From the NCBI GenBank assembly GCA_009697815.1, contig WLRQ01000017.1:1-44971 (forward strand): a stretch of DNA of 44,971 nucleotides, given 5' to 3'. Source of the stretch: Actinomycetota bacterium. Its GTDB lineage: Bacteria; Actinomycetota; Actinomycetes; S36-B12; CAIYMF01. A program made the translations under genes and the position numbers. Numbering within the stretch: the stretch's first letter is position 1; each line of letters opens with the position of its first letter. The notes below the pieces were generated by a model that was not told the DNA's origin, made no database searches, and saw nothing but the letters and a program-made list of their open reading frames with translations. Below are positions 1 through 44,971 of the stretch, piece after piece.

Positions 1-168
1 AAGATCGGTCGCGGGGCAGTGATCCGCCGGGCGATCCTCGACAAGAACGTGCATGTGCCCGACGGTGCGCAGATCGGCGTCAACCTCGAGGCCGACCGTG
101 AGCGCTACACCGTCAGCGAGGGCGGGATCGTGGTCGTCGGCAAGGGGCAGAAGGTCGAGCTCGGCTGA
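1..168 (+). CDS. glgC: Glucose-1-phosphate adenylyltransferase, C-terminal end (partial)
   Basis: Only the last 55 residues are in the window; the reading frame is open from base 1 to the TGA at 166-168. GlgC makes ADP-glucose from glucose-1-phosphate and ATP for glycogen or maltosyl phosphate synthesis. The visible part has the left-handed beta-helix repeats of the C-terminal domain ([19 protein letters not shown]) followed by the GlgC tail with [22 protein letters not shown], which is very typical of actinobacterial GlgC. The next gene is convergent. The N-terminal nucleotidyltransferase domain lies outside, so intactness cannot be judged. Confidence 0.88.
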
Positions 169-227
169 TCCTGGAACCACTGTCGACCGCGCAGAGCGGC
201 TGACCCTGCACTACGGCTGCCCCTGCA

Positions 228-476
228 CTACTGCGAGATCGCGGCGGCCTGCGCGTCGGTGGCCAGCTTGCGGCTCTTGACCTCGGGCTTGCGGCCGTCG
301 GCATAGAGAAGTGCGTGATCGTGGGCCTCGGTACGGGCCGTCGTGCGGGCCCGACGTGCGGCCCCCTGCCAGCCGCAGGAACACGACGCGTGTGAGAACC
401 GGCCTTCGACGACCGTCACCTGATGGGCGACCTCGGAACCAGCGAAGGGGCTGGGGGTCGTCGTGACGGGGTCCAC
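228..476 (-). CDS. Small conserved hypothetical protein with CxCGW motif
   Basis: An 82-residue protein starting at GTG. I do not recognise a named function. It has a Cys-x-Cys-Gly-Trp motif (C32, C34) followed by an Arg/Ala-rich helix and a His-x-His pair (H52, H54), so a small zinc site is possible but is inference. Proteins with a CSCGW core and basic helix recur as short hypotheticals in actinobacteria. It lies convergent to glgC and upstream of the Dabb gene on the same strand. Confidence 0.6.
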   Translation of the reverse strand: MDPVTTTPSPFAGSEVAHQVTVVEGRFSHASCSCGWQGAARRARTTARTEAHDHALLYADGRKPEVKSRKLATDAQAAAISQ

Positions 477-571
477 GGCTTCACGCTACATGGCGCCCGA
501 GCGCGGTTGCCCGCCGAACCGTCCAACTCGTGAGAAGGGCGAGCCCATGGCCGGGCGCGCCAAGTTCGAGG

Positions 572-853
572 TCAGCTCACGTAGTCGACGACGACCCGGG
601 AGGTGACCTGCGGCAGCACCCACTCGGCGAACTCGACGTGTGCCGGGTGGTGACGGTAGACCTCGAGGGCGTCGAGATCGTCATGGGTCGAGATCAGTGC
701 GAGGTGGCCCGAAGTGGGGGTTCCGAGCACATCGACGCCCACGGTGAGCGTGCTGATCGCCGGGATCCTCCCGGGCAGGGCCTCGAGGCGGGCCTTGACC
801 TCCTCGCGGATGTTCTGGTCAATGAAGGTGAAGACGACGACGTGCGTGATCAC
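572..853 (-). CDS. Dabb (stress-responsive A/B barrel) domain protein
   Basis: A 93-residue single-domain protein. It begins MITHVVVFTF and has the ferredoxin-like pattern of the Dabb family (hydrophobic first strand, a helix with REEVKARLEALP, then the central G-D-V strand, and H-P-A-H near residues 68-71 before the last helix). Dabb proteins are small dimeric alpha+beta barrels; some are stress-induced, some are enzymes, and the role here is unknown. It sits 63 bases after pstB on the same strand, so it could be read through from the pst operon. Confidence 0.85.
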   Translation of the reverse strand: MITHVVVFTFIDQNIREEVKARLEALPGRIPAISTLTVGVDVLGTPTSGHLALISTHDDLDALEVYRHHPAHVEFAEWVLPQVTSRVVVDYVS

Positions 854-916
854 GGCATGCTCCGTTCGGGAGGGGTTCGCTCAGGGGCTGTGCTGGAGAC
901 TACGGGTGGTGGGTGC

Positions 917-1696
917 TCAGCCGAAGCGGCCGGAGATGTAGTCCTCGGTGGCCTGCTGGGTGGGGTTGGAGAAGATGACGTCGGTTTCGGCCATCTCGAC
1001 GAGCTTGCCGGGCTTTCCGATGCCCGAGAGGTTGAAGAACCCGGTGGTGTCTGACACCCGCGCGGCCTGCTGCATGTTGTGGGTCACGATCACGATCGTG
1101 AACCGCTCCTTGAGCTGCTCGATGAGGTCCTCGATCGCCAAGGTCGAGATCGGGTCAAGTGCCGAGCACGGTTCATCCATCAGGAGCACCTGCGGCTCAA
1201 CCGCGATCGCTCGTGCGATGCACAGGCGCTGCTGCTGGCCGCCGGAGAGCCCGGAGCCCGGACGGTGAAGGCGGTCCTTGACCTCGTCCCACAGGTTCGC
1301 GCCGCGGAGCGAGCGCTCGGCGATCTCGTCGAGCTCGGCCTTCTTGCGCCGTGTGCCGTCGAGCCTGAGACCGGCCACCACGTTGTCGCGGATCGACATC
1401 GTCGGGAACGGGTTCGGCCGTTGGAAGACCATGCCGATGGTGCGGCGGACGTTGACTGGATCGACGTTGGCACCGTAGAGATCTTCGCCGTCGAGGAGGA
1501 CCTTGCCCTCGACGTACGCGCCCGGGATGACCTCGTGCATGCGGTTCAGGGCGCGCAGCATCGTGGACTTCCCGCACCCGGACGGGCCGATGAACGCCGT
1601 CACCGAGCGAGGCTCGATCGACAGCGTCGCGCCCTCGACGGCCTTGAACGAGCCGTAGTAGATGTCGAGGTCGGTGACGTCGATGCGCTTGGCCAT
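917..1696 (-). CDS. pstB: Phosphate ABC transporter ATP-binding protein PstB
   Basis: 259 residues, the normal PstB length. It is the ATPase of the high-affinity phosphate importer and works on the cytoplasmic face of PstA/PstC. Visible motifs: Walker [10 protein letters not shown] (37-45), the PstB-typical Q-loop segment FQRPNPFP, the ABC signature LSGGQQQR and Walker B VLLMDEP followed by CSALDPIST, and the switch His in [13 protein letters not shown]. It is the last gene of pstS-pstC-pstA-pstB on the minus strand, 57 bases behind pstA. The C-terminal [10 protein letters not shown] is the usual PstB ending. Confidence 0.97.
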
Positions 1697-1753
1697 GGTG
1701 GGCGTGACTTCCTCGGTGGCTGGGAGCGGGTGAGCGGGCGAACGTGAGTGCTG

Positions 1754-2839
1754 TTAGAGCTTCTTGACCCCGGCGAACCGGGCGATGATCTTCGCGACGG
1801 CGTAGAGCACCATGACGAGGATGATGAGAACGAGCGCGCCGCCCCAGGCCCGGTTCACGGACGCGTCGGTGCCGCTCGAGAACTGGTCCCAGATGAACGT
1901 GGGGAGGGCCGACTGAGGCCCGGTGAACGGGTCAGGGTTGATCGACTGCGACAGGAATGTCGTCAGCAGCAGTGGCGCAGTCTCGCCAGCGACACGTGCG
2001 ATCGCAAGCATGGCGCCGGTGATGATGCCCGCGATGGCCGTCGGCATCACGATCTTCAGGATCGTGCGCCACTTGGGGATCCCCAATGCGTAGGACGCCT
2101 CCCGCAGTGAGCGCGGGACGATCCGCAGCATCTCCTCGGTGGAGCGCACCACCACAGGGAGCATCAGGATCGTCAACGCGATCGACGCCGCGAACCCCGA
2201 CCTCTGCATTCCCAGGGTGAGGACGAACGCGGTGTAGACGAACAGGCCTACGACCACCGACGGAACACCGGTCATGACATCGACGAAGAAGCTGACAACC
2301 CTGGCCAGGTGCCGCGATGAGCCGGAGGGCGCGTACTCGACGAGGTAGATGGCGGTGAGGATTCCCAGGGGAACACCGATGAGGGCTGCGATGCCCACTT
2401 GCTCAAGGGTTCCTAGGAGGGCGTGGTAAAGCCCCCCTCCCTCGGAACGCGGCGACACGCTGCGCATCGACGTGGTGAGGAAGGAGGAGCTGAGCACTTG
2501 TGAGCCCTTGACCACCACCGTCGCGAGCAGACCGATGAGGGGGGCGAGCGCAAGGGCGAACGTCGCGTAGATCGCGGTCGTGGCCAGGCGGTCCAGGGCG
2601 TGGCGCCGGCCCTCGACGGAGAAGCTCCAGCCGGTCTGGCCGGCGACGAACAGCAGGATCGCCACCACCAGCGTGCCGGCCACACCGTCGATGCCGGTGA
2701 CCGCGTTAAGCCCGATCGCGGCGGCCAGGGCGACCACTGCGGCGGCTGGCACTCCCCAGCGGGGAAGTCGGCGGCCGCTGAGTGCCATGCGCAGCAGGGC
2801 CGTCGACTGATCGCCCTCGAACGAGGTGATGCCCGACAT
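1754..2839 (-). CDS. pstA: Phosphate ABC transporter permease PstA
   Basis: 361 residues from the ATG that overlaps the stop of pstC by one base (TGATG). This start is preferred over a longer frame that would run into pstC. PstA is one of two membrane subunits of the phosphate importer. The sequence shows an N-terminal cytosolic stretch, two close hydrophobic segments (about residues 30-70), and the binding-protein-dependent permease domain in the second half, with the EAA-like loop (SLREASYALGIPKWRTILKIVMP) that contacts PstB. Translational coupling to pstC fits equal stoichiometry. Confidence 0.95.
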   Translation of the reverse strand: MSGITSFEGDQSTALLRMALSGRRLPRWGVPAAAVVALAAAIGLNAVTGIDGVAGTLVVAILLFVAGQTGWSFSVEGRRHALDRLATTAIYATFALALAPLIGLLATVVVKGSQVLSSSFLTTSMRSVSPRSEGGGLYHALLGTLEQVGIAALIGVPLGILTAIYLVEYAPSGSSRHLARVVSFFVDVMTGVPSVVVGLFVYTAFVLTLGMQRSGFAASIALTILMLPVVVRSTEEMLRIVPRSLREASYALGIPKWRTILKIVMPTAIAGIITGAMLAIARVAGETAPLLLTTFLSQSINPDPFTGPQSALPTFIWDQFSSGTDASVNRAWGGALVLIILVMVLYAVAKIIARFAGVKKL

Positions 2840-3831
2840 CAGTTGGCCCCCGAGAACTCGGCGCGACGGGCGATCACGGCGCGCGCGCCCATGTTGACGA
2901 CGAGGGTGATCACGAAGAGCACGAGCCCGCTCGCCACCAGTGCCGAGAGGCCGATCGGGCCCGCCTCGTTCCAGCGCAATGCGATGTTGGCGGCAAAGGT
3001 GTTTCCACCGGGCTCGGTGATGTGCCGGTTGATGTCGTAGGACGCCGAGAGGATCAGGGCGACGGCGATCGTCTCGCCGAGCGCGCGTCCGAGCCCGAGC
3101 ATTGCCGCGGAGATCATGCCCGGCTTGGCGAACGGGAAGATCGAGAGTCGCACCATCTCCCAACGCGTGGCGCCCAGGGCAAGCGCGGCCTCGATGTGGT
3201 CGCGGGGCACCTGGACGAACACCTCACGGGTGATCGCCGAGATGGTGGGCAGGATCATGATCGCGAGCACGACGCCGGCGATCAGGATCGACTTCGAATA
3301 CAGGCCCAGGGTGTTGGTGAAGATCGGGATGAAGCCCAGGTAGGTGTTCAGCCACTCGCCCAGACCCTCCATATGTGGGGTCAGGAACTGCAGTCCCCAC
3401 ATGCCGAAGATGATCGAAGGCACTGCGGCCAGGAGGTCGGTGACGAATCCGAGAGCCGTGGCCAGTCGGCGGGGTGCGTAGTGCGCGATGAACAGTGCGA
3501 TCCCGATGCCCACCGGCACGGCGAGCACCATGGCGACGATCGAGGTCATGACGGTGCCGAAGACCAGCGCTGCGATCCCGAAGACTGCGGGGCTTTGGTC
3601 GGGGAACCAGGCGGTCGAGGTGAGGAAGTTGGCAGTGTTGGCCTGGAGCGCGGGGATGGCCTTCACGACCAAGAAGATTGCGATGGAGGCCATCGTCAGC
3701 AAGATCAGCAGGCCGGCGCCTCGCGAGAGACCGAGGAAGACACGGTCGCCCGGGCGCACGGATGCCCCCGTGATACCCCTCGCCGCCGAAGACGGGACAG
3801 GGGTTCCGGTGGGCTCAAGGGTGGTGCTCAT
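2839..3831 (-). CDS. pstC: Phosphate ABC transporter permease PstC
   Basis: 330 residues. Partner of PstA in the inner-membrane channel. There is one transmembrane segment near residues 38-58, then five more in the permease domain, with the EAA-like loop HIEAALALGATRWEMVRLSIFP at about 215-237. PstC-typical LLAAVPSIIFGMWGLQFLTPHM is present. It follows pstS after a 77-base gap that holds a strong stem-loop (3860-3900) and overlaps pstA by one base. Confidence 0.95.
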   Translation of the reverse strand: MSTTLEPTGTPVPSSAARGITGASVRPGDRVFLGLSRGAGLLILLTMASIAIFLVVKAIPALQANTANFLTSTAWFPDQSPAVFGIAALVFGTVMTSIVAMVLAVPVGIGIALFIAHYAPRRLATALGFVTDLLAAVPSIIFGMWGLQFLTPHMEGLGEWLNTYLGFIPIFTNTLGLYSKSILIAGVVLAIMILPTISAITREVFVQVPRDHIEAALALGATRWEMVRLSIFPFAKPGMISAAMLGLGRALGETIAVALILSASYDINRHITEPGGNTFAANIALRWNEAGPIGLSALVASGLVLFVITLVVNMGARAVIARRAEFSGAN

Positions 3832-3859
3832 GCTGGCACCTCAGGGGTGTCGGGTGTGC

Positions 3860-3900
3860 TCTCCTGGGGTGGCGCGGACAAGTCCGGCCACCCCAGGAGA
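3860..3900 (-). terminator. Stem-loop between pstS and pstC
   Basis: Outer arms 3860-3873 and 3887-3900 are perfectly complementary over 14 bp; an inner 5-bp stem (3875-3879 with 3882-3886) extends it, with one bulged base at 3874 and a tight loop. No T-run follows in the direction of transcription. Placed just after the pstS stop, it most likely protects the pstS message or partly terminates, giving more binding protein than permease. That role is inferred from position. Confidence 0.75.
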
Positions 3901-3908
3901 CAGTAGCG

Positions 3909-4991
3909 TCAGGCGCTGAGCGATGAGACTGCGGCTCGCACCTTCGTGAGCAGGTCGCCGGTGATCGGAACGTATCCGAACTCGGTGAGCTTGGACTGAC
4001 CTGCGTCGCTCGAGGTGAAGGTCAGGAACGACTTCGTGAGGTCGAGGAGGCCGGCATCGAGGCCCTTCTCGCAGGTGATCTCGTAGGTGACGAGCACGAT
4101 CGGGTAACCGGTCTTGGTCGTGTAGTCGATCGTGAGCGCGAGGTCGTTGCCGGTGCCCTTGACGGTGGCGGAGGCGACCGTGGCCGCTGCCGTCGTCGAG
4201 GTGGGCTCGATGGCGCCGCCGCCGTTGTCGACCCACGCCGTCGAGAGCTTGTTGTCCAGTGCGAAGGAGAGCTCGACGTAGCCGATCGAGTTGGCGGTGG
4301 CCTTGATGGCCGCGCCGATGCCGTCGTTGCCCTTGGCGCCCTGGCCGCCGGTGGCCTTCCACTCCTTACCAGCGCCTGAGGTCCAGGCGGTGGCTGCGGT
4401 GGCGGTGAGGTACTTGGTGAAGTTGTCGGTGGTGCCGGAGGAGTCGCTGCGGTGGAACTGCGCGATCGTGGCGTCGGGAAGTGTGACGCCTGCGTTGGCG
4501 GCCGCGATCTTCGGGTCGTTCCACTTGGTGATCTCGTTCGAGAAGATGCCCGCGATCAGGTCGGGGGTGAGGATCAGCTTGTCGACGCCGGCGACGTTGT
4601 ACGCCGCGACGATGGCGCCGCCGACCATCGGGATGTCAATCGCCGGCCCAGTCGCGCAGCGCGCGTCGGCCTTGGTCTTGTCTTCTTCCTTGAGCGGGGA
4701 GTCGGAACCAGCGAACGCCGTCTGCTTGTTGATGAAGTCGGTGATTCCGGCGCCCGAACCGTTGGCCTGGTAGTCGATCGTCGCGCCGGTGCAGGCGGTC
4801 TGGTAGGTGTTGACCCACTCAGCGACAGCATTCTTCTGCGCGCTGGAGCCCGACGCCTTGATGGCACCCGAGACGCAGCTGATGCTGGTGGAGTCAGTGA
4901 CGGCCGTACCGCCGTCGGAGCCGCAGGCGGTGAGGGCGAGCGCCCCGGTCACGGCGAGTGCGGCGAATGACATGGTGCGAGTGCGGTTCAT
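3909..4991 (-). CDS. pstS: Phosphate-binding lipoprotein PstS
   Basis: 360 residues from the ATG at 4991, chosen because a good ribosome site (TGGAGGAC) lies just upstream and a lipoprotein signal follows immediately: MNRTRTMSF, a hydrophobic stretch, then lipobox LTAC with C24 as the lipidated residue. PstS captures phosphate outside the membrane and delivers it to PstCA. Phosphate-ligand motifs are visible: SGAIKASGSSAQKNA near the N-terminus, DYQANGSGAGITDFI, and HRSDSSGTTDNFTKYL. It heads pstSCAB and is preceded by a two-unit PHO box at 5068-5089. Confidence 0.96.
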   Translation of the reverse strand: MNRTRTMSFAALAVTGALALTACGSDGGTAVTDSTSISCVSGAIKASGSSAQKNAVAEWVNTYQTACTGATIDYQANGSGAGITDFINKQTAFAGSDSPLKEEDKTKADARCATGPAIDIPMVGGAIVAAYNVAGVDKLILTPDLIAGIFSNEITKWNDPKIAAANAGVTLPDATIAQFHRSDSSGTTDNFTKYLTATAATAWTSGAGKEWKATGGQGAKGNDGIGAAIKATANSIGYVELSFALDNKLSTAWVDNGGGAIEPTSTTAAATVASATVKGTGNDLALTIDYTTKTGYPIVLVTYEITCEKGLDAGLLDLTKSFLTFTSSDAGQSKLTEFGYVPITGDLLTKVRAAVSSLSA

Positions 4992-5067
4992 CCCGGTCCT
5001 CCAGGAGTTGTGCGAGTGATCTCTTATGGCCCTGACGTTAGGAAGCCGGGCTGACGAGTTCGCAGAA

Positions 5068-5089
5068 CCAGGGTGAACGGAAGGTGAAT
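5068..5089 (-). promoter_or_regulatory. PHO box (PhoP/RegX3 site) upstream of pstS
   Basis: Two adjacent 11-base direct repeats read on the minus strand: ATTCACCTTCC (5079-5089) followed directly by GTTCACCCTGG (5068-5078). They match the GTTCACC-type direct-repeat unit bound by actinobacterial PhoP. The site ends 76 bases before the pstS ATG, suitable for activation of the pst operon under phosphate limitation by the senX3/regX3 pair at 30066-31918. Sequence match seen; binding is inferred. Confidence 0.85.
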
Positions 5090-5152
5090 GGCGCACGTAC
5101 AGATGGGTTCTGGCCCGCGTGGTCGCTGAGCCGCTGGCCGTCACATCGGCTC

Positions 5153-6076
5153 TTACGCCTCGAAACGGTCAATCGCCACGACGGAGCCATCGGCCGCGCG
5201 GTGCAGCACGATCGCGCAGCCGGGCCGGAGGCGGGGATCGAGCCGGGCGCCCACGTTGTCGTCGCGCAGATCGAGGCGCAACTGTCGGGCAAGCGCCCCG
5301 ATCACGATCGGAAGTACAGGGCGGTGCGTACACCAGACCGCAGGACTCATGTCATCGAGCAGGTCCGAGACCGCCGTGATGGTGGTCTCCGGATCGTCCT
5401 CGAAGCCCTCCTCGCTCAAGGCGTGCTCGAGGCGTGTCGTGAGTCCGCGGTGGCTGGCGAACGGCTCCACGGTGGCCCGGCATCGACGGGCGTCGGACGA
5501 CACGATCCGCAGGGGCCCATACGCATCGAGCACCTGGACGAGTTCGTGGGCCTGATCGATTCCGCTCTCATTGAGCGGGCGCGCCGAGTCGAGGTCGGCC
5601 AGCGGATCACCTGACTCGCGCCACGGCGCCCGCTTCATGGCCTCGGCATGGCGAAGAATGATCGTGGGCGTTGTGTCGGGGAGCCCTAGCGCGAGGTCGA
5701 GGAGAGAGCGATCGTCGTCGTAGGTGAGTAGGGCCCGTGCGGCCTTGCGCCGCAGCCACCTGATCTCATCGACCTCGTCGTCGGCGGGGCGGTCGAACAC
5801 CTCGACTGCGGTGGCGCGCCAGTAGTGCACGCGCTTGGGGACACCGTCGACGGTGTAGCGCCTATGCCCGAGTGACGGGCCCAGGACGCAACGCACGCCC
5901 GTCTCCTCGAGTGCCTCGCGAACCGCCGCGGCGTCGCGGCGCTCACCGGGCTCGAGCTTGCCCTTGGGAAGTGACCAGTCCGACCTGTGTGGACGGTGCA
6001 CCACCGCCACCTCTGGCCCGTGTGCGCTGCGGCGCACGAGCACAACCCCAGCGGCCTCGATCTGATCCGGTGCCAC
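5153..6076 (-). CDS. Nudix hydrolase fused to SixA-type histidine phosphatase (MutT1-like)
   Basis: 307 residues with two domains. Residues about 6-140 are a Nudix hydrolase with a complete Nudix box (GKLEPGERRDAAAVREALEETGV is the region; key residues G-x5-E, REALEE). Residues about 158-307 are a histidine phosphatase with the ILRHAEA motif. The arrangement equals mycobacterial MutT1, which hydrolyses 8-oxo-dGTP and diadenosine polyphosphates; that activity here is inferred. The GTG start lies two bases after the CHAD stop, so ppk, CHAD and this gene form one tight operon. An enzyme acting on polyphosphorylated nucleotides next to polyphosphate genes makes functional sense. Confidence 0.87.
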   Translation of the reverse strand: MAPDQIEAAGVVLVRRSAHGPEVAVVHRPHRSDWSLPKGKLEPGERRDAAAVREALEETGVRCVLGPSLGHRRYTVDGVPKRVHYWRATAVEVFDRPADDEVDEIRWLRRKAARALLTYDDDRSLLDLALGLPDTTPTIILRHAEAMKRAPWRESGDPLADLDSARPLNESGIDQAHELVQVLDAYGPLRIVSSDARRCRATVEPFASHRGLTTRLEHALSEEGFEDDPETTITAVSDLLDDMSPAVWCTHRPVLPIVIGALARQLRLDLRDDNVGARLDPRLRPGCAIVLHRAADGSVVAIDRFEA

Positions 6077-6078
6077 CG

Positions 6079-7068
6079 CTACACCCCGATCCCTGACATC
6101 GCGCGACGAATGCGTGCGTGCTCATGGCGCGCGTCGAGCCAGATATTGCGCGCCTCACGGTGGCATGCGACCTCGCGGTGGCGGGTCGAGGCGACGAAGA
6201 TCCCGAAGGTGAACGCCTCGGCCGCACTAAGTGGCGTTGAGGCGTCGCTGACGCGCTCGAGTACGAGGGTGCGTTGGATCGTGGCGTCCTGCGCTTCGCC
6301 CAGCGGCTCGCTGATCGAGGCCCAGAGGTGGGCGAGCTCGGCGCAGGGACGTCCGAGGGCACTAGCTCCCACCTCGGCCGCGTAGCGGGCCCTCTTCGCA
6401 CTGATGCGGGCCCGGTGCCAGGCCTCGGGAGAGTCGTCGGGCCGAAGATGCCCGAGCGGGCGAACGGCCTGGCGATCGGCGCGTAGCACCCGCGGGGCGA
6501 GCAATGTGGACGCTCGCCGACGGGCGATCCGGGTGAACCGCGGTGCGCGGGCAACTGCCACGAGCAGATCCAGGAGCGCCGCAGCCCGTTCGGATCGCAG
6601 CTCAACCAGCGCCTCGTGCAGGACATGCTCGCGACGGCGGCGCAACCACGGGATGAGGGAGGCGCCGATCTGCGCTCTCGTGGGCTGAGCGTCGGTGTCG
6701 CCGTCGGGGCTTCTCAGCCACAGGTCGAAGACCTCGAGATCACGTGCTGGAGAGAGGCGTCCCGCGTACCACGACAGTTCGGGACGCAGCTGCGTGGCGA
6801 TGTCGTCGCGCAGGAGGTCGCCATAGACGCGAAGCCCGGATCGCAGCCGTCTCGCCGCGACCCGCGCCGCATGAACGGCGTCGGGGGAGTCGCCCTCGAG
6901 AAGAGCGTGGGCCTGCACCAGCGCGCTGGTCTGACTTCGCAGGTGCGCCATCACGGCCACTCCCGTTGTCGATCTCGCGCCGACGGGGGTGGCCGGGGGC
7001 AGGGCGAGTGAGTGGTCGAGGGGGGAGCCCTCGTTCGCGACCGGCGTGCCGTCCGGTCGCGGGGTCAC
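6079..7068 (-). CDS. CHAD domain protein (polyphosphate-associated)
   Basis: 329 residues from the GTG that overlaps the ppk stop by four bases (GTGA). CHAD domains are all-helical, rich in conserved His and Arg, and bind inorganic polyphosphate; some localise to polyphosphate granules. The hallmark segment [20 protein letters not shown] is present near the N-terminus, and a second copy [15 protein letters not shown] in the second half reflects the family's internal duplication. It lacks the CYTH (triphosphate tunnel) domain often fused to CHAD. Coupling to ppk strongly supports a polyphosphate role. Confidence 0.92.
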
Positions 7069-9179
7069 GGTGCGATACCCGCGCGCCGGGACTGCCGAGC
7101 GATCAGCGCCGTCTGCACGTCGGCGAGGGGGAGGCCTTCGGCGTCGCGGTCGACACGGCCCCAGCGTCCGTCGGGGTCGAGGTGCCACGTGCTGCTTGAC
7201 GGGTCGAAGCCACGGTCGATGAGCGAGGAGAGCTCGCTAATGTGCTTCGGCGATCCGAGGCGCACGAGAGCCTCTATCCGGCGATCGAGGTTGCGGTGCA
7301 TGAGATCTGCGGACCCGATCCACACCTCGGTGTCTCCTGCGTTCGAGAACTCGAAGAGCCGCGAATGTTCAAGGAAACGCCCGAGAACGCTACGGACCCG
7401 GATCGTCTCGGAGAGCCCGGGCACACCTGGTCGCAGGGCGCAGATGCCACGGACCCAGATGTCGATCGGGACCCCGGCCTGAGACGCGATGTAGAGCGCG
7501 TCGATGGTGGCCTCATCGACGATGGAGTTGCACTTGATCCTGATCCTCGCCGGAAGGCCGGCCCGCTGATTGTCGACCTCGCGCGCGATGCGATCGAGCA
7601 GACCCGACCGGATCGAGTGGGGGGCGACGAGTAGGCGGTGGTACTCGGTCTCCATGGAGTAGCCCGAGAGCACGTTGAACAGGCGTGCGACATCTTCGCC
7701 GACCTCGGGGTCGGTCGTGAGCAGGCCGACGTCCTCGTACAGGCGTGCTGTCTTGGGGTGGTAATTGCCGGTGCCGATGTGGACATAGCGGCGCAGCTTG
7801 TCGCCGTCGTCGCGCACCACCATCGAGAGCTTGCAGTGGGTCTTGAGGCCCACGAGCCCATAGACCACATGGCATCCCGAGCGCTCAAGCTTGCGCGCCC
7901 AGTCGATGTTGGCCTGCTCGTCGAAGCGCGCCTTGATCTCGACGATCGCCAGCACCTGCTTGCCCGCCTCGGCAGCCGCAACCAAGGCGTCGACGATCGG
8001 GGAGTCACCGCTGGTGCGGTAGAGGGTCTGCTTGATCGCCAGGACCTGGGGATCGGCGGCAGCCTGCTCGAGGAAGCGCTGGACGCTCGTGGAGAACGAG
8101 TCGTAGGGGTGGTGCAGCAGGATCTCGTGATCGCGCATCGCCTCGAGCACGTCAGGGGGCGATGCGGTCTCGACCTCGGCAAGTTCGCGGCTGGTACGGC
8201 CCAGGAACGGCGGCATCTTCAGGTCGTCGCGCGGGAGGCGGTCGAGTGCCCAGAGGCCGGTGAGGTCAAGTAGGCCGGGGATCCGGATGACCTCTTCAGT
8301 GCCGATCCCGAGTTCGCGCACCAGCAGGTCGAGCACGTGCGGGTCGATCGAGTGCTCGGCCTCGAGTCGGACGGGCGGCCCAAAGCGACGACGCATCAGT
8401 TCGCGTTCGAGTGCGAGAAGGAGGTTCTCGGCGTCGTCCTCCTCGACCTCGACATCCTCGTTGCGTGTGACCCGGAACGCGTGGTGCTGAAGGACATCCA
8501 TGCCCGGGAAGAGCTCGCCGAGGTGCGCGGCGATGATGTCCTCGAGTGGGACGAACCGCGATGGCCCTGCGAGCACGAGCCGCTCAAGGATCGGAGGAAC
8601 CTTGACCCGTGCGAACAACTCCGTGCGGGTGATCGGGTTGCGTACCACCACAGCGAGGTTCAGCGAAAGCCCGCTGATGTAGGGGAAGGGGTGTGCAGGG
8701 TCGACCGCGAGCGGGGTGAGGACGGGGAACACCTTGTCGCGGAAGAACTGGCCGAGCTGGTCGCGTTCGGTGGCAGAGGCTTCCTCCCATCGCAGGATCC
8801 TGATGCCCTCGAGGTACAGAGCGGGCTCGATCTCGCCGTGGAAAAGGTCGGCCTGACGACGCATGAGCTCCGAGCTGCGCTCGTAGATCCCCTCGAGCAC
8901 TTCGCGGGGCATGAGCCCGCTCGCCGCGCGCACGGCGATGCCGGTGGCGATGCGCCGCTTGAGACCGGCGACGCGCACCATGAAGAACTCGTCGAGATTG
9001 CTCGCGAAGATCGCCAGGAACTTCGCTCGCTCGAGAAGTGGGATCGATTCGTCGGCGGCGAGCGCGAGCACGCGCTCGTTGAAGGCCAGCCAGGACAACT
9101 CGCGATCGAGAAAGCGGTCGTCGGGCAGCGAGGTCGCGTCCTCAGACGCGTCGTTCGGCGCGGATGCCTCGGTGCTCAT
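7065..9179 (-). CDS. ppk: Polyphosphate kinase 1
   Basis: 704 residues from ATG 9179, typical for PPK1. The enzyme reversibly transfers the ATP gamma-phosphate to polyphosphate. Visible: N-terminal [18 protein letters not shown], the middle catalytic domain with [14 protein letters not shown] and [15 protein letters not shown], the phospho-His in GLKTHCKLS (H448), then [18 protein letters not shown]. The C-terminal phospholipase D-like domain has [13 protein letters not shown] and [15 protein letters not shown] longer frame upstream lacks family similarity and was discarded. It is followed by the CHAD and Nudix genes as an apparent operon. Confidence 0.97.
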
Positions 9180-9231
9180 GGGGCAACCTTGCCAGACGGG
9201 GGAAGGCTCGCGCGCCGAGACGGAGAGAGGA

Positions 9232-10272
9232 TCAGGTGCTGAACTCCACGTCGACGTCCCAGCGGCTGAAGCCGAGGTCGGTGTAGAGCCTGATGGCGGT
9301 GGTGTTCGAGGCGTCGACATAGAGCATCGCATCGGGCAGCCCGAGTGAGCGCAGATGCTGGAGGCCGGCGAGGGTCAGGGCACGCCCAAGCCCGAGCCCG
9401 TGGCGGTCGGGGGCGACCCCGACGACGTAGACCTCACCCATGGGCTCATGGCCGTGCCCGTGCGCGTGGTGGTCGTGCGCGCTGTGCTCGCTGTGCTCGC
9501 CATGCTCGTGGCCATGTTCGCCCGAGCGTTCGACGTGACCGTGGCGGTGCGCGTCCGCGCCGTGGACCTTCGTCCAGTGGAAGCCGACTATCCGCTGGTT
9601 GCCAGCGTTCCCCTCGACGGCGATCAGGAAGCCCTCGGGATCGAACCACGGCTCGCACATCCGCGCTTGAAGATCGTCAGGAGTCAAGCCGGCCTGGTCG
9701 GGCAGGTCGACGAAGGCCCGGCGGTTCAGCGCCAGGAACTCGTCGTCGTCGATCCCGGGAAGGAATGAGCGAAGTGTGACCCCGTCCGGCCACACCGGAT
9801 CGGGCAGCGCTGCGGCGAGTGGTCGACGCATCTGCCACAGGGTGCGTGAGCGCCGCATGCCCATCACTGAGGCAAGCGGCCCCGCGCCGCCGTGATCGCC
9901 ATGTGCCCAGATGCGGAGTCGACCATCGGGAGCCTCGCGCAGGAGATGGGCGACCAGTTGCCGCCCCACGCCGGTACGCCGGGCAGAGGGTGTGACTGCG
10001 AGCTCGGCGCTCGGGCCGGATATCTCGTCGGTGGCATCGAGGTGGGCGTAGCCGATGAGCGCGCCGTTGAGCCGGGCCAGGATGTGCCGGACCCCGGCAT
10101 CACCGCCGTAGCGCAGGTGCAGCATCACATGTTCCGACAGCGGCCGGATCCCGTCGTTCTCCGCGACGCGTTCGACGAGAAGGCTGACATCGCTGATGTC
10201 GGACTCGTCGAGGCGCGGGAGGACCTCCCACTGCACCGCGGCAGCGGGCGGAGTGATGATCGGGTCGGTCAC
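9232..10272 (-). CDS. mshD: Mycothiol synthase with histidine-rich insertion
   Basis: 346 residues. MshD acetylates Cys-GlcN-Ins with acetyl-CoA, the last step of mycothiol synthesis. Two GNAT domains are visible: the first with [22 protein letters not shown], the second with [43 protein letters not shown]. Just before the second acetyl-CoA site there is an unusual insertion with 14 His in 34 residues ([20 protein letters not shown] is its core), about residues 232-265. The GTG at 10272 is chosen because a TAGGGT -10 box ends seven bases upstream (leaderless); a GTG at 10281 is the alternative. Neighbours glnR and ppk match mycobacterial order. Confidence 0.93.
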
Positions 10273-10279
10273 GGTCAGC

Positions 10280-10285
10280 ACCCTA
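10280..10285 (-). promoter_or_regulatory. -10 box of mshD (leaderless)
   Basis: TAGGGT on the minus strand, seven bases before the GTG at 10272, so transcription would begin at the start codon. No convincing -35 was seen. Confidence 0.45.
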
Positions 10286-10314
10286 GGGGCTCGTGGCCCC
10301 TGCGTGGGCCGAGG

Positions 10315-11037
10315 TCAGGTGACGGGTGATTGCAGGGACGCCGAGCTGGACTCTTCGGCGCGCAGCGGCGGGATCACGAATCGGTAGCCCACGTTGCGCA
10401 CGGTGCCGATCACTGCCTCGTGCTCGGGGCCGAGCTTGGCGCGCAGGCGCCGCACGTGGACGTCAACTGTCCGCGTGCCACCGAAGTAGTCGTAGCCCCA
10501 GACCTCTTGTAGCAGTTGAGCTCTCGAGAACACCCTGCCCGGGTGCTGCGCGAGGAACTTGATGAGCTCGAACTCCTTGAATGTCAGATCGAGGACGCGC
10601 CCGCGCACCCGCGCGGTGTAGGTGGCCTCGTCGATGCTGACCTCGCCCGACCGGATCTCATCGGGCACACCTTCATCAACGATCTGGGCGAGCCTGCCGA
10701 TGGCCAGCCGGAGGCGGGCGTCGACCTCGGCCGGACCCGCGGTCTCGAGAATGACGTCGTCGACTCCCCATTCGGAGTTGACGCCCACGAGCCCGCCCTC
10801 GGTGGCGACGAGGAGCACCGGGACGTCGACCCCGGTCGTACGCAGCAGCCGGGTGAAGCTTCGGGTGGCGGGGAGGTCGCGGCGACCGTCGACCAGGATC
10901 GCGTCGCACGCGGGGGCATCGAGCAACGCCATTCCCTCAGCCGGCAGGACCTTGACCTGGTGGGAGAGGAGCCCGAGCGCGGGCAGCACCTCTGAGGACG
11001 GCAGCAGTGCGTTGGTCAGCAACAGCAGGGTCGACAT
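10315..11037 (-). CDS. glnR: Nitrogen regulator GlnR (orphan OmpR-type)
   Basis: 240 residues. GlnR is the global nitrogen regulator of many actinobacteria and works without a partner kinase. The receiver-like domain starts [22 protein letters not shown] and carries the one conserved Asp (D50 in [10 protein letters not shown]) but lacks the acidic pocket of true receivers. The winged-helix DNA-binding domain is nearly canonical: [20 protein letters not shown], then [21 protein letters not shown] and [18 protein letters not shown] ribosome site lies six bases before the ATG. It is divergent from the thioredoxin-like gene and followed by mshD, as in mycobacteria (Rv0818-Rv0819). Confidence 0.95.
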
Positions 11038-11292
11038 GCGGTGACCTCCCGTGGATCGTCGGGGCGTTTACTCGACCCGTATGCGTCAAGGGACCCTGAG
11101 GCGTCATCGCCCGGGTCCCTCACGAGGCAGGATAGCCCACGTGGATCACTACCGCCCTTGCGCCCGTCCGCTCAGCGCGCCCGTCGACGGGCTCACCGCG
11201 CGGGCTGCTGGCGACCTTCGGGAGAGCCTCGGGCGCTGCCTCTCGGACGATGTACGTGGGGCCCGGTATGTCGCCGGCATGGTGAGACACGC

Positions 11293-11766
11293 ATGACCGG
11301 GATCTGGGTCGTTCTCGCGGTGCTGGTGCTCGCGACGGTGTTCGGGCTCTACCGCCGTGCGACCGACGGCAGGTTGCGCGAGGTCGAGATTGCCGCCGAT
11401 CCCACCGACTCCGTTCACGTGCCGGGTACGCCCCCAGGGGCGGGTTATGCCCATGAGGGCGACAAGCTCTCAACCGAGGACATTGGCGAGCCCCTGGGAG
11501 CCAGGGCCACGCTCGTCCAGTTCTCGAGCGCCTTCTGCGCACCCTGCCGGGCCACCCGAGTGATCCTTGAGGAGGTGTCGGCCATGCTCGAGGGCGTTGT
11601 CCATGTCGAGATCGACGCCGAGGCTCACCTTGACCTCGTGAGGCGACTCGACGTGCGGCGCACGCCCACCGTGCTGGTCCTGGACGCTGCCGGGCTGGTG
11701 CGCGTGCGTGCTGCCGGGGCACCGCGCAAGGCCGATGTGATCGCCGCGCTGGGCCAGATCTTCTGA
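11293..11766 (+). CDS. Membrane-anchored thioredoxin-like protein (ThiX type)
   Basis: 157 residues from ATG 11293. One N-terminal transmembrane helix (about 3-20), a linker, then a thioredoxin fold with active-site FCAPC (C82, C85) and the cis-proline segment RRTPTVLVL. It probably exchanges dithiols for the sulfur-handling proteins encoded downstream. The counterpart in mycobacteria (thiX, Rv0816c) lies in the same place beside the cysA/sseC genes and glnR. The longer upstream frame from 11041 has no family features. Confidence 0.87.
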   Translation: MTGIWVVLAVLVLATVFGLYRRATDGRLREVEIAADPTDSVHVPGTPPGAGYAHEGDKLSTEDIGEPLGARATLVQFSSAFCAPCRATRVILEEVSAMLEGVVHVEIDAEAHLDLVRRLDVRRTPTVLVLDAAGLVRVRAAGAPRKADVIAALGQIF

Positions 11767-11801
11767 TCGACGGGGGGCCGCCGAGGTCACTCCTGGCTCA
11801 T

Positions 11802-11829
11802 GGGGCGTCTCGGGGCGTCTCGGGGCGAG
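11802..11829. repeat. 10-bp tandem repeat
   Basis: GGGGCGTCTC occurs twice in tandem and then partly a third time (GGGGCGAG), just downstream of the thioredoxin-like gene and upstream of the leader-peptide promoter. Role unknown; could simply be slippage. Confidence 0.6.
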
Positions 11830-11857
11830 AGATACCGGTCTCACCATGTGGACACCG

Positions 11858-11887
11858 TTGCTGACGCCGGTATCGAGCACCTACTCT
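11858..11887 (+). promoter_or_regulatory. Promoter of the cysteine leader peptide / sulfur operon
   Basis: A -35 TTGCTG (11858-11863), an 18-base spacer and a -10 TACTCT (11882-11887), then seven bases to the ATG of the leader peptide, so the message is probably leaderless. An 8-bp perfect inverted repeat, GATACCGG (11831-11838) and CCGGTATC (11867-11874), brackets the -35 and may be an operator. Confidence 0.6.
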
Positions 11888-11894
11888 CAGCGAC

Positions 11895-11972
11895 ATGCAG
11901 ACGGTGGAACTCACTAAGCGGCGGGCAGTCGATTACTGCCGCGTCGGTTCCTGCATGTGTCAGATGCCCTGA
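11895..11972 (+). CDS. Cysteine-rich leader peptide (attenuator uORF)
   Basis: A 25-residue open frame, leaderless from ATG 11895. It has the recurring features of actinobacterial sulfur-gene leader peptides: a basic RR pair, AVDYCRVGSCMCQMP ending, with Cys codons 15, 20 and 22 near the stop. Such uORFs stall ribosomes when cysteinyl-tRNA is short and so tune expression of sulfur genes, as established in mycobacteria. It precedes DUF4395, a rhodanese and SseC, all sulfur-related. Peptide function itself is unlikely; translation is what matters. Identification rests on motif and position, not on expression data. Confidence 0.8.
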   Translation: MQTVELTKRRAVDYCRVGSCMCQMP

Positions 11973-12054
11973 CCGGACGGTTTCCTCCTGGCCCCACGTG
12001 AGCGCCATGACCTCCGTCCGGACGCCGCACCCCATCCGTGCCGCTCTCCAGGAG
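11973..12054 (+). promoter_or_regulatory. Candidate attenuator hairpins upstream of DUF4395 gene
   Basis: Directly after the leader-peptide stop, CCGGACGG (11973-11980) can pair perfectly with CCGTCCGG (12014-12021). Between them CTCCTGG (11985-11991) is the exact complement of CCAGGAG (12048-12054), the ribosome site of the DUF4395 gene. Pairing of the latter would hide that site; the first hairpin encloses CTCCTGG and may compete. A ribosome stalled on the Cys codons would reach the first arm. The mechanism is inferred from the sequence. Confidence 0.55.
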
Positions 12055-12059
12055 ACATC

Positions 12060-12548
12060 ATGACCACGATCAACGCCAGCACTGCCGCCACGACCCCGAA
12101 GCTCGCCCGTCAGATCGACGCACGCGGTCCGCGTTTCGGCGCGATCCTCACCACCGCTGTCCTCGCCCTGACCCTGCTCACTATCCCGTCGACCCTGTCG
12201 GCGGTGCTGCTCACTCTCCAGGCCGTCGTATTCGGCCTCGGGTCGATCGTGGGCTTGCACGCCCAGCCCTACGGCATCGTTTTCCGTACCGTCGTTCGGC
12301 CGCGACTGGCCGCACCGACCACATTCGAGGACCAGGCGCCGCCGCGGTTCGCCCAGGCTGTTGGTTTCGGGTTCGCGATCGTCGGGATCGTCGGGTTCGC
12401 CACCGGGGCCACCGTGGTGGTCTACATCGCCGTGGCCTTCGCCCTCGCGGCCGCGTTCCTGAACGCCGCGTTCAACTTCTGCCTCGGCTGCGAGATGTAC
12501 CTCCTCGGCCGTCGCCTCATCCCGGGTCGTTCGAACGCCGCACTCTGA
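12060..12548 (+). CDS. DUF4395 integral membrane protein
   Basis: 162 residues. DUF4395 proteins are membrane proteins regularly encoded between thioredoxin-like and rhodanese genes in actinobacteria; their function is not known. Two pairs of hydrophobic segments are visible (about 28-45 with 48-66, and 100-118 with 120-138), and the family signature NAAFNFCLGCEMYLL carries a Cys pair (C141, C144) at the membrane edge, suited to thiol or sulfur exchange with the thioredoxin-like protein (inference). The ribosome site CAGGAG may be occluded by the upstream leader. Confidence 0.87.
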   Translation: MTTINASTAATTPKLARQIDARGPRFGAILTTAVLALTLLTIPSTLSAVLLTLQAVVFGLGSIVGLHAQPYGIVFRTVVRPRLAAPTTFEDQAPPRFAQAVGFGFAIVGIVGFATGATVVVYIAVAFALAAAFLNAAFNFCLGCEMYLLGRRLIPGRSNAAL

Positions 12549-12638
12549 ACCACCGCGCGCCGCCGTCGTCCCCGCACTGCCACCCTTCCCTCGCACTGCC
12601 CCTCGCCCGTTTCCGGGCATGAATCAAGGAGATCCACC

Positions 12639-13502
12639 ATGAGCCGCAGCGACGTCCTCGTTGACGCCGACTGGGTCGAGGCCCGCTTGGACGACCCTTC
12701 CGTTGTCCTCGTCGAGGTCGACGAAGACACCAGCGCCTACGAGAAGAACCACATCAGGAACGCCGTGCGCATCGACTGGCGCGACGACCTCCAGGACCCG
12801 GTCCGCCGCGACTTCGTTACCAAGACGCAGTTCGAGGCCCTCCTCTCGCGCAAGGGCATCGGCAACGACCACACCGTCGTTCTCTACGGCGGCAACAACA
12901 ACTGGTTCGCGTCCTACGCCTACTGGTACTTCAAGCTCTACGGTCACCAGGACGTCAAGCTGCTCGACGGCGGGCGCAAGAAGTGGGAGCTCGATGGGCG
13001 TGCACTCGTGGCCGAGGTCCCCTCGCGCACGGCGGCGACCTACGTCGCGCAGGAGCAGGACACCTCGATCCGCGCCTACCGCGACGATGTCATCAACGAG
13101 CTCGGCAAGGTCAACCTCGTCGACGTCCGCTCGCCCGACGAGTACGCCGGACGCCTCCTCGCGCCTGCGCACCTGCCGCAGGAGCAGTCGCAGCGTGCCG
13201 GCCACATCCCCACGGCCGTCAGCGTTCCGTGGAGCAAGGCCGCCAACGATGACGGCACGTTCAAGTCCGACGACGAGCTGAACACTCTCTACGGCGGTGC
13301 TGGCGTCGACTTCAGCAAGGACACGATCGCCTACTGCCGCATCGGCGAGCGCTCGGCTCACACGTGGTTCGTGCTGCACGAACTGCTCGGGCAGAGCAGC
13401 GTCCGCAACTACGACGGCTCGTGGACCGAGTACGGGGCCCTCGTCGGTGTTCCCGTTCAGCTCGGCGACGCGCCCGGCACCACCGAGGGTGGGGCAGCCT
13501 GA
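12639..13502 (+). CDS. Thiosulfate sulfurtransferase (two-domain rhodanese, CysA/SseA type)
   Basis: 287 residues with tandem rhodanese domains: an inactive N-terminal one (about 5-125) and an active C-terminal one (about 145-280). The active loop is YCRIGERSAHTW with catalytic C233, the form found in mycobacterial CysA2/CysA3. It moves sulfane sulfur from thiosulfate to an acceptor such as cyanide or a thiol. AAGGAG lies seven bases before the ATG. Its stop overlaps the sseC start by one base (TGATG), so the two are translated together. Confidence 0.95.
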   Translation: MSRSDVLVDADWVEARLDDPSVVLVEVDEDTSAYEKNHIRNAVRIDWRDDLQDPVRRDFVTKTQFEALLSRKGIGNDHTVVLYGGNNNWFASYAYWYFKLYGHQDVKLLDGGRKKWELDGRALVAEVPSRTAATYVAQEQDTSIRAYRDDVINELGKVNLVDVRSPDEYAGRLLAPAHLPQEQSQRAGHIPTAVSVPWSKAANDDGTFKSDDELNTLYGGAGVDFSKDTIAYCRIGERSAHTWFVLHELLGQSSVRNYDGSWTEYGALVGVPVQLGDAPGTTEGGAA

Positions 13503-13795
13503 TGTGCGCTGCAACCGTGGGCGGGCTCTCATTGGAAGGAATCGACGTGGCCAAGGAAACCGTCATCCAGGGAACGGTGACGAAGGACGGCCAGCCCGTC
13601 GGTGGCGCCTACGTTCGGCTTCTCGACGCAGGTGGCGAGTTCACAGCTGAGGTCCCGACCAGCGCGACTGGTCAGTTCCGCTTCTTCGCCGCACCGGGCA
13701 CCTGGACGTTGCGCACTCTCGCGCCGGGTGCGTCGGTCGATCGCTCAGTGGCGGCGCAGCGCGGCCAGGTGGCCGAGATCGCCGTCGCTGTCTGA
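13502..13795 (+). CDS. sseC: SseC-like DUF1416 protein
   Basis: 97 residues, same size as mycobacterial SseC. It begins MCAATVGGL and contains KETVIQGTV, GGAYVRLLDAGGEFTAEV and the family signature GQFRFFAAPGTWTLR. The fold resembles a carboxypeptidase regulatory-like beta sandwich. The molecular role is unknown but it is always linked to a rhodanese, and here it is coupled to it by a one-base overlap. The conserved Cys at position 2 may be a sulfur acceptor (speculative). Confidence 0.93.
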   Translation: MCAATVGGLSLEGIDVAKETVIQGTVTKDGQPVGGAYVRLLDAGGEFTAEVPTSATGQFRFFAAPGTWTLRTLAPGASVDRSVAAQRGQVAEIAVAV

Positions 13796-13827
13796 TATTT
13801 CAGCACGCGCACGTTGCTCCACAGTGT

Positions 13828-13861
13828 CGATGGCCGCGCCCCCTCGGGGTCGCGGCCATCG
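13828..13861. terminator. Bidirectional terminator hairpin between sseC and DsrE-like gene
   Basis: CGATGGCCGCG (13828-13838) pairs with CGCGGCCATCG (13851-13861), with a smaller CCCC/GGGG stem inside. It lies between two convergent genes. Confidence 0.75.
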
Positions 13862-13893
13862 TTCGTCGTGGGGGAGCCTCGCGTTGGTGTGCC

Positions 13894-14256
13894 TCAGTAG
13901 ATGAGGGCTTGGACGTCCGAGGAAGTGGCCTCGTCGACGAATGTCGCGGCGCCGGCGATCCGGACGCCGTCCCACACGGACTCGGGAGTGATCTCGCGTC
14001 GGGCCGCGCATTGACTGCATAGGGTCATGCGACCACCGGCGAGCACGGTCTCGACAAGATCGCCAAGGGAGAGAGCGTGCTCGAGACCGAGGTCGGGTAC
14101 GCGTCCCGGAACGGCGAGCCACGACGCGTCGCCAGTGAGCCACAGCGATACCTCAACACCTGAGGCCACCGCGGTGGCAGCGACGGTGAGTGCCTGGGAC
14201 AGCCGTTCGGGCTCGTCGGCTCCGCACGTGACTTTGATCAGGAGTCGACGGGACAT
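13894..14256 (-). CDS. DsrE/DsrF-like protein
   Basis: 120 residues from ATG 14256. DsrE-like proteins are small alpha/beta sulfurtransferase-type or peroxiredoxin-like folds. It shows the N-terminal strand LLIKVTCGADEPERLSQALTVA and a central amphipathic strand VEVSLWLTGDASWLAVPG, and a Cys-x-x-Cys pair (LCSQCAARR) in the second half where DsrE proteins carry reactive cysteines. It is convergent with the sulfur operon, which fits sulfur handling, but the acceptor is unknown. Confidence 0.8.
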   Translation of the reverse strand: MSRRLLIKVTCGADEPERLSQALTVAATAVASGVEVSLWLTGDASWLAVPGRVPDLGLEHALSLGDLVETVLAGGRMTLCSQCAARREITPESVWDGVRIAGAATFVDEATSSDVQALIY

Positions 14257-14393
14257 GCGTGTCAGCCTAGGCCGATTAGTGCATCGCGTATGCGACCGGC
14301 GCCCGGGATGCGAGGCCGGATAGCGGCCTGCCTTGGTCAGCAAAGGCCGCGTGCGAAGTCCGCGCGAGAAGGCCGCCCACACCAGGTGGCGGC

Positions 14394-14399
14394 TAGGAT
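14394..14399 (+). promoter_or_regulatory. -10 box for small membrane protein (leaderless)
   Basis: TAGGAT seven bases before GTG 14407. No clear -35. The same -10/start spacing occurs at several other genes in the window. Confidence 0.4.
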
Positions 14400-14406
14400 C
14401 GCCCAT

Positions 14407-14508
14407 GTGCTTGAGACCGTTCCCATAGCGCTGCTCGTGCTCGTGATCCTCGGCCTCGCCGCCGCCGCGGGAACAGTGGTCGTACGGCTCTTCCGTCGCC
14501 AGGGCTGA
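14407..14508 (+). CDS. Small single-pass membrane protein (33 residues)
   Basis: A 33-residue frame from GTG 14407, leaderless after TAGGAT. The sequence is almost entirely one membrane helix (PIALLVLVILGLAAAAGTVV) ending in a positive tail RLFRRQG, so the C-terminus should face the cytoplasm. It stops 33 bases before the nitrobindin-like gene. A longer in-frame start at 14290 adds a segment without protein character. I do not recognise it; it could be a real microprotein or chance. Confidence 0.5.
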   Translation: MLETVPIALLVLVILGLAAAAGTVVVRLFRRQG

Positions 14509-14541
14509 CCGCCTTCGCCGCAACCCCCGAAAGGCTCGCGC

Positions 14542-15069
14542 ATGACTGTCACCGGTTCGACGTCTGGACTTCCCCCCGAGCTCTTGAGCCTCTCGTGGCT
14601 TATTGGCACGTGGGTTGGCGTCGGCGTGGGCGGCTACCCGACCGTCGGTGATTTCCACTTCGCTCAGGAGGTCACCTTCGCCAGCGACGGACGGCCGTTC
14701 TTGTCTTACTCCAGTCGTGCGTGGCTCCTCGACGCCGATGGCAACAGGGTGAAGCCGCTGGCCGTCGAATCGGGTTACTGGCGCCCGCGGCCCGACAACC
14801 ATGTCGAGGTATTGCTCGCCCATCCGACCGGATTCGCCGAGGTGTGGATCGGTGAAGTCACCGTGAGCGAGATCGCCGATGCCACCGTCACCGGGGCCAG
14901 GGTCGAGTTGCGCACCGACGTGATCGCCCGCACCTCCTCGGCCAAGGAGTACACCGCGGGCCATCGCCTGTTCGGCCTCGTGGACGGTGAGCTCATGTGG
15001 GTCTATGACATGGCCGCGGTCGGCCAGCCGCTCACATCACACCTCTCCGCGCGGTTGAAGAAGGCATAG
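14542..15069 (+). CDS. Nitrobindin-like heme-binding beta-barrel protein (FABP family, DUF1794)
   Basis: 175 residues. The family forms a ten-stranded beta barrel; nitrobindins bind ferric heme and detoxify peroxynitrite. The signature G-x-W-x-G-x-G is present (G22 to G28 in LIGTWVGVGVGGYPT), and near the C-terminus GQPLTSHLSARLKK holds H167 at the place of the proximal heme ligand. The mycobacterial neighbour-order homologue is Rv0813c. Gene spacing of five bases to nur suggests co-transcription. Heme binding is inferred. Confidence 0.9.
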   Translation: MTVTGSTSGLPPELLSLSWLIGTWVGVGVGGYPTVGDFHFAQEVTFASDGRPFLSYSSRAWLLDADGNRVKPLAVESGYWRPRPDNHVEVLLAHPTGFAEVWIGEVTVSEIADATVTGARVELRTDVIARTSSAKEYTAGHRLFGLVDGELMWVYDMAAVGQPLTSHLSARLKKA

Positions 15070-15074
15070 TCGAC

Positions 15075-15509
15075 ATGGCCAAAGACCAATGGGAGCAAAG
15101 ACTCCGGGCCGGTGGCTATCGCATCACGCCGCAGCGACAGCTCGTCCTCGAGGCCGTCGAAGGTCTTCGCCATGGAACTCCTGAGGAGATCCTCGCCGAA
15201 GTCCAACGCACGGCTTCGGGAGTCAACCTCTCGACTGTCTACCGCAATCTCGAGGTGCTCGAAGAGGTCGGGATGGTCACGCACGCCCACATCGGGCACG
15301 GGGCACCGACCTATCACGCGGTCGACGACCATGTGCACATCCATCTGGTGTGCGATGGCTGTGGTGCCGTGCAGAGCATCGACGCCGAGATCGCAGAAGC
15401 GTTCCTTGGCGAGGTCAAGGTCGCGACGGGTTTCGTCACCGATATCAGCCACGTGGCGCTCCACGGGCGCTGCGCCGCATGCGACGTGAACATTCCGGTG
15501 GCGCCATGA
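15075..15509 (+). CDS. nur: Fur-family nickel-responsive regulator (Nur-like)
   Basis: 144 residues. The N-terminal winged helix has GYRITPQRQLVLEAV and TASGVNLSTVYRNLEVLEEVG. The metal residues fit Streptomyces Nur position by position: M-site H33, H86, H88, H90; nickel-site H70, H72, H126; and two Cys pairs (C93/C96, C133/C136) for structural zinc. Nur represses nickel uptake and iron superoxide dismutase in Streptomyces. The neighbourhood (glnR, sulfurtransferase, nitrobindin) also matches that genus. Naming rests on residue match and context; a Zur or FurA role is less likely. Confidence 0.85.
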   Translation: MAKDQWEQRLRAGGYRITPQRQLVLEAVEGLRHGTPEEILAEVQRTASGVNLSTVYRNLEVLEEVGMVTHAHIGHGAPTYHAVDDHVHIHLVCDGCGAVQSIDAEIAEAFLGEVKVATGFVTDISHVALHGRCAACDVNIPVAP

Positions 15510-15567
15510 TCGGCTCTCACGTCGTCGGCTCGGGAAGTATTCGGCGCCAGGAGTGGTTGGCCTCGAC

Positions 15568-16611
15568 GTGAGTCTCATCGTCGCAAGTTCCTTGCTCGAG
15601 CTCCCTGGCGCGTGCCCAGCGCCGCCAGGATCACCCGACTCCGGAGTGCCCTGGCACTACGGCGATCCCCACGGGGAACAGCGCCGGCTTCTTCGCGGTG
15701 AGGGCTGGGTCGACCTGTCGCACCGTGGTGTTGTCACGGTCACCGGGCCAGATCGGCTCTCCTGGTTGCATTCGCTCACGACCCAACATGTGGAGTCGCT
15801 TGCCCCGGGGCAGTCGGCGCTCGATCTGATCCTGAGCCCGCACGGCCATGTCGAGCATGAGCTGCATCTAGTTGATGACGGCGCCACGACATGGATCAGT
15901 GTCGAGCCGGGCACTGTCGAGACATTGGTCGCCTACCTCGAGCGCATGCGATTCATGTTGCGTGTCGACATCGCTGATGTCACCGCTGACTACGCGGTGG
16001 TCGCTGAGCCGATCGTCGAGGCACATCCGACGTTGCCGACCTACCTGATCCCGCGTGAGTTCGGCGAGCGCAGCGCTGACGATCCCGCATCTCAGCGGTA
16101 CGTTCCGGTGCGCCCGGACGTCCTTGTGGGGCGTGAGGTGTTCGTGCCCCGCGAGGGCCTCGGGGCCTACGTGGCCGGCCGTCCTGGTTCGGGTACGTGG
16201 GCGTGGGAGGCACTTCGGGTGGCGGCCGGTGTTCCCCGTGTTGGGTTCGAGACCGATCACCGCACGATTCCGCATGAGGTCGGTTGGGTTCCCTCCGCGG
16301 TTCACCTGTCCAAAGGGTGCTACCGCGGGCAGGAGACGGTTGCGCGGGTTCACAACCTCGGTCGACCGCCGCGTCGTCTCGTCCAGCTGCATCTTGACGG
16401 CAGCGCGGCGCGGACTCCGACGGCGGGCGACCCGGTACTTCTGGAGGGCCGCGAGGTAGGCGTTGTTACGTCGGTCGCGCTGCACTGCGAACTGGGACCG
16501 GTCGCGCTCGCGGTGATCAAGCGTTCCGTCCCGGTCGAAGCCGATCTTCTCGTCGGGCCGTTGGAGGCCGGTGGCGTTGCGGCCGCCCAAGAGGTCGTTG
16601 TCACCGCTTGA
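15568..16611 (+). CDS. ygfZ: Folate-dependent Fe-S cluster protein YgfZ/GcvT-like
   Basis: 347 residues from GTG 15568; a GTG at 15553 is equally possible. YgfZ proteins use tetrahydrofolate and help maintain iron-sulfur enzymes such as MiaB. Visible: the N-terminal GcvT-like fold with RLSWLHSLTTQHVESL and the diagnostic motif KGCYRGQETVAR with its Cys in the second half, then RRLVQLHLDG and the C-terminal barrel. Downstream of nur and upstream of galU on the same strand. Confidence 0.92.
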   Translation: MSLIVASSLLELPGACPAPPGSPDSGVPWHYGDPHGEQRRLLRGEGWVDLSHRGVVTVTGPDRLSWLHSLTTQHVESLAPGQSALDLILSPHGHVEHELHLVDDGATTWISVEPGTVETLVAYLERMRFMLRVDIADVTADYAVVAEPIVEAHPTLPTYLIPREFGERSADDPASQRYVPVRPDVLVGREVFVPREGLGAYVAGRPGSGTWAWEALRVAAGVPRVGFETDHRTIPHEVGWVPSAVHLSKGCYRGQETVARVHNLGRPPRRLVQLHLDGSAARTPTAGDPVLLEGREVGVVTSVALHCELGPVALAVIKRSVPVEADLLVGPLEAGGVAAAQEVVVTA

Positions 16612-16698
16612 CCTGCGCCACGTGCGCAGTCCTTGGCATGCTGTCGGTCGAGCCCTCCTGTCACGGCGGGCCTTCCCGGGGAGAAGGAGCGAGAACAC

Positions 16699-17601
16699 GT
16701 GAGAAGTGACGTCGTGACCAAGGCAGTGATTCCAGCCGCAGGCCTCGGAACCCGCTTCCTGCCGGCGACGAAGGCCACGCCCAAGGAGATGCTCCCGGTC
16801 GTCGACACCCCCGCGATCCAGTTCGTCGTCGAAGAGGCTGCAGCGGCCGGGCTCAATGACGTGCTGATGATCACCGGTCGCAACAAGCGGCCCCTCGAGG
16901 ACCACTTCGACCGCGCGGCTGAGCTTGAGCACACCCTCGAGGCCAAGGGGGAGTTCGAGAAGTTGGCACTCGTGCGTGCCAGCAGCGATTTGGCGATGGT
17001 CCACTACGTCCGCCAGGGCGAGCCGAAGGGCCTCGGTCACGCGGTGCTCTGCGCGGCCAGCCACGTGGGCGACGAACCCTTCGCAGTCCTGCTGGGAGAT
17101 GACCTCATCGATCCCCGCGACCCGTTGCTCGCCCCCATGATCGACGTGCGCCGCGAATTCGGGGGCAGCGTCGTCGCGCTCCTGGAAGTGCCGCGCGATC
17201 AGATCCACAAGTACGGCTGCGCGGCTGTCGAGTCGATCGGTCGCGGTGAGGACATCGTCCGCATCACCGACCTCGTCGAGAAGCCCGCAGTCGAGGATGC
17301 GCCGAGCAACTTCGCGGTCATTGGTCGCTACGTCCTGGACCCCGCCGTGTTCGCCGTCCTGGAACGGACAGACCCAGGCCGCGGTGGCGAGATCCAACTG
17401 ACCGATGCGCTGCGCACTCTCGCGCGCGAGATTCCCGAGGATCAGGGCGGCGGCGTCATCGGTGTGGTGTTCCGGGGGCGCCGCTATGACACCGGTGATC
17501 GCTTGTCCTACCTGCAGGCGGTGGTCCGACTCGCCTGTGAGCGCGACGACCTCGGGCCCGATTTGGTCTCCTGGCTCAAGGGATTCGTCGCGGGTCTCTG
17601 A
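16699..17601 (+). CDS. galU: UTP-glucose-1-phosphate uridylyltransferase
   Basis: 300 residues from GTG 16699, which has GGAG eight bases upstream. GalU makes UDP-glucose, a donor for trehalose-6-phosphate synthesis (otsA in this window), cell-wall and exopolysaccharide sugars. Motifs: AVIPAAGLGTRFLPATKATPKEMLPVVD (nucleotide loop; key residues G-x-G-T-R and K-E-M-L-P), LGDDLI, and TGDRLSYLQAVV near the C-terminus. A 20-base terminator hairpin begins at the stop codon. Confidence 0.96.
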   Translation: MRSDVVTKAVIPAAGLGTRFLPATKATPKEMLPVVDTPAIQFVVEEAAAAGLNDVLMITGRNKRPLEDHFDRAAELEHTLEAKGEFEKLALVRASSDLAMVHYVRQGEPKGLGHAVLCAASHVGDEPFAVLLGDDLIDPRDPLLAPMIDVRREFGGSVVALLEVPRDQIHKYGCAAVESIGRGEDIVRITDLVEKPAVEDAPSNFAVIGRYVLDPAVFAVLERTDPGRGGEIQLTDALRTLAREIPEDQGGGVIGVVFRGRRYDTGDRLSYLQAVVRLACERDDLGPDLVSWLKGFVAGL

Positions 17602-17620
17602 CCGCGAGGGCTCTCGCGGT
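17601..17620. terminator. Terminator hairpin between galU and dtd
   Basis: ACCGCGAG (17601-17608) pairs perfectly with CTCGCGGT (17613-17620) across a four-base loop. It lies between convergent genes. Confidence 0.75.
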
Positions 17621-17634
17621 ATCAGCCCGCGTCA

Positions 17635-18105
17635 TCAGGCCTCGTCGACGTCGATCACCAAGGTGATCGGGCCGTCGTTGACGAACTCAACACGCATATC
17701 AGCGCCGAAGATCCCGCTGCCCACCTCTACACCGCGTTCACGCAACGCCTCCACGACCGCGGCCACGAGGGGTTCGGCGACTGCGCCGGGCGCTGCGGCC
17801 GTCCATGTGGGGCGGCGGCCCTTGCGGGTGTCGCCATAGAGCGTGAACTGGCTCACGACGATCACTGGCAGCCCGAGTTCCGCGGCAGACAACTCGCGCC
17901 GTTGGTCGAGGAGTTCGGCAGTTGCGTGCGTGTGGTCGAATATCCGCAGCTCGTGGACTTTGTGGGCGAGTCGGCGGGCGGTGTCGACGGTGTCGCCATG
18001 GGTGACACCCACCAGGACGACGAGTCCGGGGCCCTCGAAGGCTGACACGGTCATGTCGGCGACGACGACGCGCGCGCCTGACGCTCTCTGCACCACTGCT
18101 CGCAT
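17635..18105 (-). CDS. dtd: D-aminoacyl-tRNA deacylase
   Basis: 156 residues. DTD removes D-amino acids (and glycine) wrongly attached to tRNA. It starts MRAVVQRASGARV and has both diagnostic motifs: SQFTLYGDTRKGRRP and the C-terminal NDGPITLVID, the counterpart of the Gly-cisPro NGPVT motif that selects chirality; here an Asp follows the Asn, a form common in actinobacteria. Convergent with galU. Confidence 0.96.
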   Translation of the reverse strand: MRAVVQRASGARVVVADMTVSAFEGPGLVVLVGVTHGDTVDTARRLAHKVHELRIFDHTHATAELLDQRRELSAAELGLPVIVVSQFTLYGDTRKGRRPTWTAAAPGAVAEPLVAAVVEALRERGVEVGSGIFGADMRVEFVNDGPITLVIDVDEA

Positions 18106-18228
18106 GGGCCGATAGTGCCAGGGACGTGATCACTCTCGCGTCTGTGGGCGGTTCACGTGCTCTGGCGCGCCGTGAGGCGGCGGGCCGATCGATCGGCTAC
18201 CGGGGCGTGATGGACCTGGTGCTGGACG

Positions 18229-19863
18229 TCACCGGCCGAAGAACCCCTTCTTCTTCTTGGCATTGCGGCTGTCGTAGGTCGGGTGGGTGGTCCGGGGAAC
18301 AACCTCGCCGCGGCCCTGTCCTGGCTGCTCATTGTCGTATCCGCCTCCGAGGCTCGAGAGCTCGCGGAGCAGCGCGGCCATGTCGGCACCCTCGGCGCGA
18401 GGGGAGGCGCCTGCGAGTGCCGTTTCGCGTTCCGGATCGATCGTCGTGGGCTCAGGGTCGAACGGGCTGTAGGTGCGACGTTCGCCCTGACCGGCGTCGG
18501 GGCGGTTGCTGCCTGCACTCGGTGAGACCTCGAGATCGACACGCGGGTTCCCCGGCGCGTTGGTCGTGGGCAGTGGAAACTCCTTCCGAGGCTCGCCGAC
18601 GGAGGAGGCGTCCTTCACCAGATCTGTCAGCATCGCGGCGAACTGGTGACGCTCAAGCCCATCGAGGGCGGCGACAGGGGCGGACATGTCGCGGGACTGC
18701 GACTCGTACTCGCGCTGCTCGAGCTGTTCGAGGGCCTCGCGTTCGAGCTCCTCGGCTTCGCTCCGTTCGCGGGCGAGGCGCTCGGTCTCCGCGCGTGCGG
18801 CGTCTTCGGCTTGTGCGCGTGCGGCGTCTTCGGCCTCGGCGCGTGCGCCGTCTTCGGCTTGTGCGCGTGCGGCGTCTAGGGCCCGGGCTTCCTCGAGTGC
18901 GATCCTCTCGGCCTCGTCTCGCGCCTCGCGCTCGTGGGCGAGCGACACGACGTCGGCGAGAACCGTCTCCTCGTCGGAGGGCCCATCCACGTCGAGTGAG
19001 CGACGGGCAGCGGCCATCTCGGGGTCGAACGCGGGCTGCTCGTCCACGTCTCCCGTCGCGGCTGCGAGCAGGTCGGCCCGCCGGTCATGGTGAGCCTCGG
19101 TGTCGCGAGGATCCGCTGCGAGGTCGGACATCCTGTCGACGTCACCGTCCTCGGGATCGAGGCCCTCGATGTCGACAAGACCGGCCTCGAGCAGTCCGAC
19201 CACGACCATCCCAGCCTCGAAGACCGTGAATCCGCAGTCGTCGGCGAGGTCGGCGATCGAGCGAATGCCGTCCACCTTGCACAGCAGGGCCCAGTCATAC
19301 GGACCCAGAACTACGTTCGAGGATGTGTTGGGCGAACTCGAGAGCACGGGCACGCAATCCGGGCCGCCGATGAAGGGGGTGATCTCGGCCCAGTGACCGT
19401 CGCGCTCCTGTGCCAGATGCAACAGATCGGTGACCTCGATGGCGGGTGAAATGTCCTGTCGAGTCCGCTTGCCGTTGGCAAATATGTGCTCGGCGACGCG
19501 CCAGTGCAGCAGATCAGCGACCTGGTCGCACACCTGCTCGCCGACGAACGTCTCCACAGTCGTCCGATCGACAAAGCCCAGGTGTACGAGAAGTTCGCCC
19601 AGCCGCCACCCCTGCAGGTCGGTCCGCTGGACTTCGAGGGCTTCGGCGAGCGCCTCCGGTGAGAGGGCGCCCGAGGACACAAGGCGAACGCCTAGGAGAG
19701 GACGCCGGCCGGGTACGGAGACCGAGTAGACCTCACCGTCACGGAACCAGACGGTCGATTCGTCGCCCTCGGGCTCCGTCAGCGTCAGGCAGCCCGTGGC
19801 CTGTTGGGACGCCATCTCCAGCAGGAGGCTGTCCGCACGCGCCGGGAATTCACCGTGATGCAC
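18229..19863 (-). CDS. DUF4388 protein with long Ala/Glu-rich coiled coil
   Basis: 544 residues from GTG 19863 with AAGGAGGT eight bases upstream. The N-terminal about 110 residues resemble DUF4388 ([19 protein letters not shown] then [20 protein letters not shown]), a domain found in bacterial signalling and gliding proteins. A second globular part (about 180-245) has a winged-helix-like pattern. Residues about 320-395 are a charged coiled coil with tandem A-E-D-A-A-R-A-Q octads. The tail is low-complexity and ends KKKKGFFGR. No membrane segment. Function unknown; it is divergent from the BKACE-rsiG pair. Confidence 0.75.
18791..18878. repeat. 24-bp tandem repeat inside DUF4388 coiled coil
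   Basis: About three and a half copies of a 24-base unit starting GCGCGTGCGGCGTCTTCGGC on the plus strand. Each codes for eight residues of the coiled coil ([16 protein letters not shown]). Length may vary between strains. Confidence 0.85.
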
Positions 19864-19977
19864 GTGTCACCACCTCCTTGGCTTTGGCGCGCCGACAGAA
19901 GGCGCTGATTCACCCATCGGACGGAATGGGGCTCGGATTGAGTCCTCAGACCGGACTTGTGCTCAGAACGTGCCACG

Positions 19978-20832
19978 ATGGGCGGCGTGGCCACCCCGAC
20001 ACTGATCACCGTCGCCCCGACGGGGGCCGAGACGGCGAAGGCGGATGCCCCCGGACTCCCCGTCACGCTCGATGAACTGGTCGAAGCCGCGAAGGCGTGC
20101 GAGGCGTCCGGTGCCGCTCTGATCCACCTTCATATTCGCGATGCCCAGGCTCGTCCCACCCTCGAGCCGGGATTACTGGCCGCGAGCGTCGCCGCGGTCC
20201 GAGAGGCCACGGACCTTGTGGTCCAGCTGTCCACCGGCGGTGCGGTCACTGATCCCTACGATGCCCGACTGGCGGTCCTCGACGCCCTCCCTGATTCCTG
20301 CTCCCTCACCTGTGGCACGGTCAATTTCGGTCCCGACGTGTTCATGAACCCGTGGGGCTTCATCGTTGAGCTCTTCCGGCGCAGCCATCAACTGGAGATC
20401 GTTCCCGAGTTCGAGCTCTTCGATCTTGGCCACGTGGCGACCTTGCGACGCTTGCTGGAATCCGAGGGGCTGCCGTTCGGCGGGCAGATCCATTGTGACC
20501 TCGTCCTAGGGGTCCCTGGGGGCGCTCCCGGGACGGCGGAGTCACTCCTGGCCATGGTCGCGATGCTGCCCCAGGGCGCGTCCTGGTCTGCCACGGGTGT
20601 CGGGCGCACGACCCTCCCGGTGGCCTTGGCGGCGCTCTCCTCGGGCGGGCACCTGCGGGTCGGGATGGAGGACACCTTGACGTTCTCGCCGGGGCGTCCC
20701 GTGCGTGACAACGCCGAACTCGTCGCACGGGCCGCTAGTCTCGCCACGTTGGCACTGCGACCTCCGATGACGACCGGTGAGGCGCGGGCGCTTCTCAATG
20801 TCAAAGACAGGCGAAACGGAGCGGATGGATGA
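19978..20832 (+). CDS. BKACE-family beta-keto acid cleavage enzyme (DUF849)
   Basis: 284 residues from ATG 19978; a GTG at 19987 is also possible. BKACE enzymes are zinc-dependent and condense a beta-keto acid with acetyl-CoA, releasing acetoacetate and a CoA ester; 3-keto-5-aminohexanoate is the founding substrate. Metal ligands and loops are visible: LIHLHIRD (His pair), CGTVNFG, PEFELFDLGH, and ATGVGRTTLPV. The specific substrate cannot be told. Its stop overlaps the rsiG ATG by four bases, so the two are translationally coupled. Confidence 0.88.
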   Translation: MGGVATPTLITVAPTGAETAKADAPGLPVTLDELVEAAKACEASGAALIHLHIRDAQARPTLEPGLLAASVAAVREATDLVVQLSTGGAVTDPYDARLAVLDALPDSCSLTCGTVNFGPDVFMNPWGFIVELFRRSHQLEIVPEFELFDLGHVATLRRLLESEGLPFGGQIHCDLVLGVPGGAPGTAESLLAMVAMLPQGASWSATGVGRTTLPVALAALSSGGHLRVGMEDTLTFSPGRPVRDNAELVARAASLATLALRPPMTTGEARALLNVKDRRNGADG

Positions 20833-21389
20833 CCAGGCCGATGACCGGAGGTCGACGTCGAGTCGACCTCGTGCTCTCTGCCGACTTCCTCTTCGGGCTG
20901 AGCGAGCTTTCCCTCGCAGACCTTCGGGAACGCCGTCGCGAGGCAGAGCAGGAGGAGGCCGACCTGTCCTACCTTCGGCGAATCCTGCACGGGCGCATCG
21001 ATATCGTCGAGGCCGAACTTTCGCGCCGCGACCCGGACTCGGGCGCGGGAGCGGTCGTCGACGATCTCGGCCGTGTGCTGGGCGACGAGCAGCGCAGTGT
21101 CCACGGCCTCGGGCGGCACACGACCGTGGAGCCCTCTCGAGTTGATGAGCATCGTCGCGAGGTCGAACAGGTCGTCGCGGATGCGATCACGTCCGACGTC
21201 GAGCGGCGCAGCGAGGACGATCTCCGGCTCGCCCTCATCCGACTCCGTCAGCACGAGGCCGAGGTCTCCGAGGTTCGACGCGCGGTCCAAGCCGCGATGG
21301 ACACCCTCTCCGCCGAACTCACCTCCCGCTACCGCACGGGCACCGCCACCATCGACCACCTCTTGGCCCCCGACCTCAACCGCCCCTAA
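20829..21389 (+). CDS. rsiG: RsiG-type anti-sigma factor with two c-di-GMP motifs
   Basis: 186 residues. In Streptomyces RsiG binds and holds the sporulation/flagellar-type sigma factor WhiG only when loaded with c-di-GMP. The signature E-x3-S-x2-R-x3-Q-x3-D occurs twice on two helices exactly 100 residues apart: E143, S147, R150, Q154, D158 is complete; E43, S47, R50, H54, D58 has His instead of Gln. The linker (about 68-130) is polar. The start overlaps the BKACE stop by four bases. No whiG is in the window. Identification is from the motifs, which are very specific. Confidence 0.87.
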   Translation: MTRPMTGGRRRVDLVLSADFLFGLSELSLADLRERRREAEQEEADLSYLRRILHGRIDIVEAELSRRDPDSGAGAVVDDLGRVLGDEQRSVHGLGRHTTVEPSRVDEHRREVEQVVADAITSDVERRSEDDLRLALIRLRQHEAEVSEVRRAVQAAMDTLSAELTSRYRTGTATIDHLLAPDLNRP

Positions 21390-21405
21390 CTAACCCCCAT
21401 TCCGC

Positions 21406-21438
21406 GGTGAATGTGCCCTGGGCGGCCCTAGAGGCCGC
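21406..21438 (+). repeat. Left inverted repeat bracketing the ars operon
   Basis: These 33 bases are the exact reverse complement of 23664-23696. Similarity continues outward (CCCCATTCC) and inward (CAGG...TCCCC) with small indels, about 50 bases in all. The inner part folds as a stem: GCGGCC (21422-21427), loop CTAGA, GGCCGC (21433-21438), so it may also terminate rsiG transcription. It begins 17 bases after the rsiG stop. Confidence 0.9.
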
Positions 21439-21613
21439 TCAGGTTCCCCACTGCGGGTTGGTTTTGGGCCCGAGGGCTTCCCTATCGTCGGGTGCAGCGG
21501 GAGTGGCGGGCTAGTGGCTTCCGGCGCCCTCTAAGCCGGGTTTGCCGCAATTTAGCTCGCCCTCGATCCCACGGTGGGTGCTGTGGCGAACCTCGCAGGC
21601 GGTCTCGATCAAT

Positions 21614-21659
21614 ATCGACGGTAATCGATGTTGCTCAATAGATCGAACTCTGTCAATAT
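21614..21659 (+). promoter_or_regulatory. ars promoter and candidate ArsR operator
   Basis: An inverted repeat ATCGA-N6-TCGAT (21614-21629) is followed at once by -35 TTGCTC (21631-21636), a 17-base spacer and -10 CAATAT (21654-21659). The arsR ATG is six bases further on, so the message is likely leaderless. ArsR bound here would block the promoter and release it on arsenite binding (family knowledge). The 140 bases between the left repeat and this site show no gene. Confidence 0.65.
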
Positions 21660-21665
21660 TCACGT

Positions 21666-22043
21666 ATGTCAAAGTCCTCCCCGGTGACCCCCACTCCTGG
21701 TGGGGACGTTTTTGACGTGCTCGACCTTGCCGCCTGTTGCGCGCCCATTCGTCGAGAACCGTTGGACCCCGCGGATGCCCGGGTGTTGGCGGAGGCCTTC
21801 AGGGCCCTCGCTGACCCGGTCAGGCTCCAGCTCCTGAACCTCATCGCCACATCCGCTGCGGGGGAGGTTTGTGCCTGCGACCTCGTTGAACCAGTCGGCA
21901 AGAGTCAGCCCACGGTGAGCCATCACCTCAAAGTCTTGCGCGAAGCGGGGCTCGTCGAAGCAGACAAGCGGGGCACGTGGGTGTGGTACTCCGTCGTCCC
22001 TCACCGCCTCGATGAGTTGCGGCGCGTTCTCGCGCGTCGATAG
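21666..22043 (+). CDS. arsR: Arsenic-responsive ArsR-family repressor
   Basis: 125 residues. Winged-helix SmtB/ArsR protein: FRALADPVRLQLLNLIA, recognition region GKSQPTVSHHLKVLREAGLV, and wing DKRGTWVWYSV. Likely As(III) ligands are the adjacent pair C24-C25 (LAACCAPI) with C59/C61 in EVCACDLVE, the arrangement of corynebacterial ArsR rather than plasmid-type ArsR. It heads arsR-arsC-acr3 and probably represses its own promoter at 21614-21659. Confidence 0.94.
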   Translation: MSKSSPVTPTPGGDVFDVLDLAACCAPIRREPLDPADARVLAEAFRALADPVRLQLLNLIATSAAGEVCACDLVEPVGKSQPTVSHHLKVLREAGLVEADKRGTWVWYSVVPHRLDELRRVLARR

Positions 22044-22103
22044 CGCGCAGACCCACACACCGACCTCGTCACCTACAACCAAGTTCTGGGAGCCTGAATC
22101 ACC

Positions 22104-22511
22104 ATGAGTCACAAGACTTCCGTCCTGTTCGTATGCATTCACAATGCTGGCCGTTCGCAGATGGCCGCGGCATATCTCACCCACCTTGCAGGTGACCGTA
22201 TCGAGGTTCGTTCGGCCGGATCAGCGCCCGCAGAGTCGATCAACGCGGCAGTCGTCGAGGCCATGGCGGAGGAGGGCATCGACATCTCCGCCGAGACGCC
22301 GAAGGTGCTCACCACCGAGGCTGTCGAAGTCTCCGACGTGGTCATCACGATGGGCTGCGGCGACGTGTGCCCGTTCTTCCCGGGCAAGCGTTACGAAGAC
22401 TGGCGACTGGACGATCCAGCCGGGCAGGGTGTCGCGTCGGTGCGCCCGATTCGCGATGAAATCCGTCGCCGCATCGAAGAACTGATCGCCGACATCGCCC
22501 CCGTCGCATGA
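22104..22511 (+). CDS. arsC: Arsenate reductase (low-molecular-weight phosphatase family)
   Basis: 135 residues. It reduces arsenate to arsenite, the form exported by Acr3. The P-loop is VCIHNAGRSQMA with nucleophile C11; MGCGDVCPFFPGKRYEDW holds C85 and C89, and DDPAGQ carries the general acid Asp. This is the actinobacterial type; whether it recycles through mycothiol/mycoredoxin or thioredoxin is not decided by sequence, though mycothiol genes are present. GGGAG lies ahead of the ATG. Sixty bases behind arsR. Confidence 0.94.
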   Translation: MSHKTSVLFVCIHNAGRSQMAAAYLTHLAGDRIEVRSAGSAPAESINAAVVEAMAEEGIDISAETPKVLTTEAVEVSDVVITMGCGDVCPFFPGKRYEDWRLDDPAGQGVASVRPIRDEIRRRIEELIADIAPVA

Positions 22512-22542
22512 TCGCCACTCTCCTCGCGCCTGGTGAGGCGAC

Positions 22543-23649
22543 ATGAGCGACGCACCTGGTCCTCAGATGCCGAAGTCGCGCGAGGAAGCCGTGCTCGCCC
22601 GGCTCTCGCTGCTCGACCGCTTCCTTCCCGTATGGATCCTGCTTGCGATGGCGTTGGGGCTGCTCCTTGGCCGCCTAGTTCCTTCGGTTCAGTCGGCGTT
22701 GGATTCTGTGAAGGTCGGACAAACGTCACTGCCCATCGCGCTCGGCCTCCTCCTCATGATGTACCCCGTATTGGCCAAGGTTCGCTACGAGGAAATGGGC
22801 CACGTCACCGGAGATCGACGGTTGCTGTGGCTCTCGCTGCTGCTCAACTGGATCATCGGGCCCGCGCTCATGTTCACGCTGGCGTGGGTTTTCCTCGCCG
22901 ATCAGCCTGCGTTCAGAACTGGGTTGATCGTCATCGGACTGGCCCGATGCATCGCGATGGTGTTGATCTGGAACGACCTCGCGCGGGGCGATGGCGAGGC
23001 AGCCGCCCTGCTCGTCGCGATGAACTCGTTGTTCCAGATCGCGGCCTATGCGTTGCTTGGGACCTTCTACCTGAGGATCCTTCCTGGATGGCTGGGACTA
23101 AGCACCCAGGACGTCGAGTTCTCGACCTGGGACATCACCAAGGCCGTCGTGATCTTCCTGGGGATCCCACTCGTTGCGGGCTACGTCACACGCCGGATCG
23201 GGATTCGAACCAGGGGCCGGCAGTGGTACGAGCAACGGTTCTTGCCTCGGATCGGCCCGTTCGCGCTTTACGGCCTGCTCTTCACGATCGTGGTGATGTT
23301 TGCGCTTCAGGGTGATGCGATCACGTCCGACCCAAGTGCGGTTGCCCGCATCGCACTTCCACTTCTCGCGTATTTCGCCGTGATGTGGGGAGTGTCGTTC
23401 TTCTTGGGTGCACGAGCTCGTCTGGGATACCCGAAGACGGCGACGCTGGCCTTCACAGCGGCGGGCAACAATTTTGAGTTGGCGATCGCGGTGAGTATCG
23501 GAGTGTGGGGTGTCACGTCGGGGCAGGCGTTGGCAGGCGTGATCGGTCCCCTGATCGAGGTTCCGGCCCTTGTCGCTCTGGTCTACGTGTCGCTCTGGCT
23601 CAGGCGTCGCCTGGAGCGGGGGCGGGTGCTCGACGCCTCGGCTGCATGA
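22543..23649 (+). CDS. acr3: Arsenite efflux transporter Acr3
   Basis: 368 residues with about ten hydrophobic segments, as in the Acr3/BART superfamily. The essential Cys is in GLARCIAMVLIWNDLARGD (C136, fourth membrane segment), and the conserved TAAGNNFELAIAV loop is present near residue 305-315. It exports arsenite using the proton gradient. Last gene of the ars operon; a stem-loop in the right inverted repeat follows 14 bases after the stop. Confidence 0.95.
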   Translation: MSDAPGPQMPKSREEAVLARLSLLDRFLPVWILLAMALGLLLGRLVPSVQSALDSVKVGQTSLPIALGLLLMMYPVLAKVRYEEMGHVTGDRRLLWLSLLLNWIIGPALMFTLAWVFLADQPAFRTGLIVIGLARCIAMVLIWNDLARGDGEAAALLVAMNSLFQIAAYALLGTFYLRILPGWLGLSTQDVEFSTWDITKAVVIFLGIPLVAGYVTRRIGIRTRGRQWYEQRFLPRIGPFALYGLLFTIVVMFALQGDAITSDPSAVARIALPLLAYFAVMWGVSFFLGARARLGYPKTATLAFTAAGNNFELAIAVSIGVWGVTSGQALAGVIGPLIEVPALVALVYVSLWLRRRLERGRVLDASAA

Positions 23650-23663
23650 TCGGGGGAAGCCTG

Positions 23664-23696
23664 GCGGCCTCTAGGGCCGCCCAGGGCACATTCACC
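23664..23696 (-). repeat. Right inverted repeat bracketing the ars operon
   Basis: Exact reverse complement of 21406-21438, with further matching on both sides. It includes the stem GGCGGCC (23663-23669), loop TCTAG, GGCCGCC (23675-23681), which would work as a terminator for acr3. No obvious target-site duplication was seen outside the two copies. Confidence 0.9.
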
Positions 23697-23720
23697 GGAA
23701 TGGGGTGGGTGCTTGCTGGG

Positions 23721-23752
23721 CGCTTGCTTTAGCAAGCGGTGGGGGTCATGCT
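23721..23752 (+). promoter_or_regulatory. Promoter and palindromic operator of the XRE gene
   Basis: A perfect palindrome CGCTTGC-TTTA-GCAAGCG (23721-23738) overlaps the -35 TTGCTT (23724-23729). A 17-base spacer leads to -10 CATGCT (23747-23752), six bases before ATG 23759. An extra GCTTGC half-site is at 23711. The layout suggests control by a dimeric HTH protein, most simply autoregulation by the gene it serves (inference). Confidence 0.65.
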
Positions 23753-23758
23753 GGGGGT

Positions 23759-24211
23759 ATGGCTGCGATCGATGTTCATACGCTCGGGGAGTTCATCCGC
23801 GAGCAGCGCCAATCGGCGGAGGTCTCGGTTCGCCAACTGGCCAAGAGGGCAGGGGTCTCCAACCCCTACCTCTCGCAGGTGGAGAGAGGCTTGAAGAAGC
23901 CCAGCGCGGAGATTCTCGGGCAGATCGCCTCGGCGCTGAGGATCTCGGTCGAGAGCTTGTACGTACGTGCCGGCCTTCTCCAGCCGAAAATCGGCGATGC
24001 GCTGGTTACTGAGGCGATCGCGGCCGACCAGACGCTCTCGGAGCGTCAGCGCCAAGCTCTCCTGCATGTGTATTCGGCGTTCCAGGCCGAAAACGTCGCC
24101 GCGGCCTCGATGGCGGAGCCTGTCGATGCAGACGCAACCGTCGGACCCACCGGAGGCCGCCTGGCTGCGGCCGCCAAGGATTCCGACACAACCGTGAAGG
24201 ACATCTCATGA
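23759..24211 (+). CDS. XRE-family regulator (Rv0474/MLDSR-like)
   Basis: 150 residues from ATG 23759, leaderless. The helix-turn-helix is VRQLAKRAGVSNPYLSQVERG at about 27-47 (key residues S-N-P-Y-L-S-Q-V-E-R), followed by KPSAEILGQIASALRIS. The C-terminal tail is acidic and unstructured. In mycobacteria (Rv0474) and Rhodococcus (MLDSR) the same type of regulator lies directly before the gene for HbhA/MLDS, and here it overlaps the repeat protein gene by four bases (ATGA). It probably senses a state of lipid storage or surface, which is inference from those relatives. Confidence 0.88.
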   Translation: MAAIDVHTLGEFIREQRQSAEVSVRQLAKRAGVSNPYLSQVERGLKKPSAEILGQIASALRISVESLYVRAGLLQPKIGDALVTEAIAADQTLSERQRQALLHVYSAFQAENVAAASMAEPVDADATVGPTGGRLAAAAKDSDTTVKDIS

Positions 24212-25098
24212 GCGAGAACAGCACACCCGAGAAGGCCTTGGACACTGAGGCAATGTCGGACGCGGCGCCGCATGACGTGGAGGCGGTCACGGAGGCGACG
24301 GCTCCCAAGGCGACCACGGCACCCAAGAGAACGAAGGCGACCACGGCACCCAAGAGAACGAAGGCGACCACGGCGAGTAAGTCCGCCGAGTCTGCCCGGC
24401 AGGCCCAGCCTCTCCCGCGCATCCGTGAGGCCTCCTCCGAGGAGACGCGACAGCTCGAGGTCCCTGTGGCGCGGACGCGACTGGTTCTCACCGACATCCC
24501 GGACTCGGCGGCGCTGCGACGTCGAGTCGAAGGACAGATTGCCGTCACGACCAACGCGGTCGAGGCCGTGGTGACCCCCCTGGTCGAGAACGTGCGAGAG
24601 CTCACCGCGGAGCGCCTCCACGCGGTCGAGGCCGTGGTGACCCCCCTGGTCGAGAACGTGCGAGAGCTCGCTGCAGAGCGCCTACACGTGGCCGATGCTG
24701 CGCTTGCCCCGTACCGCAGTCGTGTGACGTCCCGCGCGGCCGAGGCGCTGAACGTGGTCGAGGTCGCGCTCGCTCCGTACCGCAGTCGTGTGGCCACTCG
24801 CACGTCTCAGGGCCGCCACGCAATCGAGGTTGCCGTAGCCCCGCTGCTCACCTCCATGGCCGAGATGACATCGGGGAGCCGTCAGACTGCCGGTGCGATG
24901 GTGACGCCGTTGGTGGCCTCCATAGGAGCCGTCGCGACGCATGGGCGCCACAGCGCCGAGGCCGCTGTGCTCGACATCAAGGCCCGCGCACGTGAGCGTC
25001 GCCGGGTCGCGTCCGAGACGATCGCACCTGTGGCGAGCGAACTGCGGATGCGCGCGGACGTCGCGGTCGCCCGGGTTCGATCGGCCGTCAACCGCTAA
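24208..25098 (+). CDS. 22-residue-repeat amphipathic protein (HbhA/MLDS positional homologue)
   Basis: 296 residues, no signal peptide and no membrane helix. Residues 31-58 are an Ala/Thr/Pro/Lys repeat (ATTAPKRTK twice). Residues 117-248 are six tandem 22-residue helical repeats, each with Pro at position 8 (P124, P146, P168, P190, P212, P234), then two degenerate copies to residue 292. Proline-punctuated 22-mers are the pattern of apolipoprotein A amphipathic helices. Its place between an XRE gene and DUF2516 is that of HbhA (heparin-binding hemagglutinin) and Rhodococcus MLDS, a lipid-droplet coat protein. The lysine-rich part is N-terminal, not C-terminal as in HbhA. Lipid-surface binding is a good guess, not shown. 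Confidence 0.85.
   Translation: MSENSTPEKALDTEAMSDAAPHDVEAVTEATAPKATTAPKRTKATTAPKRTKATTASKSAESARQAQPLPRIREASSEETRQLEVPVARTRLVLTDIPDSAALRRRVEGQIAVTTNAVEAVVTPLVENVRELTAERLHAVEAVVTPLVENVRELAAERLHVADAALAPYRSRVTSRAAEALNVVEVALAPYRSRVATRTSQGRHAIEVAVAPLLTSMAEMTSGSRQTAGAMVTPLVASIGAVATHGRHSAEAAVLDIKARARERRRVASETIAPVASELRMRADVAVARVRSAVNR
24307..24374 (+). repeat. 27-bp tandem repeat coding for ATTAPKRTK
   Basis: Two identical 27-base units (24307-24333, 24334-24360) and half of a third, inside the lysine-rich N-terminal region. They encode a basic nonapeptide. Confidence 0.9.
24556..24951 (+). repeat. Six tandem 66-bp (22-residue) repeats
   Basis: Copies begin at 24556, 24622, 24688, 24754, 24820 and 24886. 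The first two are nearly identical at DNA level, implying recent duplication; copies three and four also pair (APYRSRV core). The proline codon is at the eighth codon in each. Confidence 0.9.
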
Positions 25099-25139
25099 CT
25101 CAGGGGGCGCCTCGTTCTGCTCCGGCCCGGGCGGTTACG

Positions 25140-25145
25140 TATGAT
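25140..25145 (+). promoter_or_regulatory. -10 box of DUF2516 gene (leaderless)
   Basis: TATGAT, one base from consensus, six bases before GTG 25152. It gives the membrane protein its own promoter independent of the XRE operon. Confidence 0.6.
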
Positions 25146-25151
25146 CCGGAC

Positions 25152-25451
25152 GTGATTTCAGTATCAGGACTCGTGTATCAAGCCGTCTACTGGGCATGCC
25201 TGATCCTGGGGGCGGTCGCGTTGATCGACGCTACCCGCCACCGGGCCGATGCCTACCCTGCGGCAGACCGCAAGACGAAGAAGTTCTGGATCGTCCTGCT
25301 CGGCGGTGGTGCCGCGGCTCAACTCCTGTTCCCCGCCCTGGGTGGAGGCATCCTCTCGATCCTTGGCCTGGCCGGGATCGTGGCTGCGATCGTCTACCTC
25401 GTCGATGTTCGCCGTCGGGTGATCGAGGCTTCGCGCGGCTCGCGCTGGTGA
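25152..25451 (+). CDS. DUF2516 membrane protein
   Basis: 99 residues from GTG. Two or three membrane segments are visible (about 9-26, 47-62, 64-86), with a polar loop HRADAYPAADRKTKKFW between the first two, which is the recognisable part of DUF2516. Function unknown. The mycobacterial counterpart Rv0476 sits behind hbhA, as this one sits behind the 22-mer repeat gene. The stop overlaps the next start by four bases (GTGA). Confidence 0.87.
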   Translation: MISVSGLVYQAVYWACLILGAVALIDATRHRADAYPAADRKTKKFWIVLLGGGAAAQLLFPALGGGILSILGLAGIVAAIVYLVDVRRRVIEASRGSRW

Positions 25452-26245
25452 CACGCGCGTCCCGCCCCGTCGGGACGATCACCCGCGGAACCACGCACCC
25501 GAATCGGCTTCGACGTGTCGATCGCTGGATCGCCCACGCGGCAGGTGCCCGGCTCCGCGGTGCGGCCGATCCGCTTGTGGTCGACCTCGGCTACGGTGCG
25601 GCTGCCTGGACCCCACGCGATCTGCGCGATCGTCTGCGCAGCATCAGACCCGATGTCACGGTGGTAGGGATCGAGATCGATCCCGTTCGAGTATCGGCAG
25701 CCATGGAGTATGCCGATGACTCCCTCACCTTTAGGCGCGGGGGTTTCGAGCTGCCGGTCGACGGCAGGCAGCCTCTGATCGTGCGCGCCTTCAACGTCTT
25801 GCGCCAATACGACGAATCCGACGTCGCGCAGGCGTGGGCGACGATGACGGCACGGCTGCACCCTGACGGGCTTCTCGTCGAAGGGACGTGTGACGAACTC
25901 GGACGTCATGCCTGGTGGGTAACCCTCGCTGCCGGCGCCTCGGAGCCGCTCTCTCTCACGCTCTCTACCAGGCTTGCCGGGCTGGGTCGGCCATCCGATC
26001 TTGCCGAGCGGCTGCCGAAGGCGTTGATCCATCGCAATGTTCCGGGTGAGCCGGTTCACGAGTTCTTGCAGCGCCTTGATCGCTGCTGGGCGACCGCGGC
26101 GCCACATGCGGATTTCGGAGCCCGTCAGAGGTGGATCGCCACCGTGTCGGCGCTGCGAGATTCGGGAGTCGAGGTGAACGACGGCCCGGGTCGATGGCGT
26201 CTCGGTGAGTTGACTGTTCCGTGGTCGGTGCTCGCCCGTTCCTAG
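25448..26245 (+). CDS. Class I SAM-dependent methyltransferase-like protein
   Basis: 265 residues from the GTG that overlaps DUF2516. A Rossmann-type SAM-binding start is visible: VVDLGYGAAAWTPRDLRDRL (motif I, D-L-G-Y-G) and VVGIEIDPVRVSAA (motif II acidic residue E/D). The C-terminal half has no distinctive motif. Substrate unknown. Proteins of this type regularly follow DUF2516 in actinobacteria. Confidence 0.78.
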   Translation: MTRASRPVGTITRGTTHPNRLRRVDRWIAHAAGARLRGAADPLVVDLGYGAAAWTPRDLRDRLRSIRPDVTVVGIEIDPVRVSAAMEYADDSLTFRRGGFELPVDGRQPLIVRAFNVLRQYDESDVAQAWATMTARLHPDGLLVEGTCDELGRHAWWVTLAAGASEPLSLTLSTRLAGLGRPSDLAERLPKALIHRNVPGEPVHEFLQRLDRCWATAAPHADFGARQRWIATVSALRDSGVEVNDGPGRWRLGELTVPWSVLARS

Positions 26246-26267
26246 GCGAACACTCCTCAGATAAAGA

Positions 26268-27026
26268 TCAGCCCTTGCCCTGGTTCGCGACCGCGGCCGC
26301 GGCGGTTGCCGCTGCTGCGGGGTCGAGGTACTCGCCGCCGCGCACTACGGGGCGAAGATTCGAGTCGAGCCGGTAGACAAGCGGAATTCCCGTGGGGATG
26401 TTCAATTCGGCGATGTCGGCGTCGGAGATGCCATCGAGGTGTTTCACCATGGCGCGCAGAGAGTTTCCGTGCGCCGCAACGAGCACGACCTTGCCGGTGC
26501 GAAGGTCGGGGACGATCACGTCCTCCCAGTAGGGCAGCAGTCGTCGTACAACGTCGGCGAGGCACTCGGTGGCGGGTCGGGCCTCCGGCGGTAGCCATGA
26601 ATAGCGGGCATCGTCCGTCTGCGCGAACTCATCGTCGGCCGCGATAGGCGGCGGGGGGACGTCGTAGGACCGGCGCCAGAGCATGAACTGCTCGTCGCCG
26701 TAGGTCGCGAGGGTTGCCTTCTTGTCCTTGCCCTGCAGCGCGCCGTAGTGCCGTTCGTTCAGCCGCCAGTTACGAGTGACGGGGATCCAGTGACGGTCGC
26801 ACGCGTTGAGCGCGATCTCGGAGGTGCGAATCGCCCTTCGCAGCAGCGAGGTGTGCAGGAGATCGGGCAGGACGCCGGCCGTGGCCAGGAGTTCGCCGCC
26901 TCGCCGGGCCTCGGCCTCGCCCTTCTCGGTGAGGTCGACGTCCACCCATCCGGTGAACAAGTTCTTGGCGTTCCAGGTGCTCTCGCCGTGGCGGAGCAGG
27001 ACCAGGGTGTACGGCGCGTTGCTCAT
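26268..27026 (-). CDS. gpmA: 2,3-bisphosphoglycerate-dependent phosphoglycerate mutase
   Basis: 252 residues. Interconverts 3- and 2-phosphoglycerate in glycolysis. The phospho-His motif is [20 protein letters not shown] (H13), with [29 protein letters not shown], and [23 protein letters not shown] short Ala-rich tail follows residue 235. Upstream order mshA-YbjN-gpm equals the mycobacterial Rv0486-Rv0489 block. Confidence 0.96.
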
Positions 27027-27074
27027 GGTCGCTCATTGTGCCCGATTGCGAGAGCGAAACCGACGCGCACGGTG

Positions 27075-27572
27075 TCAGTCGCCCGGTTCGGCGATGTGAC
27101 GGAACGCCTCAAGGTTGGAAGTTGATTCACCGCGGCTCGTGCGCCATTCCCATTCGCGCTTGATAGCACTGGAGAATCCGAGCTCCAGGATCGTGTTGAA
27201 CGAGCCGTCGGCGTACTCGAGGACTGAGCCGAGGATGCGATCGACCTCATGTGCGTTGACAGAGCTAAGAGGGAGCCGGCCGGAAAGGTAGATGTCACCG
27301 AGGTGGTCGATGGCGAACGAGACTCCGTACATCCGGAGGTTGCGTTCGAGCATCCAGCGGTAGACGCGTTCGGCGTTCTCGTCGACGTGACGGGCGACGA
27401 ACGCCTGCACTGTCACAGCATGCTCGCCCACGACGATCGAGCAGGTGGTCTTCTGTTTGCGTTCGCCAGGAAGTACCACGACGAAGCGACCGGGCTCGGA
27501 CTCCTCGACCTCGAGGTCGTGGTCAGCCAGGGCCGCTCGCAGGATGGCCGAGGCCTCGGCCGACGCGGTCAC
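27075..27572 (-). CDS. YbjN-domain protein
   Basis: 165 residues from the GTG overlapping the mshA stop by four bases. YbjN domains resemble type III secretion chaperones; the role in actinobacteria is unknown. Visible: [27 protein letters not shown], then [24 protein letters not shown] and [14 protein letters not shown]. Always found between mshA and gpm in mycobacteria (Rv0487), so a link to mycothiol or redox balance is possible but unproven. Confidence 0.88.
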
Positions 27573-28912
27573 GTGCGTGAGCCGGCGCGGATGCGCGATG
27601 CGCCACGTTCGGCCATCGCGTCGCGGTACACCTCGAGGGTGGCCTCGGCCGTGGCCTCCCAACCGAACCGGGACGCATGGGCGGTTGCCCCGGCGGACAG
27701 CCGCCTGAGAAGCCCCGGATCAGTGACGGTTCGGCCCAGGGTTTCGGCCCACACCAGGGGATCATGGCCGTCGACCAGTAGTCCGCTGATTCCGTCGGCG
27801 ACGGCAGTCGGGAGCCCACCGACACGGGCCGCGACCACAGGGGTGCCGCAGGCCTGTGCCTCGACAGCGACGAGCCCGAAAGACTCCGAGTAGGACGGCA
27901 CCACGCAGATGTCGGCTGCGCGGTACCAGTCGGCGAGACGCACACGGTCGACGGGCGGTACGAAGCGGACGAGGTCGCCGATTCCGTTCGCCGTCGCGAG
28001 GTCCTCGAGCGCGTGTGGGTGTGCCATCCCGGTGCCCGAGGGACCTCCGCAGATCACGACGTGGAGGCGCTCGCGCAGGCTGGGCGTCGCGGAGACCATC
28101 GCGGCCACGGCCTTGATGAGCACGTCGGGTGCCTTCAGCGGCTGGATCCTGCCCACGAAAAGCAGGACGAGCTTGTCGGGATCGACCCCGACCCGTGCCC
28201 GTGCACCGGCGCGCCCGAGGGGTGAGAACACGTCGAGATCCACGCCCGGATTGATGACCGCGACCTGGTGCGGACGTGCGGCATAGAGGTCGAGCAGTTG
28301 CTGTGCCTCGGCTTCGGTGTTGGCGACGATGCGATCCGAGGCCTCGACCACCTGCTGCTCACCGATCACTCTGCCGTCAGGCTCGGGGAGGTCGCCCTCG
28401 GCAAGTGTGAGGTTCTTGACCTTCGCCATCGTGTGCATGGCATGGACGAGCGGGACGTTCCAACGCTCGGCCGCCAGCCAGCCGACCTGACCAGAAAGCC
28501 AATAGTGCGAGTGGACTACGTCGTACCAACCCTCGGGCCGCGATGCCTCGGCGCGAAGGATCCCAGAGGTGACCGCGCAGAGTTGCCCGGGGAGATCCTC
28601 TTTCGCCAACCCTTGGAAGGGCCCGGCGGTGATATGTCGCACCGTCACGCCGGGTGCCATCGCGACGCTCGACGGCAGGTCGCCCGAGGTGGCGCGCGTG
28701 AAGATGTCGACCTCGACTCCACGTCGCGCAAGTCGACGGGCGACCTCGGTGACGTAGACGTTCATACCTCCGGCGTCGCCCGTGCCCGGCTGGTCTAGAG
28801 GCGAGGTGTGAACGGAGAGTACGGCGACCCTTCGCGGCACTGGTCGATCATCACCCACCAGGGACAGGGGCCGCGCGGGCCGAGATCGCTGGAGGTCGGA
28901 CTCGAGTGGCAT
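27569..28912 (-). CDS. mshA: D-inositol-3-phosphate glycosyltransferase
   Basis: 447 residues from ATG 28912, with AAGGTGA just upstream. MshA joins GlcNAc from UDP-GlcNAc to inositol-3-phosphate, the first step of mycothiol synthesis. GT-B fold of family GT4: N-terminal [33 protein letters not shown] region (key residues S-P and G-G-M-N-V-Y), middle [12 protein letters not shown]-terminal [14 protein letters not shown], and donor-site [22 protein letters not shown]. Together with mshD it shows that the host makes mycothiol. Confidence 0.95.
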
Positions 28913-29132
28913 CGTCACCTTGAGGTCCCTCCCCACTGAGCGTCGCGACGGAACGAGCAAGAGAGCCTGCAGAGCCGATGGCACCCAGAAACGCGGGCGA
29001 GTGACGACATGGGCCCGCAAGGTGCGAACGGTGGTTCAGTCTCCCGCATTCCCCTTGTGCCGGCGATACGAGCCCCGGACTGCGGAGCGGGCGGCCACCT
29101 GATCACGGTCGAACAGGTCGTCCGTTCACCGT

Positions 29133-29810
29133 TTAAAGGCGCTCGAGCATGGCCTCGGGATCGACCTCGGAGTAGGGCGCACCTGTTGCGACGTACACCA
29201 CGCGCTTGGCGATCGTCACCGCGTGGTCGGCGAACCGCTCGTAGAAGCGCGAGAGCAGGGTGACGTCAACGGCAGCCTCGACCCCGAAGTTCCAGGTGGG
29301 TGAGAGCACGGTGACGAAGAGCTCTCGGTGGAGCTTGTCCATCTCCTCGTCAGTGCGTGCGATGTCGGCGGCCATGGTGATGTCCTTGGTGGCGATCACC
29401 GATCCGGTCTTGCCGACGACGTTCTGCGCTACGGCGCCCATCGCCTGGAAAGTGGGGCGCAACTGCGCCGGGATTGCCGAGGCGGGGTAGCGCATCCGGG
29501 CCGACTTCGCGATGTGCGCGGCGAGGTCGCCCATCCGCTCGAGGGAGGCCGAGATCCGCAATGCGGCAACCACGATGCGCAGGTCGGTGGCCACCGGCTG
29601 CTGGCGGGCTGATACCTGGAAGCAGTCGGCCTCCACCTTCGCTGCGATGGCGTCGATCGCCTCGTCGCCTGCAATCACGCTCTCGGCGAGCGAGAGGTCT
29701 GCGTCGAGCAGTGCCTGTGTGGCACGGTTCATCGCGGACGCGACAAGCCGGGTCATCTCGACGAGATCGTCGCTCACCCGGTCGAGCTGCTCGTGGTAGG
29801 CCTCGCGCAT
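29133..29810 (-). CDS. phoU: Phosphate-signalling regulator PhoU
   Basis: 225 residues from ATG 29810 with GAGGA ten bases before. PhoU bridges the Pst transporter and the histidine kinase and holds the Pho response off when phosphate is ample. Two three-helix-bundle repeats are visible: MREAYHEQLDRVSDDLVEM ... ATDLRIVVAALRISASLERMGDLAAHIAK and the second ending LLSRFYERFADHAVTIAKRVVYV; the R-(I/F)-x-x-x-L-E/Y-R-x-x-D pattern is the metal-binding motif. It is divergent from senX3/regX3, the usual arrangement. Confidence 0.95.
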   Translation of the reverse strand: MREAYHEQLDRVSDDLVEMTRLVASAMNRATQALLDADLSLAESVIAGDEAIDAIAAKVEADCFQVSARQQPVATDLRIVVAALRISASLERMGDLAAHIAKSARMRYPASAIPAQLRPTFQAMGAVAQNVVGKTGSVIATKDITMAADIARTDEEMDKLHRELFVTVLSPTWNFGVEAAVDVTLLSRFYERFADHAVTIAKRVVYVATGAPYSEVDPEAMLERL

Positions 29811-29963
29811 GGGGTTGGTCCTCGTCGTGGTGTGGTGACGTGCGTGGGGTAGAGCACCTGGCTCACCACACAGGACCTCAAGCCGGTCGTGATCCGGGCG
29901 CCAGCCTCCAGGGTAGGCCAGTAGGACCCCGAACCGGTGCAGGCGGGAGGCGCGAACCTTTCT

Positions 29964-29985
29964 GGCAGGTGAACATCTGGTGCCC
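29964..29985 (-). promoter_or_regulatory. Possible PHO box between phoU and senX3
   Basis: On the minus strand a good unit GTTCACCTGCC (29964-29974) is preceded directly by a weaker unit GGGCACCAGAT (29975-29985). Position suits autoregulation of phoU and the divergent kinase genes. Weaker than the pstS box. Confidence 0.5.
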
Positions 29986-30053
29986 CGGATGAACAACGGG
30001 CGAAGACCTTCCATCCCGCGGGCTCGTGCGTGGGTCTCCTGGCATTCTCGGCC

Positions 30054-30059
30054 TATCGT
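30054..30059 (+). promoter_or_regulatory. -10 box of senX3 (leaderless)
   Basis: TATCGT six bases before GTG 30066. No clear -35, as expected if an activator binds upstream. Confidence 0.45.
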
Positions 30060-30065
30060 GGGGCC

Positions 30066-31241
30066 GTGGACGTTGCCGGCTCTGTGGCGCTCGCCTCTGT
30101 GGTCGGCCTCGTCGCTGGCGGGGCGGCGGGATGGTTGCTGGCCGCTCGCCGCGAGAGTGGTCGGGTGCCGGCCTCATTCGACGTTGACGGTGTCCCGTCC
30201 CCGAATGTTCCCGAAGGCCTTGGGCGGCTGCTCGCGGTACTGCCCGGTGCTGCCTTTGTCGTGGGTGCCGACAACACCGTCCTACGCGCATCGGCCGAGT
30301 CGGCCACGCTCGGGATTCTGCTGGGCAGCCGGGTAGTGATCCCCGAGATCTTGACCTTGGTCACCGCGGTGCGCCATGACGGAGTCATCCGCGAGGAGGA
30401 TGTCGAACTTCGGCGTCCCCCGCTGGGTAAGGGGGTAGTACACGCGCGAGTGCGCGTAGCCCCGCTCTCGCCCACCGCTGCCCTCGTCCTCGTGGAGGAC
30501 CTCTCCGACGCTTATCGCATCGATGCGGTACGTCGGGATTTCGTTGCGAATGTCTCGCACGAGCTCAAGACTCCGGTCGGCGCGTTGTCGTTGCTGGCCG
30601 AGGCCGTGCAGGCCGCAAGCGATGATCCCGAGGCGGTGCAGCGCTTCTCGGCGCGCATGCAGATCGAGTCGCAGCGCTTGTCGAACCTGGTCAACGACCT
30701 CATCGACCTTTCCCGCCTGCAGAGTCACGATCCGCTTCGGCACCCAGGCCCGGTGGAGATCGACCACCTTGTCTCTGAGGCGGTCGATGCGACGAAGCTG
30801 CTCGCGCACGCGCGGGACATCGAAGTCGTGGTCGCTGAACCGAGCGGCGCCGTGGTGTTGGGAGATGAGAGCCAGCTCGTGATGGCTCTGCGTAATCTGC
30901 TCACGAATGCACTCGCGTATTCGCCGCCTGGCACCCGCGTGGCCGTTGGTACGCGCCGGGCCGGAGAGCTCGTCGAGATCAGCGTCACCGACCAGGGCAT
31001 CGGCATCCCCGTGGACGAGCAGTCACGCATCTTTGAGCGCTTCTACCGGGTTGACCCCGCTCGCTCTCGGCTCACCGGTGGCACCGGGCTCGGCCTAGCG
31101 ATTGTCAAGCACGTATGCGTCAACCATGGCGGCGATTGCGCGGTCTGGTCCGTCGAAGGTGCGGGTTCGACCTTCACCCTGCGTCTCCCGTTGGCTGCCG
31201 CCAGCGATGCCAATGCCCTCGAAGGAGTGCACTCCTCATGA
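30066..31241 (+). CDS. senX3: Phosphate sensor histidine kinase SenX3/PhoR
   Basis: 391 residues from GTG 30066. One N-terminal membrane segment (about 5-26), a PAS-like region (about 55-150), then HisKA with the phospho-acceptor H165 in FVANVSHELKTPVGALSLLAEA and HATPase_c with the N-box NLLTNALAYSPPGTRV, DQGIGIP and GTGLGLAIVKHV. It detects the phosphate state through Pst/PhoU and phosphorylates RegX3. Only one membrane helix and no periplasmic sensor, typical of this family. The stop overlaps regX3 by four bases. Confidence 0.94.
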   Translation: MDVAGSVALASVVGLVAGGAAGWLLAARRESGRVPASFDVDGVPSPNVPEGLGRLLAVLPGAAFVVGADNTVLRASAESATLGILLGSRVVIPEILTLVTAVRHDGVIREEDVELRRPPLGKGVVHARVRVAPLSPTAALVLVEDLSDAYRIDAVRRDFVANVSHELKTPVGALSLLAEAVQAASDDPEAVQRFSARMQIESQRLSNLVNDLIDLSRLQSHDPLRHPGPVEIDHLVSEAVDATKLLAHARDIEVVVAEPSGAVVLGDESQLVMALRNLLTNALAYSPPGTRVAVGTRRAGELVEISVTDQGIGIPVDEQSRIFERFYRVDPARSRLTGGTGLGLAIVKHVCVNHGGDCAVWSVEGAGSTFTLRLPLAAASDANALEGVHSS

Positions 31242-31918
31242 CCCGTGTCCTCGTTGTCGAAGACGAAGAATCTTTCTCCGATGCCCTGTCGTTCATGCTG
31301 CGCAAAGAGGGGTTCGAGGTCGGCATCGCCAGCACGGGCCCCGAGGCCGTGGCCATGTTCGACCAGCACGGCGCCGACCTTGTGCTGCTCGACCTCATGC
31401 TGCCGGGCATGTCGGGCACCGAGGTATGCCGGAGCCTGCGCCAGCGTTCCAGCGTCCCGATCATCATGGTCACGGCGAAGGACGGGGAGGTCGACAAGGT
31501 GGTCGGGCTCGAGCTCGGGGCCGACGACTACGTCACCAAGCCGTTCTCCTCACGGGAGCTCGTCGCGCGAATCCGTGCGGTGCTGCGCCGGATCGGGGAG
31601 CCCGAGGATCTCCTGCCCGCTCTGCTCGAGGCCGGCCCCGTGCGCATGGACATCGAGAGACATGTCGTGTCGGTGGACGGCGAGCCGGTGTCCTTGCCAC
31701 TCAAGGAGTTCGAACTGCTCGAGATCCTCTTGCGCAATGCGGGCCGGGTGCTTACCCGTGGTGTGTTGATCGATCGAGTGTGGGGCTCCGACTACGTCGG
31801 CGACGGCAAGACCCTCGACGTTCATGTGAAGCGCCTGCGCGCCAAGATCGAGGCCGATCCGGCCACGCCCGTGTACCTGGTCACTGTGCGCGGCCTGGGC
31901 TACAAGTTCGAGACGTGA
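31238..31918 (+). CDS. regX3: Phosphate response regulator RegX3/PhoP
   Basis: 226 residues from ATG 31238 with GAAGGAG upstream. Receiver domain with the phosphorylated D52 (VLLDLMLPG), acidic pocket E8-D9, and K101 (YVTKPF). OmpR-type winged helix at about 130-226: LPLKEFELLEILLRNAGRV, LIDRVWGSDYVGDGKTLDVHVKRLRAKI, VRGLGYKFET. Expected to bind the PHO boxes at 5068-5089 and 29964-29985. Confidence 0.95.
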   Translation: MTRVLVVEDEESFSDALSFMLRKEGFEVGIASTGPEAVAMFDQHGADLVLLDLMLPGMSGTEVCRSLRQRSSVPIIMVTAKDGEVDKVVGLELGADDYVTKPFSSRELVARIRAVLRRIGEPEDLLPALLEAGPVRMDIERHVVSVDGEPVSLPLKEFELLEILLRNAGRVLTRGVLIDRVWGSDYVGDGKTLDVHVKRLRAKIEADPATPVYLVTVRGLGYKFET

Positions 31919-31958
31919 CCCTGCCGGGTGCAAGCCCGAGCGGGCAGATCCAGCGGGC

Positions 31959-32513
31959 TCAGGCCTGCGGGGCGATTCCCTCGTAGATTCCGATCGGCAG
32001 CACAGTCATCACGCTCAGCGGCGTGGGCTGCCCGGCGACCGTGAAGGTCAGTTGCACCTGGACGAAGGCGCTGGGGCTGACGTTGAGCCCGGTGATGTCG
32101 ATGTGGGTATCGCTGTTGTAGCCGAAGCGGGTGCTGGATGCGGCTGGCTTGGCGGCCGAGGCGGCGGGCAGTGTCAGTGCTCCATCGACTACCCCTGGGC
32201 CCGTGAAAGCCACTTTCGCATCGGCCTGGGAGACGATCGTGACCCCGGTGAGGGCGTCTGCGTCGGTTCCCGTGTTGACCATGGTGCCGATGAGGGTCGC
32301 CGAGTTGGACCCTGAGGGGCCCATGACGATCGTGAGGTCGCGGATCTGGAGGGCTCCGATGTCCGCCGTGGTGCCGTTGCCTGAGTCCTTCTGCTGCCCG
32401 GTGGCCGCATCGAATCCGATGGCGCAGCCCGAGAGAGCCGGCATCAGCGCGAACGTCAGAGCGAGGACTGCTGTGGCGGTGCGCACCGAGATGCGGCGGG
32501 TGTTGCGAGGCAC
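31959..32513 (-). CDS. Lipoprotein (DUF461-like)
   Basis: 184 residues. The signal peptide ends in lipobox ALSGC with C30 as lipid anchor. The mature part is beta-rich and resembles the DUF461/PCu(A)C-like lipoproteins found next to phoP in Streptomyces: IRDLTIVMGPSGSNSATLIGTMVNTG, an IgG-like pattern, and a C-terminal PLSVMTVLPIGIYEG. No Met/His copper motif of true PCu(A)C is seen. Convergent with regX3. Function unknown. Confidence 0.8.
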   Translation of the reverse strand: MPRNTRRISVRTATAVLALTFALMPALSGCAIGFDAATGQQKDSGNGTTADIGALQIRDLTIVMGPSGSNSATLIGTMVNTGTDADALTGVTIVSQADAKVAFTGPGVVDGALTLPAASAAKPAASSTRFGYNSDTHIDITGLNVSPSAFVQVQLTFTVAGQPTPLSVMTVLPIGIYEGIAPQA

Positions 32514-32755
32514 GGGTTCGCTCCTGGATGACCGGGCGTGACGGGCTGAACTGGCGGGGCCAGCCTAGGGCATCGTCCCCGCGATGTACGTCGAGGCCGA
32601 CCTTCAGGGCCGCGGAGCGCTCGTCCTCCCGAAGGATTACCCGGTCAGGGCTTGACGCGGACCCCCTTCATGTGGCCTCTGACCTGCGATGACGGCTCGT
32701 CTGGGTCCGAATTGCCGTGGTAAACTCCAGTTTCCTGGAAAGGGGAACCCCACCA

Positions 32756-33238
32756 ATGACGTTCTCGGTTGGCGACACGGTTGTCTATCCGCACCACGGT
32801 GCAGCCTCGATTGAAGCCATCGAAATGCGGGTCGTGAAGGGCGTCGAGGTTGCCTACCTCGTGCTTCGCGTCGCCCAGGGAGATCTGACGGTGCGCGTCC
32901 CCTCGGACAACGTCGACCTCGTCGGTGTCCGCGACGTGGTCAATCAGGAAGGGCTCGAGAAGGTGTTCGACGTCCTTCGCCAGCCCTACACCGAAGAGCC
33001 CACCAACTGGTCCCGGCGTTACAAGGCCAACCTGGAGAAGCTCGCCAGTGGCGATGTCATCAAGGTGGCCGAGGTTGTCCGCGACCTCTGGCGTCGTGAG
33101 CGCGAGCGCGGACTCTCCGCCGGTGAGAAGCGCATGCTGGCCAAGGCACGCCAAATCCTCGTGTCCGAGCTCGCACTTGCCGAGAACACGAATGAGGACA
33201 AGGCCGAGGCGATTCTCGACGAGGTACTCGCCTCCTGA
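32756..33238 (+). CDS. carD: CarD-type RNA polymerase-binding transcription factor
   Basis: 160 residues from ATG 32756. CarD binds the beta subunit of RNA polymerase and stabilises open complexes at rRNA and other promoters; it is essential in mycobacteria. The N-terminal Tudor-like domain [23 protein letters not shown] and the C-terminal helical DNA-binding part with a conserved Trp ([14 protein letters not shown]84) are intact. The AAGGGG ribosome site is ten bases upstream; a likely -10 TAAACT is at 32720. The order carD, PIN-TRAM, ispD, ispF, cysS, rlmB is conserved in actinobacteria. Confidence 0.96.
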
Positions 33239-33293
33239 CCGCCGCGACCGCGGTGGCCGTGTGGTCCTCGGCGTTCTCGAAGAAGGTTGGCGT

Positions 33294-34400
33294 ATGTCCC
33301 CGCGTCTGACGCGTGTCCCCAGCGTGGCCGTCGAGGCTCTGCGCCTCACTGTGGTCGTCCTGGGCGCCGGAGCCGGATTCCAGTTGGCGGATCGGCTCGG
33401 AGCCGGGCCTCGCGAGGGCGTACTCGGTCCGTTCTCTGGCCTGTGGCTGGGCGCGATCGTGGGCGCGATGATCGGTTACGTGCTCGGCGGAGTCCTCGCA
33501 CGGCTCGCGATGCGCACTCTCGACCGCGGTGAGCGCGCACTTGAAGGCCTTTCGGCCGAGCAGGCGGTGGCCGGTGGTCTCGGAGCTGTGCTGGGCGCCG
33601 TGTGTGCCGCTGTCGTCACCTGGCCGCTCTTCCTCATCGCCGCGCCGATCATCGTCGCTCCGTTCTTCGTCTTCCTCGTCCTGATGACGATGCTGTTCGG
33701 GTTCCGCGTCGGGCGATCGCGACGCGACGCCGTGCTTGGAGCGGTCTCCTCCCACGCCGGTCTCGCACCTAGGAGCCCTGCGCCGGTCTCGCTGCCCCGC
33801 CTCGTCGACACCTCGGTGGCTATCGACGGCAGGGTGCTTGACGTCGTGCGTTCGGGCTTCCTGCACGGACGCTTCCTCGTGCCTCAACCGGTGCTGGATG
33901 AACTGCAATCGATGGCTGACTCGGGCGATGACCACCGTCGTGCCAAGGGCCGTCGGGGGCTCGACGTACTCGAGGCGCTGCGCCGGGAGCCCGGCGTCGA
34001 GTTGCTGAGCATCCCGGACGAGGCCCTCGGTGTCACCGCGGTCGACGCCAAGTTGGTGCGCATGGCCATCGACCGCACCTGTGCGCTACTCACCTTCGAC
34101 ACCAACCTTGCGAAGGCTGCTGCCATCGCCGGTGTGCGCGTGCTCAATCTGCATGGCCTGGCGCTAGCTCTGCGCCCCCTGGTGGTGGTGGGCGACGAGG
34201 TTGATCTCCACCTGCTCAAGGCCGGCAAGGAGGCCGGGCAGGCGGTCGGATATCTCGAGGACGGCACCATGGTCGTCACAGAGAATGCTCGTGAGCGCGT
34301 TGGGCAGCAGTGTCATGTGGTGGTCACCAGCGTCGTCACCACTGCCAATGGGCGGCTTGTCTTCGCGAAGCCGACCGACTCCGCTGGGTTACGACGGTGA
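33294..34400 (+). CDS. Membrane-anchored PIN-TRAM protein (YacL type)
   Basis: 368 residues from ATG 33294. Four membrane helices at the N-terminus (about 12-30, 48-70, 96-113, 116-138), a PIN domain starting LVDTSVAIDGRVLDV with further acids in DELQSMADSGDD and FDTNLAK (metal residues of a PIN nuclease), and a C-terminal TRAM domain (EVDLHLLKAGKEAGQAVGYLEDGTMVVVE-like, ending VVTTANGRLVFAKP). Probably an RNase tethered to the membrane; substrate unknown. It is not a VapC toxin: no antitoxin, different architecture. The stop overlaps ispD. Confidence 0.9.
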   Translation: MSPRLTRVPSVAVEALRLTVVVLGAGAGFQLADRLGAGPREGVLGPFSGLWLGAIVGAMIGYVLGGVLARLAMRTLDRGERALEGLSAEQAVAGGLGAVLGAVCAAVVTWPLFLIAAPIIVAPFFVFLVLMTMLFGFRVGRSRRDAVLGAVSSHAGLAPRSPAPVSLPRLVDTSVAIDGRVLDVVRSGFLHGRFLVPQPVLDELQSMADSGDDHRRAKGRRGLDVLEALRREPGVELLSIPDEALGVTAVDAKLVRMAIDRTCALLTFDTNLAKAAAIAGVRVLNLHGLALALRPLVVVGDEVDLHLLKAGKEAGQAVGYLEDGTMVVTENARERVGQQCHVVVTSVVTTANGRLVFAKPTDSAGLRR

Positions 34401-35122
34401 GTCGCACTGCTGCCGTCGTCCCCGCCGCCGGTCGCGGCGAGCGTCTCGGGCCTGGTGCCCCCAAAGCATTGCGACATCTCGGAGGTGTGCCGATGCTCGT
34501 GCACGCGGTCCGAGCTCTGGCCTCCGCCCACAGTGTCGACCTCGTTGTGGTGGCTGCGCCCGCTGAGGGGGTAGCCGACGTCGAACAACTGCTGGCCGAA
34601 CACGGACTTATGGATGCCGCTGGGGGGAGGGCTGCCTCGATAGTGGTCGCGGGTGGAGATACCCGACAGGCCTCGGTGGCGCGAGCGTTGCTCGTCCTCC
34701 CGACGGATATTGACGTTGTCCTCGTGCATGATGCCGCCCGGCCGCTGGTGCCAACCTCCTTGGTTGATGCCGTGGCCACTGCGGTGAGAAGTGGCGCTGA
34801 CGCGGTGGTGCCCGGGCTTCCGGTGGCCGACACCGTCAAGGCGGTCGATCTCCACGGCGTCGTCGAGGCCACTCTTGACCGGGCAGTTCTCCGTGCGATC
34901 CAGACACCTCAGGGCTTTCGACGCGCGATGCTCACGGCGGCACATGCCGCGGCCGATCCCGACGCGCCGGCCACCGATGATGCCGGTCTCGTCGAGGCGA
35001 TCGGTGGCAGGGTCGTTGTCGTGCCAGGAGATGACGAGGCCTTCAAGGTCACCCGCCCCCTCGACCTCGTGCTCGCGGAGGCCGTGCTCGCACGTCGACG
35101 GGCTGCCGGTGTCGTCGCCTGA
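34397..35122 (+). CDS. ispD: 2-C-methyl-D-erythritol 4-phosphate cytidylyltransferase
   Basis: 241 residues from the GTG overlapping the PIN-TRAM stop by four bases. IspD makes CDP-ME in the MEP route to isoprenoids. Motifs: [21 protein letters not shown] (CTP loop, R and K residues), [12 protein letters not shown], and [11 protein letters not shown] with [18 protein letters not shown]. The first loop differs mildly from E. coli but holds the catalytic R/K. Coupled with ispF by a 14-base overlap. Confidence 0.95.
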
Positions 35123-35600
35123 CTCCGTCGCGCTGCCGCGGGTCGGCATAGGGCTCGACGTCCACCCGTTCGAGGTTGGCCGCACTCTCTGGCTCGCGTG
35201 TCTGCCCTGGCCGGGCGAGACGGGATTGTCCGGCCATTCCGACGGCGATGTGGCCGCTCACGCAGCATGTGATGCGCTGCTCTCGGCCGCGGGCCTCGGC
35301 GATCTCGGCACCGTGTTCGGCACCGATCGGCCCGAGTGGTCGGGTGCGTCGGGTGCCGCTCTACTCGGCGAGGTCGTCAGGCTGCTCGACGTCGCTGGCT
35401 ACACGATCGGCAACGTGAGTGTGCAGGTGATCGGGAACCGGCCCCGCCTCGCGCCGCGCCGGCTCGAGGCAGAGGCGGCGATGAGAGTCGTGGTCGGTGC
35501 CCCGGTGTCGGTGTCGGCCACCACCACCGACGGGCTGGGGCTGACGGGGCGCGGCGAAGGTATCGCTGCGATAGCGACCGCGCTCATCGTCCTGCGGTAG
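35109..35600 (+). CDS. ispF: 2-C-methyl-D-erythritol 2,4-cyclodiphosphate synthase
   Basis: 163 residues from GTG 35109, the start that keeps the family's short N-terminus; the overlap with ispD is 14 bases. IspF closes the ring in the MEP pathway. The zinc ligands are in GIGLDVHPF (D and H) and [24 protein letters not shown] (H), and the CDP-binding [18 protein letters not shown] is complete. ispD and ispF are adjacent as in many actinobacteria. Confidence 0.95.
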
Positions 35601-35977
35601 TACACCGCCGACGACCGTGCGCCCTGGGAGACTCCCGGGGCTGTGATCGGTTGGTACGACTGCTATATGGGCCCCACGAATGCTGCTGGCGTTGACACGC
35701 TTCGGCGACGGTCGACACCTGTGACCTCCATCGCACCCGCGCGCATCCGGGTGATCCAACGGCGCCACCGAGACCCGTGTCCCTGATTCTGGTGTGGGGC
35801 AGAGCAAATTTCGACGGACCGTAGAGGTCGCCCCTTGGCACGAATGCAGTGGAGAGCGGATACCCAAGCTCACAGGCGCGAACGGGGGGTTCCGCAGCGC
35901 CGGCTCTGCCGGCAGCACGAGTAACCGCACAGTAGCGGCCTCGATCCTGGCGGCCGCCGATGCACAGGAGGAACACC
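35601..35977 (+). other. 377-base gap with structured leader before a secreted-protein gene
   Basis: No gene seen. The right half folds strongly: GGCGC (35875-35879) with GCGCC (35897-35901), an inner GAAC/GTTC stem (35880-35883, 35889-35892); then GCCGGC (35899-35904), loop TCT, GCCGGC (35908-35913), which shares bases with the first stem so the two exclude each other; and a GCGGCC/GGCCGC pair just before the ribosome site AGGAGG. This looks like a regulatory leader, but no known riboswitch consensus was recognised. Confidence 0.45.
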
Positions 35978-36397
35978 ATGCGCAGAGAAATCCTCGCTAT
36001 TGCCGCCGTCGGCTCGGTTTTCGCCCTGACGTCCGCGTTCGCTACCGGGATCTCCCTCACCGGGGGTACCACGGTGGCGGGCTCGAGCAGCGCGACCGTG
36101 ACGGTGACCTCGTCGACCTTGTGCAAAGACAGTTTCGTCATCGGGTACACCCTCAACAACGATGCGGGCACGATTACTGCCGTGACCCTGCACGACAGTT
36201 CGGGGCTCATCTCGGGTGCCTGCAGCGGCGCCAAGGTCGACATCAAGCTCAACGGCACCAGCAGGGCATCCGGCAGTGCTGATCTCCCGGTGACAGGCGA
36301 CACCACGTCGGACGCATCGTTCACCCTCGACACGCCCTTCGCGTTGACGACGGCACTCACGTCCACCGTCGTCGAGATCGGTCCGGCGGCGTACTAA
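35978..36397 (+). CDS. Small secreted protein, SipW-type cargo candidate
   Basis: 139 residues from ATG 35978 with AGGAGG upstream. N-terminal signal peptide (MRREILAIAAVGSVFALTSAFA) with cleavage likely after A22. The mature part is Thr/Ser/Val-rich, mostly beta strand, with two Cys (C49, C82) able to form a disulfide. It stops just 22 bases before a SipW-type signal peptidase. SipW enzymes elsewhere process fibre proteins such as TasA; this protein may be a related surface or matrix component. No family name recognised. Confidence 0.7.
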   Translation: MRREILAIAAVGSVFALTSAFATGISLTGGTTVAGSSSATVTVTSSTLCKDSFVIGYTLNNDAGTITAVTLHDSSGLISGACSGAKVDIKLNGTSRASGSADLPVTGDTTSDASFTLDTPFALTTALTSTVVEIGPAAY

Positions 36398-36419
36398 GAC
36401 TCGAGCGGTGGCGGTAGTG

Positions 36420-37385
36420 ATGACCAGCTTCCGCGGGCCCCGGCTTCATCAGGGCCCGCGGGATGCACTCTCGTGGGGGATCTTGACTGCGCTCCTTCTC
36501 GGTTGGTGGCTTTGTCTTGCGCCGACCCAGTTGGGTGGACCCGCCACAGTGGCGATCGTCGACGGTAGTTCGATGGAGCCGACGCTGCGCGGCGGGGATC
36601 TCGTGATCGCGCGTTCACAGCCCTCCTACGCCGTGGGGGATCTGGTGATGTTCCGCCTCGATTACGGTTTGGTGATCCACAGGATCACAGGTGGCTCTGC
36701 CACCGCTGGGTGGACCACGCAGGGCGACAATCGCGAGGGCGTTGACCCGTGGCGGGTCGACCAGGATTCGATCGCCGGAAAGGTCTGGTTCGAGGTTGCT
36801 GGCTTCGGTTCGCTTCTGGCGATTGTTGCCAAGAACCCTCTGCGCTTCGGCATTTTCTGTGCGGCCCTCTGCCTTCTGCCCTACCTTCCGTGGCGCCGCA
36901 GGCGCATCCCACCCGCCCTCGCGGAGGTACTCGATCGCTCGACACGCGAGCTCCGACCCGTGCCGCCGTCACGACTGGAACGTGGTGTCCTGCTCCTGAG
37001 TGCCCTGGCCGCCATGGGGGCGCTCGCCCTGCTCTCGCTGCTCGGGGCCAGCCACGCCCTCGCTAGCCTCCAGGGCCTCATCGCCGTCGGAGCGCTCGCG
37101 TGGGGAGGGGGCTTTGCCGTGGTGTTGTCGGCTCGGCTCTATGACGGTCGGGGGATGCCGGAGCCGGGAAGGTCGGCTTGTGCGCTGTCGGGACGGCTGC
37201 GGCTCGTTGAGGAATTTCCGGCTCGGGATGTACCGCCGCGCGCGGTCAGATCCGCCGTCGCCCTGCGCGAGGTTGCCGAGAGGTGTCGCCTTCCTGTCTT
37301 GCACCGGATCGACCCGGCGACAGATCGTCATGAGTTCCTTGTCGTGTCCGACGGGCGGGGGGACTTCATCTGGCGGCCTCGATGA
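36420..37385 (+). CDS. SipW-type (Ser/His) signal peptidase I
   Basis: 321 residues from ATG 36420; a GTG at 36408 is possible. N-terminal membrane helix (about 20-35), the catalytic Ser in DGSSMEPTLRGGDLVI (S51) and a His in YGLVIHRIT (H87) where ordinary bacterial signal peptidases have Lys; this Ser/His form is the ER/SipW type. GDNREGVDPW follows. After a second membrane pair (about 130-150 and 185-235) there is a C-terminal cytosolic domain without known motifs, making it longer than usual SipW. It probably processes the protein encoded upstream. Confidence 0.86.
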   Translation: MTSFRGPRLHQGPRDALSWGILTALLLGWWLCLAPTQLGGPATVAIVDGSSMEPTLRGGDLVIARSQPSYAVGDLVMFRLDYGLVIHRITGGSATAGWTTQGDNREGVDPWRVDQDSIAGKVWFEVAGFGSLLAIVAKNPLRFGIFCAALCLLPYLPWRRRRIPPALAEVLDRSTRELRPVPPSRLERGVLLLSALAAMGALALLSLLGASHALASLQGLIAVGALAWGGGFAVVLSARLYDGRGMPEPGRSACALSGRLRLVEEFPARDVPPRAVRSAVALREVAERCRLPVLHRIDPATDRHEFLVVSDGRGDFIWRPR

Positions 37386-37463
37386 CCGGACTGGCCGATT
37401 CGCTCGCCGTGGCAGGCTTCGGGGTTCGGGATCGACGCGGGCGGCTTGCCCCCGAGACGCCGG

Positions 37464-37469
37464 TAGGCT
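37464..37469 (+). promoter_or_regulatory. -10 box of cysS (leaderless)
   Basis: TAGGCT six bases before GTG 37476. Same spacing as other leaderless starts here. Confidence 0.45.
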
Positions 37470-37475
37470 GCGCGT

Positions 37476-38894
37476 GTGAGCTTGCGACTGCATGACACCG
37501 CCACCAGGGCGGTTCGCGACTTCGTCCCCCTCGAGCCGGGACGTGCGTCGCTCTACCTCTGTGGTGCCACCGTCCAGGCGGCGCCCCATGTGGGCCACAT
37601 CCGATCGGGTATCAACTTCGACGTGCTCGGACGCTGGCTTCGGGCCTCGGGCTACGAGGTCACCTTCTGCCGCAACGTCACCGACATTGACGACAAGATC
37701 ATCACCAAGGGTGCCGACGAGGGCCGCCCGTGGTGGTCGGTGGCCACCGAGTTCGAGCGCGAGTTCACCTGGGCCTACGACGTTCTGGGCTGCACGCGTC
37801 CCTCAGTCGAGCCACGGGCCACGGGGCACGTGCCCGAGATGATCGAGTTGATGCACACCCTCATCGCCTTGGGCCATGCCTACTCGGTGGGTGGCGACGT
37901 CTACTTCGACGTCCGGTCCTTCCCCGACTACGGAGCCCTATCGGGACAGCGCCCCGACGACATGCAGGCTGCGGGAGACTCCGCGGGCGACGACCGCAAG
38001 CGCGATGCTCGGGACTTCGCGCTCTGGAAGTCGACCAAGCCCGGCGAGCCGTCGTGGCCCACGCCGTGGGGTGCTGGACGTCCAGGCTGGCACCTCGAGT
38101 GCTCGGCGATGGCGGGCAAGTACCTCGGCTCGCAGTTCGACATCCACGGCGGCGGCCTTGACCTGATCTTCCCGCATCACGAGAACGAGATCGCACAGTC
38201 GAAGGCCGCGGGGCAGTCGTTCGCGCAGTACTGGCTTCACAACGCATGGGTCACCACCAGCGGAGAGAAGATGAGCAAGTCGCTCGGCAACTCGCTGCTC
38301 GTGCGCGAAGTCGTCCGCCGCGTGCGTCCCATCGAACTTCGTCACTACCTCGTCTCGGCCCACTACCGCTCCATGATCGAGTTCTCGTTCGAGGCCCTCG
38401 AAGAGTCGGCTGTTGGCTTCCGACGTGTCGAGGGATTCCTCGAGCGCGCATCGGAGGCACTCGGTCGGCCCGGCGACGGTGTCGACCCCACTGCGCGCCC
38501 GCCCGCCTTCGATGCGGCAATGGACGACGATCTCGGTGTGCCGCAAGCACTTGCCGTCCTCCACGACACCGTTCGCGATGGCAATGCGGCCCTCGCCGCG
38601 AACGATCTCGACACCGTGCGTACCGCCCGTGCGGGTGTCGTGGCGATGCTCGACGTCTTGGGCGTCAATCCGTATTCACAGCCCTGGGTCGCGACCTCTC
38701 GCGATGACGACCGGCTACGTGCCGCCGTCGACCACCTCGTGGCCGGGCTCCTTGAGGCGCGGGCTCAGGCCCGAGCCGACAAGGACTGGGCCACCGCCGA
38801 CAGGATCCGAGACCAACTCAAGAACTCAGGCATCGTCGTCGACGACACCGCCGGTGGTTCCAGGTGGTCGCTCGATCCCGGGAAGGACGACTAA
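37476..38894 (+). CDS. cysS: Cysteinyl-tRNA synthetase
   Basis: 472 residues. Charges tRNA-Cys. HIGH-type motif PHVGHIRSG, the zinc site with Cys in LCGATVQ and HLECSAMA plus HHENEIAQ, and KMSKSLGN. The C-terminal DALR-type domain has [13 protein letters not shown] at the end. It is the synthetase CysRS and not the related ligase MshC, which is shorter and lacks the C-terminal domain. The stop overlaps the rlmB ATG by one base. Confidence 0.97.
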
Positions 38895-39898
38895 TGGCCG
38901 GCAATTCTCAGCGCAAGGGCGCGATGCGCAAGGAGGGCTCCAAGAAGGGGCCCACCGTTGGATCGGGTGGTCAGCGTCGTCGCGGGCTCGAGCCCAAGGG
39001 CCCGACGCCTAGTGCCGCCGAGCGTACTAAGCACCCGGTGGCACGTCGCGCGCGTGCGGTCGAGAAGAAGGCCGAGATCGAGGTGCGCAAGGCGGCACCG
39101 AAGTCCGGCTCGGCCGCGCGGGGTGGAACGTCGGTGCGCACGCGCAAGGATGGCAGCGAGCTCGTCATTGGGCGCAACGCCGTCGTTGAGGCGCTGCGCG
39201 CACGAGTGCCTGGAACTGGCCTATATGTCCAGCAGTTCCTCGACGCCGACGATCGCGTCAAGGAGTCCGTGATGCTGGCTTCTGAGGCAGGCCTCCCACT
39301 TCTCGAGGCAACGCGCGCTGCGCTCGACAAGCTCACCGATGGGGCGATCCACCAGGGACTCGCCTTGGCGGTGCCGCCGTATGAGTACGCCGACCCCGAC
39401 GACCTGCTCGCGATCGCTGCCGACTTCGGCGAGGCCGCATTGATCGTCGCACTCGACCACATCACCGACCCGCGCAACCTCGGTGCGGTCGTGCGCTCTG
39501 CGGCGGCCTTCGGGGCCCACGGCATTCTGCTTCCCGAGCGTCGTGCGGCGGGCATGACGGCCTCGGCGTGGAAAACTTCGGCCGGTGCCGCCGCGCGTGT
39601 GCCCGTGGCGCGTGCCACCAACCTCACCCGCGCCCTGAAGGGCTACGCCGATGCGGGCTGCATGATCGTCGGCCTTGCGGCGAAGGGCACACCACTCGAT
39701 GAGCTCGATCCAGACATCGCGCGCGGCCCGATCGTTGTCGTGGTGGGCAGCGAGGGCGAGGGCCTGTCTCGCCTCGTCGCGCAGACCTGCGATATCACCA
39801 TCGGGATCCCGATGACGAGCGATACCGAATCCCTCAATGCCGGTGTGGCGGCCGGGATCACGCTCTACGCCCTCAGCCGCGGACGGGTCGCCCGCTGA
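38894..39898 (+). CDS. rlmB: 23S rRNA 2'-O-methyltransferase RlmB/TrmH family
   Basis: 334 residues from ATG 38894. The first about 85 residues are Lys/Arg/Ser-rich and disordered ([30 protein letters not shown]), which may help RNA binding; then the substrate-binding L30e-like part ([16 protein letters not shown]) and the SPOUT domain with [30 protein letters not shown] and the knot [19 protein letters not shown]. It methylates 23S rRNA (G2251 in E. coli). The N-terminal extension is common in actinobacteria. Confidence 0.93.
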
Positions 39899-39930
39899 TC
39901 TGATCGAGACCGTCCCTGGACGTGCGCTGA

Positions 39931-42542
39931 TCAGAGGGTGGACACGTATGGGTCGAGGGCGAGTGCGGCGCGGATGACGCCGAGATGGCTGTATGCCTGA
40001 GGGTGGTTGCCGAGTGATCGGCCCGTCCGGGCGTCGTACTGCTCGGAGAGCAGGCCGGTGGGCCCTGCGAGCTCGAGGATGTCCTCGAACAGAGCCACAG
40101 CGTCGTCGCGTCGGCCCACTCGGAGGTAGGCCTCCACCAGCCACGTCGCGCAGATGTGCATGCCGCCCTCGTGCCCCGGAAGGCCATCGTCATGTCGATA
40201 CCGGAAGACCGTCGGGCCGTCGCGTAGTTCGTCCTCGACAGCGTTCACGGTCGAGACGAACCGGGGATCATCGGCAGGCAGAAGGCCACTGAGCCCGATG
40301 AACAACGAGGCGCACTCCATCTCGAGCCGGTCGTACGCCGAGACGTAGGCACCGCGCACGGGATCGAATCCCCTGTCGATCACCTCGGCCGCGATGTCGT
40401 CGCGGAGCCTGGCCCACCCTGGTTGCTCCCGTCCGACTGCCGTTGCGACCTCCATCGCACGATTCACCGTGAGCCAGCACATCACCTTCGAGTACACATG
40501 GTGCTGCGCGGCGTCGCGGATCTCCCAGATTCCAGCGTCGGGCTCGGACCACCGACGCTCGACAGCGTCGACCATCTGGCACAGAAGTATCCATTCGTGC
40601 TCGTGCAGTGCGGTGGGGCCAGATCCGCGATGGATCACGAGGTCGGCGATGAGATCGGCAACGGGCCCGAATACGTCGAGTTGCACCTGGCCTTGTGCGG
40701 CGTTCCCGACGCGGACCGGTCGCGAACCGGCGTATCCGGGAAGCTGCTCGATGACGGCCTCGGGGCCGAGGGTGTGACCGTGCAGTGTGTAGAGCGGGTG
40801 CAGGTGCTCGGCGCTTCCGAGTTCGTCGACGATCCGCCGGAGCCACCCGAGGTAGGCCTCGGCCTCGGTTGAGGATCCCAGCCTGAGCAGTGCTTGCACC
40901 GACATCGCACCGTCGCGGACCCAGGTGTAGCGGTAGTCCCAGTTGCGTGTGCCTCCGAGCCCCTCGGGAAGGCTTGTCGTCGCGGCAGCAAGAACGCCCC
41001 CGGAACGGCCGTGGCACAGGGCCTTGAGCGTGAGGGCGGAACGCAGCACGGCCCCGCGGTATGACGTGGGAAGGTTCAGTTTCGATGCCCACGACGACCA
41101 GTACTGCTCGGTGATCGCGCGCCGGCGCACATCGTCGATCGGCGCTGGCCCCAAGAAGTCGGTGCCGGCCCGAAGCTCGAGGATGATCCGGCCCCCGGGC
41201 ATTGTGCTCGGATCGATGGTGGCGACGGCCGTCTCGTGGGCCCCATCACTGTGGACATCCCACGTGACGCCGGGTGCGCGCAGCCCCAGCGGCTCCGACG
41301 CCCCGATGAGGCGCATGCCGAGTGGACTCCCGTCGTCGGCTCTGACCTGTTCGAGGCGAACGGGGACGGAGCCGAACTCAGGGCGTGGGGCGAACACCAC
41401 GCGCGCCGGGGTACGGCCGCTGATCTCTCGCATCAGCCGGGTGAGGTGACTGCGACCCATCGCCGTCTCGCCGGGGGATTCGGCCCCAGGGAATGGGGAG
41501 CGGTCGAGGTAGTCAATGACGGTGAGGCCAGCCCAACGGGTCTGGACGACCAGCGTGTCCGCCACGTAATCCTGGCCCAGGGGTAGACCTCCGCGTGCGG
41601 GGTGCACCGACAAAACTCCAGCCGCTGTGCCTCCGAGGAGGTCGGCGAAGATCGCGGGTGAATCAGGCTCCGGGTGGCAGAGCCAGGTGATGTCGCCGTC
41701 GGGCGTGACGAGCGCGACGTTGACCCCGTCGGCGAGGAGTGTGAGTGAGGAGATCGGCGTTGCCTCAGCACCCGCGAGCCAGGCCGCCCGTTCCTCGGCG
41801 AGGATCGCGAGTAAGAGTGCTACGTCGCCGGGCTCGTCGATTCCATAAGCCGCAAGGGATTGTCCGGGACCTACCTTGATTCCGACATCGGGTCCCGACA
41901 GGCGAGCGAACACCTTCTCGTCGGTGACGTCGTCGCCGAAGAACACGGCGGCGCTCGCCCCCGCCTGGTGACGGAGCACGTCGAGGGCATGCCCCTTGTC
42001 GGTCTCGACCACCGAGAGTTCGAGTACTTCCTTGCCTTCGGTGGCATACACGCCGGGCAGCGATGCCGGGCCTCGGCGCACGGCGTCAAGGATCCGCTCG
42101 GCATCGGGCCGACTGGCACGTCGGACGTGGACGGCGACGCCGGTGGGTTTGGGCTCGATCGCCACGCCGGGCACACCGTCGGTGAGGGCCCGGGCGGCGT
42201 CGGTCAACTGCGAGCGCAGCATGCCGGCATCTCGGTCGAGCGCATGGATGAAGTCGATGTCGAACTCCGACCCGTGGCTGCCGACGAGGTGGATCTCATG
42301 TGGCAGCCTCGAGAGGGCGGCAAGGTCGCGCAGGGCGCGACCCGACACGACCGCGACTGTGGTCGCCGAGAGACCCGCCAGTGTGCGAAGTGCCGCGATC
42401 GACTCTGGGATAGGGACAGCGGACGAGGGATCCTCCACGATCGGCGCGAGGGTGCCGTCGTAGTCGGTGGCCACGAGCAGATTAGGTGTGCGCGCGATCG
42501 CGCGCAGGGCGGTGAGCAGATCGGGGTCGAACCGTCCGCCCG

Positions 42543-42546
<4 letters not shown>
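39931..42546 (-). CDS. Fusion: trehalose-6-phosphate phosphatase (OtsB) and GH15 glycosidase
   Basis: 871 residues. Residues about 1-250 are an HAD-type OtsB phosphatase: VATDYDGTLAPIVEDP (nucleophile D), VVSGRALRDLAALS, and FFGDDVTDEKVF. Residues about 260-871 are a GH15 domain of the glucoamylase/trehalase class, with RNWDYRYTWVRDGAMSVQALLRLG and the C-terminal Glu-bearing WLVEAYLRVGRRDDA. The first makes trehalose from T6P; the second may break trehalose or another alpha-glucan. Start overlaps the otsA stop by four bases. Having both steps in one chain is odd; see findings. Confidence 0.92.
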
Positions 42547-44000
<1,454 letters not shown>

Positions 44001-44006
44001 GTCTTG

Positions 44007-44012
44007 ACCGTA
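44007..44012 (-). promoter_or_regulatory. -10 box of otsA (leaderless)
   Basis: TACGGT on the minus strand, six bases before ATG 44000. Confidence 0.5.
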
Positions 44013-44084
44013 GGGCGGGAGCACGTTCGGCATCTGCCGAATGGCGCAGTGCGTGATTCATGGGTGAGTTTGTGGGCCCCGGAA

Positions 44085-44129
44085 ACCGAGCTGGAGGGGC
44101 CACCGGGTTGGTGGCCCCTCCAGTTCGGT
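44085..44129. terminator. Strong 20-bp stem-loop in 400-base gap
   Basis: Arms 44085-44104 and 44110-44129 pair over 20 bases with one G-U, loop GGGTT. It lies between otsA (leftward) and tRNA-Thr. It could stop transcription coming from the Ig-repeat gene on the right. No T-run. The rest of 44001-44403 shows no gene; about 44265-44330 is AT-richer, with GTTATCAAA twice, perhaps a promoter for the tRNA. Confidence 0.6.
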
Positions 44130-44403
44130 GTGGCACGCACGCCTGATGCCAGCCCCAGCGCCCCCCAGCGGGGGGGCCGACATCGCGATCGTGCCTGCGC
44201 GGGCTGGCCTGTGTGGAGTGGACCCGAGGGCCGCTCCGAGGTCTCGCCTCAGCGGGAACGAGTTGATCATTGCGTCAATCTTGAGCCAATGGAAGGCTTA
44301 GTTATCAAATCGTTATCAAAAGATTCGCGCGAGTGCTCGGGGCAGGAGCGGTCGTTCGGGCGGTCAGCGCGCCAGATATCCTTCGGGCGCACGTACAAGG
44401 CCC

Positions 44404-44476
44404 GCCGACGTGGCGCAATTGGCAGCGCACCTGATTTGTAATCAGGTGGTTAGGGGTTCGAGTCCCCTCGTCGGCC
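44404..44476 (+). tRNA. tRNA-Thr(TGT)
   Basis: Clover-leaf folds completely: acceptor GCCGACG/CGTCGGC, D-arm around GCGCAATTGGCAGCGC, anticodon stem CCTGA/TCAGG with loop TTTGTAA (anticodon TGT, reads ACA), T-arm AGGGG-TTCGAGT-CCCCT. CCA is not encoded. No integrase or att duplication is seen beside it. Confidence 0.95.
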
Positions 44477-44531
44477 CTCACGGGTGACCGGCGCGTGTTC
44501 TGCGCGCCGGTCCGGCCAGTTGACGCTGGTG

Positions 44532-44971
44532 CTACCTGACGCGCCAGGTGAAAGTGGTCGTCCCGATCATCCCCGTGGAATCGCGAGCGGTGACGGTGAC
44601 GGACTTGCTGCCCGTCGTCACGGTTGAGAGCACCGCGCCGCTGATGACGCCGGTGGCGCTGGCGATGGAGAGGCCTGCGGGCAGTGAGGTGGCCGACCAC
44701 GTGAGCGTCTTGACTGCGCCGGTGGTGGTGCCTGTCACAGTCAGCGGGGTGATGGTCACTCCCCGAGTGGAGGTCTGCGTGGCGGGCTTGGTGACGGTGA
44801 CTGTGTTACCGCTGATGGTCCACGAGATCGTGGTGGTGCCCTTGATGCCGGTGGAGTCGGTGGCGGTCACCGTGGTGGTGTAGTTGGCCTTGGTGGTGGG
44901 GGTGCCGCTGATGACGCCGGTGGCGCTGGCGATGGAGAGGCCTGCGGGCAGTGAGGTGGCCGACCACGTGA
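44532..44971 (-). CDS. Large Ig-like repeat protein, C-terminal end (partial)
   Basis: The frame enters the window from the right and stops at 44532. At least 145 residues show bacterial putative-Ig (He_PIG-like) repeats of 89 residues: LPAGLSIASATGVISG occurs twice, framed by TLTWSATS and SVTVTARDSTGMIGTTTFTW. Proteins of this type are surface or secreted adhesins, often very long. The end TFTWRVR has no LPXTG or other sorting signal. Start lies outside, so length is unknown. Confidence 0.88.
   Translation of the reverse strand, partial: TWSATSLPAGLSIASATGVISGTPTTKANYTTTVTATDSTGIKGTTTISWTISGNTVTVTKPATQTSTRGVTITPLTVTGTTTGAVKTLTWSATSLPAGLSIASATGVISGAVLSTVTTGSKSVTVTARDSTGMIGTTTFTWRVR
44637..44704 (-). 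repeat. 68-bp perfect repeat, copy 1 (Ig repeat)
   Basis: Identical over 68 bases to 44904-44971, 267 bases (89 codons) away. The second copy runs to the window end, so the identity may be longer. Confidence 0.95.
44904..44971 (-). repeat. 68-bp perfect repeat, copy 2 (Ig repeat)
   Basis: Second copy of the Ig-repeat core, cut by the window edge. Confidence 0.95.

Follow-up and report, generated by a model that had tools for sequence, protein, structure and literature searches.

A proline-punctuated repeat protein in the MLDSR-type slot of a Nanopelagicales genome, a candidate lipid-surface protein

Directly after an XRE-family regulator gene of a Nanopelagicales bacterium stands an open reading frame for a protein of 296 residues (P0001, here called X; 24208..25098), in which repeat analysis finds 22-residue units punctuated by proline. 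The reading that we favour, with moderate confidence, is that an MLDSR-type operon has X as its output, and that this protein is cytoplasmic and rests its proline-kinked helix on lipid, neutral-lipid droplets being the likeliest surface. We read X as a lipid-surface product because of the slot that its gene occupies, its 4-bp overlap with the regulator gene, the operator sequence in front of both, the repeats, the match to an apolipoprotein profile, and the presence of a neutral-lipid synthase gene in the same genome. The sequence-only reading had also taken X for a coat of a lipid surface, which these observations support indirectly.

The slot and its operator

The window, by which we mean the whole stretch of 44,971 nucleotides that was analysed, is an entire contig of a 2.66-Mb genome (93% complete; order Nanopelagicales), and the genes for the regulator, X, and the DUF2516 protein all lie on its forward strand. 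The XRE-family regulator (23759..24211; 150 residues) stands in the position of MLDSR. It matches HTH_3 at 49.9 bits, is 49-68% identical to 11 homologues from the order, and is matched by an orthologue profile over 125 of 127 positions; the alignment places its start better at 23759 than at the mechanical open reading frame start, 23705. A profile search finds named relatives of this regulator across Actinobacteria. Its stop at 24211 overlaps the ATG of X (24208) by 4 bp, as also happens in relatives such as L047, L055, L056, L083, L107, and L110, and, going by the mechanical start, in 13 of the 66 named loci for which an X frame was chosen.

Downstream of X follows a DUF2516 gene (25152..25451; 95.5 bits against a cut-off of 30.6), a family on which our literature search found nothing. 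The sequence-only reading had placed X in the slot between XRE and DUF2516 that is known from HbhA and MLDS, and the gene order of the window is indeed this one. Mycobacterial HbhA shares the slot, as seen in two loci that are HbhA-like by layout (L162 and L179). The MLDS/MLDSR operon of Rhodococcus jostii RHA1 (ro02104/ro02105) resembles the window in having the XRE gene directly upstream, the same kind of operator, and a product with a basic tract and a long helix. In our search with the XRE profile, DUF2516 lies downstream on the same strand in 69 of the best 80 of 592 named loci, on the other strand in 1, and is missing from 10; the X frame was chosen by composition, a choice that can err, in 66 of those 69.

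A perfect 7+2+7 palindrome, GCTTGCTTTAGCAAGC (23722..23737), begins 37 bp before the XRE start and is the predicted, MLDSR-box-like operator of the regulator. Inspection also turns up a degenerate half-site, TGCTTGCTGG (23710..23719); by eye, many genera of the order have a second box about 22 bp upstream, of which the window keeps the half-site only. The palindrome precedes all 31 XRE orthologues examined in the order. Written as the pattern GCTTGCWNNWGCAAGC, it is found at 0-1 mismatch in 30 of 30 XRE upstream regions (shuffles, 0.000 of 30), at 36-38 bp from the XRE start in 29 of them and at 27 bp in L056. At one mismatch or fewer, the palindrome at 23722 is the sole site in the 2.66-Mb assembly, and a backward-read control gave 6 per strand. 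These 30 upstream regions are those of the window and 29 further loci: XRE matches occurred in 31 of 60 loci, from which we left out L061 (50 bits, not an HTH-bearing orthologue) and L090 (start motif unmatched); on recheck L090 does have the palindrome, exact and 37 bp ahead of the probable start.

Since these upstream regions were themselves the source of the pattern GCTTGCWNNWGCAAGC, it is the published Rhodococcus box, GNT(T/A)GCTNNTGCTANC, that provides an independent test. The window palindrome has 2 mismatches to this box, which is found within 2 mismatches in 30 of 30 upstream regions of the order (shuffles, 0.38 of 30). Across the whole window the published pattern, at 2 mismatches, matches 5 times (1.67 expected), 2 of these being the palindrome on both strands, so it is the position of the palindrome that counts. 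By script, a box at 0-2 mismatches precedes XRE in 73 of the best 80 of 592 named loci, the order's own included, and two loci with a misplaced start (L149 and L165) have it as well. Five Frankia loci among these 80 (L119, L124, L126, L129, and L137) have no box, and their stretches no DUF2516; the operon wiring may have been lost there.

Judged from its sequence, the window locus has an MLDSR-type regulatory layout. In the Rhodococcus work, MLDSR is described as binding such boxes, as regulating its own operon in either direction depending on dose, and as being sequestered by droplets (PMC5504291). By analogy, the same wiring would hold at the window locus: XRE would bind the palindrome before its own gene, and would so set the levels of both XRE and X by autoregulation.

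One locus of family f2 offers a side observation (L061, 3012-3467; genome G017). Its open reading frame before DUF2516 keeps the C-terminal half of XRE (the ITDHQRRVLLGIYATFQDEN part) and has no helix-turn-helix, with a helix-like stretch at the front in its place; an operator-like palindrome was not found in this locus, where the best site has 3 mismatches. This frame may be a regulator cut down to its non-DNA-binding part.

Repeats, helix, and likeness to apolipoproteins

X opens with a disordered arm that contains a basic tract, residues 33-62 (24304..24393), where the nonapeptide KATTAPKRT is repeated and the DNA holds a 27-bp tandem repeat of 2.5 copies with 100% matches (24307-24374). 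Six 22-residue units occupy residues 117-248 (24556..24951), as established by self-match and base comparison, and a C-terminal helix, drawn from profile-level alignment with the other slot proteins of the order, fills residues 249-296 (24952..25095). The six in-register 22-mers that had been read from the sequence, each with proline at position 8 (P124, P146, P168, P190, P212, and P234), are all exact, as are their frame and coordinates. Within residues 101-296, the top self-match among lags 5-79 is at lag 22 (0.356); over residues 117-248 the lag-22 self-match is 0.482, a value that 0 of 20,000 shuffles reach, and the same 0 of 20,000 is obtained without the near-identical unit 1 (units 2-6) or with units 3-6 alone.

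The units differ in age. Units 1 (24556-24621) and 2 (24622-24687) share 62 of 66 bases, the 4 differences changing 1 amino acid; between units 3 and 4, 47 of 66 bases agree (19 differences), and the remaining pairs share 27-38 of 66, which is why we take one duplication to be recent and the rest to be old. The 4 differences between units 1 and 2 make it unlikely that an assembly error produced the near-identical pair. The earlier proposal of fresh repeat duplication accordingly stands for units 1-2 and for the N-terminal 27-bp repeats, and falls for the other units.

In an AlphaFold model of X made from a two-row alignment, the arm is disordered as far as residue 99, and one helix follows (residues 100-295), with a mean pLDDT of 61-78 in 10-residue blocks and a pTM of 0.22. 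A relative with 11-residue repeats, folded alone, gives a helix at residues 63-211 and a pLDDT of at least 90 at 98 of 213 residues. Foldseek with the X model returned 0 matches in the PDB, a single long helix with a pTM of 0.22 being a poor query. The maximum 19-residue Kyte-Doolittle mean of X is 1.24, and by this measure of hydropathy we agree with the earlier statement that X has no signal and no membrane helix.

The arm deserves attention of its own. Its basic tract is weak in X, with 6 Lys and a net charge of +7 over residues 31-62; the first 82 residues have a net charge of +1, against +10 to +21 in seven relatives; and a C-terminal Lys/Ala/Pro-rich tract is absent, residues 63-296 holding 1 Lys. 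It is on this arm that an unlikely alternative turns, namely that X is a nucleoid protein whose arm binds DNA in the manner of an H1 histone tail, the helix being a spacer or self-association stalk with no role at lipid. The strongly basic arms of the seven relatives would suit such a protein, the L049 protein matches the H1-like family HC2 (1.7e-8, 35.2 bits, cut-off 40; L054 and L110 weakly), and MLDS itself is reported to bind and tether DNA by its basic tail, a C-terminal Lys-rich region, and to come from an autoregulated operon (PMC5504291). However, the arm of the window protein is nearly neutral, the HC2 profile has no match in P0001, a stalk needs no 22- or 11-residue proline-punctuated helix, and XRE co-occurs with WS/DGAT. 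In the lipid-surface reading that we prefer, the long helix (residues 100-295) would lie on the lipid, most likely on triacylglycerol or wax ester droplets, and the disordered basic arm, probably a weak one in this species, would face the cytoplasm and could touch DNA or acidic partners.

A resemblance to apolipoproteins had been proposed from the repeats, and the profile search bears it out: PF01442 is the top Pfam match of X (3.7e-11), with 43.5 bits against a curated cut-off of 90. It is also the top Pfam match in four of four 22/11-mer homologues (L049, L054, L055, and L110; 3.0e-13 to 2.3e-7) and in the HbhA-type protein of L162 (1.7e-4), with all matches of the slot proteins tested under the 90-bit cut-off. 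At E up to 1 there was no PF01442 match for the L147, L083, and L152 proteins, and two of two composition-matched shuffles gave nothing. The profile is promiscuous at low scores, 13 of 14 control genomes giving matches below threshold at E up to 10. X also matches ApoA-I in the PDB weakly (0.0052), and its six tandem proline-punctuated 22-mers are themselves a PF01442-type feature.

The amphipathicity of X, examined against the 11/3 helix of apolipoproteins, is modest and differs from test to test. Taken coherently over all the repeats, the moment is reached by 640 of 2000 shuffles on the Eisenberg scale. The local helical moment is reached by 2 of 500 shuffles, and a windowed hydrophobicity peak at 98.5 degrees is present in X, in an ApoA-I segment, and in the 11-mer relative, with 0 of 200 shuffles in each case, the peak having been sought over 85-120 degrees in the observed sequences and over 92-108 in the shuffles. 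These later tests, which employ another scale and local windows, were picked after the first (Eisenberg, coherent) had come out negative; the 98-degree harmonic of X depends on the hydrophobicity scale, and a 22-residue period by itself puts power at 98.2 degrees. In the windowed tests the 11-mer relative is as clearly amphipathic as the ApoA-I segment, and a slot protein with 15-residue units from genus g3 shows no 98-degree peak, its maximum of 119.5 degrees lying at the scan's edge. We also considered whether X is designed chiefly as a heptad coiled coil, and rejected this on the power of 0.82 at 102.9 degrees versus 2.26 at 98.2, a comparison that the 22-residue period partly forces.

X shares its 22-residue proline-punctuated helical units with the exchangeable apolipoproteins A1/A4/E (PF01442), and differs from them in having no secretion signal, a weaker amphipathicity, and a score below the Pfam cut-off; the resemblance is likely convergent. 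Perilipin 4, whose repeats are eukaryotic 33-mers and for which we know of no basic arm, provides a second comparison. The literature on it describes a long repetitive helix that coats oil, with mention of an "11-mer repeat" (PMC5889406), and a weakly hydrophobic helix (PMC8064757). By way of comparison, the weak hydrophobic face of X brings this protein to mind (PMC5889406) more than a classic apolipoprotein. Closer to the slot, a PF01442 match is reported for TadA (LPD06283) of R. opacus PD630, and deletion of an MLDS-like R. opacus protein with such a match is reported to lead to supersized droplets (PMC3902926); for the HbhA coiled coil, an HMM match to apolipoprotein A1/A4/E is described (PMC6176652).

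Kinship with HbhA and MLDS, and the turnover of repeats

HbhA is described as having a short hydrophobic N-terminus, a coiled coil, a linker, and a C-terminal Lys/Ala/Pro domain (PMC6176652), and by eye the canonical slot proteins (Mycobacterium sp. L162 and L179, Kutzneria L145, Saccharothrix L147) likewise have a hydrophobic N-terminal start, long helices, and a Lys-rich C-terminus. X differs from HbhA, as there described (PMC6176652), in having its basic tract at the N-terminus, and from MLDS (PMC5504291) in that its tract is both N-terminal and weak and its helix is made of 22-mers. The sequence-only reading took the Lys-rich tract to have moved to the N-terminus, which presumes descent from HbhA or MLDS. 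By hhalign, the profile of the window's family, f1, aligns with the canonical HbhA-type slot proteins at 4.9%, reversed decoys reaching 2.9-7.4%, whereas the canonical sets align among themselves at 95.6-97.6%; these sets are a hand-picked 31 of the 66 X frames from named loci, Rhodococcus MLDS itself not being among them. On this comparison, simple HbhA orthology of X was rejected. Because an N-terminal tract and a C-terminal helix are how the slot proteins of the order are themselves laid out, and with the tract weak in the window species, the "moved" tract is not supported as stated. As far as sequence can tell, the slot family of the order has no recognisable kinship to HbhA-type slot proteins.

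Two weaker alignments have to be set beside this result. The f1 profile aligns with the mycobacterial-type set at 22.6%, over 31 columns of a different stretch and with no decoy of its own, and an order-wide profile aligns with all canonical proteins at 13.9% over 34 columns, above the decoys run. Both values exceed the reversed decoys run, and a remote kinship with the canonical proteins is thus possible. That X is a true but extremely diverged orthologue of HbhA/TadA/MLDS, with a relocated basic tract, seems improbable to us. Slot, operator, and regulator are all the same, and the weak alignments of f1 and of the order-wide profile with all canonical proteins coincide on the canonical side, at columns 108-138 and 108-141, but the f1 value lies inside its decoys and far from that of the canonical sets, and the 22.6% pair carries the restrictions just given. 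Such an origin would be compatible with the lipid-surface reading, as it concerns descent only. X probably works like MLDS; membership in the same family is not supported by the profile comparison.

Database searches gave little on X. A search of NCBIfam with P0001 returned a single match (E 0.44), no match over the cut-off was obtained for seven further slot proteins (three from the order), and a search of the contigs with P0001 (121 stretches) found no relative. The slot proteins of Nanopelagicales are laid out as a Lys/Ala/Thr arm, a repeat-rich middle, and a C-terminal helix often ending in a VTLVREAVGV-like motif. A profile of the last 45 residues of 20 proteins from other families of the order finds the f1 proteins L056/L110 (1.3e-6), L058 (3.5e-9), and L060 (4.5e-9), and at E up to 1 does not match P0001 or six other proteins of its genus, g1. 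P0001 and L056 match directly (3.7e-6), and a profile of f1 homologues with the window left out matches P0001 at 1.2e-46. The same profile also picks up slot proteins from additional genera, at 2.1e-9 to 4.4e-4 and in several cases with a large composition-bias term, as well as L150, a slot protein from Frankiales, at 1.2e-4. Between the order-wide profile and that of f1, the C-termini align with a probability of 85%, the reversed decoy giving 5.9%. From these matches, P0001 is tied to the slot family of the order via closer relatives, and not directly.

Exact 22-residue proline runs number 6 in the window protein, 5 in L049, 4 in L048 and L055, and 3 in L047, while L052 and L054 are irregular and the sister genus (L056/L110) has mostly 11-residue proline spacing. 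The 22/11-mer form (E <= 1e-8) occurs in 8 of 166 genomes of the order, of which 7 belong to the window's genus (11 genomes) and 1 to the sister genus, g2 (2 genomes); in G008 the XRE gene is cut by the contig end. Genus g3 of f1 (L057 and L059) has 15-residue units with proline, of the VELPTVADVREAVAK kind. Since 22-, 11-, and 15-mers or LPKxE-like units fill the slot across genera, we conclude that the slot is kept while the repeat unit changes; the helix of the family would have been rebuilt, and rapidly so, from different tandem units in different genera.

Two observations can be added here. At the g3 loci (slot proteins at 1491-2141 of L057 and 1493-2131 of L059), DUF2516 is divergent from XRE, and not downstream. 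In other families, short LPKVELPKVE-like units run through the slot proteins of L075, L083, L107, L113, and others, and these we take to be reminiscent of AHNAK/periaxin repeats.

A broader proposal, which we put forward tentatively and consider rather doubtful, is that what defines the droplet-coat slot of Actinobacteria is the regulator together with the operator, and not the protein. Nanopelagicales would then hold an unrelated protein of reversed layout, in which a lipid-binding helix has been re-invented by tandem duplication of 22-, 11-, or 15-residue or LPKxE-like units, including an independent arrival at the 11/22-residue solution of apolipoproteins. If this were true, droplet coats of Actinobacteria could be found via the 16-bp operator and the regulator, even when the coat is unrecognisable by sequence. 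It would also offer a set of naturally varied repeat lengths and copy numbers (within one genus, 3 to 6 units) with which to ask what a droplet-coating helix needs, and would be an instance of apolipoprotein-like repeats emerging in bacteria.

Neutral-lipid genes and neighbouring genes

The window's own genome has one WS/DGAT match (5.9e-79), which speaks to the gene only and not to the lipid. In 99 genomes of the order, WS/DGAT is found over the cut-off in 64 and an XRE orthologue (E <= 1e-20) in 43; 42 of the 43 genomes with XRE have WS/DGAT, versus 22 of the 56 without it. Shared descent confounds this link: in family f7, 28 of 30 genomes have neither gene. With f7 left out, the table reads 42/0 versus 21/6 (p = 0.0025), and the five f6 genomes that have neither all belong to one genus. 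Three of the 11 genomes of the window's genus (G004, G005, and G007) keep WS/DGAT with XRE and X absent. We know of no lipid or droplet experiment in this order, and among the literature matches listed for the order and storage lipids, none names the order.

Granules of polyhydroxyalkanoate (PHA) are also coated by amphipathic helical proteins, and X could in principle be a phasin-like coat of this kind. PF05597 matches the g2 homologue at E 0.27, but PhaC_N has no match in the window's own genome or in any of family f1 (0 of 17 genomes). The identity was rejected as contradicted by the missing PhaC, unless an unrelated PHA synthase exists, and we give it almost no weight.

Somewhat less improbable, though still distinctly unlikely, is that X coats a bilayer (at the plasma membrane, in polar growth or the envelope), perhaps together with the DUF2516 protein, and not a droplet. 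In three loci of family f4 (L063, L071, and L101) the XRE gene is gone and X and DUF2516 are still adjacent, the three g1 genomes named above retain WS/DGAT without X, and an apolipoprotein-like bacterial polar ring protein is reported (PMC8262873). Against this, the slot, the operator, and the co-occurrence with WS/DGAT all favour storage lipid, as in our preferred reading of X as a coat of neutral-lipid droplets.

Some minor observations concern the surroundings of the locus. At 20829-21389 the window encodes an RsiG-like protein (PF22802, 114.7 bits); by eye, proteins resembling it lie near X in the f4 loci L063 and L071, so this may be a recurrent neighbour. Between it and the operator, 21666-23649 holds an ArsR-type regulator (HTH_5), a low-molecular-weight phosphatase family protein, presumably arsenate-reductase-like, and an SBF-family transporter, which we assume to be Acr3, and ends about 70 bp before the palindrome. 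A second DUF2516 match is present in 8 of 99 genomes (G002, G003, G019, G024, G027, G035, G039, and G043), and in L102 and L103 a second DUF2516 lies, by eye, downstream of a carbamoyltransferase-like gene.
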